The translations under genes and the position numbers were made by a program. This document shows, in pieces, positions 1-43,395 of a DNA stretch of 43,395 nt; within the stretch, counting starts at the first letter, position 1, and every line of letters starts with the position of its first letter. The stretch comes from an uncultured Sulfurovum sp. GTDB taxonomy: Bacteria; Campylobacterota; Campylobacteria; Campylobacterales; Sulfurovaceae. Below the pieces are notes generated by a model. The model was given only the letters and a program-made list of their open reading frames with translations. It did not search any database and was not told where the DNA came from. Where the stretch lies: NCBI GenBank assembly GCA_902727895.1, contig CACVAP010000022.1:1-43395 (forward strand), given 5' to 3'.

Positions 1-574
1 TAATGGTACAGTCTTTGTCAGGTAAAATTCCTGCTGATGCCATCCAATATCTTAACTCATAATTATGCGTAGAAACAGGGTGAACCATTCCAAAACTAAG
101 TGGTTTATAGAACTTCCCTTCTGCTTTATGTTTTGCATCAATGTACTTTTTCAAACTGTCAGCAGAAACAGGTCTTTGTGTTTTGTCTAAACCATACTTT
201 TCCATCTCTTTAATAATGTTATTACCATAAGTAATGGCATTCCCATTAAAGTCCAAAGACATCAATGCTTGAAGATTGGCATTCCCATTAATCCCCAATG
301 TAGCAGCAATCGGCATACCAGCTAAAGCATGTGAAAAGTCGTATTCACCAGAAATTACTTTTTGTTGAATCCCAGGCCAACCCCCACCCTCTTTAGAAAC
401 ATGAACATTTAGTCCTCGTTTTTTAAAAAAACCCTTCTCTTTCGCAATTACCAATGGTGCACAGTCCGTCAAAGCAATAAACCCAATCTTTAGATCCGTC
501 TTTTCTGGTTTAGCTAATGCAATGCTTGTCAATACTGAAACAGCAAGACCTACTTTAAACATTTTTGTTAACAT
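1..574 (-). CDS. NrtA/CmpA-like ABC transporter substrate-binding protein (3' end off window)
   Basis: This gene reads leftward and runs off the window after about 191 codons. It starts at ATG 574 behind a GGAGA ribosome site. The N-terminus has a signal peptide (hydrophobic stretch around GLAVSVLTSIALA). It is followed by the opening typical of nitrate, bicarbonate and sulfonate binding proteins, KIGFIALTDCAPLVIAKEKG, and later by GGGWPGIQQKVISGEYDF. The likely role is periplasmic capture of nitrate or nitrite, inferred from the divergent nitrate reductase at 827 and the wider cluster. The permease and ATPase partners would lie beyond position 1 and cannot be seen. Bicarbonate or cyanate remain possible ligands. 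Confidence 0.85.
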   Translation of the reverse strand, partial: MLTKMFKVGLAVSVLTSIALAKPEKTDLKIGFIALTDCAPLVIAKEKGFFKKRGLNVHVSKEGGGWPGIQQKVISGEYDFSHALAGMPIAATLGINGNANLQALMSLDFNGNAITYGNNIIKEMEKYGLDKTQRPVSADSLKKYIDAKHKAEGKFYKPLSFGMVHPVSTHNYELRYWMASAGILPDKDCTI

Positions 575-826
575 TCTTTCTCCTTATTTTTACATTAAGA
601 TTTTGTTATGTAACGATTATATCAAATTTAATACAACTTTCATATTACATATTGTATATTTTTTATACAATATAAACTTAAAAATACATAAAATATATAT
701 TATTATTGTCTATAATTTAATACTATAATATTAATTTATATTTATAATATATCTATTAAACTGATTAACGTTAGATTAATTGACAATATGATACAAAACA
801 ATAACAAGGATGAAAGAGGCTTATCA

Positions 827-2824
827 ATGCAAGTAAAATCAGTATGTGGCTACTGTGGTGTGGGATGTGGTATTCAGTTTAATGCACAACAACTCATTGG
901 AGATATTAGCTACCCTATCAATGAAGGGAGCCTTTGTTCAAAAGGCGTTTCTGAATTGGTGAGCATTCAAACCGAAACTCGACTTTTACGTCCTGTGATG
1001 CGAAATTATATTAGTGAAACCTATACCGTTAGCTCTTGGAAAGAGAGCATCGATAAAATTGCAAAAGCCCTTAGACAAGCACCCAAAGAAAAAATAGGCT
1101 TTTACCTTTCAGGACAGCTCCTCACCGAAGATTATTATGTTGCTAATAAATTAGGCAAAGGTTTTATTGGGACAAATAATGTGGACAGCAATAGCCGAAC
1201 CTGTATGGCAAGTGCTGTCACTGCTCACAGTAAAGCCTTTGGCATTGACTATGTTCCCGTGCGTATGCATGATGTTCAACATGCCGACTTACTTATTTTG
1301 GTTGGGGCAAATACAGCTGAGGCCCATGTGGTCTTTCACAATCAAATCATTAAAGCCAAAAAAAGAGGATTAAAAGTCATTGTCATTGACCCCCGTTTTA
1401 CCGACACGGCTAAGATTGCTGATTTACATTTACCTCTCAAAGTTGGTAGTGACATTGACTTTTTTAATTTACTCGCCTCCTATATTATTGATGAAGACCT
1501 CGTTGACCATGCATTCATAGAGTCATCGGTCAATAACTTTAAGCTTTTAAAAAATAAGTTCAAACGCATTCCCAAAACCAAAATGCTTAAACGCACAGGC
1601 TTAAGTAAAGCACAATTTCAAGCGTTTTGGGAGCTTTTTAAGTCACAAGAAAACATCATTTCAGCATGGACAATGGGACTAAACCAATCCACACAAGGCG
1701 TTGACAAAAACCTCTCACTCATTAACATTCACCTACTCACAGGTAAAATCTTTAAAAAAGGCAATGGACCCTTCAGCCTCACTGGACAACCCAATGCCAT
1801 GGGAGGACGTGAAGTGGGTGGACTCTCTACCATGTTGGCTGTGCATTATGGGTTTGACAAAAAATCCATTAAAAAAGTTTCAAAGTTTTGGCAAACAGAT
1901 AAGATTAATCCTAACATAGGACTCACAGCCACAGAGATGATGCGTGCAAACTTAGACGTACTTATTATTTGTCATACCGATCCTGTTTATCATTTACCCA
2001 ACCGTCATCAAACCGAAGCACTGATTCAAAAAATTCCTTTAGTCGTGGAGATTAATGCTTATGACAACTCTGAAACCTCAGATTTCGCACATATTAAATT
2101 ACCAGCAGCCCCTTGGGGTGAAAAAGAAGGTACCCAAACCAATATGGATCGTGCCATTACCAAGCAAATGAAACTTACCCGTACTTCCATAGACTGTAAA
2201 CCTGATTGGGAGATTTTTCAACTCATTGCACGAGCTTTAGGCTATAAAAAAGCCTTTAACTTTCAAAACCCTCAAGAGATTTTTGAAGAGTTTCAAGCCA
2301 TGTGTCGCCTTAACCCTCATCTGGATATTTACAATGCAAACTATAAAACTTTAAATCAATCCCCCTTTGTATGGGGTGAAGCCATTCGCAAAGAGCGAAA
2401 ATTTTTTACCAAAAACCAAAAAGCAAACCTACACTTTGTAGAGAACCGTCTCATTAGCGAAAAGACTTCTTTGGAGTACCCTTTTATTTTGTTAACAGGA
2501 CGCACACGTGATCAATGGCATTCAGGTACCAAAACAAATCTGCCAAAAACCCTTTTACACCATAAAAAACTTAATTTTTGTGAAATCCATCCCAACGATG
2601 CAAAGCGCTTAGAGCTAAGAACAGGTGATGCCATTAAAGTCATGTCCAAACAAGGTGAAATAATAAGTGAAGTTTTAATTACGGAAAGTATTCGTGAAAA
2701 GACACTGTTTATACCCTTAAGTCATCGAAAAATAAACTATTTAACCAACAGTTTACTCGATAGTGAGTCCATGGAACCCGACTACAATCACACCCCTGTG
2801 CGAATAGAAAAAGTCAAACCCTAG
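827..2824 (+). CDS. NasA/NarB-like molybdopterin nitrate reductase, short form
   Basis: The 665-residue protein belongs to the molybdopterin oxidoreductase family of assimilatory nitrate reductases. An N-terminal [4Fe-4S] motif is formed by C7, C10, C14 and C37 (VCGYCGVGCG and LCSKG). The likely molybdenum ligand is C126 in RTCMASAV. The C-terminal dinucleotide-binding domain carries TGRTRDQWHSGTKT. There is no twin-arginine signal, so the enzyme is probably cytoplasmic. I chose ATG 827 because an AGAGG site precedes it at good spacing; an in-frame ATG at 788 has no ribosome site. It is divergent from the NrtA-like gene across about 250 AT-rich bases that should hold both promoters. It is about 100 residues shorter than its paralogue at 9795. 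Nitrate as substrate is inferred from family and context. Confidence 0.85.
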   Translation: MQVKSVCGYCGVGCGIQFNAQQLIGDISYPINEGSLCSKGVSELVSIQTETRLLRPVMRNYISETYTVSSWKESIDKIAKALRQAPKEKIGFYLSGQLLTEDYYVANKLGKGFIGTNNVDSNSRTCMASAVTAHSKAFGIDYVPVRMHDVQHADLLILVGANTAEAHVVFHNQIIKAKKRGLKVIVIDPRFTDTAKIADLHLPLKVGSDIDFFNLLASYIIDEDLVDHAFIESSVNNFKLLKNKFKRIPKTKMLKRTGLSKAQFQAFWELFKSQENIISAWTMGLNQSTQGVDKNLSLINIHLLTGKIFKKGNGPFSLTGQPNAMGGREVGGLSTMLAVHYGFDKKSIKKVSKFWQTDKINPNIGLTATEMMRANLDVLIICHTDPVYHLPNRHQTEALIQKIPLVVEINAYDNSETSDFAHIKLPAAPWGEKEGTQTNMDRAITKQMKLTRTSIDCKPDWEIFQLIARALGYKKAFNFQNPQEIFEEFQAMCRLNPHLDIYNANYKTLNQSPFVWGEAIRKERKFFTKNQKANLHFVENRLISEKTSLEYPFILLTGRTRDQWHSGTKTNLPKTLLHHKKLNFCEIHPNDAKRLELRTGDAIKVMSKQGEIISEVLITESIREKTLFIPLSHRKINYLTNSLLDSESMEPDYNHTPVRIEKVKP

Positions 2825-2827
2825 ACC

Positions 2828-2853
2828 AATAAGGTGAAAAGCTTCACCTTATT
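2828..2853. terminator. Convergent hairpin between nitrate reductase and NarK gene
   Basis: A perfect 11-bp inverted repeat (AATAAGGTGAA and its complement) encloses a 4-base AAGC loop. It lies just after the stop of the rightward reductase gene and beyond the end of the leftward transporter gene, so it could end transcription in both directions. It has A/T flanks but no long T run. Confidence 0.65.
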
Positions 2854-2879
2854 TAACGCTAACAGAAAAAAGAATCCCC

Positions 2880-4160
2880 TTAGATTCTCCCCCCTGCTTG
2901 AACTCCCCAAGTAGTTCTCCATCGTGTTTTAACTTTAGAAAGACCAGCTAAAGCAATAACAACAACAGCTGCAAAAATTAAGAATCCTGCTGTATATCCA
3001 TCAAATACACCTTTTGACCAACCAAGAGTTTGAATGAGTGCCGTACCACCAAGACCACCAGCAGCCCCAACAATTCCTGTCATGATTCCAATATCTTTAC
3101 CAAAACGTTGTGGAACCAGTTGGAAGACAGCACCATTTGCCATACCAAGGTTTGCCATGATTAAGAAAAGAACAAAGATTGCTAAGAAGAACGGTAATTC
3201 AATCGTTGCTGTAATAATCACCATAAGTGCCACCATTCCATAGAAAAAGTAAAGTGCTTTAATTCCACCGATTCTATCAGCTATGCTTCCACCAAATGGA
3301 CGTAAAATAGCTCCAGCAAAAATACACAATGCCCCAAAGTAACCAGCAACAACTTTAACATTTGGCTCATCCAACACATCTAATCCAAAGGCTTCCATAT
3401 CTACACTGTAGGTATTCATAAGATAAACTTTCATGTACCCTGCAAAACCAACAAATCCACCAAAACTAATGGCATAGAAAAGGTTGAACCACCATGTATC
3501 TTTGTCTTTAAGTAGTTTTCCATAATCTTTTAACTTTTTAGGACGTGCTGTATAAACAGATGAAGGAGCATCTTTTGCTAAAAATAAATAAGCCACAAAA
3601 GTAATAATCGCCATAACAGCTCCTACTAAGAATACAGCTTCCCAACCCCAAATTTCTGCAATTTTTGGCGCAAAAAGGAAATCAATAACAACCCCAATGT
3701 TACCAGCACCAGCAATACCAAGAACAATTCCTTGTAGTTTTGGTGGATACCATTGACCAGCTTGTGGAAGGGCTACAGCAAATGAAGCTCCAGCAAATCC
3801 AAGTCCAAGTGCAACAATAAGAAGTTGATTATAGGTAATGGTACTACCTAAAGTATATGCCATTAATAAAGCAGCAATAACCACTAACTGTGAAACTAAA
3901 GCTGTTTTCTTTGGTCCAAATTTATCAACACTAAATCCTAGTAAAATTCTAAGAATTGCTCCAGATAAAATAGGAAGAGAAAGTAAGGTTGCTTTCTCAC
4001 CAGCTGTCATTAGGTGTCCAGTTAACGCCAACGCTTCAGAAATCTCAGTACTCAATGGTCCTAACATTGTCCATACCATGAAACTCATGTCAAAATAGAG
4101 AAACGCCATGAACAAGGTCATTCCATTCCCCTGTCCTTTTAATGCTTTAAATCCTGCCAT
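2880..4160 (-). CDS. NarK/NasA-type nitrate/nitrite transporter (MFS)
   Basis: This 426-residue protein has about twelve hydrophobic segments and matches the nitrate/nitrite porter branch of the major facilitator superfamily. Two glycine-rich nitrate signatures are visible: GIAGAGNIG near residue 150 and GIVGAAGGLGGTAL near residue 365. It would move nitrate into, or nitrite across, the inner membrane. The start at 4160 has an AGGAG site. It is convergent with the first nitrate reductase and divergent from the nitrite reductase at 4379, so it shares a regulatory region with the latter. With the NrtA-like protein at the window edge, the organism seems to have two nitrate uptake routes. Confidence 0.92.
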   Translation of the reverse strand: MAGFKALKGQGNGMTLFMAFLYFDMSFMVWTMLGPLSTEISEALALTGHLMTAGEKATLLSLPILSGAILRILLGFSVDKFGPKKTALVSQLVVIAALLMAYTLGSTITYNQLLIVALGLGFAGASFAVALPQAGQWYPPKLQGIVLGIAGAGNIGVVIDFLFAPKIAEIWGWEAVFLVGAVMAIITFVAYLFLAKDAPSSVYTARPKKLKDYGKLLKDKDTWWFNLFYAISFGGFVGFAGYMKVYLMNTYSVDMEAFGLDVLDEPNVKVVAGYFGALCIFAGAILRPFGGSIADRIGGIKALYFFYGMVALMVIITATIELPFFLAIFVLFLIMANLGMANGAVFQLVPQRFGKDIGIMTGIVGAAGGLGGTALIQTLGWSKGVFDGYTAGFLIFAAVVVIALAGLSKVKTRWRTTWGVQAGGRI

Positions 4161-4311
4161 ACTAACTCCTGTTTAGTTTAAGTTATAAGAATAATAACAT
4201 CTATCAGCTACTAATTGATCTTTTAATTGTTTATTTTTTAACCAAATTTTTCTTATTTTTACATATAATTTACTCATATATAGGGAAATGTTTAATTATT
4301 ATACATATTTT

Positions 4312-4342
4312 TTGAAATATATTCTTAATATTACATTATAAT
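4312..4342 (+). promoter_or_regulatory. Candidate sigma-70 promoter for nitrite reductase gene
   Basis: TTGAAA at 4312-4317 and TATAAT at 4337-4342 are 19 bases apart, a slightly long spacing, and lie 37 bases before the start codon. The 218-base gap between the divergent NarK and NirA genes is otherwise very AT-rich. I could not identify a regulator site with confidence. Confidence 0.4.
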
Positions 4343-4378
4343 TCCTTATTAACCAAAATTCATCTATAAAGGTCTTGT

Positions 4379-6298
4379 ATGAGCATTTTAGAAACAGCAT
4401 TTAACAACCGAAATAAGAAACAAAACAAAGTAGAAGCTACTAAAATTCTCAAGTTACCAATGGAAGTACATGCACAGCTTGAAAACGTTGCAGCAGCTGG
4501 GTATGAAGGGTTAGCAAAAGAAGATTCTACTTACTTCTTAAAATGTTTTGGGCTTTTTGATAAAGGTGAAGACTTTATGCTCAGGGTACGTGTTCCCATT
4601 GGTCAACTAAGCTATGAACAAGCTGTTTGCATTGGAGAGGTGGCTAAAAAGTATGGAGATGACTACATAGACCTTACAACACGGATGCAAATAGAACTAC
4701 GTTATATAAAAATAGAAGACATTGCTAAAGTATTGGCAAAGCTTCAAGAAGTTGGTCTTTCTACTTTTCAAACGGGGGTAGATAACCCTCGTAACATTGT
4801 GGCTGACCCATTAGAGGGCTTGGCTTTTGACAATATTATAGATGTTACGCCCATAGTAAATGAACTTCAATCCTTGGTCATAGAAAACACCGAATGGATT
4901 TCTGCTTTACCTCGTAAATTTAACACAGGTATTTTAGGTTCACTGTCTAACTCTTGTAACATCTTTGGGCATGACTGCTGTTTTGCCTTGGCTAACAAAG
5001 ATGGTGAGTTTGGATTTAACATTTACCTTGGTGCAAGAGTAGGCATACAATCTAAAGATGCCAATACCTTTGTAAGTGTAGAAGAAGTACCTGCCTTTTT
5101 TATGGCACTGTTAGAGACCTTTAAAACCTTTGGTTACCGAGACAATCGTAACAAAAACCGTTTACACTTTTTACTAAAAGACGTTGGACTAGAAGCCTTT
5201 CTCGATGAAGTTAAGAAAAGAGCAGGAAAAGAGTTTACAACAGCTGGTCAAACCTTAGTACAGTCTCAAAGCATTGCCTTAGGTGCAAACAAAGTTTTAC
5301 AACGTAATGGAAAGTATGCACATAAAATCGTTATTCCTTCTGGTATATTCTCTGGAACTGACCTCATAGACTTAGCCCAAAGTGCCAATAGTTTTGGTTC
5401 AGGTGATTTACGGTTAACCTATGACCAAAACATCTATGTGGTGAATGTTCCAAAGTCTAATTTAGCTGATTTTGAAGCAACAACTATTTTTAAAAAATAC
5501 AATGAATTCAATAACATCTACTTCAACGACATGATAGCCTGTGCAGGAACAAAAACTTGTAGCTTTGGGGTTATACCCAACAAACCAGATGCCATAGAGA
5601 TGGCAAACTTTTTAAAATCAGAAGTTGCCATTGAAAATGGAATGGTACGTATGAACTGGTCAGCCTGTCCAAAAGGTTGTGGCGTTCATGGCATAGCAGA
5701 CATTGGTTTTGAAGGATGTAAAGCCAAAGATGACGAAGGAAACAGAGTAGATGGCGTACACATCTTCATGGGTGGGAAAATCACCAGAACAGCCTTAGAA
5801 GCTAGACTATTACATAAAACCCTACCCATTACCGAAGCGAAATACCATGTAAAATATCTCTTAGAAGTCTATGCCGAGTTCAAAGAAAGAGGAGAAACTT
5901 TTGAGACTTTTGAAAACAGATACCTTTCTGCTAACTACTCCTACCAAGCCTTGGCTTTTTACACTAAAATCAATTATATTTTAAATGAAAAACTGGGCTT
6001 AGATGTAAAACTAAAACTTGACAAAGAAGTAAAGACGTATAAAAAAGAAAATTTAGAGATATTTGATTTTGGACTAAAACTTTTTAAACTCTTAACTAAT
6101 GAAAAACGTTACGTAGCCGTAGAAGATGCTGAACCTGTTTTAGTACAAGCACGTAAGATTAAACGTGATGAAGTTACTAGCCTAAACCCTAAAGTTCCTA
6201 GTAAATTGAGCGAAGTAATTTATATGATGACCGACAATGACAAGAAAACACGAGCTGCTGTTTTTTCTGAGTTGATTATGGCTCTAAAAGGACTCTAG
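4379..6298 (+). CDS. nirA: NirA-type sirohaem nitrite reductase with C-terminal extension
   Basis: The enzyme would reduce nitrite to ammonium by six electrons in the cytoplasm, using sirohaem and a [4Fe-4S] cluster. The cofactor-binding cysteines are C388 and C394 (CAGTKTC) and C430 and C434 (CPKGC), the normal pattern of nitrite/sulfite reductases. Upstream half-domain motifs include TRMQIELRY and GVDNPRNI. The protein has 639 residues, whereas ferredoxin-type nitrite reductases usually have about 510-560. Roughly the last 110 residues (from about 530, rich in Lys, Leu and Glu) match no domain I recognise. An AAAGG site precedes ATG 4379. Sulfite is an alternative substrate, but nitrate genes surround it and a sirohaem synthase is at 12094. 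Confidence 0.88.
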   Translation: MSILETAFNNRNKKQNKVEATKILKLPMEVHAQLENVAAAGYEGLAKEDSTYFLKCFGLFDKGEDFMLRVRVPIGQLSYEQAVCIGEVAKKYGDDYIDLTTRMQIELRYIKIEDIAKVLAKLQEVGLSTFQTGVDNPRNIVADPLEGLAFDNIIDVTPIVNELQSLVIENTEWISALPRKFNTGILGSLSNSCNIFGHDCCFALANKDGEFGFNIYLGARVGIQSKDANTFVSVEEVPAFFMALLETFKTFGYRDNRNKNRLHFLLKDVGLEAFLDEVKKRAGKEFTTAGQTLVQSQSIALGANKVLQRNGKYAHKIVIPSGIFSGTDLIDLAQSANSFGSGDLRLTYDQNIYVVNVPKSNLADFEATTIFKKYNEFNNIYFNDMIACAGTKTCSFGVIPNKPDAIEMANFLKSEVAIENGMVRMNWSACPKGCGVHGIADIGFEGCKAKDDEGNRVDGVHIFMGGKITRTALEARLLHKTLPITEAKYHVKYLLEVYAEFKERGETFETFENRYLSANYSYQALAFYTKINYILNEKLGLDVKLKLDKEVKTYKKENLEIFDFGLKLFKLLTNEKRYVAVEDAEPVLVQARKIKRDEVTSLNPKVPSKLSEVIYMMTDNDKKTRAAVFSELIMALKGL

Positions 6299-6384
6299 TT
6301 TTAGCTTGAGTTCACCCAAAATAATCATCTGTTAATCTAATTTTGTTAGAATCCCCATTCACAATATTTAAAAAAAGGATTAAC

Positions 6385-6870
6385 ATGAATCAACTCATTA
6401 AAAAAAGTATACTTTCAATAACACTAACATTTGGAGCTGTGGCACTTTTAGCACCACAAGCCGTACTGGCACACTGTCAAGTACCTTGTGGAATCTATGA
6501 TGATAGTGCCAGAGTAAATGCCATGATGGAAGACACAAAAACCGTAGGGAAAGCCACAAAAATTATCAATGAACTGGCTGGTAAAACCAATGCACAATCT
6601 CAAAACCAAATCGCTAGATGGGTTATGAACAAAGAGAAACATGCACAAAGTATTATTACGACTATTAGCGATTACTTCTTAACACAACGTGTAAAAAGTA
6701 GCCAAAAAGACTATACTGAACGTTTGGTAAAACACCATACAGTTATTGTTTCTGCTATGAAAGTTAAACAAAATGCCGATCAAAAACATGTAGATGCACT
6801 TCAAAAAAGTATTGAAGCTTTAGAAGTTTATTATAAACATGAAGAACATAAAGCGCATACAATTAAATAA
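6385..6870 (+). CDS. sodN: Exported nickel superoxide dismutase
   Basis: The start is ATG 6385, with an AAGGAT site; an upstream in-frame ATG at 6343 lacks one. The 161-residue precursor has a Sec signal (MNQLIKKS, then a hydrophobic core ending AVLA) followed directly by HCQVPCGIYDD. This matches the Ni-binding hook of Ni-SODs, HCxxPCGxY. In this family His1, Cys2 and Cys6 with the free N-terminus bind nickel, which requires exact removal of leader residues. Predicted signal peptidase cleavage after A29 would leave His1 as the new N-terminus and a mature protein of 132 residues, slightly longer than the roughly 117 of actinobacterial enzymes. The remainder looks helical, as expected. It would remove superoxide in the periplasm. 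No SodX-type protease gene is present in the window. Confidence 0.92.
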   Translation: MNQLIKKSILSITLTFGAVALLAPQAVLAHCQVPCGIYDDSARVNAMMEDTKTVGKATKIINELAGKTNAQSQNQIARWVMNKEKHAQSIITTISDYFLTQRVKSSQKDYTERLVKHHTVIVSAMKVKQNADQKHVDALQKSIEALEVYYKHEEHKAHTIK

Positions 6871-6881
6871 GCATTATTTAG

Positions 6882-6912
6882 TATCCTAGCATCATTAATG
6901 ATAGCTAGGATA
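6882..6912 (+). terminator. Hairpin after Ni-SOD gene
   Basis: Outer arms TATCCTAGC and GCTAGGATA (9 bp) enclose a second small palindrome, ATCATTAATGAT. The structure starts 12 bases after the Ni-SOD stop. It lacks a T tract, so it may be a terminator or an mRNA 3' stabiliser. Confidence 0.5.
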
Positions 6913-7030
6913 GGCGATCTCTTATAAACCTCTCTAATCATACTCCCACTGCCTAAAAATGATACAAAATACCCTACACTATTTGAACTCTTTCTATTAA
7001 AATAGCCTATTAAGAACATAAGGAAATGTG

Positions 7031-8620
7031 ATGGAAACAAACCCTACACCCCTAGATAGCTTTCTAAACCACAAAGCAGACACAGGAATGCAATGTGGAA
7101 ACTACAGCATCGATGTGCCAGAGCTAAAAGAGGGTGAACAGTTCCGTTTTCATTTTGATGCTACCGTTTGTGTGGGTTGTCACTGTTGTGAAACAGCTTG
7201 TAATGAACTCCAAAATAACCCAGCCGACATCAAATGGCGACGCGTGGGCGAAATGGAAGGGGGCATGTTTCCTGATGTTTCTCAACTCTTTAACTCTATG
7301 TCTTGTAACCATTGTATTGAGCCTGAATGTCTTACGGGTTGTCCGACCAATTCTTACATAAAGTTTGAAGAGACGGGGATTGTTTGGCATGATGATGACT
7401 CTTGTATTGGCTGTAATTACTGTACGTGGAATTGCCCTTATGAAGTGCCTATTTTTAACCCTGATCGAGGTATTGTCACCAAGTGTGATATGTGTCATGA
7501 TAAGTTAGCCGTGGGTGAAACTCCTGCTTGTGTACAAGCCTGTCCAGCAGGAGCCATTGAGATAGAAGCTGTACATAAAGAAGAGTGGATAAAAAATGAC
7601 ATGGCAAAAGAAGGAGTAGCTCCTCTTTTACCCGATGTCGATATCTGTAAACCAACCACACGTTATACCTTGCCTGAAAACATGCCTGACTTTAAACCAG
7701 CCGATGAACATATACTCAAACCAGCCCATGCTGAATTGCCTTTGGTCTTTATGACGGTACTTACCCAAGTCTCTTTAGGGGCATTTTTAGCCCTATTTTT
7801 AGGACAATTACTCTTTTCATTAGGTTTCAATTTACCCGAACCTACATTGGCTATGGCAATGGTTGCAGTTATTCCGTCAGCTGTTGGATTACCTCTTTCA
7901 GCCCTACACTTAGGTCGCCCTATCCTTGCTATGACAGCCATGAAAAACTGGCGTACTTCATGGTTGTCCCGTGAAGCCATCGCCTTAGGAGCATTTACAG
8001 GTTTAGCCTCATTAGTCGCCCTCATGTACTATCTTGATATCAAAGGTTTTACTTTGTTATTGGTAGAAGCCATCACTTTAGGCTTAGGTATCTTCGGAAT
8101 TTATGCTCAATCCATGATTTACCGTATCCGTGCCAGACCAGCATGGAACAGAGTTTCAACCACCAAAAGATTTTTTGGTTCAGGATACCTAGGCTTTACC
8201 CTCATCGCCCTTTTACTCCTAATATCTGGTGGCACGAATGGAGTAATGGTACTCTTAGCCGTAGCCCTTTTAGCAGGAATGGGTCAAGTTTTAGTTATTT
8301 ATGAAGAAGTACTTTTCTACCGTAACCTAGACAAAGAAGGAAGCTTATACTATCAATTTAACCGAAGTAGAATCTTACTCACAGAGCATTTTGGAAAACT
8401 GAAACAAGCACGTCTTTACTCTTTGTTAGTTTCGGCTTTGGCTTTACCATTGTTAGCCATTTTATTTACAGCTAGTGGATTAACTACCTTGGCTCTTTTT
8501 ACCTTGCTTGTTGCCATTATTGGGGGATTACTTTCTGAGTTGGCTGGACGCTATTTGTTTTATAGAACGGTTGTTCCTTTGGGATTAGCTGGGAACTTTT
8601 TTGCTGGGAATCAGAGGTAA
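7031..8620 (+). CDS. DmsB-DmsC fusion: four-cluster ferredoxin domain plus quinol-oxidising membrane anchor
   Basis: The 529-residue protein joins two normally separate subunits. Residues 1-180 hold four cysteine quartets for [4Fe-4S] clusters: C47/50/53/57, C92/95/100/104, C125/128/131/135 and C152/155/167/171, in the DmsB/NrfC pattern. From about residue 235 onward there are roughly eight hydrophobic helices resembling the DmsC anchor, including LPLSALHLGRP. DmsC-type anchors oxidise menaquinol. The fusion would pass electrons from the quinone pool to a soluble molybdenum reductase, here plausibly the NasA-like protein at 9795. There is no signal peptide before the cluster domain, which fits a cytoplasm-facing iron-sulfur part. 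ATG 7031 has an AAGGA site six bases upstream; GTG 7028 is possible. Confidence 0.88.
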   Translation: METNPTPLDSFLNHKADTGMQCGNYSIDVPELKEGEQFRFHFDATVCVGCHCCETACNELQNNPADIKWRRVGEMEGGMFPDVSQLFNSMSCNHCIEPECLTGCPTNSYIKFEETGIVWHDDDSCIGCNYCTWNCPYEVPIFNPDRGIVTKCDMCHDKLAVGETPACVQACPAGAIEIEAVHKEEWIKNDMAKEGVAPLLPDVDICKPTTRYTLPENMPDFKPADEHILKPAHAELPLVFMTVLTQVSLGAFLALFLGQLLFSLGFNLPEPTLAMAMVAVIPSAVGLPLSALHLGRPILAMTAMKNWRTSWLSREAIALGAFTGLASLVALMYYLDIKGFTLLLVEAITLGLGIFGIYAQSMIYRIRARPAWNRVSTTKRFFGSGYLGFTLIALLLLISGGTNGVMVLLAVALLAGMGQVLVIYEEVLFYRNLDKEGSLYYQFNRSRILLTEHFGKLKQARLYSLLVSALALPLLAILFTASGLTTLALFTLLVAIIGGLLSELAGRYLFYRTVVPLGLAGNFFAGNQR

Positions 8621-8674
8621 AGTATTATGAGGAATAACTCTTTAAATCTCAATATAATTGTAATATTAATCATA

Positions 8675-8698
8675 TTTGTGTTACACTTGTAATACAAA
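8675..8698 (+). promoter_or_regulatory. Candidate operator of the DinJ-YafQ module
   Basis: An inverted repeat with arms TTTGTGTTAC and GTAATACAAA (nine of ten positions paired, four-base spacer) lies just before the antitoxin ribosome site. Antitoxins of this family bind such repeats to repress their own operon. Confidence 0.45.
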
Positions 8699-8712
8699 TA
8701 AAGGAGTTATTC

Positions 8713-8958
8713 ATGAAAAATGCAATTATAAATGCTAGAATTGAATCAGACTTAAAAGTTGATGTTGAATCTATTTTAAAAAATCTAGGACTTAATGCTA
8801 CACAAGCCATTAATATGTTTTATCAGCAAATAAAATATCACAATGGAATCCCTTTTGAAATTAAAATTCCAAATGCAGAAACACAAAAAGTTATAGAAGA
8901 ATCACGAAAAGGCATTAATGTCGAAGATTTTTCTTTTGATGAGTTAAAAGATAAATGA
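8713..8958 (+). CDS. dinJ: RelB/DinJ-family antitoxin
   Basis: This 81-residue protein has the ribbon-helix-helix N-terminus of RelB/DinJ antitoxins (NARIESDLKVDVESILKNLG followed by LNATQAINMFYQQI) and an acidic C-terminal tail that would wrap the toxin. It should bind DNA as a dimer and neutralise the YafQ-like toxin encoded next to it, whose start overlaps the antitoxin stop by four bases. A strong AAGGAG site precedes the start. The module lies between the DmsBC fusion and the second nitrate reductase and has no link to nitrate chemistry, so it looks inserted. Confidence 0.9.
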   Translation: MKNAIINARIESDLKVDVESILKNLGLNATQAINMFYQQIKYHNGIPFEIKIPNAETQKVIEESRKGINVEDFSFDELKDK

Positions 8959-9221
8959 GAATTAAACGACATAAAAAGTTCTTAAAGGATTTCAGAGACA
9001 TCAAACTTAGTGATAGTCAATTTGAAAAGTTTGTTTATGATATCAATTCATTAAGAGAAGACACAAAACTACCTCCTGAATCTAAAGACCATGCTTTAAG
9101 TGGTAACTATAAAGATTGTCGTGAGTTTCATTTAGGGGGAGATATGTTAATCATTTATATTGAAAGTGCTGTAGACGAAATTATTTTGATGCGTATTGGT
9201 ACGCATTCACAGTTATTTTAA
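8955..9221 (+). CDS. yafQ: YafQ-family mRNA interferase toxin
   Basis: This 88-residue basic protein of the RelE/YafQ fold would cleave mRNA on the ribosome. Family motifs include DHALSGNYKDCREFHLGGD, LIIY and the ending RIGTHSQLF, which contains the conserved histidine near the C-terminus. Length and active-site region are complete, so the toxin is probably functional. ATG 8955 overlaps the antitoxin stop (ATGA), indicating translational coupling in an antitoxin-first operon. Confidence 0.9.
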   Translation: MRIKRHKKFLKDFRDIKLSDSQFEKFVYDINSLREDTKLPPESKDHALSGNYKDCREFHLGGDMLIIYIESAVDEIILMRIGTHSQLF

Positions 9222-9247
9222 TTTTTGCTTCTTTCTTATGAAGATAA

Positions 9248-9739
9248 ATAAATTCAGCTTTTTGTTTATATTATAAATTAACAATTGAAGAAGGATTTAT
9301 TTTAGGGGCTTTAAATGGTGGGCAAAACAAAGCAACAGTTGAACAGTTAGTTATTGCTTTACCTCTTTTAAACAATAGGAAAGAAGCTTTACTAAAAAAA
9401 CTTAATAAACTAAAAGAAAAAGGAATAGTTTCTTTTATTGAATATACAGATGAGGAAGTATATCAAAAACTAAAGAAAGGTACCTATCCAACTGAAGCTT
9501 GCCAATTTTGTGGACTTGATGATATTATTTTACATAAACATCATTATCCTATTAGAAGAAAGGATGAGGGAACACTTGTAATTAATTTATGTCCTAATTG
9601 TCATACAAGGTTTCATATGATGGCAGACTATGATAAACAATATGTATTTAATTCTAACTATAAAAAAAGTGGAAATATTCAGAAGAAGAATGGTATGAAA
9701 AAATGGAATAATTGCCCAAAAATCATACAAGTAAACTAA
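9248..9739 (+). pseudogene. HNH-like zinc-binding protein remnant without a start codon
   Basis: An open frame of about 163 codons runs from the stop at 9245 to the stop at 9737-9739 but has no ATG, GTG or TTG start in its first two thirds. It encodes a helical N-terminal part (EEGFILGALNGGQNKATVEQ) and then a Cys/His region: CQFCG, HKHHYPIRR and LCPNCHTRFH. This pattern resembles HNH nuclease-like zinc modules. ATG 9238 opens a different frame (MKINKFSFLF) that would join this one after a one-base shift near 9270, so a frameshift or loss of the 5' end is likely. A non-standard start such as ATT cannot be excluded. It sits directly after the toxin gene. Confidence 0.55.
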
Positions 9740-9794
9740 ATAATAGTCCTAGTTTCTAACTATAATAACCTCATAATACGATTAAGAGGTTGAT

Positions 9795-12104
9795 ATGTTA
9801 AACAAAATAAAAAGTTTCCTCGGAACCAACATAAAAACAGATAAATATAAAAAAGCTGATGATGCTCTTTTTGGTAAAATCTCCAACTTCAAAACCCCAG
9901 ATGAGTGGGTACGAAGTACGTGTGGTTACTGTGGTGTGGGTTGTGGTCTGTACATTGGCGTGAAAGATGGACGACCTGTTTATACCAAAGGTGACCCTGC
10001 TCACCCTGTGAGTAAAGGAACACTCTGTCCAAAAGGAATCATGGAACATGAGATGGTCAACTCCTCTAACCGTATTCCTGAACCTCTGATTCGTAAAGAG
10101 GGAGAACTTCAAGCCGTCGAATGGGATGAAGCTTTTGAACACACAGCCAACAAGTTTAAAGCCATTCAAGAAAAGCATGGAAAAGAAGCTGTTGCGTGTA
10201 TCTCTACAGGACAGTTTTTAACCGAAGACTTTTACACCCTTGGTAAGTTTGTACAACTTGGACTTGAAACCAACAACTACGATGGAAACACGACGCTATG
10301 TATGGCTTCAGCTGTTATGGGTTACAAACAAACCTTTGGAAGTGATGGACCTCCAGCTTCGTATGAGGACTTTTCTCATGCTGATGTTATCATCCTTATT
10401 GGGGCAAACATTGCTGACAACCACCCTATTTTAAAACTGCACATTTCTAAAAACAAAAGCATTACAGGTAAAGAACCAACCATTATTGTGGTTGATCCAC
10501 GTTTTTCTAAAACAGCCAACATGGCAGATATTTTTGTGCCTCTGAAACCTCGTACTGACTTAGCACTCATCAACGGTTTATGTTACATCATCTTTGAGCA
10601 AGGTTGGGAAGATGAAACGTTTATTAAAGAGCGAACCACAGGGCATAGAGAGTTTAAAAAACACATTATGGCATCCTATCCTCCTCAAGAAGTATCCAAC
10701 ATTACGGGCATTGAGGTAAAAGAGTTATACCGTATTGCCAAGGTGTATGCCACAGCTGACAAAGCCATGTCAGCATGGACAATGGGGGTAAACCAAAGTA
10801 CCATGGGAACGGATACCGTTTCAGCCATTTGTAACTTAGCCCTTATTACAGGAAACCTTGGGAAAAAAGGGGCTGCTCCTTTCTCCATCACAGGGCAATG
10901 TAATGCCATGGGAACACGGGAGTTTGGGTTTACTTCATCCATTCCAGGTTACCGAAACTTTGCCTCAGACACCGACAGAGCCATCTTTGCAGACATTGTG
11001 GGTGTACCCACTGAACTGGTTCCGACCAAAAGAGGTTATGCTTATCCACAGATTATTGATGCCATTGACCGTGGGGAGATTAAAGCACTTTGGGTCACAG
11101 CCACCAATCCACTGGTCAGTTTCCCCGACCAAGAACGTCTGCGTAAAATCTTTGCGAAACTGGACATTTTGGTCGTACAAGATGCCTTTATGTCCGAAAC
11201 TGCCCAAATAGCTCATGTTATTTTTGCAGCAGCCACATGGTCAGAAAAAGAAGGAGTTTACACCAACTCCGAACGCCGTTGTAACTATGCGAAGAAAGCC
11301 GTTGAACCTTTGGGTAAGACCATGAGCGATGCCAACATTGTGATGGAGTTCTCCAAGCAGTTTGAAGGCAAATATGAACTGCTCTTTAAAAACTTTCACT
11401 CCAGCAAAGATATTTTTGATGAAATCAAAAAAGTCAGTGAAGGACAACTCTGTGACTACTCAGGAATGGACTATGAAAAAATAGAAGAACTCGGAGGCAT
11501 ACAATGGCCTTGTAATGAAGCCTACCCCGAAGGTAAAAAGCGTCTCTACACCGAAGGCTTTGAGTGTAAAACCCCCGATGGAAAAGCAAAACTGCTTCCT
11601 CTTGACTGGATGCCTCTAAGTGAACAGTATAACAACGACTTCCCAATGAACCTCAACACAGGACGAACAGTAGAGCAATGGCACACACGCACCAAAACCA
11701 AAAGCATTGCCCTACTGAACAATTTAGCCCCTGAAGCTTGGGTGGAACTCAACCCTAAAGATGCTGAAAAACTGCAAGTTAAAAGTGGTGACCGAATTAC
11801 CATGGGTTCAAAACGAGGGAAAGTTAAAGATATTGTGGTGAAAGTAACTGAAGTGGTTCGAGAAGGTGACTGTTTTGTTCCTTTTCACTTCTCGGAACAA
11901 CTTATTAACAACCTAACCATTGCTGAATTTGACCCAAAATCCTTTGAGCCAAACTTTAAACAGTGTGCTGTAAACATTTACAGTGAGGCTGTTCCAGAAG
12001 GTATCCAGCAAGCAGAAGTCAAAATTGCTGGTGCTTTAAAAGAGCCGATGGATGCCATAAGCTCTCATGAAACGATAAAAGAAAAAGAAGTTAATGAAAA
12101 ATAA
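9795..12104 (+). CDS. NasA/NarB-like molybdopterin nitrate reductase, long form
   Basis: The 769-residue catalytic subunit has an N-terminal [4Fe-4S] motif at C43, C46, C50 and C78 (TCGYCGVGCG and LCPKG), a probable molybdenum ligand C169 in TTLCMASAV, and the C-terminal binding motif TGRTVEQWHTRTKT. About 40 residues precede the cluster motif, and a charged tail of about 25 residues follows the last domain. There is no twin-arginine signal, so it should work in the cytoplasm and reduce nitrate to nitrite. An AAGAGG site precedes the start. The CysG-like gene overlaps its end by 11 bases. Electrons may come from the DmsBC fusion at 7031, an inference from the cluster. Confidence 0.88.
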   Translation: MLNKIKSFLGTNIKTDKYKKADDALFGKISNFKTPDEWVRSTCGYCGVGCGLYIGVKDGRPVYTKGDPAHPVSKGTLCPKGIMEHEMVNSSNRIPEPLIRKEGELQAVEWDEAFEHTANKFKAIQEKHGKEAVACISTGQFLTEDFYTLGKFVQLGLETNNYDGNTTLCMASAVMGYKQTFGSDGPPASYEDFSHADVIILIGANIADNHPILKLHISKNKSITGKEPTIIVVDPRFSKTANMADIFVPLKPRTDLALINGLCYIIFEQGWEDETFIKERTTGHREFKKHIMASYPPQEVSNITGIEVKELYRIAKVYATADKAMSAWTMGVNQSTMGTDTVSAICNLALITGNLGKKGAAPFSITGQCNAMGTREFGFTSSIPGYRNFASDTDRAIFADIVGVPTELVPTKRGYAYPQIIDAIDRGEIKALWVTATNPLVSFPDQERLRKIFAKLDILVVQDAFMSETAQIAHVIFAAATWSEKEGVYTNSERRCNYAKKAVEPLGKTMSDANIVMEFSKQFEGKYELLFKNFHSSKDIFDEIKKVSEGQLCDYSGMDYEKIEELGGIQWPCNEAYPEGKKRLYTEGFECKTPDGKAKLLPLDWMPLSEQYNNDFPMNLNTGRTVEQWHTRTKTKSIALLNNLAPEAWVELNPKDAEKLQVKSGDRITMGSKRGKVKDIVVKVTEVVREGDCFVPFHFSEQLINNLTIAEFDPKSFEPNFKQCAVNIYSEAVPEGIQQAEVKIAGALKEPMDAISSHETIKEKEVNEK

Positions 12105-13335
12105 TACCTTACCCATTCTACTGAAGAATCCCTCTATCCTTCTCATTGGAGGGGGAAACGTTGCCCTACAAAAAGCCCAAGTTTTACATGAAAATAACAT
12201 TGACTTTTGTATGGTTGCCGAGGTCTGTTTGGATGAAATCTTTTCACTCTGTTCCAACATCAGCGTAAAAGCTTTTGAACTTAGCGATGTTGAACAAAGC
12301 ATTGTCATAGATGCCACAGGAAACATGCACGTCACGGAACAACTTGTTGCCCTGAAAAAAGAGCGAAACATTCTTCTCAATGTAGTAGATGTTCCTCACT
12401 TATGTGACTTTTACTTTATGGCACTTACAAAAAATAGACCATTGCAAATAGCTGTTTCAAGTAATGGTGCAAGTCCTACAGCTGCTCAACATTTTCGAGA
12501 TGAGTGTGAAGCGTTAATTCCTGAGAATATTGATCAATATTTAGAAAAAAAACAAAAAGAGAGAAACAATAAAATGATAAATATTGAAAAGACAACCCAA
12601 GAGTTAAAACATTTAAATTCCAAAGTTTATTTGGTTGGTTGTGGTCTTGGTGACCCTGATTTACTGACGTTAAAAGCTTATAGAATCATCCAAGAAGCAG
12701 ATGTAGTTTTACACGACAACCTCATAAGCGATGAAATTATGGCACTTGTTCCAGAAGCAACAACCAAAGTCTATGTGGGAAAGAAAAAAGGACACCACTC
12801 AAAGTCACAACATGACATTCATGAGACCATTTTAGAGTACACAGCCAAAGGCTTAACCGTAGCCAGACTAAAATCGGGGGATCCTTTCATCTTTGGTCGT
12901 GGTGCTGAAGAGTTGTTATTTTTAAATGAACACAATATCCCTTGTGAAGTCATAGCAGGTATTTCATCTGCCATTGCTGCGCCTTTGGTTGCAGGTATTC
13001 CCATTACAGCCAGAGACTTTGCCTCATCATTTTCTGTGGTTTCACCTCACTCAAAAGGAAACAGTTTAAACCTAACATGGGTCGACCTTTTACACAAAGA
13101 AAACCATACGGTAGTTGTGCTTATGGGACTTAGCCGTATTCCTGAGATCTTAGAAGAAACAGCACGACAAAATGTGCCTAACAATATGCCTTGTGCCATT
13201 ATTTCCAATGCCAGTAGACCCAACCAAAAAATAGCTACTTGTACCTTAGATGGACTGGAAGAAGCCTCTAAAGGAATGGTGCGTCCTTCTATTTTGGTGT
13301 TTGGAAATGTGGTTAATGCTTTTTTGGAGGCTTAA
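12094..13335 (+). CDS. cysG: Compact CysG-like sirohaem synthase (dehydrogenase plus uroporphyrinogen-III methyltransferase)
   Basis: This 413-residue fusion would make sirohaem for the NirA enzyme. Residues 1-150 form a Met8/CysG dehydrogenase part with the NAD motif LIGGGNVA and the conserved NVVDVPHLCDF. From about 175 onward is the SUMT domain, with VGCGLGDPDLLTLKA and SGDPFIFGRGAEE for S-adenosylmethionine and substrate binding. E. coli CysG has about 457 residues. The missing length falls after SSNGASPTAAQHFRDE, where the helical dimerisation and chelatase region should be, so that part is reduced to about 30 residues. Its start overlaps the nitrate reductase stop, showing co-translation with that gene. 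Confidence 0.9.
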   Translation: MKNNTLPILLKNPSILLIGGGNVALQKAQVLHENNIDFCMVAEVCLDEIFSLCSNISVKAFELSDVEQSIVIDATGNMHVTEQLVALKKERNILLNVVDVPHLCDFYFMALTKNRPLQIAVSSNGASPTAAQHFRDECEALIPENIDQYLEKKQKERNNKMINIEKTTQELKHLNSKVYLVGCGLGDPDLLTLKAYRIIQEADVVLHDNLISDEIMALVPEATTKVYVGKKKGHHSKSQHDIHETILEYTAKGLTVARLKSGDPFIFGRGAEELLFLNEHNIPCEVIAGISSAIAAPLVAGIPITARDFASSFSVVSPHSKGNSLNLTWVDLLHKENHTVVVLMGLSRIPEILEETARQNVPNNMPCAIISNASRPNQKIATCTLDGLEEASKGMVRPSILVFGNVVNAFLEA

Positions 13336-13380
13336 CTACATTACTTGAACAAAACTATATATTAAGATTCTCATCAAAAA

Positions 13381-13629
13381 TTAATCTTCGCGATGTCTCT
13401 TACCATTAAATTTAATGACCATCGACAATCTAATTTTTTCCTTGCTATCCAATACTAAAATTTCAAAACCATCAATAATTTCCATCGTTTTTACCAAAGC
13501 TTTTACTACTTGTTTCTCTTGATTCTTTTCTTGTTCTTCATTTTGATAATATTCAATGCTAGATGGAATTTTTCTTTCCATTGCAACCATTAATTGATCA
13601 AAAAACTCAGAAGATATAGGATTGTACAT
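13381..13629 (-). CDS. Small Rof-like (Rho-binding antiterminator-like) protein
   Basis: This 82-residue soluble protein begins MYNPISSEFFDQL and ends with a strand-like IRLSMVIKF. The order (Tyr-x-Pro-Ile start, Asp-x-Leu, central beta strands, IRL near the end) resembles the Rof/YaeO fold that binds Rho. The similarity is weak by eye, so the functional call is tentative. An AAAGG site precedes the start. It may be co-transcribed with the PDC-type membrane protein upstream on the same strand, about 40 bases away. Confidence 0.55.
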   Translation of the reverse strand: MYNPISSEFFDQLMVAMERKIPSSIEYYQNEEQEKNQEKQVVKALVKTMEIIDGFEILVLDSKEKIRLSMVIKFNGKRHRED

Positions 13630-13669
13630 AAGTACCTTTCTTAAAAATTAAATTACAGCTAATAATACT

Positions 13670-14521
13670 TTAATCATTATTTTTATGTGATAAATAGTTA
13701 TAAATTCCCAAAGAAATAATGATAACACCCACTCCTAAAATAAGATAAAGTGCATGAATCATATGCGTGTAATCATGTAATGCAATCTTAAATACAACCA
13801 TCAAGGCTTCAATGGAAAGGGCAATAATAATGGCAATGGAAAACTTGGTTAAAACCATGTCATCTTCGCTCTCTTTACCGTAGCTTTTAAAGTAAACTTC
13901 TCGCTCTAAAATAGTTTTTGCTAAATCAAAAATGGCAAGTCCCAAAGTAATAGAAACGATTGGTTTAAACAAAGTATCAAGGGTGAATCCATCGCCTATT
14001 AAATGGCTAAAGAATGAATACAATGCATAACCAATGGCTAAAGATGCAAAAAACATCAGTGAGAAACCAATAAGCTGGTAAAAGAACTTCGTAAAGTTAT
14101 CGAAAGTTGGGTGTAACTCAATTAACCCTAAACGTCCAAGTAGTTTACCCAGTGAAAAGTCCATAAAAATGTAATGTTCATCCTCTTTCTTCATCACCGT
14201 AATACAAATATTACCTGTCGCTGAAGAAAGATAAGGTTCACTAATTGAAAACTCTTCATTCTTTTTTATAAGCTTTCTTTCTAGGTAAGCCCTATCTTTC
14301 CCTTTTTCATCATTCTTCATTCTCGTTCTAAAAACATTAGGTGTTATCTGCTTAAACTGATTATCAGTAATATACAATAGTTCCATGGAAGGAAAACTTC
14401 TATAATTCTCTTTATATCGTTCTGGATTATTATAAATATTTCCGTTATTTTTAAGGGTATTCATCATGAAATCTTCAATTTCACTTTGATGTTGATTGTA
14501 TACTGCTATAAATTCTTTCAT
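13670..14521 (-). CDS. PDC sensor-like membrane protein
   Basis: This 283-residue protein has an N-terminal soluble part (residues 1-150) resembling a PDC sensor domain, with MELLYITDNQF and a later YLSSATGNICITV-type segment. It is followed by about four hydrophobic helices (starting at 155, 190, 225 and 255). No signalling output domain such as a histidine kinase, GGDEF or methyl-accepting module is attached. The ligand and function are unknown. It may form a two-gene unit with the small protein at 13381. The start at 14521 is preceded by AAGAAGAAAA rather than a clear ribosome site. Confidence 0.65.
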   Translation of the reverse strand: MKEFIAVYNQHQSEIEDFMMNTLKNNGNIYNNPERYKENYRSFPSMELLYITDNQFKQITPNVFRTRMKNDEKGKDRAYLERKLIKKNEEFSISEPYLSSATGNICITVMKKEDEHYIFMDFSLGKLLGRLGLIELHPTFDNFTKFFYQLIGFSLMFFASLAIGYALYSFFSHLIGDGFTLDTLFKPIVSITLGLAIFDLAKTILEREVYFKSYGKESEDDMVLTKFSIAIIIALSIEALMVVFKIALHDYTHMIHALYLILGVGVIIISLGIYNYLSHKNND

Positions 14522-14616
14522 TTTTCTTCTTTGGTTTTTAATGGAAATATAATAGCATTACTCTCTTCTATTATAGAGGATTTCAATGATTAAAGTTTAA
14601 TCATTTCGACCCATTT

Positions 14617-15096
14617 CTACCTCTCAACCACCCGATACAACAACTTCTTTAAAACCCTAAAAAACACTTTTTTCTCTTCTTCATCCAATACAGAAAAGAA
14701 CTCATTATCCTTATGGATTAAGAGTCCTAGTGCTTCATGAACGAGTTTTACTCCTTTAGGTTCTATGTGTACAAGTTTACTTCTTTTGTCTTCAGCACAA
14801 GAAGAACGTGAGACATAACCTTTTGTTTCAAGTTTTTTAAGTAACTTTGTCATCCCCCCAGAAGAAAAAATGGTTGACTCATACAGGTCTGTTGGCGTAA
14901 GTGTCTCATTGTTAAAAGTGAGTGAAGCCAATACATCCATCTCCGAAGAGCTTAAATCAAATTTCTCTAACAATAGTGCTGATCCTTCATTGAAAAGTTG
15001 TTTGTGAATCATGGTAATAGGGATACATAAACCTAAAACCTCACGTTCATCTTTAAAAACATTTTCATAAAAGTTATCTAAGTTTTCTTTTTTCAT
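14617..15096 (-). CDS. MarR-family repressor of the adjacent efflux operon
   Basis: This 159-residue protein has a winged helix-turn-helix of MarR type: LTPTDLYESTIFSSGGMTKL as recognition region, the DKRSK wing and GYVSRSSCAEDKRS. It is divergent from the TolC-adaptor-RND operon at 15197, with a 26-bp palindrome in the 100-base gap. It therefore most likely represses both itself and the pump and is released by a pump substrate. The ligand is not predictable. Other MarR proteins at 24308 and 28430 have their own palindromes, so this pairing is specific. Confidence 0.88.
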   Translation of the reverse strand: MKKENLDNFYENVFKDEREVLGLCIPITMIHKQLFNEGSALLLEKFDLSSSEMDVLASLTFNNETLTPTDLYESTIFSSGGMTKLLKKLETKGYVSRSSCAEDKRSKLVHIEPKGVKLVHEALGLLIHKDNEFFSVLDEEEKKVFFRVLKKLLYRVVER

Positions 15097-15123
15097 AAAT
15101 TATTATAACATAAGTAAAATTTG

Positions 15124-15149
15124 AAACTGTCTTTCTAGAAAGACAGTTT
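15124..15149. promoter_or_regulatory. 26-bp perfect palindrome, probable MarR operator
   Basis: The left half AAACTGTCTTTCT is followed immediately by its exact complement, giving 26 bases of perfect two-fold symmetry. It lies between the divergent marR gene and the efflux operon, 28 bases from the marR start codon. MarR dimers bind such sequences; the assignment is by position and symmetry. Confidence 0.75.
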
Positions 15150-15163
15150 AAGTCAAAAGATGT

Positions 15164-15181
15164 TATCTTTCCAGCAAGATA
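15164..15181. promoter_or_regulatory. Second inverted repeat before efflux operon
   Basis: TATCTT and AAGATA are separated by six bases and end 15 bases before the TTG start of the TolC gene. It could be a second weaker repressor site or part of the leader. The ribosome site AAGGAG follows it. Confidence 0.35.
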
Positions 15182-15196
15182 TATCAAGGAGACATT

Positions 15197-16438
15197 TTGA
15201 AAAGAATTTCCACACTACTTTTACTTCCTCTTTTTCTTTGGAGTGAGGGACTAAAAGACTTAATAAATTATGCTCAAGAGCATAATCATCAAATTAAAGC
15301 CCTAGAATATGGAAGTAAGGCGAAGCAAAAATCACTAGAGTCAACGAAAAGTGAATACCTTATGCCAACCATAACCGTAGGAGGACAGTTTTCTTCTCAG
15401 TCCCCAGCCAGTCCTTTTCAAGCACAAGATACCTTATCAGGTTATGGACAAATTGCCATTGACCTTTATGATGGGGGGAAATTAAGTGCTGAGATTTCAC
15501 AAAAAACAGATGAGTTACAAGCTTCAGAGTTTGATGAAAGCTACAACAAAAAAACCTTGGCATTAAGTATTGTCAACAACTTTTACAACATTAAAAATCA
15601 AGAAGCCCTACTTCAAGCACGTTATGAAGAACAAAAAGAATTGGAAGCACAAATAAGTAGAGTAGAAACCTTTCACCGTGCCAAACTTGCGACCATTGAC
15701 CAAGTAGACAAAATCAAATCTACTTATGCCAATAATAGCTATCAGATTACAGCCAATAAACAAAATATTTTTGAATTAAAAAAGTCACTTTCTTTAAAGC
15801 TGGGTCGAGAAGTAAGCAGCTTAGAAAATGCAAGTATTATAGAACCACGTAGCAATCCAACAGAAGAATTAAACGACAACATTAAATCTTTAGATGCTTC
15901 AGCCTCTGCATTGGTAAGCACAGCCTCTTCTTTAGATGCAGCCTACCGACCACAAGTGCAACTCTCTGACACCTATAATGTGTATGAATATTATCGTGAA
16001 GACAGCAATCCACTCGTTGAAAGTCCAAACCATCAAAACACGCTTATGCTCAATGTCAACATGCAACTTTTTGACAATGGTGCTATTAAAAAACAAAAAC
16101 AATCGTTGATGATTCAACATCAAGCCATGCAAGAACAAATAAACCAAGCTAAAGACGAGCAAGACAACAACCGAGCCATTGCTTTTACTCAAATCAAAAC
16201 AGCCAAAGAAAAAATACACTCAGCAACCCTAGCACTAGAAGCCAGCGACAGTGTTTACCACATGATAGAGCAAAAATTTGAAGCCAAGATAGTTGACAAT
16301 GTTACCTATCTTGATGCTTTGAGTAATAAAACAGCTGCAACAGCACAATATGAGATAGCCCTTAACTCTTTAGAAGTGGCAAAAGCCAACTGCTATTTTC
16401 AGTTAGGATTAAATGTAGAGGAATACATCAATGAATAA
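15197..16438 (+). CDS. TolC-family outer membrane efflux protein (operon 1)
   Basis: This 413-residue protein has a signal peptide (KRISTLLLLPLFLWS) and the long helical repeats of TolC channels, with two halves that include repeated coiled-coil stretches (EARYEEQKELEAQISRVE and AALNSLEVAKANCYFQLG-like ends). It would form the outer membrane duct for the RND pump at 17181. Translation starts at TTG 15197, placed seven bases after AAGGAG. The adaptor gene start overlaps its stop by eight bases, so the operon is translationally coupled. The order TolC-adaptor-pump differs from the second operon at 28897. Confidence 0.9.
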   Translation: MKRISTLLLLPLFLWSEGLKDLINYAQEHNHQIKALEYGSKAKQKSLESTKSEYLMPTITVGGQFSSQSPASPFQAQDTLSGYGQIAIDLYDGGKLSAEISQKTDELQASEFDESYNKKTLALSIVNNFYNIKNQEALLQARYEEQKELEAQISRVETFHRAKLATIDQVDKIKSTYANNSYQITANKQNIFELKKSLSLKLGREVSSLENASIIEPRSNPTEELNDNIKSLDASASALVSTASSLDAAYRPQVQLSDTYNVYEYYREDSNPLVESPNHQNTLMLNVNMQLFDNGAIKKQKQSLMIQHQAMQEQINQAKDEQDNNRAIAFTQIKTAKEKIHSATLALEASDSVYHMIEQKFEAKIVDNVTYLDALSNKTAATAQYEIALNSLEVAKANCYFQLGLNVEEYINE

Positions 16439-17177
16439 AATAATCACAAGTCTAATGGTTTTAAGTTTAAGTTTTTTAAGTGCCGAGGAAGTTTACGCAA
16501 CCTTTCATGTAGAAGCTGAGAAAAGTGCTGACTTAGCATTTTCTGCCAGTGGTATTGTCAATGCTGTCAAAGTAGATGTAGGTAGTGTCGTTAAAAAAGG
16601 TCAAACACTGGTAAGACTTGAAAATAGCGACACCCGTAGCATGTTAAACATTGCCAAAGCCAATCTAAAAACAGCACAAGTTTCAGCCAATTATGCACAA
16701 AAAGAGTACAAACGACAATCACAAGTAAAACACCTTTTAGATGCTTCTGCTTTTGACAAGTTTGCACAAAACAGAGATGTGAACTATGCGACCGTTTCAC
16801 AACTCAAAGCCAATGTAAAGTACCAAGAGATCCTACTAAAAAAGACCTCTCTTTATGCTCCATTTAACGGAATAATTTATGAAAAACTCGTAGAAGTGGG
16901 TGACGTAGTTAGTGGTCAAATGATTCGTACTATTTTAAAAATCCAATCAGCACACGATGTAAAGCTCATTGTCTCTTTTGATGAGAAGTATTGGGACAAG
17001 GTTAAAAAAGGAGCTACCTTTAAGTACAAGCTTACAGGTAGTGACAAAAACTATGAAGGTAAAATTTCTAAAGTTTATCCAAGCATTGACAGCCAAACCC
17101 ATAAACTAAAAGCCGAAGTAAAAGCTAAAAACATAAAAGTCGGTCTCTTTGGGACTGGTACGATTGTAACGGAGTAA
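16431..17177 (+). CDS. Periplasmic adaptor (HlyD/AcrA family), short
   Basis: At 248 residues this is a short membrane-fusion protein. It has an N-terminal signal, a lipoyl-type half (VNAVKVDVGSVVKKGQTLV), a helical hairpin (TLLNIAKANLKTAQVSANYA region), a second lipoyl half (YAPFNGIIYEKLVEVGDVV) and a beta-barrel (VSFDEKYWDKVKKG). It links the inner membrane pump to TolC. It lacks the long hairpin and the final membrane-proximal domain of AcrA. It overlaps the TolC stop by eight bases and ends three bases before the pump gene. Confidence 0.9.
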   Translation: MNKIITSLMVLSLSFLSAEEVYATFHVEAEKSADLAFSASGIVNAVKVDVGSVVKKGQTLVRLENSDTRSMLNIAKANLKTAQVSANYAQKEYKRQSQVKHLLDASAFDKFAQNRDVNYATVSQLKANVKYQEILLKKTSLYAPFNGIIYEKLVEVGDVVSGQMIRTILKIQSAHDVKLIVSFDEKYWDKVKKGATFKYKLTGSDKNYEGKISKVYPSIDSQTHKLKAEVKAKNIKVGLFGTGTIVTE

Positions 17178-17180
17178 TTC

Positions 17181-20100
17181 ATGTACAGTTTTGCGATTAA
17201 TCGACCTATTACCACGTTAATGGGCGTACTTATGTTCATTGTTTTTGGGATGATGTCTTACAAGACCATGCCTGTCAACCTTTTCCCAAATGTTGATTTT
17301 CCTGTGGTTAGTATTCAGACTGCGTACAACGGAGCAGATGCCTCAACTGTTGAAACCAAAGTAACAGACAAACTTGAAGAAGCTGTTAGTGGTATTGACG
17401 GTATAGACAAACTTATGTCAACCAGTTATGAAGGCTTTTCTGTCGTTACCATTCAGTTTAAACTCTTTAAAGATTTAGATGAAGCGACCAATGATGTCCG
17501 AGATAAAATTGGGGGAGTTATATTACCTAGCCAAGTAGAACAACCAATTGTCAAAAAAATGGGTGCTGGTGGTGGGGTTATTAACCTTTTTGTTGCCACT
17601 AAGACAGGTGATTCTACAGGACTTATGCGTCTGGCAGATGAAAAAATAAAACCTAAACTTCAAAGAATCCAAGGAGTTGGAGAAGTTGACATTATTGGGT
17701 ATCAAGATCGAGAGATTCGAATTTTTATTGACCCCTCTTTACTTAACCGATACGGCATCACTCCAAAAGAATTGCAAGGAAGCATTGCCTCACAAAATGT
17801 CAAGCTTGGTGTGGGAAAAATCATTACTGATAAGCAAGAGATTATTCTAAAAACTAAAGCAGATGCTTCAAGTATTGCCAGTTTAGAAAATATTATCATC
17901 AAAGAAGGGGTAAAACTCAAAGACGTAGCTACCGTCAGAGATGGACTGAGCGATGCCAAAAGTTTTTCATCTTACAACGGAAATCAAGGGGTTATGCTTG
18001 AGGTTAAAAAAATCTCAGGTGAAAATGTTCTAAACATCATTAAAGCTGTTAAAGAAGTCATGCCAAAACTGACACAAATAGCAGGAGATGATTATCAACT
18101 CCAATTACTTCAAGATCAATCAGACAAAATTATGGTCAACATTAACAACGTTACTTTTGACCTTATTTTAGGTTCAGTTTTAGCCATTATTATTGTCTTT
18201 TTCTTTTTACGAAACATTACAGCTTCATTGGTTTCTGCCTTGGCTATTCCTACCTCGATTATTGGTACTTTTGCCATTATTGATGCTTTAGGATATGACT
18301 TAAACAAACTAACGCTTATTGGTTTGACCCTTGCCATTGGTATTTTTATTGATGATGCCATTGTTGTTATCGAGAACATTACTAAGAAAATGGAAGAAGG
18401 AATGGAGCCTTTCCAAGCTTCATTTGAAGGGATTAAAGAAGTTGCCTTTTCCATCTTGGCTATTTCTGCTGTACTCTTAGCCGTTTTTATTCCTGTTGCT
18501 TTTATGGATGGAATTGTAGGAATGTTCTTTAACTCTTTTGCCATGACCGTGGCTTCAGGGATTATCATTTCATTTTTAGTGGCTGTTATGTTTGTACCTA
18601 CGGTGGGAGCCAGAGTTTTAAGTGCCAAACAAAATTGGTTTTTTCATTTTACCGAACCATTTTTTGTGGGCATGGACAAAGTTTATGTTGCCATTCTTAA
18701 ACCTCTTATTCGTTTTAAAACCTTAACCATCTTGGCGACGGTTGGGATTCTTTTTGCCTCTTTTACCCTCAAAGTTGGTATGGAGTTTATTCCTATGGAA
18801 GACAACAGTGAGTTTCAAGTTTTCATTAAAGCACCTGTGGGAACCAACATTGCACAAATGAAAAAGAATGTTGCTCCCCTACTTAAAGAAGTAGAAGCAG
18901 ATACACAGATAGAGTACTCCGTTCTCTCCATCGGATACAACGCTGCAAACGAACTACACAAAGCAAAGATATACGCAAAACTTGTTCCCGTGGCTTCAAG
19001 AAAAGGAAACTCTCAAGAACAGATAGTTCAAGAGTATCGAGACAAATTTAAAGCTATTGAGAACATGGTTATTACGGTCGAAGATGTTCCTCCATTTGAC
19101 ACGGGAGCTAGTAATGCACCAATCCAAGTAGTCGTTACAGGTGAAAACTTAGACGTTTTAGAGAAAACAACAAGCCAACTCATAACTAAGATGGAAAGCT
19201 CTAAAGGTGTTGTGAGTATTGACCGAGATTATGAGAGTGGAAAACCTGAAATTCAAATTAGCATCTTAAGAGAAAATGCTCAAAGAGTTGGGGTGAGTGC
19301 TAACGACATTGCTTCTCTTTTGGCTTCTGCTTATTCGAGTGACCAAGCCATCTCTTATTATGAAGAAAACGGTCGTCAATTTGACATTACCTTAAGATTT
19401 AAAGATGAATATAGAAACTCCATCGACGACATTAAAAAACTTCAAATACACAGTAACACAGGTGAGTTAATCTCTCTAGAAGGACTCATAGAATTCCATC
19501 AAACACAAAGCGTTGCTTCTATTAATAGATATGACAGAGAACGAAAAATTATGGTAACTTCTGGGGTATTTGGTGAAAGTTTAAATGCTGTAATGACCCA
19601 AATAGAAACAGATATTAAAGATATTCTTCCTGAGGGTTACAGCTACCGATTTACAGGAGATGTTGAGAACATGAAAGACACAGGAGCAGCTTTTGTTGGG
19701 GCTGTTGTCTTGGCTGTTATTCTTATTTATCTTATCTTAGCAGCACTCTATGAGTCTTTGATTCAACCTTTTATTATTATGATTTCCATGCCTCTTTCAT
19801 TTACGGGTATTATGGTTGCCTTATCCACAACAGGAAATAACTTTAGCCTTTTTGTAATGATCGGGATTATTCTCTTACTTGGAATGGTAGGAAAAAATGC
19901 CATCTTAGTGGTCGACTTTGCAAACAAAGCTGTTAAAGATGGAAAAAATGTAGATGAGGCACTCTTAGAAGCTGGAGAAAAAAGACTAAGACCAATCCTC
20001 ATGACTACATTTGCCATGATAGGTGCCATGATTCCCCTAGCCTTTGGTGGAGGAGCAGGAAGTGAGTCAAATGCACCAATGGCATTGGCAATTATTGGTG

Positions 20101-20210
20101 GGTTAGTCAGTTCAACCATATTAACACTTTTGGTTGTTCCTGCTATTTATAAATTTATGTATCCCTTGGATAGATGGTTGCGTAAGTGGTATGAGAAGGG
20201 GACAGTTTAA
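17181..20210 (+). CDS. RND multidrug efflux pump (operon 1)
   Basis: The 1009-residue inner membrane transporter has the usual layout: one N-terminal helix, a large periplasmic loop, six helices, a second loop and five more helices. The fourth-helix motif GIFIDDAIVVIENI holds the paired aspartates of the proton relay, and the hallmark GKNAILVVDFAN appears in the second half. It would expel hydrophobic compounds through the TolC partner using the proton gradient. It belongs to the HAE1/AcrB-like class by motif. Regulation by the divergent MarR is inferred. Two hairpins follow the stop. Confidence 0.93.
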   Translation: MYSFAINRPITTLMGVLMFIVFGMMSYKTMPVNLFPNVDFPVVSIQTAYNGADASTVETKVTDKLEEAVSGIDGIDKLMSTSYEGFSVVTIQFKLFKDLDEATNDVRDKIGGVILPSQVEQPIVKKMGAGGGVINLFVATKTGDSTGLMRLADEKIKPKLQRIQGVGEVDIIGYQDREIRIFIDPSLLNRYGITPKELQGSIASQNVKLGVGKIITDKQEIILKTKADASSIASLENIIIKEGVKLKDVATVRDGLSDAKSFSSYNGNQGVMLEVKKISGENVLNIIKAVKEVMPKLTQIAGDDYQLQLLQDQSDKIMVNINNVTFDLILGSVLAIIIVFFFLRNITASLVSALAIPTSIIGTFAIIDALGYDLNKLTLIGLTLAIGIFIDDAIVVIENITKKMEEGMEPFQASFEGIKEVAFSILAISAVLLAVFIPVAFMDGIVGMFFNSFAMTVASGIIISFLVAVMFVPTVGARVLSAKQNWFFHFTEPFFVGMDKVYVAILKPLIRFKTLTILATVGILFASFTLKVGMEFIPMEDNSEFQVFIKAPVGTNIAQMKKNVAPLLKEVEADTQIEYSVLSIGYNAANELHKAKIYAKLVPVASRKGNSQEQIVQEYRDKFKAIENMVITVEDVPPFDTGASNAPIQVVVTGENLDVLEKTTSQLITKMESSKGVVSIDRDYESGKPEIQISILRENAQRVGVSANDIASLLASAYSSDQAISYYEENGRQFDITLRFKDEYRNSIDDIKKLQIHSNTGELISLEGLIEFHQTQSVASINRYDRERKIMVTSGVFGESLNAVMTQIETDIKDILPEGYSYRFTGDVENMKDTGAAFVGAVVLAVILIYLILAALYESLIQPFIIMISMPLSFTGIMVALSTTGNNFSLFVMIGIILLLGMVGKNAILVVDFANKAVKDGKNVDEALLEAGEKRLRPILMTTFAMIGAMIPLAFGGGAGSESNAPMALAIIGGLVSSTILTLLVVPAIYKFMYPLDRWLRKWYEKGTV

Positions 20211-20211
20211 G

Positions 20212-20235
20212 AGCTACTTCTCTAAAAAAGTAGCT
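20212..20235 (+). terminator. Hairpin after RND pump gene
   Basis: AGCTACTT and AAGTAGCT pair across an eight-base loop, starting two bases after the pump stop. A T-rich run follows. A similar stem occurs at 20963-20992. Confidence 0.65.
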
Positions 20236-20249
20236 TTGCTTTATACAAT

Positions 20250-20273
20250 AAAAGTCCTTGACTAAGGACTTTT
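20250..20273. terminator. Hairpin serving the leftward Cache gene
   Basis: AAAAGTCCTT and AAGGACTTTT form a perfect 10-bp stem with loop GACT, directly beyond the stop of the leftward Cache gene. T-rich DNA lies on both sides, so it may act in either direction. Confidence 0.7.
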
Positions 20274-20275
20274 GA

Positions 20276-20824
20276 TTATTTTTTATCGTCAGCTTTTTTC
20301 TCTTCAACTTTAGATTCCTCAGCCTTTTTATGGTCAGCATTATGATAAATACCACAACCAATCAATTGATTTTCACCAATTCCTTTTACAAATGAAGTTT
20401 TATCAGCGTCTTTTTCTGTAGCAGGATGTGTCCAAATATAATCAACCCAACCTTCACCATCAGCTTTTACTTTGGCAATAAAATCTGCAAAAAGTGTGTT
20501 TCCTGCGCTGTCTTTGTAGTCTAAAAGATTTTTACCTTTTAAAGGTTTTTTAGGATGTGCCATAATAACACCATCAAAATCATTGGCAAAAATATACATG
20601 TCACCAACAACCCATTTACTCTCTTTTTGGTTAAATTCTTCAACACATTTAGCCACACCAACTTTTTTACAATGTGCTACGCCTGCTTCAATATGTGCTT
20701 TTACTTCATCCATCTCTGCATCTGATGATTCAAATGACACGAAATCCATTTCTTCTTGTGAGAACCCAAATGACAATGTTGTACATAGTGCCATTAATGT
20801 GGCAAATTTAATAAAATTTTTCAA
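20276..20824 (-). CDS. Secreted single-Cache domain protein, copy 1
   Basis: This 182-residue protein starts at TTG 20824 behind AAGGAAT, has a signal peptide (FIKFATLMALCTTLSFG) and contains one Cache-type domain: GDMYIFANDFDGVIMAHPKK, LKGKNLLDYKD, EGWVDYIWTHP and GENQLIGCGIY. Such domains bind small ligands, normally outside the cell, but here no membrane helix or signalling domain follows. It may therefore be a free periplasmic ligand-binding protein. The tail is rich in Lys, Glu and Asp. It is a tandem duplicate of the gene at 21025. Compared with that copy it has an extra FSQEEMDFVSFESSD-like insertion after the signal peptide. Confidence 0.85.
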   Translation of the reverse strand: MKNFIKFATLMALCTTLSFGFSQEEMDFVSFESSDAEMDEVKAHIEAGVAHCKKVGVAKCVEEFNQKESKWVVGDMYIFANDFDGVIMAHPKKPLKGKNLLDYKDSAGNTLFADFIAKVKADGEGWVDYIWTHPATEKDADKTSFVKGIGENQLIGCGIYHNADHKKAEESKVEEKKADDKK

Positions 20825-20962
20825 TTTATTCCTTTAACATATGTTTATTTATGTTAGAAGTGTAACCTTAAAGACTTTAGATTTGGTTGTTTTAAACTAT
20901 AATATATAAAATTATTGAATAGAAAGAGTTAGATTAAGTAAGGTAAATAGTTTCAGGAAGTT

Positions 20963-20992
20963 AAAAACTACTTCTTACAAGAAGTAGTTTTT
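20963..20992. terminator. Strong hairpin between the two Cache genes
   Basis: AAAAACTACTTC and its exact complement form a 12-bp stem with loop TTACAA, flanked by A and T runs suited to termination in both directions. Its core is the same as the hairpin at 20212-20235, which lies after the efflux operon. Confidence 0.75.
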
Positions 20993-20999
20993 ATTAACA

Positions 21000-21021
21000 A
21001 AAGTCCTTTCATAAGGACTTT
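21000..21021 (-). terminator. Terminator of Cache gene copy 2
   Basis: AAAGTCCTT and AAGGACTTT form a 9-bp stem with a four-base loop, four bases beyond the leftward stop. The stem is almost identical to the hairpin at 20250-20273 after copy 1. Confidence 0.7.
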
Positions 21022-21024
21022 ATA

Positions 21025-21564
21025 TTATTTTTTATCGTCAGCTTTAGGTGCTTCAGTTTTGTTCTCATCAGCTTTAGGTGCTTCCGTTTTATTGTCATCA
21101 GCTTTTGTACCATCATTTTTATAGATACCACAACCAATAAGTTGATTTTCACCAATTCCTTTTACAAATGAAGTTTTATCAGCTTCTTTTTCTGTAGCAG
21201 GATGTGTCCATACGTAATCAACCCAACCTTCTTTATCAGCTTTTACTTTGGCAATAAAATCTGCAAAAAGTGTATTTCCAGCTTTGTCTTTGTATTCTAA
21301 AAGATTTTTACCTTTTAAATCTTTTTTAGGATGTGCTGTAATCACACCATCAAAGTCATTTGCAAAGATATACATGTCACCTTTAACCCATTTACTTTCT
21401 TTTTGGTTAAACTCTTCAACACATTTAGCCACACCAACTACTTTACAATGTGCCACACCTGCTTCAACATGTGCTTTTACTTCATCCATCTCTGCTTGTG
21501 TTGCCCCGAACGATAACGATGTACAAAGTGCAAGCAATGTACTAACTTTTATTAAATTTTTCAC
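21025..21564 (-). CDS. Secreted single-Cache domain protein, copy 2
   Basis: This 179-residue paralogue of the protein at 20276 begins at GTG 21564 behind AAGGAAA. It has a signal peptide (LIKVSTLLALCTSLSFG), then the same Cache domain: AHCKVVGVAKC, GDMYIFANDFDGVITAHPKK, GWVDYVWTHP and LIGCGIY. The two cysteines in HCKxVGVAKC and the later GCG cysteine are kept in both copies. Its C-terminus has a repeat of about ten residues (TEAPKADENK units) that copy 1 lacks. No membrane or signalling domain is attached. The role is unknown beyond probable periplasmic ligand binding. Confidence 0.85.
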   Translation of the reverse strand: MKNLIKVSTLLALCTSLSFGATQAEMDEVKAHVEAGVAHCKVVGVAKCVEEFNQKESKWVKGDMYIFANDFDGVITAHPKKDLKGKNLLEYKDKAGNTLFADFIAKVKADKEGWVDYVWTHPATEKEADKTSFVKGIGENQLIGCGIYKNDGTKADDNKTEAPKADENKTEAPKADDKK

Positions 21565-21871
21565 TTTTTTCCTTTTTATTTGTTTGTTTACGTTAGAAGT
21601 CTAACCTTAAAAACTTTAATTTTAGTTATTTTAAAACAATTTAATCCCAATATTTAGGGCTTTAAGAGGATTTTTGCTATATTTTACTATATCTATTAAT
21701 AAATTTTAACTATTTTTAATAATAATATAAAATTATATATATTAATAATTTAAGATTATTTTAATATATAACCTATTTAAGATATAAAATTTTATTTACA
21801 CTTTTTATATAGAAATCCTCCAACATATTATGTATGTTTCATAATTCGAGAAAAATTGTCTATAATAACTG
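21565..21871. other. AT-rich divergent intergenic region with TATAAT next to the esterase start
   Basis: This 307-base gap separates the leftward Cache gene from the rightward esterase and is almost all A and T between 21650 and 21800. No gene or RNA was recognised. TATAAT at 21861-21866 ends only five bases before the esterase ATG. Confidence 0.5.
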
Positions 21872-22498
21872 ATGAAAAATTTAAAACTAAACAATGTATT
21901 TATCCCCTCAACTGTTCCTTCTAAAAAATTAATGATAATCCTTCATGGTCGTGGTGACTCCTCTGCTGGATTTACATGGTTACCCCCATTTGTTAACATG
22001 GAAGACATGAACTACCTTTTACTTGACGCTCCTAATGATTATTACGGAGGGTACTCATGGTATGACTTAGCCCCCAACCAAGAAGAAGGCATCATTGCTT
22101 CATCTCAAATACTTACCGAAATTTGTGATGAACTTTTTGAAGAAGAGTTCGATGTATCTCAAAGCTTCCTATTTGGTTTCTCACAAGGTTCACTCTTAAC
22201 CTTTGAGTTTGGAGCAAGATACCAAAAAGTATTTGCAGGGTACATGGCAATTTCTGGTTATATTTATGATGCAGAAAAACTCTTAGTAGAAATGAACCCA
22301 GCAGTTAAAAATGCTAGCTGGCTTTGTACTCATGGTACAGAAGATGGTATATTGCCCTACTATACTTCTAAAGCACAAGTAAAGACCTTACAGGATGGTG
22401 GTTTTGACATAGACTTTAAAACGTACGAGAAAGAGCATAATATCGACAGAGAAGAGTTAGATATGTTGGTGAGATGGATTAGGAGTACACCTTTATAA
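21872..22498 (+). CDS. Phospholipase/carboxylesterase-family serine hydrolase
   Basis: This 208-residue alpha/beta hydrolase has the oxyanion region MIILHGRGDSS, the nucleophile elbow GFSQGS and the acid region HGTEDGILPY, followed by EKEHNID for the histidine. This is the family of YpfH-like and acyl-protein thioesterase-like esterases. There is no signal peptide, so it is cytoplasmic. No ribosome site precedes ATG 21872, and a TATAAT box is only five bases upstream, so the message may be leaderless. The next in-frame ATG, about 20 residues in, would cut into the conserved beta strand and is unlikely to be the start. Confidence 0.88.
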   Translation: MKNLKLNNVFIPSTVPSKKLMIILHGRGDSSAGFTWLPPFVNMEDMNYLLLDAPNDYYGGYSWYDLAPNQEEGIIASSQILTEICDELFEEEFDVSQSFLFGFSQGSLLTFEFGARYQKVFAGYMAISGYIYDAEKLLVEMNPAVKNASWLCTHGTEDGILPYYTSKAQVKTLQDGGFDIDFKTYEKEHNIDREELDMLVRWIRSTPL

Positions 22499-22683
22499 TC
22501 AACTTTAACGCAAATCAAAAACATTAGACGAGGTATTACTATAATTAAAATACCCAATCGTCGATACAGTTCTATGAATTTCTACTTATATTTCTTAATT
22601 ATTATGGATAAACTTAATAAAACTTTAAGTATAATATTTAATAAAAATATTTAACTTTTATTAAGTTATATAAGGAGAGAGAA

Positions 22684-23886
22684 TTGAAAAATAAAGTTTT
22701 AGTCGTAGGAGCATTTCTTAGTTTATGCAGTACAAGTAGTTTTTCTGGCGATATGGATTTTTTATCTGTTAATGGTTATGGAACTTTAGGTGGTGCTTAT
22801 CAAGATAATGACCAAGTACTTTATAGAGACTCTATCCACACTGACAAAGGGAGTCAAGGAGATTTTTCTTTTGACAACTACAGTATATTAGGTCTACAGT
22901 TAGATGCTCAAGCAACTGATAAGTTAAGTTTCACAATACAAGGGATAGCAAGTCCTACCAACAGTAATGACAAAGTTTTCAAAATAACATGGGCAAATGC
23001 TAAATATGAATTAACTGACAACTTTGATATTCGAGCAGGTTTAATGGTTGCACCAAATTTTATGTCTTCAGATATTTTAAATGTTGCCTATTCATATGAT
23101 ACTGTTAGATTACCAGATATGTATGGACTAACTACTATCAACGACTACCAAGGAGTTGAGCTTACCTACCATAACGAGATTGGAGAAGGCTATCTTATCT
23201 CTTCTATCCTTTATGGGAAAACAACCGATACAATTAAAGCAATCGTTCCAGGAGAAGGTTCATTTGATGTTGATCTTGATGCAACAAATGTTTCAGGTGT
23301 TTCTCTTAAGTATATCCTAGATGATTTAACCATTAAAAGTTCGTATATTCGTTCTACTATTACTGTAGATAGTGACAATATCACTAATATCTTGTCCTAT
23401 TTAAGTACCTTGAATATACCAACGATCACTGCTGATCTTGGTGTTGCTAATACTAGAGATATTCAAAGTGACTACTTTAATCTTGGTGCTAGATATAACT
23501 TTGAAAACTCTTATGTCCAAGGAGAGTACATCCAGTTTAAAATTGATAATTTTTTACCTGACTTAACCTCATGGAATGTAACCTCAGGATATAACCTTGG
23601 TAATTGGACACCATTTGTTAGTTATTCTGAAGTGGAGAGCAAGTCAAAATTCACCCCTATTTCAACCGAAGGGCTACCTCCACAAGCTACTGCTCCAATA
23701 AATGCTGCAAACCAAGCACTCGCGCAAGTATACAGAGGATGGCTAACAGTCGATATGCAAAAAGCATCTTTAGGAACACGATACGATCTCAACGATAATA
23801 TTGCATTGAAATTTCAATATGATAAACAATATTCAGATGAACATGATTTAGAAATTTTTAGTACAGCACTCAACTTTATATTTTAA
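22684..23886 (+). CDS. Outer membrane porin-like beta-barrel protein
   Basis: This 400-residue protein begins at TTG 22684 behind AAGGAGAG. A signal peptide (VLVVGAFLSLCSTSSFS) is followed by alternating hydrophobic and polar strands typical of a barrel, for example VNGYGTLGGAY, LSFTIQGIAS and FDIRAGLMVAPNFM. It ends with TALNFIF, the aromatic terminal residue used for barrel assembly. It resembles the porins of unknown specificity common in marine bacteria. It stands alone in the window with no transporter partner, so the substrate cannot be called. Confidence 0.8.
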   Translation: MKNKVLVVGAFLSLCSTSSFSGDMDFLSVNGYGTLGGAYQDNDQVLYRDSIHTDKGSQGDFSFDNYSILGLQLDAQATDKLSFTIQGIASPTNSNDKVFKITWANAKYELTDNFDIRAGLMVAPNFMSSDILNVAYSYDTVRLPDMYGLTTINDYQGVELTYHNEIGEGYLISSILYGKTTDTIKAIVPGEGSFDVDLDATNVSGVSLKYILDDLTIKSSYIRSTITVDSDNITNILSYLSTLNIPTITADLGVANTRDIQSDYFNLGARYNFENSYVQGEYIQFKIDNFLPDLTSWNVTSGYNLGNWTPFVSYSEVESKSKFTPISTEGLPPQATAPINAANQALAQVYRGWLTVDMQKASLGTRYDLNDNIALKFQYDKQYSDEHDLEIFSTALNFIF

Positions 23887-23910
23887 AAGTTAAGTACTGT
23901 AGAAAAAGTA

Positions 23911-24324
23911 TTAGCTTAACCTAGTATCTCTTGCCAAAGTCCACGTAGATTGATGCTTAGTTAAGCCTATTTTAGGGTAATAATTTACAGCAGCTGGTGC
24001 TGAGATTAAGATGAGCGTACAATGCTCTCCTAGCTCTTTTTGTGTTTTATTAATAAGCTCTTTTCCAATCCCTTGCCCTTGATAGGCTGTGTCTACAGCT
24101 AAGTCTGACAAATAACAACAGTAATTAAAGTCGGAAACAGATCTTGCTATTCCGACTATTTTGTCACCTTGAGATGCTGTTATAATGATATCTGCCTTAT
24201 CTAACATACCTTGCATGGCATTCAAGTCATGAACAGGTCTTCTTTCACTTAAAGTAGAACGCTCTAAAATGTCAATAAACTCAGCAACCCTAAGGTCTGT
24301 GTGTAATTTATATTTTGTCTCCAC
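23911..24324 (-). CDS. GNAT-family N-acetyltransferase
   Basis: This 137-residue protein has the GNAT acetyl-CoA motif: DLAVDTAYQGQGIGKELINK, with QGQGIG as the pyrophosphate loop, followed by LILISAPAAVNYYPKIGL. The substrate is unknown. It starts at GTG 24324 behind a strong AAAGGAGG site and overlaps the MarR gene by 17 bases. Such MarR-GNAT pairs, sometimes fused, are common and suggest co-expression under the MarR regulator. Confidence 0.87.
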   Translation of the reverse strand: METKYKLHTDLRVAEFIDILERSTLSERRPVHDLNAMQGMLDKADIIITASQGDKIVGIARSVSDFNYCCYLSDLAVDTAYQGQGIGKELINKTQKELGEHCTLILISAPAAVNYYPKIGLTKHQSTWTLARDTRLS

Positions 24325-24838
24325 TGTTATTTCCTCCTTTTATTTCACCAGCTTCTCTTTCACGCTTTACGTCTAAAACTCTTGAGTACGTTGACTGTGC
24401 ATCGAATAAAGCTTCAAACTCATCCAATGCCGACCAAATATTATTTTGCATTTTTTCGGTCATCTTTTCCATAGCAAGTGTTACATCGTAAGTTTGCTGA
24501 TCCAAGCCTTTAAGCACTTCTTTTGCATGGGTACTCAAAGTAAGATTTGTTTTTCGTTTGTCATTTTCATCTTTTTGCTCATTTATCAAACCTGCTGTTG
24601 ACATCTCTTTAACAATCTTAAGAACGGAAACATGGGAATGCCCTATCTCATTGGCGATACCTGTGATGGTTTTACTGTCACCCTCAAGCAATGAAAAAAC
24701 AACGGGATACCATTTAGGTTTAATGTCTACCTCATATAAGGCAAAGATTTTCTCTGACTCTTTACCCATACGCTCACCCAAAATTCGTAATCTACTCCCT
24801 ATTGCCATCACACCTGTTTTTTGAAACATCGTACTCAT
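24308..24838 (-). CDS. MarR-family regulator paired with GNAT enzyme
   Basis: This 176-residue winged-helix protein has ITGIANEIGHSHVSVLKIVK as the helix-turn-helix region and the wing EQKDENDKRKTNL. An inverted repeat at 24849-24868 lies just upstream of its start codon and is probably its own operator. The acetyltransferase gene overlaps its end, so the regulator probably controls a two-gene operon. The inducer is unknown. Confidence 0.85.
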   Translation of the reverse strand: MSTMFQKTGVMAIGSRLRILGERMGKESEKIFALYEVDIKPKWYPVVFSLLEGDSKTITGIANEIGHSHVSVLKIVKEMSTAGLINEQKDENDKRKTNLTLSTHAKEVLKGLDQQTYDVTLAMEKMTEKMQNNIWSALDEFEALFDAQSTYSRVLDVKREREAGEIKGGNNSGDKI

Positions 24839-24848
24839 TAGAATCCTT

Positions 24849-24868
24849 TTATGTAACTGGTTACGTAA
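24849..24868 (-). promoter_or_regulatory. Inverted repeat before MarR-GNAT genes
   Basis: TTATGTAAC and GTTACGTAA pair across two bases with one mismatch. The repeat is 11 bases upstream of the MarR start codon and is a likely autoregulatory site. Confidence 0.5.
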
Positions 24869-24937
24869 TTATATACTTTTGAGCATCTATTTGTCAAGGA
24901 TGATTTTCACTACTTAAGCTTGACAAATTCATTATTA

Positions 24938-24943
24938 TGTACA
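24938..24943 (+). promoter_or_regulatory. YefM-type TGTACA operator core
   Basis: TGTACA lies in an AT-rich partly symmetric stretch 25 bases before the antitoxin start. TGTACA is the known core bound by E. coli YefM-YoeB, so the site supports both the family call and autoregulation. Confidence 0.55.
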
Positions 24944-24968
24944 ATATTTGGAACAGAAAGGAATTTTT

Positions 24969-25220
24969 ATGCAAGTAGTCAACTTTACCGAAGCAAGAAA
25001 TAATCTAAAGTCATTATATGACGCTGTCTACGCAAATAGTGAAGAAGTCATTGTCAACCGTAAAAATGGTGAAAATGTTGTTATCATCTCTCTTAAGGCT
25101 TACAATGCCATGAAGGAAACAAGTTATTTACTCTCTTCTCCTAAAAATAAAGAACGATTACTAAGCTCACTTAATAATGCACGAGCAGGAAAAACGACAA
25201 CTAGAGAGTTAATTGAGTAA
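24969..25220 (+). CDS. yefM: YefM-family antitoxin (partner toxin broken)
   Basis: This 83-residue antitoxin of the Phd/YefM family has the N-terminal DNA-binding fold QVVNFTEARNNLKSLYDAV, then VIVNRKNGENVVIISLKAYNAMKET and a tail that would bind the toxin. ATG 24969 has AAAGGA; an in-frame TTG at 24948 has no such site. The stop overlaps the TTG that would have started YoeB. The toxin gene is disrupted by deletion, so this antitoxin may persist as an autorepressor or a neutraliser of other YoeB toxins. Confidence 0.9.
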   Translation: MQVVNFTEARNNLKSLYDAVYANSEEVIVNRKNGENVVIISLKAYNAMKETSYLLSSPKNKERLLSSLNNARAGKTTTRELIE

Positions 25221-25407
25221 TAAATCTTCTGTTTACAGAAAAGAAATTTAAAGAACGCCTTATGAAGGAACAGGAAAACCTGAGCCACTAAAACATGAAC
25301 TTCAAGGGTGTCGGTCACGCCGTATAAGTCAAGAGCATCGTTTGGTTTATGAAGTTTTTGATGAGCAGATAAATGTATTGACTTGTCGATTTCATTATGG
25401 GAGTTAA
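25213..25407 (+). pseudogene. yoeB: yoeB toxin remnant with internal deletion
   Basis: A YoeB C-terminal half is clear in one frame: RTPYEGTGKPEPLKHELQ, RRISQEHRLVYE and the ending CRFHYGS. It includes the glutamate, arginine and histidine-tyrosine that match E. coli E46, R65 and H83-Y84. A stop at 25249-25251 closes this frame upstream. A YoeB-like N-terminus (NLLFTEKKFKE) is present just before the join, but in another frame. About 25 residues that normally link the two parts are missing. The simplest reading is a deletion of roughly 75-80 bases with a frameshift at about 25252. The toxin cannot be made. Confidence 0.85.
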
Positions 25408-25422
25408 CACAGTTACAACAGA

Positions 25423-25770
25423 TTAATAATTCAACAAAACCTCATCTAAAAGCTCTTTAACCTCTATCATCTCATCTTCATTTAATGTAACCACTTTCTC
25501 AATAAGCCGTATGTTATCAATCGAACGAATATGAGCAATTAAAATATCTGAATCTTTTTCTAATTTCTCTCTTTTGTTTACACGAAACCTCAACGGTTTT
25601 GCATTATCTATGAGTGAAGTGGTTAATGGGAGTATCACCGTTGTAGGATAACTGCTACGATTGAGTTCATCATTTTGAAAAATAAGAACAGAACGAGTTT
25701 TTCCTATCTCATTTGACTTTTTTGATGGGTTGAGATTAGCCAACCAAATTTCACTTCGTAATGCCGTCAA
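25423..25770 (-). CDS. MazF/PemK-family mRNA interferase toxin
   Basis: This 115-residue protein opens RSEIWLANLNPSKKSNEIGK, followed by TRSVLIFQNDELN and TTVILPLTT, the standard order of MazF/PemK toxins. Its fold cleaves mRNA. Start TTG 25770 lies inside the end of the antitoxin gene, overlapping it by 20 bases, so it is translationally coupled. All conserved segments seem intact. Confidence 0.9.
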   Translation of the reverse strand: MTALRSEIWLANLNPSKKSNEIGKTRSVLIFQNDELNRSSYPTTVILPLTTSLIDNAKPLRFRVNKREKLEKDSDILIAHIRSIDNIRLIEKVVTLNEDEMIEVKELLDEVLLNY

Positions 25771-25987
25771 CTAAAGTCGCTTCCATCGTTTTGTATTCAT
25801 CAAAATCTTTGGTCATTGTTTTATCAATGGCACTGTGTAGTCTGCTTTTTTTCGTATCTTCCAAGGTCTTAGCATAAAGACTTATGGCTTCTCGTATGAT
25901 ATCACTTCGTTTTTTATGAAATCGTTTTGAAAGGTTATTTAAAGTAGCTTCTAATTCACTATCAAGTCTAACTGTAGCAACCATCAT
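25751..25987 (-). CDS. Ribbon-helix-helix antitoxin of MazF-like toxin
   Basis: This 78-residue protein starts with a ribbon-helix-helix domain, VATVRLDSELEATLNNLSKR then KKRSDIIREAISLYAK. The C-terminal half is charged and should bind the toxin. It is the antitoxin and probable autorepressor of the pair. Tandem ATG codons at 25987 and 25984 follow an AAAGGAT site, and either could be used. Confidence 0.85.
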   Translation of the reverse strand: MMVATVRLDSELEATLNNLSKRFHKKRSDIIREAISLYAKTLEDTKKSRLHSAIDKTMTKDFDEYKTMEATLVDGITK

Positions 25988-25999
25988 TAATCCTTTTTG

Positions 26000-26017
26000 T
26001 ATTGTTGTATTACAATA
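26000..26017 (-). promoter_or_regulatory. Inverted repeat before the RHH-MazF operon
   Basis: TATTGT and ACAATA pair across six bases just upstream of the antitoxin start. Position suggests an antitoxin-binding operator. The motif TTGTAATAC is shared with the DinJ operator candidate at 8675-8698, which may be chance in AT-rich DNA. Confidence 0.4.
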
Positions 26018-26208
26018 TTATAGTTTACTTTGGTTTATGTTAGATTAATGAGAAAAAGAGTCCATAGAACGCATCAATATCTTTTTTATAGAAAGGGAGA
26101 CAGGTTGTGTAAAAGATGCTTTTATGGCTTATTTGTCATCTTTATGATTTTTTACTATTGCTACCATTGTTATTTTTTAAGGTGGCGACTGACTCCTATA
26201 TCTCCTAT

Positions 26209-26242
26209 CCCCCCCAAAAAAAAACCTATTATATGCTATAAT
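26209..26242 (+). promoter_or_regulatory. C7-A9 tract ahead of a TATAAT box
   Basis: Seven C then nine A (26209-26224) are followed by TATAAT at 26237-26242, 28 bases before the lipoprotein start. The tract covers the expected -35 region and no TTGACA-like box is seen, so length changes in the tract could change promoter strength. Confidence 0.4.
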
Positions 26243-26269
26243 AACTAATCTAAAAACAAAAGGATTCAT

Positions 26270-26980
26270 GTGAAAAAAATAGTAATAATTGGGATGCTTG
26301 GTCTTGCTTTTTTGTCAACGGGGTGTACAAAAACACCTGCTCTAACATACATTGAAAAAGCTAATAGTATACCCAAGTTAAATACGCTAAGCACTAGAGA
26401 GGTTGGGGAAAACCTTTACTTAAAACAGGGAAACATGTCTTATTATGTTGAATTAACAACTCCACCCGAAGAGTTAAAGTCAACAAGTTTTAATCCGTGG
26501 TGGTTATTGGGTGGACCAGCTGGATTAGGGGTTATGCTTTTAACTTCAGACTCAAATGAAGACAAACTTAAATCACTCACTTTAAGAAATTGGAAAAATA
26601 CTAATTGGAACATGATTTGTAATCAAGATAACGACTGCTTAGTAGATAAAAACAATGATAATCATTTTACTCACAGTGGAAACTATCCAGATGGAGAATT
26701 GAACAAACTGGAAAAAAGTATTGCTTATGTTAAAAAATCAATTATACACCCTGACTCTTTTAAATACGTAGCTTTGTATCAAGGGAAAGTAGGAAATAAA
26801 ATAAAGGTTTCATATAGGGAGTTTATAGAAAACATGGCACGTCCATCTTTTACCCAAGATATTGAGTATGATTTAAAGCCAAATGAATTAACAACCATAG
26901 GATTTAAAGGTCTAAGAATAGATGTAATAGAGGCAACAAATTTACAAGTAACGTACAAGGTTACGAAAGATTATAAATAA
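26270..26980 (+). CDS. Lipoprotein of unknown function
   Basis: This 236-residue protein has a lipoprotein signal with LSTGC, the cysteine at residue 19, so it should be lipid-anchored in the envelope. The start is GTG 26270 with an AAAAGGA site; the overlapping ATG at 26268 runs into a stop at once. The mature part contains a hydrophobic WWLLGGPAGLGVMLLTS stretch near residue 80 that could be a membrane segment, and a Cys-rich NMICNQDNDCLVDKNNDNHF. No family was recognised. Confidence 0.7.
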   Translation: MKKIVIIGMLGLAFLSTGCTKTPALTYIEKANSIPKLNTLSTREVGENLYLKQGNMSYYVELTTPPEELKSTSFNPWWLLGGPAGLGVMLLTSDSNEDKLKSLTLRNWKNTNWNMICNQDNDCLVDKNNDNHFTHSGNYPDGELNKLEKSIAYVKKSIIHPDSFKYVALYQGKVGNKIKVSYREFIENMARPSFTQDIEYDLKPNELTTIGFKGLRIDVIEATNLQVTYKVTKDYK

Positions 26981-27032
26981 AACTGGAAACTAAATCATAC
27001 TGTAACAATGACAAAAAAGGAGAAGAACTTTT

Positions 27033-27302
27033 ATGAAAACAACAAAAAAAATCCCTACCTTTAAAGATGAAAATGAAGAGCGAGAGTTTTGGGAAAATCA
27101 TGATGCCACAGAGTATTTTGATACTTCAAAAGTAAAAATGGTACGTTTCCCTAATTTGAAAAAAACAACCAAAAGTATCTCTATTCGCTTACCTGTTGAT
27201 ATGCTCGATGAGTTAAAAGTGAAAGCCAACAGCATGGATGTACCTTATCAATCATTTATTAAGATGCTTTTACAAGAAGGGCTTATGGCTAAGAAAGTAT
27301 AG
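27033..27302 (+). CDS. Orphan CopG/BrnA-type antitoxin
   Basis: This 89-residue protein has FWENHDATEYFDTSKVKMV, then a ribbon-helix-helix segment, TKSISIRLPVDMLDELKVKA and VPYQSFIKMLL. It belongs to the CopG antitoxins that pair with BrnT-like or RelE-like toxins. The preceding gap of 52 bases holds no toxin and the next gene is a kinase on the other strand, so it is an orphan here. An AAAGGAG site precedes the start. Compare the complete BrnT-BrnA pair at 40723. Confidence 0.85.
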   Translation: MKTTKKIPTFKDENEEREFWENHDATEYFDTSKVKMVRFPNLKKTTKSISIRLPVDMLDELKVKANSMDVPYQSFIKMLLQEGLMAKKV

Positions 27303-27352
27303 GTTTGTTTCATTCCTATATTTGTTTGTTATAGTTTACATTTAAAAAGAGA

Positions 27353-28321
27353 TTAGTTAAACCTCATATCCCTCAAAACCCCTTCCCTCAACCCCTCCGT
27401 ATAAACATTCACCTTCCAATGATTCGGACTCCACCCTTTAATGAAGCGTTGAAAATCTGCCCATGCTACAGCAAACATCGGTCGCCATGCTTTTTCGACA
27501 TCAGCACTGTCTAACTGAGGTTGATAATGTTTTAATGCTTCATCAAGAGCTATAAAATAAGTATCAAGCACCCACACTTCCATGCGTTTACAATCTTTAG
27601 GTTCTATACTACTACTCATAAAAAGTGCCACATCTTTCATGCCACAGCCATGACCTACGTATTGAAAATCCAATCCAGCACATTCTGTTCCCTCTGCATT
27701 AAAACAAAAATTCGCCAACTTCGCATCACCATGAACAATGGTTTGATACTTGTTTTCTTCTAACATACTGTCAATATCTTTAGCGTACTTTTTCAGCTCT
27801 TTGTCTTCCAAAGCTTTTAACTCATCAGGACGGGTACTTATGTGCCAGTAGGTTCCATGCTCCCAAATAAGTTCACTTCTTCTACCCATGAAACATGCAT
27901 GAAAATTCGCCAACCAATGAAGCACAGCTTTTAGATGTTGCTTTTCAGCATTTTCTATGATGCTTGGAAAGCCTGAAGTTGCTAAATCTTCCATTACAAT
28001 CAGCCATTCATTTTCTCTTTGAAAACACTTTAAACCCTGAGGTATTGGGCAACGTTCACTTATGTCTTGGCTAAAGTTTTCGTACCAATTCACTTCAACT
28101 TGATAAGAATGAAGTTTACGTTGATGAGAAAGGTTTGTATTCCACCCACGAGGATGTTCGGAAGTTTTAGGAAGTTGCACATGTTTAACAATGATCCTTC
28201 TCTTGGAAAAAGTCAAACGAACCAACTCACCATAACCACTCCATAAAGTTTGGATGACTTCAACAGTAGAGAGTTTTCCTAAGTCAAGTTCTTTACCAAT
28301 CTTTTTATATAAAGGATTAAT
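27353..28321 (-). CDS. Aminoglycoside/choline kinase-like phosphotransferase, apparent ATT start
   Basis: This protein kinase-like small-molecule kinase has IVHGDAKLANF (catalytic loop HGD at about residues 197-199) and GLDFQYVG (metal-binding aspartate at about 218), as in EcKinase and APH families. The usual start codons only allow TTG 28225, which removes the conserved opening. In frame upstream, 32 more codons give KKIGKELDLGKLSTV and LWSGYGELVRL, a family-like N-terminus. This extension begins at ATT 28321, six bases after AAGGAG, with a stop just before it. I therefore place the start at ATT, giving about 322 residues. The substrate is unknown. A mutated ATG is the alternative. Confidence 0.75.
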   Translation of the reverse strand: MNPLYKKIGKELDLGKLSTVEVIQTLWSGYGELVRLTFSKRRIIVKHVQLPKTSEHPRGWNTNLSHQRKLHSYQVEVNWYENFSQDISERCPIPQGLKCFQRENEWLIVMEDLATSGFPSIIENAEKQHLKAVLHWLANFHACFMGRRSELIWEHGTYWHISTRPDELKALEDKELKKYAKDIDSMLEENKYQTIVHGDAKLANFCFNAEGTECAGLDFQYVGHGCGMKDVALFMSSSIEPKDCKRMEVWVLDTYFIALDEALKHYQPQLDSADVEKAWRPMFAVAWADFQRFIKGWSPNHWKVNVYTEGLREGVLRDMRFN

Positions 28322-28381
28322 AGCCTACTCCTTTTTCTCTATTATAACTTATATTATTAGATTTTTTAAAGTTGTATAAAC

Positions 28382-28413
28382 TATAATTGTATAGACAATA
28401 GTTGTCTATACAA
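28382..28413 (+). promoter_or_regulatory. TATAAT followed by 27-bp inverted repeat operator
   Basis: TATAAT at 28382-28387 overlaps an inverted repeat, arms TTGTATAGACAA and TTGTCTATACAA, perfect over 12 bp with a TAG spacer (28387-28413). It is 16 bases before the MarR start. A repressor bound here would cover the transcription start, which fits autorepression of the operon. Confidence 0.75.
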
Positions 28414-28429
28414 CTAAATAGGAGAAACA

Positions 28430-28903
28430 ATGTCCTTAGAAGAGCATAATAAAGATGAAAGCTTAGGTTACCATGTACATGTTACAGGCAACCAAATGCG
28501 TAATAACTTCAATGAGTTTTTAAAACCCTATAACATTTACACCGAGCAATTTGCCATGCTCTGTAGTTTAAATGAATATGGAACCAGTACCGTAAGTCAA
28601 CTTGCAGAGTACAACTACAAAGACAAAACAACAGTTTCAAGGTTACTTGACTCGCTGATTAAAAAAGCGTTTATTCTTAGAGAGCCTTCCCCTACTGACA
28701 GGCGTTCTTACCTTATTTCTCTGACAGCTAAAGGTCAAGAACTTTACAATGAAGTGGGTCTCTGCCTAAAAGTATATGAAGCAGAAAAAGAGCAAAGTAT
28801 CTCTCCTGAAGAGAAAGCAATTACCATCAAAGTACTTACCCATCTAAGAGAAATGGACATGCGTAAAAGCATTGAACAACTACGTAAGGATAAAGTATGT
28901 TAA
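28430..28903 (+). CDS. MarR-family regulator of efflux operon 2
   Basis: This 157-residue regulator has a winged helix: VSQLAEYNYKDKTTVSRLLD, then LREPSPTDRRSYLISLT as the wing. It is the first gene of an operon with adaptor, RND pump and TolC, and it overlaps the adaptor gene by seven bases. It probably binds the perfect repeat at 28387-28413 and represses its own operon. The ligand is unknown. It differs from the first operon, where the MarR gene is divergent. Confidence 0.88.
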   Translation: MSLEEHNKDESLGYHVHVTGNQMRNNFNEFLKPYNIYTEQFAMLCSLNEYGTSTVSQLAEYNYKDKTTVSRLLDSLIKKAFILREPSPTDRRSYLISLTAKGQELYNEVGLCLKVYEAEKEQSISPEEKAITIKVLTHLREMDMRKSIEQLRKDKVC

Positions 28904-29946
28904 GAATTTTATTAGTCATGGTTCCACTACTCTTGTGGTCGGAAGCTCCAGCACCTAAAGCATCACTTGTCGAAATGGCACCCCTTACCAAAGGTAAAGT
29001 CAATCGTCTACAAAACTTTGTGGGAACGTTGTACTTTAATCAAAAGTCTAACCTTGCTTCAGAGAGTGCTGGAAAAGTTTTAAAAGTTTATTTTGACAAT
29101 GGAGACACCGTTAAAAAGGGTACGCTTTTGGTCACCCTTGATAGTAGTATATTGGACAAGAACATCATGGCATCAAAAGCTTCACTTAGAGAAGCAGAGG
29201 CAAACTATCGAAAGTCAAATAAAGATTTAAAGCGTTACAAAACACTTTTAGTAGACCAGAGTATTGCCCGTTCAGAGTACGATGCCATTTCTTTTGCAAC
29301 CACAGGATTTAAGTCACGAACCTCTGCCTTACAAGCAGGACTTGATGCACAACGTATTGAGAAAAATAAGAAAAAGATTTATGCGCCCTATGATGGAATC
29401 ATCACTTCAAAAATGGTCGAACTGGGTGAATGGGTTAAAACAGGAGATGCTATTGCACAACTTGTAAACCCCTATGTCGCTGACATTACCGTTAATATTC
29501 CTGAGCAATTTATTCACAGTATCAAAAAAGATGATGCCATAAAAGTCATGGTTGCTAACGAAGCACTTACAGGAAAAGTAAAAGCCATTATCCCCATTGG
29601 TGACAAAAACACCCGTACCTTTCCACTCAAAGTCACTTTAAAAAGTAAGAAGATTCTTTTTGAAGGGATGGAGGTAAGCATTAAACTTCCAAATGCACAG
29701 CTTGACAATGCACTGCTTATTCCTAGAGATGGAGTCATTAAACGCTTTAGACAGCAGATAGTTTTTACCAATGCCGAAGGAAAAGCAATGATGATTCCTG
29801 TGAGTATTGTTGGTTATTTTCAAGATAAAGTTGCCATCGAATCACCCATGCTCAAAGAGGGAATGTCTCTTGTGATTAAAGGGAATGAACGAATTTTTCC
29901 AAATCAGCCCATTAAAGTCACGAATCCACAAGAAACTACTAAATAG
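28897..29946 (+). CDS. Periplasmic adaptor of efflux operon 2
   Basis: This 349-residue membrane-fusion protein has an N-terminal signal (LRILLVMVPLLLWSEA), lipoyl halves (GKVLKVYFDNGDTVKKG and IYAPYDGIITSKMVELGEWV), a helical hairpin, a barrel domain (VNIPEQFIHSIKKDDAIKV) and a C-terminal membrane-proximal domain. It is full length compared with AcrA, unlike the 248-residue adaptor at 16431. It bridges the pump at 29953 and TolC at 33062. Confidence 0.9.
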   Translation: MLRILLVMVPLLLWSEAPAPKASLVEMAPLTKGKVNRLQNFVGTLYFNQKSNLASESAGKVLKVYFDNGDTVKKGTLLVTLDSSILDKNIMASKASLREAEANYRKSNKDLKRYKTLLVDQSIARSEYDAISFATTGFKSRTSALQAGLDAQRIEKNKKKIYAPYDGIITSKMVELGEWVKTGDAIAQLVNPYVADITVNIPEQFIHSIKKDDAIKVMVANEALTGKVKAIIPIGDKNTRTFPLKVTLKSKKILFEGMEVSIKLPNAQLDNALLIPRDGVIKRFRQQIVFTNAEGKAMMIPVSIVGYFQDKVAIESPMLKEGMSLVIKGNERIFPNQPIKVTNPQETTK

Positions 29947-29952
29947 GAATAG

Positions 29953-32900
29953 ATGATGAACCTCATACAATTTTCCATTAAAAATTCCGTTACTGTGATT
30001 GTTTCAGTGCTAATCATACTCCTTTTTGGAATGTTAGCACTTGACAAACTCCCCTACCAACTTACCCCATCGGTAAGCAAACCTGAAATCAAAGTCACCA
30101 CCATTTGGCCAGGGGCAACTCCTTATGAGATAGAGCAAGATATTATAGAGGAGCAAGAAAAAGTACTCAAAAGTCTGAACAATCTACTTACTTATGAGAG
30201 TTCTTCCAAAGACAACTTAGGAGAAATTACCCTTACTTTTAAACTCGGTGTCGATACCAAAGAGATTTTATTAGATGTCTCGAACAAACTCAACGAAGTA
30301 CCAAGCTATCCTGAAAATGTGGAACAACCCATCATTAAAACCTCTCAAGCCAGTCCTGTTATCTGGATGATGTTGCAGACCACTGAGGGCAATAGCAAAC
30401 ACATTGACGAGTATAAAACCTTTTACGAAAATGAAATACGCGCACAAGTAGAACGTGTCGATGGTGTGGCTGAAATCATGCAAATTGGTGGAACGGAACA
30501 AGAAATGCAAATTGTTCTGGACACCAGTAAAATGGCACAATATGGACTTACCATTACAGAAGTAATGCAGACCATTCGCGCTGAAAATGTGGACATCTCA
30601 GCAGGAATCCAAAACGTAGAACGTAAAAGTTACCGTATACGAACCACGGCAAAACTACGAAACATTAAAGACATCGAAAACATCACCCTCTTTTCCAACC
30701 GTGAACAACGCATCTTACTTAAAGATGTAGCGCTGGTCTCTTTTGGCTATGAAGACAAATCAGGAGTGGCAATGTTCTTTGGAGTTGATGGTATGTTTAT
30801 GGGTATTCAACCCACCAGTGATGCCAACATTGTCGCACTTACCAACAAAGTGGAAGAAGTCGTTAACAAGATGAACGATGGACTGCTTGCCAAGCACCAA
30901 CTCAACATCCGTTGGATTTTTGATCAACGTGATTATATTGTGGGTGCTGTTGAGCTTGTTAAAGAAAACATCATTATTGGGGGTGTTTTGGCTGTTATTA
31001 TGCTGATGATTTTCTTACGAAGCATCGCCCCCACAACCGTAGCAGCCCTTGCCATTCCCATTAGTATTGTGGGAACTTTTATTGTTTTAGAGATATTTGG
31101 ACGAAGTCTAAATACCATTTCACTCGCAGGAATTGCTTTTGCTGTAGGAATGCTGGTTGACTCAGCCATTGTGGTACTTGAAAACATTGACCGACACCGT
31201 AAAATGGGAAAATCCCTCTCGGACGCAGCCTACGATGGAACGAATGAAGTTTGGGGTGCATTGATTGCTTCGGCGAGTACGACCATTGCTGTATTTTTAC
31301 CGATTATATTTCTACAAGATGAAGCTGGACAACTTTTTAAAGACATTGCCATTGCTGTTGTTTCATCAGTAGTCTTTTCACTTTTTGTTTCTATTTCGGT
31401 TATTCCAATGTTATGGAAAAAGATTGCCCTTTCCTCCGAAGCCCATAAAGAAAAAAAAACATCTGCCTTAGCCAATTTTGGAACAGCCATTTCAAATGCC
31501 ATTATGTCGGTGGTAAACTTTTCACTTAAAAACATTGCGACCAGAGTCTTTACCATTGTGACTTTGACCACTATCTCTGTTGCTATGATTTTTATACTCT
31601 TTCCAAAAATGGACTACCTACCCAAAGGAAATAAAAACCTTATTTTTAATATTTTGATTCCACCTCCAGGACTCTCTTATAATGAACGAAAAGAGATGGG
31701 AACGTACCTTTTTGATAAAATTGAACCTCACATAAACAAAGAAGTTGATGGATTTCCTCCAATTAACCGTGCTTTTTATGTTAGTTTTGGCGACTTGATT
31801 ATCTTTGGGGGAACCAGTGGTCAAGGAGAACGTGTTGCTGAATTAATTCCACTTTACGCACCCATTGTCAACTCATTGCCAGGGATTTTTGGGGTGACAC
31901 TACAATCAGGTGTTTTTGAATCTGGTGTGGGTGAAGGAAACAGTATTGATATTGATATCTCAGGAGAGTCCATTGAGAGTATTGCCATGGCTGGTGGTAC
32001 GCTTTTTGGTGCTACCATGCAAACCATACAAGGCGCACAAGTGCGCCCAGTTCCTTCCATAGAATTGCTCTATCCTGAAATAAGACTTATCCCAAACCGT
32101 GATGCTCTCTCGGCTCTAGGTATGAGCAGTACGCAATTTGGTCAGACCATTGATGTACTCATGAATGGTCGACAAATCGGCGACTTTCAACAAGATGGTA
32201 AGAAAAAGATAGATTTAATCGTCAAAGCTGATGACACAAAGATTAGAACACCTGAAGACATTTATGATGCACAAATAGCCACCCCAAATGGTTCACTACT
32301 TCCTGTTTCTTCACTCGCTTCCATGGAACGAACAGCAGGGATTAGCGTAATCCGACATTACAACGGAGACCGAACCATTACCCTACAAGTAACCCCTCCA
32401 GCTAACATGACCATTCAAGAAGCAATGGAGATTATAAAAGGGGGAATCCTTCCCAATGTTGAGAAAAGTGGGGCGTTAAAAGATGTCTCTATTAACATTA
32501 GTGGAACAGCCGATAAACTGAGCTTGACCATTGAAATGTTGTCGTTTAACATCATTATGGCATTGATTATTATTTATTTATTGATGTCGGCTCTTTTTGG
32601 AAACTTCATCTATCCCTTAGTCATTATGGCAACCGTTCCTTTGGCAACAGCTGGTGGTTTTGTGGGCTTAGCCCTAACTGATAAATTTTTAGCCCCACAA
32701 CCTTTGGACATTTTGACCATGCTTGGGTTTATTATTCTCATTGGTATTGTCGTGAACAACGCCATTTTGATTGTGCATCAGAGTTTAAACCTCATCCGTA
32801 GTGGTGAGTATGGACATAAAGAAGCTGTGGTTGAAGCCACTAAAAGTAGAATTCGCCCCATTTACATGAGTTCATTAACTTCCATTTTTGGGATGCTACC

Positions 32901-33072
32901 TTTGGTCTTAGCCCCTGGACCAGGAAGTGAATTTTACCGAGGATTGGGTTCTGTTATTACAGGAGGATTGGCATTTTCAACTTTCTTTACCATTTTCATT
33001 ACCCCTGCACTTTTAATGTTCTTTATTAAGATGGAAAAAATACCAAAAAAGGAGAAGCCAAATGAAGACTAA
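29953..33072 (+). CDS. RND multidrug efflux pump (operon 2)
   Basis: The 1039-residue pump has the standard two-repeat RND layout. The fourth-helix motif is GMLVDSAIVVLENI, so the second relay aspartate of AcrB is serine here; a D-to-N or D-to-S variant is common in related pumps. The second half has VVNNAILIVHQSL. The substrate is unknown. Tandem ATGs at 29953 and 29956 are both possible. The TolC start overlaps its stop by 11 bases. Confidence 0.92.
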   Translation: MMNLIQFSIKNSVTVIVSVLIILLFGMLALDKLPYQLTPSVSKPEIKVTTIWPGATPYEIEQDIIEEQEKVLKSLNNLLTYESSSKDNLGEITLTFKLGVDTKEILLDVSNKLNEVPSYPENVEQPIIKTSQASPVIWMMLQTTEGNSKHIDEYKTFYENEIRAQVERVDGVAEIMQIGGTEQEMQIVLDTSKMAQYGLTITEVMQTIRAENVDISAGIQNVERKSYRIRTTAKLRNIKDIENITLFSNREQRILLKDVALVSFGYEDKSGVAMFFGVDGMFMGIQPTSDANIVALTNKVEEVVNKMNDGLLAKHQLNIRWIFDQRDYIVGAVELVKENIIIGGVLAVIMLMIFLRSIAPTTVAALAIPISIVGTFIVLEIFGRSLNTISLAGIAFAVGMLVDSAIVVLENIDRHRKMGKSLSDAAYDGTNEVWGALIASASTTIAVFLPIIFLQDEAGQLFKDIAIAVVSSVVFSLFVSISVIPMLWKKIALSSEAHKEKKTSALANFGTAISNAIMSVVNFSLKNIATRVFTIVTLTTISVAMIFILFPKMDYLPKGNKNLIFNILIPPPGLSYNERKEMGTYLFDKIEPHINKEVDGFPPINRAFYVSFGDLIIFGGTSGQGERVAELIPLYAPIVNSLPGIFGVTLQSGVFESGVGEGNSIDIDISGESIESIAMAGGTLFGATMQTIQGAQVRPVPSIELLYPEIRLIPNRDALSALGMSSTQFGQTIDVLMNGRQIGDFQQDGKKKIDLIVKADDTKIRTPEDIYDAQIATPNGSLLPVSSLASMERTAGISVIRHYNGDRTITLQVTPPANMTIQEAMEIIKGGILPNVEKSGALKDVSINISGTADKLSLTIEMLSFNIIMALIIIYLLMSALFGNFIYPLVIMATVPLATAGGFVGLALTDKFLAPQPLDILTMLGFIILIGIVVNNAILIVHQSLNLIRSGEYGHKEAVVEATKSRIRPIYMSSLTSIFGMLPLVLAPGPGSEFYRGLGSVITGGLAFSTFFTIFITPALLMFFIKMEKIPKKEKPNED

Positions 33073-34318
33073 AGTACTATTACTCTCACTCATAACAGTG
33101 ACCAATCTAATGGCACTCAACATGGATGAAGCTGTAGAAAAAGCCTTAACCGTCAGTCATTCGCTTAAATCACAAGAATATAAAATAAGCACTTCAAAAG
33201 CCAATGAAGCCCTTTTGGATGCTGCCTTTAAACCCAATGTTTCTACCACTTATAACTACGGTAAGCGAAACTTTGAGAACTTTATAAACACCAAAGAAGA
33301 GAGTCTTTTTAATGTCTCGGTAGACTATAATCTCTTCAATGGTTTTTACGACAAGTACAACCTTCAAAGTCAAAAACATCTCACCAATTCGGAACAATGG
33401 GTACTACAGTCAAACATTGCCGACCTAAAACAGCTCACCCGTAAACGTTACCTATCATTGTTACAAGCACTACAAAGTAAAACCGTACAAGATGAAGCTG
33501 TAGCCCTACTAGAGAAACAACTTCAAGATAGTCAAAGCCGTTTAAACCAAGGGATGATTGCCAAGAGTAAGTACCTCAAAGTAAAAGTAGAGTTACAAGG
33601 AAGTCAACAAGCCCAACTCCAAGCAAACAGCAACATCATCAATGCTAAAAATGCACTCTCTTCACTCATGCAAGAAACCATAAATCCTCACGACTTAGAA
33701 GAACCACAAAGCAACCCTATTGCTGAGACTTCTTTTGACAACCTTTATAGCATGAGTCTTGAAAAACGAAGTGAGCTTAAGTATCTTGAAGCACTTAAAA
33801 AGAGTCAAGTGTCAAGCATGACTGCTGTAGACTCTGTCTACTATCCAAAAGTTGGTTTAGCCTTAGACTACAACAAATACGGAGATGAACTCATCCCCAA
33901 CGGTGTCTCTTATGGTGCTTTAGGAACAGTAGAAAATGAAGTTATTGCGAGTGTTCAGATTTCTTATGAACTCTATGGTGGAGGAAAATCTGATAATCAA
34001 AAAATGATACATAAAACCCAAGTACTATCACTAAATGAAGAGATAGAAAAAACAAAGCTGGACATAAAGCTACAACTTCAAGAAGCTCTTGAACAACTGA
34101 AAGTTAGTGAAGGACAGATTGAAGTGGCAAGAGGTTCCATTGTTGAAGCCCAAGAGCATTACCGAATTACTAAGAATCGTTACAGAGAACAGCTCGACAC
34201 AACCACCCAACTTTTAGATGCTAGACTGCTCTTGACAACGGCTCAGAGTAATTTTACTTTGGCTGAGTATTCTTATCAAGATATGGTTGTTAATATTAAG
34301 AGGGTTTTGGGGGAGTAA
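33062..34318 (+). CDS. TolC-family outer membrane efflux protein (operon 2)
   Basis: This 418-residue protein has a signal peptide (VLLLSLITVTNLMAL) and the repeated helical pattern of TolC channels, ending with YSYQDMVVNIKRVLGE. It should form the outer membrane exit for the RND pump. It starts in the end of the pump gene, so translation is coupled. The stretch 33977-34098 is about 92% identical to a broken copy at 35217-35338. Confidence 0.9.
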   Translation: MKTKVLLLSLITVTNLMALNMDEAVEKALTVSHSLKSQEYKISTSKANEALLDAAFKPNVSTTYNYGKRNFENFINTKEESLFNVSVDYNLFNGFYDKYNLQSQKHLTNSEQWVLQSNIADLKQLTRKRYLSLLQALQSKTVQDEAVALLEKQLQDSQSRLNQGMIAKSKYLKVKVELQGSQQAQLQANSNIINAKNALSSLMQETINPHDLEEPQSNPIAETSFDNLYSMSLEKRSELKYLEALKKSQVSSMTAVDSVYYPKVGLALDYNKYGDELIPNGVSYGALGTVENEVIASVQISYELYGGGKSDNQKMIHKTQVLSLNEEIEKTKLDIKLQLQEALEQLKVSEGQIEVARGSIVEAQEHYRITKNRYREQLDTTTQLLDARLLLTTAQSNFTLAEYSYQDMVVNIKRVLGE

Positions 34319-34565
34319 CAATAGGCTTACTTTTTTTTATAAGTTATAATTCAATATTCTACAGGTTAGGAAATCTAGATTCATATATTTTCTTCCCATA
34401 GATTATTGTATCTTTTTTATCATACGTGTTCCCACTGAAAACAGATAGAAACAAGCGAAGAATTATAGAAAACATCATTTTTAGCCAAAAAGTAAAGAGA
34501 ACTTTAGAGTAAAAATATAACAGGTCAAAAACCCATATCTGTTTTTCTAAAATGTTAGACTAAAC

Positions 34566-34584
34566 TACCATCTTATAGACGGTA
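34566..34584 (-). terminator. Weak hairpin after the 34595 gene
   Basis: On the minus strand TACCGTCT and AGATGGTA pair (one G-T pair) across three bases, 11 bases beyond the stop of the leftward gene. A T-containing stretch follows. Confidence 0.4.
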
Positions 34585-34594
34585 ATTGTTTTGT

Positions 34595-34945
34595 TTAAAA
34601 CCAACAATCATCTTCATGAATCCATACCCCTTCACTTAAATATACATAGTTATCACCATTTCCAAAGGTAGGAATACTATCATCTCCGTCTTTTGTATCA
34701 ATCATTCTTAATCTTTCTTCCAGAACTTGAGAAGAAACCCTTTGCCATCTAGTATCATAACCCTCTGATGTTAATGCTTTATATCCAACCTGACCATTGT
34801 TGTTATTATTTGAAATAATAACAATATCTCCTACTTTAGGATTAGGACACTCATTATACATATTTTTTCTCCATGTAACTAAATCACCAGAAGTTAAACC
34901 ACTTGGATCGGCAACCCAATCACCTTCATCTTTTACTATTTTCAT
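34595..34945 (-). CDS. Hypothetical acidic protein
   Basis: This 116-residue protein is not recognised. It is rich in Asp and Asn, with a run of five Asn, and has seven Trp, with short motifs such as DWVADPSGLTSGDLVTWR, KVGDIVIIS and GVWIHEDDCWF. No signal peptide or membrane helix is seen. ATG 34945 has an AAGGAT site; TTG 34948 is just upstream. It stands alone between the second efflux operon and a region of gene remnants. Confidence 0.6.
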   Translation of the reverse strand: MKIVKDEGDWVADPSGLTSGDLVTWRKNMYNECPNPKVGDIVIISNNNNNGQVGYKALTSEGYDTRWQRVSSQVLEERLRMIDTKDGDDSIPTFGNGDNYVYLSEGVWIHEDDCWF

Positions 34946-35137
34946 CAAAAATCCTTTATCTTTTAATTTAATTATTATATTTAATATAAAATTAAAACTT
35001 AATGTCTAACACAAAAAGTAGTAGATTTTAACTCGTTAAATTAAAAAATTTAACGCTCTGATGAACAAAAGCAAAAAGGTTATTGTCACTTCTCTCCTCA
35101 ATCCAAATATTAAAGATGATTACTATTCACTAAACCC
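34946..35137. other. AT-rich stretch with no gene
   Basis: No gene was seen. A perfect inverted repeat GTTAAATT, AAAA, AATTTAAC lies at 35035-35054. It may be a minor terminator or have no function. Confidence 0.35.
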
Positions 35138-35215
35138 ACTCGACCCCATAGTATAATCCCTCTCAACCTTAGCAATACGAATACAATAATCTTTAAAAAT
35201 AGAAGCTCTGCCTTC
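35138..35215 (-). pseudogene. Broken 3' end of an Abm-like monooxygenase gene
   Basis: These 78 bases align without gaps to 36865-36942, the 3' end of the antibiotic biosynthesis monooxygenase-like gene at 36850, with six differences (about 92% identity). Only the end of the gene is present, and it breaks off at about 35215 beside the TolC remnant. It is a duplicated or recombined fragment and cannot make the protein. Confidence 0.85.
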
Positions 35216-35216
35216 A

Positions 35217-35394
35217 GGTGGAGGAAAGTCTGACAATCAGAAGATGATACACAAACCCCAAGTACTGTCACTAAACGAAGAGATAGAAAAAACAAAGCTG
35301 GACATAAAGCTACAACTCTAAGAAGCTCTTGAACAACTTTTAGTATTCTTATCAATTAGCTCTTACAGATATTGAAAGAGTTATTGAAAATTAA
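35217..35394 (+). pseudogene. TolC gene remnant with internal deletion
   Basis: Bases 35217-35338 align without gaps to 33977-34098 of the operon 2 TolC gene, with ten differences. Seven of these are synonymous third-position changes. Another change creates an in-frame TAA after CAACTC. After 35338 the sequence jumps to a TolC-like ending in another frame, YSYQLALTDIERVIEN, where the intact gene has YSYQDMVVNIKRVLGE, so about 165 bases are missing. The source was a related working TolC gene rather than a recent exact copy. Confidence 0.85.
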
Positions 35395-35418
35395 AAAAAG
35401 AACAGTTTGCTAACTGTT

Positions 35419-36717
35419 CTACTCTACAACCCTAATGGCATTAGCATCACCTTTAGCTGAGCCATTACCATATTCATTAACAGCTTCTACACCCTCTTGT
35501 ACTACAATTGCATTTGTGGTTCGGTACTGTAATGTTACAGACTCTTCTTGTCCAGAATATGTGTTAAAAGCATTGTCTTTAATTGTAAGAAACTTAACAT
35601 AACCGTGTCCCTCATTTGCATCTTGTGTATTGTTAGGATTACAGTTAATTGACTTGTCAGCTCTGAAACCTTTTTCAGCATAACCACCCACAACTAAATC
35701 TCCATAATAAGCATCCTCAGAAGTGTTATTTAATATAGAGATATTTTTTGAGATGATACAATTTTCAGCACCTATTTCATATCCCCAAGCTACATCAACG
35801 ACTTCATTACCTTCAATGTGTATATGATGTCCACCATCTACATAAATCGCAGCAGCCCAGCTCTCTTTGTTTCCATAAGCTGGGTTATCATCTGTATGCA
35901 TATTTTCTACATAGTTATGCTCAATAAATCCAAAACGTGCAGCATCTGTTTTGCCTGGAACAATACGACCATTTTTATCTGTACCAGCAGGAGAAGTACC
36001 TTCTCCCCCAATAGCATCAATGGCAATATTGTTTACATTAATAACACTGTTAGCACTAATTTCCCAACGCTGTACATTTCCGTTAACAACAATACTTTCA
36101 CTCGATCCTGTTCTCATGTCATAGATATCATTGTCTCTGATAAGAATATTTTTTATGCTATTCTTACCTCCTGTACCTGTTCCATAGACAGCAATTCCAT
36201 GTGCATTACTATTACTACTAAAGCTATGAATCTTATTATTTTGAATGGCAATATTTTTAATCTTACTTCCCTCAACAATAATTCCATAAATACCATTTCT
36301 TCCAGCCGAATGACCCTGAATATTTAACCCTTCTAAAATAACTTTTTGTGTGTTATCTCCAATGTAAATAAATGTTCCATTCTTACTTGAAGTAAGTGGC
36401 TCCATGTCATCTACACCAACAATCTTCGTTTTAGAACGAAAAATCTCTAAAGGAAAATCAGTCTCATCACCATTTACTTCAATGGTACAATAACCACTTC
36501 CTACCACTTCATTACAGTTTTCAATGGCTTCAGCAATAGAACTATCAGCAACCACATCAGGTGTCTCCGAAAACTTTTGCATCCATGCTTGTTGAGGACG
36601 ATACTTCTCATTTAAGGTAGGTGTTCCCCATTTATCTGTAGCTTCCAATGCAGAAGCACTCATTGCCAATAACAGTAAAGACAATCCTATCGTTGTTAAT
36701 TTTTTCTCTGGTCTCAT
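35419..36717 (-). CDS. Secreted right-handed beta-helix protein
   Basis: This 432-residue protein has a signal peptide (KLTTIGLSLLLLAMSASALE) and many short beta-helix turns with Asn ladders, such as IAIQNNKIHSFSSNSNAHGI, ILIRDNDIYDM, FIEHNYVENM and IHIEGNEVVDV. This architecture is found in pectate lyase-like polysaccharide lyases and in parallel beta-helix repeat proteins. The DMEPLTSSKNGTF and EVNGDETDFP region resembles the start of pectate lyase-like domains, but no clear catalytic site was identified. It is probably a secreted or periplasmic carbohydrate-active or adhesin-like protein. Confidence 0.7.
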   Translation of the reverse strand: MRPEKKLTTIGLSLLLLAMSASALEATDKWGTPTLNEKYRPQQAWMQKFSETPDVVADSSIAEAIENCNEVVGSGYCTIEVNGDETDFPLEIFRSKTKIVGVDDMEPLTSSKNGTFIYIGDNTQKVILEGLNIQGHSAGRNGIYGIIVEGSKIKNIAIQNNKIHSFSSNSNAHGIAVYGTGTGGKNSIKNILIRDNDIYDMRTGSSESIVVNGNVQRWEISANSVINVNNIAIDAIGGEGTSPAGTDKNGRIVPGKTDAARFGFIEHNYVENMHTDDNPAYGNKESWAAAIYVDGGHHIHIEGNEVVDVAWGYEIGAENCIISKNISILNNTSEDAYYGDLVVGGYAEKGFRADKSINCNPNNTQDANEGHGYVKFLTIKDNAFNTYSGQEESVTLQYRTTNAIVVQEGVEAVNEYGNGSAKGDANAIRVVE

Positions 36718-36849
36718 ATTTGTATCCTCATTAACAGTTTATTATATATTATTATCTTAGATTAAAAATAATTAACCTACATGATACATAAATAAAATTT
36801 AAATTAAGTTTAATAATTAATTTTATATTTTTATAATTTATTAATATAT

Positions 36850-37170
36850 TCACTTATTAAATATACTCGACCCCATAGTATAATCCCTCTCAACCTTCGC
36901 AATCCGAATTCGATAATCTTTAAAAATAGAAGCCCTACCTTCCGTTTGAGCAGCTAAATGGTCTAAATTCTTTTTCCAATGAATTAAAGATGCTTCATCT
37001 TCCCAAAATGACAGAGAAACCAATTTACCTTCGTTTACTAAAGACTCGAACCTTTCAATGGAAATAAAACCAGGCATTTCAACCAACTGTTCTTTTAATT
37101 TAGATGCAATACTTAAATAAGCATCCTGCTGTCCCTCTTTTATTTCTACTTCAAATATGACTGAATACAT
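36850..37170 (-). CDS. Antibiotic biosynthesis monooxygenase (ABM)-family protein
   Basis: This 106-residue ferredoxin-like-fold protein matches the ABM family in MYSVIFEVEIKEGQQDAYL, PGFISIERFES, LVSLSFWEDEASLIHWK and a final YRIRIAKVERDY. Members act as small monooxygenases or in quinone or haem chemistry; the specific role is unknown. An AAAAGGA site precedes the start. It is divergent from the thiopurine methyltransferase gene. Its 3' end is copied at 35138-35215. Confidence 0.85.
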   Translation of the reverse strand: MYSVIFEVEIKEGQQDAYLSIASKLKEQLVEMPGFISIERFESLVNEGKLVSLSFWEDEASLIHWKKNLDHLAAQTEGRASIFKDYRIRIAKVERDYTMGSSIFNK

Positions 37171-37266
37171 TTTATGTCCTTTTTAACTATTTTACTATCT
37201 TTAATATTAAGTGCTAAAAAATCAAAGCTTTTGCTATACTCTCAGCATTAAATCTAAGGAATTTTT

Positions 37267-37899
37267 ATGGAAGCAGATTTTTGGCACAAACTATGGGAAA
37301 CAAACAATACAGGTTGGCATTTAGACGATACCAACCCATTGTTAGAAGAGTTCTTTCCACAACTAGAACTTACAAGAAACGCTAGAGTTTTTATCCCTTT
37401 ATGTGGAAAAACACTAGACATCTCGTGGCTTTTACATCATGGGTATAGCGTTGTTGGAGCAGAACTCAATGAAATCGCCATCAAAGAACTTTTTAACGTA
37501 CTTGCATTAGAACCTAACATTCAAAAAGTAGGAGAGCTAACGCTTTATCATGCAGAAAATATTGATATATTTGTGGGAGATATTTTTGAACTAACAGCAG
37601 AGACTTTAGGTAAAGTAGATGCTATTTATGACAGAGCTGCATTGGTGGCACTACCTAAAGAGATGCGTCTTAAATATACTGCTCTTTTAAAACAGATTAC
37701 ACCAACAGTACCCCAATTTTTAATAAGCTATGAATACGACCAAACACTAATGGGAGGTCCTCCCTTCTCCATTAGTCCAATGGAGATTGAAGCACATTAT
37801 AAAGAATGTTATAGCATTGAGTTGTTAAAAAGTTTTAAACTAACAGAAGGTTCACTTTCTCAAATAAATGCTACTGAAAACATTTGGTTATTAAAATAA
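37267..37899 (+). CDS. tpm: Thiopurine S-methyltransferase (TPMT family)
   Basis: This 210-residue SAM-dependent enzyme has FWHKLWETNNTGWHLDD, VFIPLCGKTLDISWL (SAM loop), GAELNEIAIKELF and YDRAALVALPKEMR, the hallmark segments of bacterial Tpm. In related bacteria such enzymes methylate thiols, selenium and tellurium compounds. It is preceded by AAGGAAT. The length is normal. It lies among redox and detoxification genes but not in an obvious operon. Confidence 0.9.
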   Translation: MEADFWHKLWETNNTGWHLDDTNPLLEEFFPQLELTRNARVFIPLCGKTLDISWLLHHGYSVVGAELNEIAIKELFNVLALEPNIQKVGELTLYHAENIDIFVGDIFELTAETLGKVDAIYDRAALVALPKEMRLKYTALLKQITPTVPQFLISYEYDQTLMGGPPFSISPMEIEAHYKECYSIELLKSFKLTEGSLSQINATENIWLLK

Positions 37900-37914
37900 A
37901 ATTCTAAGGGAGAA

Positions 37915-38463
37915 TTAGTCTCTCCACTTAATCGAACAGCCCACACTAGGAACTTGCTCTTTTGGTCCTTGACCTGTTTTAGCAATGTCTCGCATGGCGT
38001 TCACGAGTTCAAGCGTTCTGTTAGAAGCATCTTCCATTTTAGCATCATCAAGTCGTCCACGGTATTGAAGTTCACCTTTGGCATTAAATCCGAAAAAATC
38101 AGGGGTACAAACAGCCCCATAGGTTTTACCTATAGCTTGATCTTCATCGACAAGGTACGGAAATGCAAAGTTATTTTCTTTGGAAAACTTTATCATGTTC
38201 TCTGGTGAATCACTCTCATAAGCTTTATAATCATTGGACATGACAGCTAAGACATTAATGCCTTCATCCATTAAGAGCTGAGTATCTTCTGCCAAACGCT
38301 CTGCAATACGAATGACATAAGGACAATGATTACAAATAAACATAATCAATAATCCTTTTTCACCCAAATTCTCACTCATGGTAAAACTTTTACCATGAGC
38401 ATCTTTTAAAGTAAACTCTGGTGCTTTCCAACCAAAGTCACAAATAGGAGTGTCAAGTAACAT
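37915..38463 (-). CDS. Thioredoxin-fold redoxin (AhpC/TSA family)
   Basis: This 182-residue protein has PEFTLKDAHGKSFTM, LLIMFICNHCPYVIRI (CxxC: Cys-Asn-His-Cys) and VDEDQAIGKTYGAVCTPDFF, typical of the redoxin family with CNHCPYV. It would be a cytoplasmic thiol peroxidase or disulfide reductase. It overlaps the nitroreductase stop by one base (TAATG), so the two are translated together. Confidence 0.88.
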   Translation of the reverse strand: MLLDTPICDFGWKAPEFTLKDAHGKSFTMSENLGEKGLLIMFICNHCPYVIRIAERLAEDTQLLMDEGINVLAVMSNDYKAYESDSPENMIKFSKENNFAFPYLVDEDQAIGKTYGAVCTPDFFGFNAKGELQYRGRLDDAKMEDASNRTLELVNAMRDIAKTGQGPKEQVPSVGCSIKWRD

Positions 38464-39119
38464 TAGTTATACCACGTTACAACATCACCCATGTCGAATC
38501 TACTCTTGGCTTTTGGCTCATCTACTCTGTATCCAAAGGCTACCATAACAGCTGGACCAAACTCATTGGTGTCTATGCAAAGTTCCTCTCTTAAAAATGT
38601 TTCGGTGGCTTCAAGTTCAAACCCTTCGATTGGGCAAGAGTCAATACCCATACTTGCTGCACCAGTCATCATGTTTGCTAAGGCAATGTAAGTCTGTTTT
38701 GTTCCCCAATCAAAAATGTATTTGTCATCTCCAAGTAGCTTAAAGTCCTCTTTTTGAAATCGTTCATAAAATTCATGGTAAAACGCAATAACATCTTCAG
38801 GAAGTTCTCTGTATCTTAACCTATTGTCAATGTACTCAGAACTGTAATGTAGGTCTTGTTTTTTTCGAGACAAAATTATGACAAAGTGACTCGCCGTTGG
38901 AAGTTGCCCTTGTCCTCCTGCTGTAAAGAGTTTTAGCTTTTCTCTTAATTCTTTGTTTTGGATTACCACAAATTTCCAAGGCTCCATACCAAATGAACTT
39001 GGACTCATTCTTCCTATCTCTAAAATATCAAAAAATTCTTCTTCACTAATTTTCTTACTGGGATCAAATGATTTACATGCATGTCTAAAGTTCATTGCTT
39101 CTAAAAATTTATTTTCCAT
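38463..39119 (-). CDS. Nitroreductase-family flavoprotein
   Basis: This 218-residue protein has FRHACKSFDPSKKISEEEF, SPSSFGMEPWKFVVIQN and MTGAASMGIDSCPIEGF, characteristic of NfsB-type FMN nitroreductases. It reduces nitroaromatics, quinones or related compounds with NAD(P)H. It is divergent from the HxlR regulator at 39256 and is the first gene of a two-gene operon with the redoxin. An AAGGAAT site precedes ATG 39119. Confidence 0.9.
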   Translation of the reverse strand: MENKFLEAMNFRHACKSFDPSKKISEEEFFDILEIGRMSPSSFGMEPWKFVVIQNKELREKLKLFTAGGQGQLPTASHFVIILSRKKQDLHYSSEYIDNRLRYRELPEDVIAFYHEFYERFQKEDFKLLGDDKYIFDWGTKQTYIALANMMTGAASMGIDSCPIEGFELEATETFLREELCIDTNEFGPAVMVAFGYRVDEPKAKSRFDMGDVVTWYN

Positions 39120-39255
39120 TTTTAATTCCTTATTTTTTATAGATGATTTGAAAGATTCTAGCTATTATTTACTTAAATGTTCTTTACAGTAGTTTAGGTA
39201 AGTAATAGAAGTTAATCACTTTTATGTTAAAATCTCATCCTAAGAAGGATTTCAA

Positions 39256-39645
39256 ATGTATACAATAAATGAAAAAGAGTATGACTGTTCTGTCGCTGTT
39301 ACGTTAGACATATTTAACGACAAGTGGAAGCTCTATATTATTTGGAATCTGTTGGACGGAGGAAAACGTTTTAAGGATTTACATGAAAGTATTTCAGGGA
39401 CTACCCAAAAGACGTTAACGGTAAAGCTCAAAGAGTTAGAAGCAAAAAATATTGTCCACCGAGAAGTGTTTGCAGAAGTCCCACCTAAAGTCGTCTATAG
39501 TTTAACCCCTGCTGGTCAACGCTTACAACCTGTTCTTAAAGAGATGTTTCATTGGGGTATCTCTTATGTTGAAGAGCATGGAGAGATAAGCGATGACCAT
39601 GTTTGTTGTGAAACTGAGATTGCTGGGAAGTTGGGGTTGAGGTAA
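39256..39645 (+). CDS. HxlR-family regulator
   Basis: This 129-residue protein has the HxlR winged helix, VTLDIFNDKWKLYIIWNLL then RFKDLHESISGTTQKTLTVK and KELEAKNIVHREV. An N-terminal cysteine (YDCSVAV) is where HxlR proteins often sense electrophiles. It is divergent from the nitroreductase and probably regulates it. Two cysteines near the end (HVCCETE) may also be redox active. An AAGGAT site precedes ATG 39256. Confidence 0.88.
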   Translation: MYTINEKEYDCSVAVTLDIFNDKWKLYIIWNLLDGGKRFKDLHESISGTTQKTLTVKLKELEAKNIVHREVFAEVPPKVVYSLTPAGQRLQPVLKEMFHWGISYVEEHGEISDDHVCCETEIAGKLGLR

Positions 39646-39815
39646 AAATATGAGTTTCTCCATATTATAATCCTTAAAAAACTGCCATATTAAATATTAT
39701 AATGCGAGGTATTCGTATTTAGCTTCAGCTATGTGCTTTGGGAGAGGAATTGACTGATATTGAAGAAAAGATTATTCACTAATACAACTGTTGAAATATA
39801 AGGAGAGCATTCAGT

Positions 39816-40334
39816 ATGATAAAAAAGACATTATGGTACACATTAGATAATATTACAGAATTAATCTATTACCACGATATAAACAATATTCATCAACTTA
39901 GACATGTAATTGAAGATTTTTTAGAAGAAATAGTTGGAGAAAAACTTATTGTTCAACATATAAGTAGACAAACTTTTCATATTCCATTACTCCAAACAAA
40001 CATAACCTTCATTCGTGAAAAAGATGATATTGATAGAAAGTTTTATTTTAAAGACGGAAAATTTTATACCCATTATAATTTACTATTTCCTTTTGGCTTA
40101 GAAGATAGTGAAAGATTGATACATAATGAAATTTCAGAGATTGTAAACAAATATGAATTAGTAAATGTTATAAAAGCTATTCGGTTACTAGAGGAAAATA
40201 AAATATTAAGAAATCTTTTAAAGATACACTTGAATACAACTTTGAAATTGATAGATTCTATTTTAAATACTATTGAAAATGGAAACTCTACTTTAAAATT
40301 AGGATATGTTAATAACAAAATCAAACTACTGTGA
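39816..40334 (+). CDS. Hypothetical protein
   Basis: This 172-residue protein is unrecognised and rich in Ile, Leu, Lys and Asn. No signal peptide, membrane helix or known motif was found. The C-terminal 60 residues are likely helical (IVNKYELVNVIKAIRLL, then LLKIHLNTTLKLIDSIL). AAGGAGA lies about ten bases before ATG 39816. Its strongly AT-rich codon use is like that of the brnTA genes downstream, which may mean a shared accessory origin. Confidence 0.55.
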   Translation: MIKKTLWYTLDNITELIYYHDINNIHQLRHVIEDFLEEIVGEKLIVQHISRQTFHIPLLQTNITFIREKDDIDRKFYFKDGKFYTHYNLLFPFGLEDSERLIHNEISEIVNKYELVNVIKAIRLLEENKILRNLLKIHLNTTLKLIDSILNTIENGNSTLKLGYVNNKIKLL

Positions 40335-40722
40335 AAGAAGGTTCTTTTTATATTTTATCTCTTGAGCCAACTCCTCTAAATGTTTTGCAATCTTTGTCTC
40401 AAATACAAAGTTTTTACAGTTACTTCCATATAGTAGCCTCTTGGTACACTTTTTTATTAACTTTGGATTCTCTATGTGTACATTCAAAAAACACCCTTAT
40501 GAACCTTTTGAGGTTCACAACCTAAAACCTTACATACTTTCTAAATAATCCTCCCTAAAAAATCCAATATCAATTTTTCCCAACTACCCTAAAAATCAAC
40601 AAAGCGAAATCAGAATATTTCACTTTCTAATTTGGATTGATTGTAGTATAAAAGATATATTACCCATTTTAATTTCACTCTTTAATCTTGACAAAAAAAT
40701 ATTAAATCATTATAATATAATT
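40335..40722. other. 388-base gap with a small hairpin and the brnT promoter
   Basis: No convincing gene was seen. A short reading frame at 40331 lacks a ribosome site. A hairpin TGAACCT, TTTG, AGGTTCA is at 40500-40517. The brnT promoter occupies 40688-40716. Confidence 0.5.
40688..40716 (+). promoter_or_regulatory. Consensus sigma-70 promoter of brnT
   Basis: TTGACA (40688-40693) and TATAAT (40711-40716) match consensus fully and are 17 bases apart. The expected transcription start is at or beside the brnT ATG at 40723. Confidence 0.88.
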
Positions 40723-41016
40723 ATGAATAAAATAGATTTTTCATGGGACGGAAATAAAGCCCAAGCAAATTTGAAAAAACATAACATTTCATTTCAAGAA
40801 GCTCAGACCGTTTTTGATGATGAAAATGCTCGTTTGATTTTTGACCCTGACCATAGTGAAGATGAAGATAGATTTATCTTACTGGGTTATAGTTGCACTT
40901 CTAAGATTTTAACAGTTGTTCATTGTTATCGTGATGATGAACAAAATGTAAGAATTATAAGTGCTAGAAAATCAACTAAACATGAAGAAAATCAATACAG
41001 GGAGTTTACACTATGA
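40723..41016 (+). CDS. brnT: BrnT-family toxin
   Basis: This 97-residue ribonuclease toxin has FSWDGNKAQANLKKHNISF, EAQTVFDDENARLIFD and RIISARKSTKHEEN, the BrnT pattern, including the WD-x-x-K-A and ISAR(K/R) motifs. No ribosome site lies before the ATG, which sits at the predicted transcription start of a consensus promoter, so the message is probably leaderless. The antitoxin gene overlaps by four bases. Confidence 0.92.
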   Translation: MNKIDFSWDGNKAQANLKKHNISFQEAQTVFDDENARLIFDPDHSEDEDRFILLGYSCTSKILTVVHCYRDDEQNVRIISARKSTKHEENQYREFTL

Positions 41017-41222
41017 GAGAAGAGTACGATTTTAGTAATTCAATTAAAAATCCTTATGCACAAAAAGAAAAAAAACAGATTTCTATTAATATAGAAACAG
41101 ATACTATTGCTTATTTTAAGACCTTGGCAAAAAAAGTGGGGATTCCTTATCAGAATTTAATTAACTCTTATTTGACAGATTGTGTTAGTAAAAGAGTGGA
41201 ACCTAAAGTGGAGTGGAATTGA
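41013..41222 (+). CDS. brnA: BrnA-family antitoxin
   Basis: This 69-residue ribbon-helix-helix protein has KQISINIETDTIAYFKTLAK then VGIPYQNLINSYLTDC, as in BrnA. It binds and inhibits BrnT and represses the operon. ATG 41013 overlaps the toxin stop (ATGA). The N-terminal segment YDFSNSIKNPYA is typical of the family. Confidence 0.9.
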   Translation: MREEYDFSNSIKNPYAQKEKKQISINIETDTIAYFKTLAKKVGIPYQNLINSYLTDCVSKRVEPKVEWN

Positions 41223-41259
41223 GTACCAATGTTAGGGTTCGGTTCAAATACTGTCTTAA

Positions 41260-42441
41260 CTACACTACTTTAGCCTTCTCCAACCTCTTAGCAAACAACA
41301 AGAACACAATCCCCAAAGAAACAATAAACGCTGTCACATAAAGCGTCATGTTGTAGTTTCCATACGCCTCATAAAGGCTTATGCTATAGAGTGGTGCAAA
41401 GATTTGTCCTATACCGTAAGACGTTGTAAACGCCCCCATAAAGATAACAGGGTTTTTACCAGCCAACTTTCCTCCATAGCTTAAAAAGAGTGCAACATGT
41501 CCTATGAAAGTACTTCCGTAAAGTACCCCACTCAGTAAGTTTAAGGTTAAATCATTACTAAACGTAGGTATAAGAATCCCTATGACTTGAAGTATAAAGG
41601 TAATCATCATTACCGTTAGCGTGTCATAACGGTGTGCCATTCGCATCCAGAATATGGACGAGAAAATACCCGATAAACCAGCAATAAGCCAGCCAATACT
41701 TCCATTTCCTTCTAAGCCTTCTAACGAATTTATAATGTCAGGTAAAAAAGTTGCTTGCACCACATAACCCACACCAGAAGTAAAATAGGCTGCGATTAAC
41801 AGTAATACATAAGGAGTAAACATACTAAGACTTACAGGGTGTTTGACAGCACTATTTTTAACTTTTGTGTCAAAACGCACAATGTGCAGTACATAAAGTG
41901 ACATCAACACACCAACTACAGAAAGTGACATCCATGCGTCTTGCCATGTACCATCTAAAAGTGTATATTGGCTAATAATATCTCCAACAACAATGGCAAA
42001 ACCTATACCTGAAAAATGTATGCCCATAGCTTTTGTTTTGTCAGCATAATCCAATTTAAGCATAATAATAGATGAACCAACCAAAAGTACCATTGCAGAA
42101 CCAAAGCCAGCAATAATTCTAGAGATAAACCATAACATTTCATTGGTCGTTATTGCTAAAATGAGCGTGGTTAGAATGCTTATTATCATACCTAATTGAA
42201 AAAAGCGAACTTTAGCATTAATATCTTTCATAAAAACACTGGCAATAGCACCAGCCATGTATCCAATGTAGTTTATAGAGGCTAAAAGACCAGCACTTTT
42301 CACACTTAGAAAGTCATCTAACATCGGAGGTAAAAGGCTCGTAAATGCAAAACGTGCCACACCTAAACCAACAATGGTTGCTAAAATACCTGCTAAAAGA
42401 ATGTTAAAGTTTTTATTTTTATCCAATAAGTTTAATTTCAT
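41260..42441 (-). CDS. YbfB/YjiJ-like MFS transporter
   Basis: This 393-residue protein has about twelve membrane helices. GLGVARFAFTSLLPPML and ASINYIGYMAGA near the start match the YbfB/YjiJ group of major facilitator transporters. The substrate is unknown. It ends a leftward run with the Ogt-like and DoxX genes (gaps of 7 and 2 bases), suggesting one operon. Confidence 0.9.
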   Translation of the reverse strand: MKLNLLDKNKNFNILLAGILATIVGLGVARFAFTSLLPPMLDDFLSVKSAGLLASINYIGYMAGAIASVFMKDINAKVRFFQLGMIISILTTLILAITTNEMLWFISRIIAGFGSAMVLLVGSSIIMLKLDYADKTKAMGIHFSGIGFAIVVGDIISQYTLLDGTWQDAWMSLSVVGVLMSLYVLHIVRFDTKVKNSAVKHPVSLSMFTPYVLLLIAAYFTSGVGYVVQATFLPDIINSLEGLEGNGSIGWLIAGLSGIFSSIFWMRMAHRYDTLTVMMITFILQVIGILIPTFSNDLTLNLLSGVLYGSTFIGHVALFLSYGGKLAGKNPVIFMGAFTTSYGIGQIFAPLYSISLYEAYGNYNMTLYVTAFIVSLGIVFLLFAKRLEKAKVV

Positions 42442-42448
42442 AGACTAC

Positions 42449-42955
42449 CTATTTTTCTTTTTCTAATTCCAAAAGTCGTTGCTTCATCTCTAGACCACCT
42501 GCATACCCTGTCAACGTACCATCAGACCCTATGATTCGATGACAAGGAACAATAATACTTATGGCATTTGCGCCATTTGCATTGGCTACAGCTCGAACAG
42601 CTTTTTCATTGCCTATCATTTTAGCTTGTTTTTTATAGTTTGAAGTTTCTCCATAAGGAATTGTCAGTAAAGCTTCCCACACAGACTTTTGAAACGGGGT
42701 TCCTACAAAGAGAAGAGGTACGGTAAATGTTTTTAACTCACCTTTAAAATACACATCAAGTTCTTTGGCTGTCTGTTTTAAAACCTCGTCTTCTTGTTCT
42801 ATAAATTCTACTTGGAGTTGTTTTTTAAGTCGATTGTAAAGGGTTGTTTTATTTTTTCGGTGAAGGCTGTCTATGAGACAAAGTTTGTTTTCGTAAGAGC
42901 CGAGTATAAACTCGACTCCGTTTTTTTTATAGTAGCTTATGTGAATGCTAGGCAT
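42449..42955 (-). CDS. ogt: Methylated-DNA-protein-cysteine methyltransferase (Ogt type)
   Basis: This 168-residue DNA repair protein transfers alkyl groups from O6-alkylguanine to its own cysteine. The active site IIVPCHRIIGSDGTLTGYAGG and the DNA-binding FQKSVWEALLTIPYGETSNY are complete. It lies between a DoxX and an MFS gene in a compact operon. Confidence 0.93.
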   Translation of the reverse strand: MPSIHISYYKKNGVEFILGSYENKLCLIDSLHRKNKTTLYNRLKKQLQVEFIEQEDEVLKQTAKELDVYFKGELKTFTVPLLFVGTPFQKSVWEALLTIPYGETSNYKKQAKMIGNEKAVRAVANANGANAISIIVPCHRIIGSDGTLTGYAGGLEMKQRLLELEKEK

Positions 42956-42957
42956 TC

Positions 42958-43368
42958 CTAAGCTTTAGGTTTTCGCTTAGGGGCAACAGCGTATTTACCT
43001 GAACCCATAAAGAACAGAGCCATTGCTCCCATAAAGAAGAATGCTTGTACTTCAAGTGCCCACGCACCGTGTTTTGTAAGCTCTAAAAGATCTTTCATGT
43101 GCGCAAAATAAACAGCACCCACCATCACAGCCATAACCGTTAAGGCAGCCAATCTTACTTGAATCCCTAAGATAATAAGTAAAGGCGCCAATACTTCAGC
43201 AATGTAAACACCGTAAGCAAGTTCTCGAGGCAAGCCAGCACCAATAACCATCTCTTCAATGAAACCTATACCGTTTTGTAGTTTAGCCACACCATGAAAA
43301 AGCATGAGCCCACCGATCATGAGTCGTAAAATCAACTTACCTAAATCATCGTTTTTAAATATGTTCAT
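42958..43368 (-). CDS. DoxX-family membrane protein
   Basis: This 136-residue protein has four hydrophobic helices and the DoxX motifs LRLMIGGLMLFHGVAKLQ and LAYGVYIAEVLAPLLIILG. DoxX proteins are linked to thiosulfate or quinone redox and to oxidative stress in various bacteria; the role here is not determined. AAAAGGAT precedes ATG 43368. It is the first gene of the ogt operon and starts near the window edge. Confidence 0.88.
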   Translation of the reverse strand: MNIFKNDDLGKLILRLMIGGLMLFHGVAKLQNGIGFIEEMVIGAGLPRELAYGVYIAEVLAPLLIILGIQVRLAALTVMAVMVGAVYFAHMKDLLELTKHGAWALEVQAFFFMGAMALFFMGSGKYAVAPKRKPKA

Positions 43369-43395
43369 TATAAATCCTTTTTTAATTTTTATACC

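Follow-up and report, generated by a model that had tools for sequence, protein, structure and literature searches.

Nickel superoxide dismutase (Ni-SOD, encoded by sodN) is usually described as a cytoplasmic, SodX-dependent enzyme. In the SodX-processed form known from Streptomyces coelicolor and marine cyanobacteria (TIGR02753 with TIGR02754), a four-helix bundle carries an N-terminal HCxxPCxxY hook, whose His1 must be freed by a peptidase. Its leader is short and non-hydrophobic and has Ala at position -1. Further features of its own are an adjacent sodX, Asp3 and Pro11. The cyanobacterial enzyme has been described as cytoplasmic, and according to a survey from 2021, NiSOD may be unusable for cyanobacteria that have sodN without sodX (PMC8346466).

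Exported Ni-SODs have already been noticed, since a paper from 2025 lists the signal peptide of a Planctomycete Ni-SOD in its Table 1 (PMC12537917). The protein from Roseiconus lacunae (WP_230780104.1) has the signal peptide MTRLLTATLALMFTASIASA and an N-terminal His, and very likely belongs to the same exported class as the protein described below. In the accessible parts of that paper, this signal peptide with an appended His serves purely as bait for N-terminal-His proteins, and no work on maturation, SodX-independence or distribution of the R. lacunae Ni-SOD is reported. The same parts describe LPMOs, CopC, DUF4198 proteins and anglerases, in which signal peptidase cleavage makes a His chelator, as is proposed here for the exported Ni-SOD (PMC12537917). 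These are different proteins with different metals, and the Ni-SOD hook adds two cysteines. Periplasmic Cu/Zn-SOD (SodC) shares the proposed superoxide removal outside the cytoplasm, but has an unrelated fold and metal. No account of SodX-free maturation, of a split into two Ni-SOD types or of its spread was found in the literature searched, with the main 2008 survey of sodN diversity lying outside the search.

The window, i.e. the whole stretch of DNA analyzed, comprises 43,395 nucleotides from an uncultured Sulfurovum sp. (assembly GCA_902727895.1, contig CACVAP010000022.1). It encodes a sodN of the exported type (6385-6870, plus strand; 161 aa). A ribosome-binding site, AAAGGA (6374..6379, plus strand), was read from the sequence 5 nt upstream of the ATG. 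In translation the precursor begins with MNQLIKKSILSITLTFGAVALLAPQAVLA and continues HCQVPCGIYDD, so that the junction reads MNQLIKKSILSITLTFGAVALLAPQAVLA/HCQVPCGIYDDSAR. Residues 1-29 (6385..6471, plus strand) were assigned to a signal peptide on the basis of the translation, the core hydropathy and the divergence of the leader among relatives. The mature Ni-SOD, residues 30-161 (132 aa; 6472..6867, plus strand), consists of the nickel hook and a four-helix bundle, as indicated by the Sod_Ni profile, AlphaFold2 and PDB matches. Translation and alignment place the hook HCQVPCGIY, with the ligands His1, Cys2 and Cys6, at 6472..6498 (plus strand). The protein matches Pfam Sod_Ni (PF09055) with 126.6 bits (1.1e-36; gathering cut-off 25). 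Against the NCBIfam sodN equivalog TIGR02753 it reaches 44.8 bits, below the cut-off of 90, and is therefore a divergent Ni-SOD and not of the SodX type. Modeled with AlphaFold2 (pLDDT 89.5), the mature part is a four-helix bundle whose N-terminal hook is loose. The top PDB matches of this model are NiSOD chains (1T6U / 1Q0D bundle; VIA-align Z 15.2, rmsd 2.2 over 111 residues), whereas the best non-SOD, unrelated bundles have Z values of at most 12.5. The gene product is thus a member of the Ni-SOD superfamily, with nickel binding and dismutation as predicted functions. The original prediction, a Ni-SOD with a Sec leader ending in AVLA and followed by HCQVPCGIY, was confirmed by the translation and the Sod_Ni match.

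The leader of the window protein carries the features of a substrate of Sec and signal peptidase I: two lysines near the N-terminus (n-region MNQLIKK), a hydrophobic core (S8-A23), and a c-region, PQAVLA, which ends in Val-Leu-Ala before the His. Its core has a KD10 hydropathy of 2.27 and a run of 17 residues free of D, E, K, R, H, N and Q, compared with a maximal KD10 of 1.58 and a longest such run of 10 residues in SodX-type leaders. Over all sequences the two KD10 ranges are disjoint, 1.76-3.92 for exported-type and -0.44 to 1.58 for SodX-type leaders. Export via Tat was rejected: the window protein has no twin Arg, and RR occurs within the first 15 residues of just three of 64 leaders. Lipoprotein processing was rejected as well. 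No lipobox spans the junction, because His precedes Cys2, and the pattern matched once among the 64 leaders with the start of the hook attached.

A home-made weight matrix for signal peptidase, built from 16 E. coli precursors, was weak (10/16 in leave-one-out assays) and performed poorly on the family; it ranked the Ala29-His30 bond second, after an implausible ALL/APQ site. The cleavage site was therefore judged by the (-3,-1) rule instead, with cuts at shifted positions as controls. In a profile survey of four phyla, 61 of 64 exported-type proteins follow the rule exactly at the His junction. At each of nine positions before the His the proportion was 16-34% of the 64, and at four positions after it zero. 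The members breaking the rule at -1 or -3 are L194, which has Pro at -1, L219 and L222. The latter two are exported-type Ni-SODs from Planctomycetota whose leaders end in SSSAPAGSASPDVSPR and SPALTTRAR, respectively, directly before HC. With extra residues and an Arg separating the apparent signal peptide from His1, they would need a second, Arg-directed trimming step. A pattern scan of named genomes yielded at least 554 relatives. Among the best 80 of these, the signal peptide is joined directly to His-Cys in all 80, and Ala, Ser or Gly occupies -1 in 79; this set is biased at -1, but not at -3, because one of the two scan patterns demanded Ala before His. Recurrence of the junction on this scale, and in the profile survey, is well beyond chance. 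The precursor layout was thus recovered in relatives, as the original prediction had suggested checking, though the oddity implied there did not hold, as the layout is common to a large clade in many phyla.

An uncleaved membrane anchor, from which the hook would never be freed, is an extremely improbable explanation of the hydrophobic leader. Some leaders do have long hydrophobic cores, as an anchor might. Yet an anchor would not need a conserved small residue at -1, and Ala, Ser or Gly is kept there before the His (61/64), while the leader itself diverges: among six relatives, its identity is 36%, against 78% in the mature part.

The preferred reading is that of an exported Ni-SOD. A cut by signal peptidase I between Ala29 and His30 very probably releases the enzyme and at the same time frees His1, with no need for SodX. 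The precursor would pass Sec unfolded, and signal peptidase I (LepB) would cut at the outer face of the inner membrane. This single cut would set free the enzyme in the periplasm and expose the amino group of His1. Nickel would then be bound by the amino group and side chain of His1, the backbone amide of Cys2, and the thiolates of Cys2 and Cys6. A point against this reading is that the exported Cys2 and Cys6 could form a disulfide in an oxidizing compartment. In the SodX-type enzyme, the leader is removed by SodX, a member of the S26 signal peptidase family, at a similar Ala-x-Ala/His site, probably in the cytosol. Both types would accordingly expose the same residue, each on its own side of the membrane and by peptidases that are related. 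In all 13 SodX-type leaders of the survey, residue -1 is Ala and residue -3 is Ala or Val, which fits SodX as a relative of signal peptidase that cuts the same type of bond. From sequence, we infer export, cleavage, periplasmic nickel loading and SOD activity of the window protein.

The genome holding the window (2.96 Mb, 105 contigs, 96% complete) encodes a second Ni-SOD on another contig (L001). It has a leader of nine residues, MFKLNEVKA, followed by HCDVPCGIYDP, and scores 161.5 bits as sodN (TIGR02753), i.e. it is of the standard type. A NicO-type nickel transporter gene is located upstream. Directly downstream, an S26-type peptidase of 92 residues is encoded (L001, 1959-2237). Its best NCBIfam match is the Ni-SOD maturation protease, with 39.1 bits, below the cut-off of 63.25. 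The absence of a nearby sodX, claimed from the window, is correct insofar as none lies near the exported-type gene in the window; the genome nevertheless possesses a sodX, beside the SodX-type sodN on L001. Neither an Fe/Mn-SOD nor a Cu/Zn-SOD was found in this incomplete assembly, and the SOD set of the genome thus appears to be all nickel. The two Ni-SODs appear to cover both compartments, with one predicted on each side of the inner membrane.

Since sodX is encoded in the same genome, SodX might also process the window precursor in the cytosol, the leader being a mere propeptide. The residues at -1 (Ala) and -3 (Ala or Val), shared with SodX-type leaders, would suit such processing. It is nonetheless highly improbable, as the hydrophobic leader of the window protein is a complete signal peptide and resembles that of no SodX substrate in the sample, and most genomes with the exported type have no SodX. 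Among 50 such genomes, 45 have a single Ni-SOD, with neither a SodX-type sodN nor sodX; nothing else speaks as strongly against maturation of the exported type by SodX. The other five have a SodX-type copy and a sodX, which adjoins that copy. The co-occurrence of SodX-type copy and sodX gives a Fisher p of 5e-7, for related and hence non-independent genomes, many of them draft assemblies. Exported-only genomes include the complete genome of Desulfosarcina alkanivorans and the isolates Desulfospira joergensenii, Ferrimonas futtsuensis, F. senticii, Neiella marina, Propionigenium maris and Cerasicoccus frondis. Weak SodX matches in four exported-only genomes (G547, G566, G567 and G561) were rejected; three are repressor-type proteins that combine a DNA-binding with an S24-like peptidase domain, and the fourth is a peptidase-like protein of another kind. 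Release of His1 by signal peptidase alone, as originally proposed, agrees with these comparative sequence data, namely the junction rule and the sodX-free genomes. A periplasmic location of the enzyme agrees with the hydrophobic leaders in 64/64 exported-type proteins, export as such being presumed.

The phylum samples were searched by Pfam profile to escape the bias of the pattern scan towards Ala before His. Ni-SOD was found in 18 of 247 genomes of Desulfobacterota, 6 of 349 of Pseudomonadota, 29 of 195 of Verrucomicrobiota and 30 of 149 of Planctomycetota. A hydrophobic leader is present in all 64 proteins whose residue 3 is Gln or Glu, and no sodX (0/64) occurs in the stretches fetched around their genes. 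These proteins also have Asp11 (64/64). The 14 proteins with Asp3 are of the SodX type, with Pro11 and a short leader, hydrophobic in none; sodX adjoins 13 of them, and the remaining one is situated at a contig end. A sodX immediately follows 24 SodX-type genes from Campylobacterota, Desulfobacterota and genomes with both types, and 12/13 SodX-type genes from the three other survey phyla, but no exported-type gene. Within the sampled phyla, the exported, SodX-free Ni-SOD frequently outnumbers the SodX type: it accounts for 17 of 18 Ni-SODs in Desulfobacterota, 25 of 25 with a readable hook in Verrucomicrobiota, and 20 of 29 in Planctomycetota. A tree separates the exported type (96 rows) from the SodX type (15 rows) by one long branch with a support of 100, many inner forks being unresolved. 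The best 80 of the at least 554 relatives belong to Campylobacterota, Pseudomonadota, Desulfobacterota, Verrucomicrobiota, Kiritimatiellota, Planctomycetota, Fusobacteriota, Acidobacteriota, Neomarinimicrobiota, Bdellovibrionota and others. The exported SodX-free Ni-SOD is a large, little-noticed class in many phyla. No viral contig encodes a relative, and carriage on a plasmid is confined to a single case, pILYOP01 of Ilyobacter polytropus.

In the same family (named relatives Sulfurovum), the exported type is present in 7 of 175 genomes, with one copy broken by a frameshift. All seven genomes also carry a SodX-type copy, and their exported-type signal peptides all end in Ala straight before HC. 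The frameshift, early in the mature part, occurs in Sulfurovum sp. isolate Faavne_M6_B9, in which the SodX-type copy is intact; it represents real decay or an assembly error.

The exported type differs from the SodX-processed enzyme in the signal peptide, the lack of sodX, Gln/Glu3 and Asp11, and the two share about 10-11% identity in a structural alignment. Across 98 exported-type and 24 SodX-type sequences, H1, C2, P5 and C6 do not vary. At position 3 the exported type has Q or E in 98/98 sequences (Gln in the window protein) and the SodX type D in 24/24, and at position 11 the exported type has D in 98/98 and the SodX type P in 24/24; residue 3 had served to define the two groups, which leaves position 11 and the leader type as the independent distinctions. 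Both types retain Arg39 and Lys44 throughout, Tyr62 is kept, and Tyr9 is present in 94/98 exported-type sequences. Glu17, Arg47 and Lys52 of S. coelicolor are replaced in the exported type.

These replacements, the differences at residues 3 and 11 in all members, and the missed sodN equivalog cut-off would suit an exported protein with a free His1 that is not a SOD. It might be a periplasmic nickel- or copper-binding protein, a chaperone or another redox protein on the Ni-SOD fold, and other secreted metal-binding proteins with an N-terminal His are described in the accessible parts of the 2025 paper (PMC12537917). Such a function is decidedly improbable. All metal ligands are kept, together with Pro5, Tyr9, Arg39, Lys44 and Tyr62, and Glu17 and Arg47 are mostly replaced in the SodX-type set as well. 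In 45/50 genomes the exported type is the sole PF09055 protein, and no SOD outside the nickel family was found in the genome of the window. It is rather unlikely, though conceivable, that the members of the exported clade form a chemically separate class of enzymes. The invariant changes near the hook, namely Gln/Glu3, Asp11, a His in place of Arg47 and the loss of Lys52, would then tune the enzyme for a periplasm that is oxidizing and nickel-scavenging; metal loading would follow a route of its own, and the metal or the reaction might differ from those of the cytosolic Ni-SOD.

If exported, SodX-free maturation is as widespread as proposed, the absence of sodX would not mean an inactive Ni-SOD, and many 'Ni-SOD' annotations would denote periplasmic enzymes. 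Nickel for SOD might then be acquired without entering the cytoplasm. As signal peptidase would supply the maturation step, an exported Ni-SOD might be made active in E. coli by simple export.

The window gene is located between a nirA-like gene for a ferredoxin-type nitrite/sulfite reductase (4379..6298, plus strand; Pfam NIR_SIR, NIR_SIR_ferr) and a gene for a fused 4Fe-4S / DmsC-like membrane anchor protein, DmsBC-like (7028..8620, plus strand; Pfam Fer4_11, DmsC). This place next to a quinol-linked gene had been considered unusual, but the neighborhood carries no functional signal. The nirA and DmsBC-like genes abut without sodN in six genomes of the same genus, so that the DmsBC-like gene is conserved where no sodN adjoins it, and the exported sodN of other relatives occupies unrelated genomic places. 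On these grounds, a functional link of the pair to sodN was rejected. The window sodN is best read as a lineage-specific single-gene insertion. In a seventh genome of the genus, a PIN-like toxin and antitoxin-like pair (L229, 542-1491) stands between nirA and the DmsBC-like gene, at the place taken by sodN in the window; this gap may be an insertion hot spot. The surrounding region of the window (788-13335) is an assimilatory nitrate-type cluster with genes for two molybdopterin oxidoreductases, an MFS transporter, the nirA-like reductase, the DmsBC-like protein and a siroheme synthase-like protein. Further downstream, two closely similar secreted proteins are encoded in tandem on the minus strand (20276-20824 and 21025-21564), probably the result of a recent duplication.
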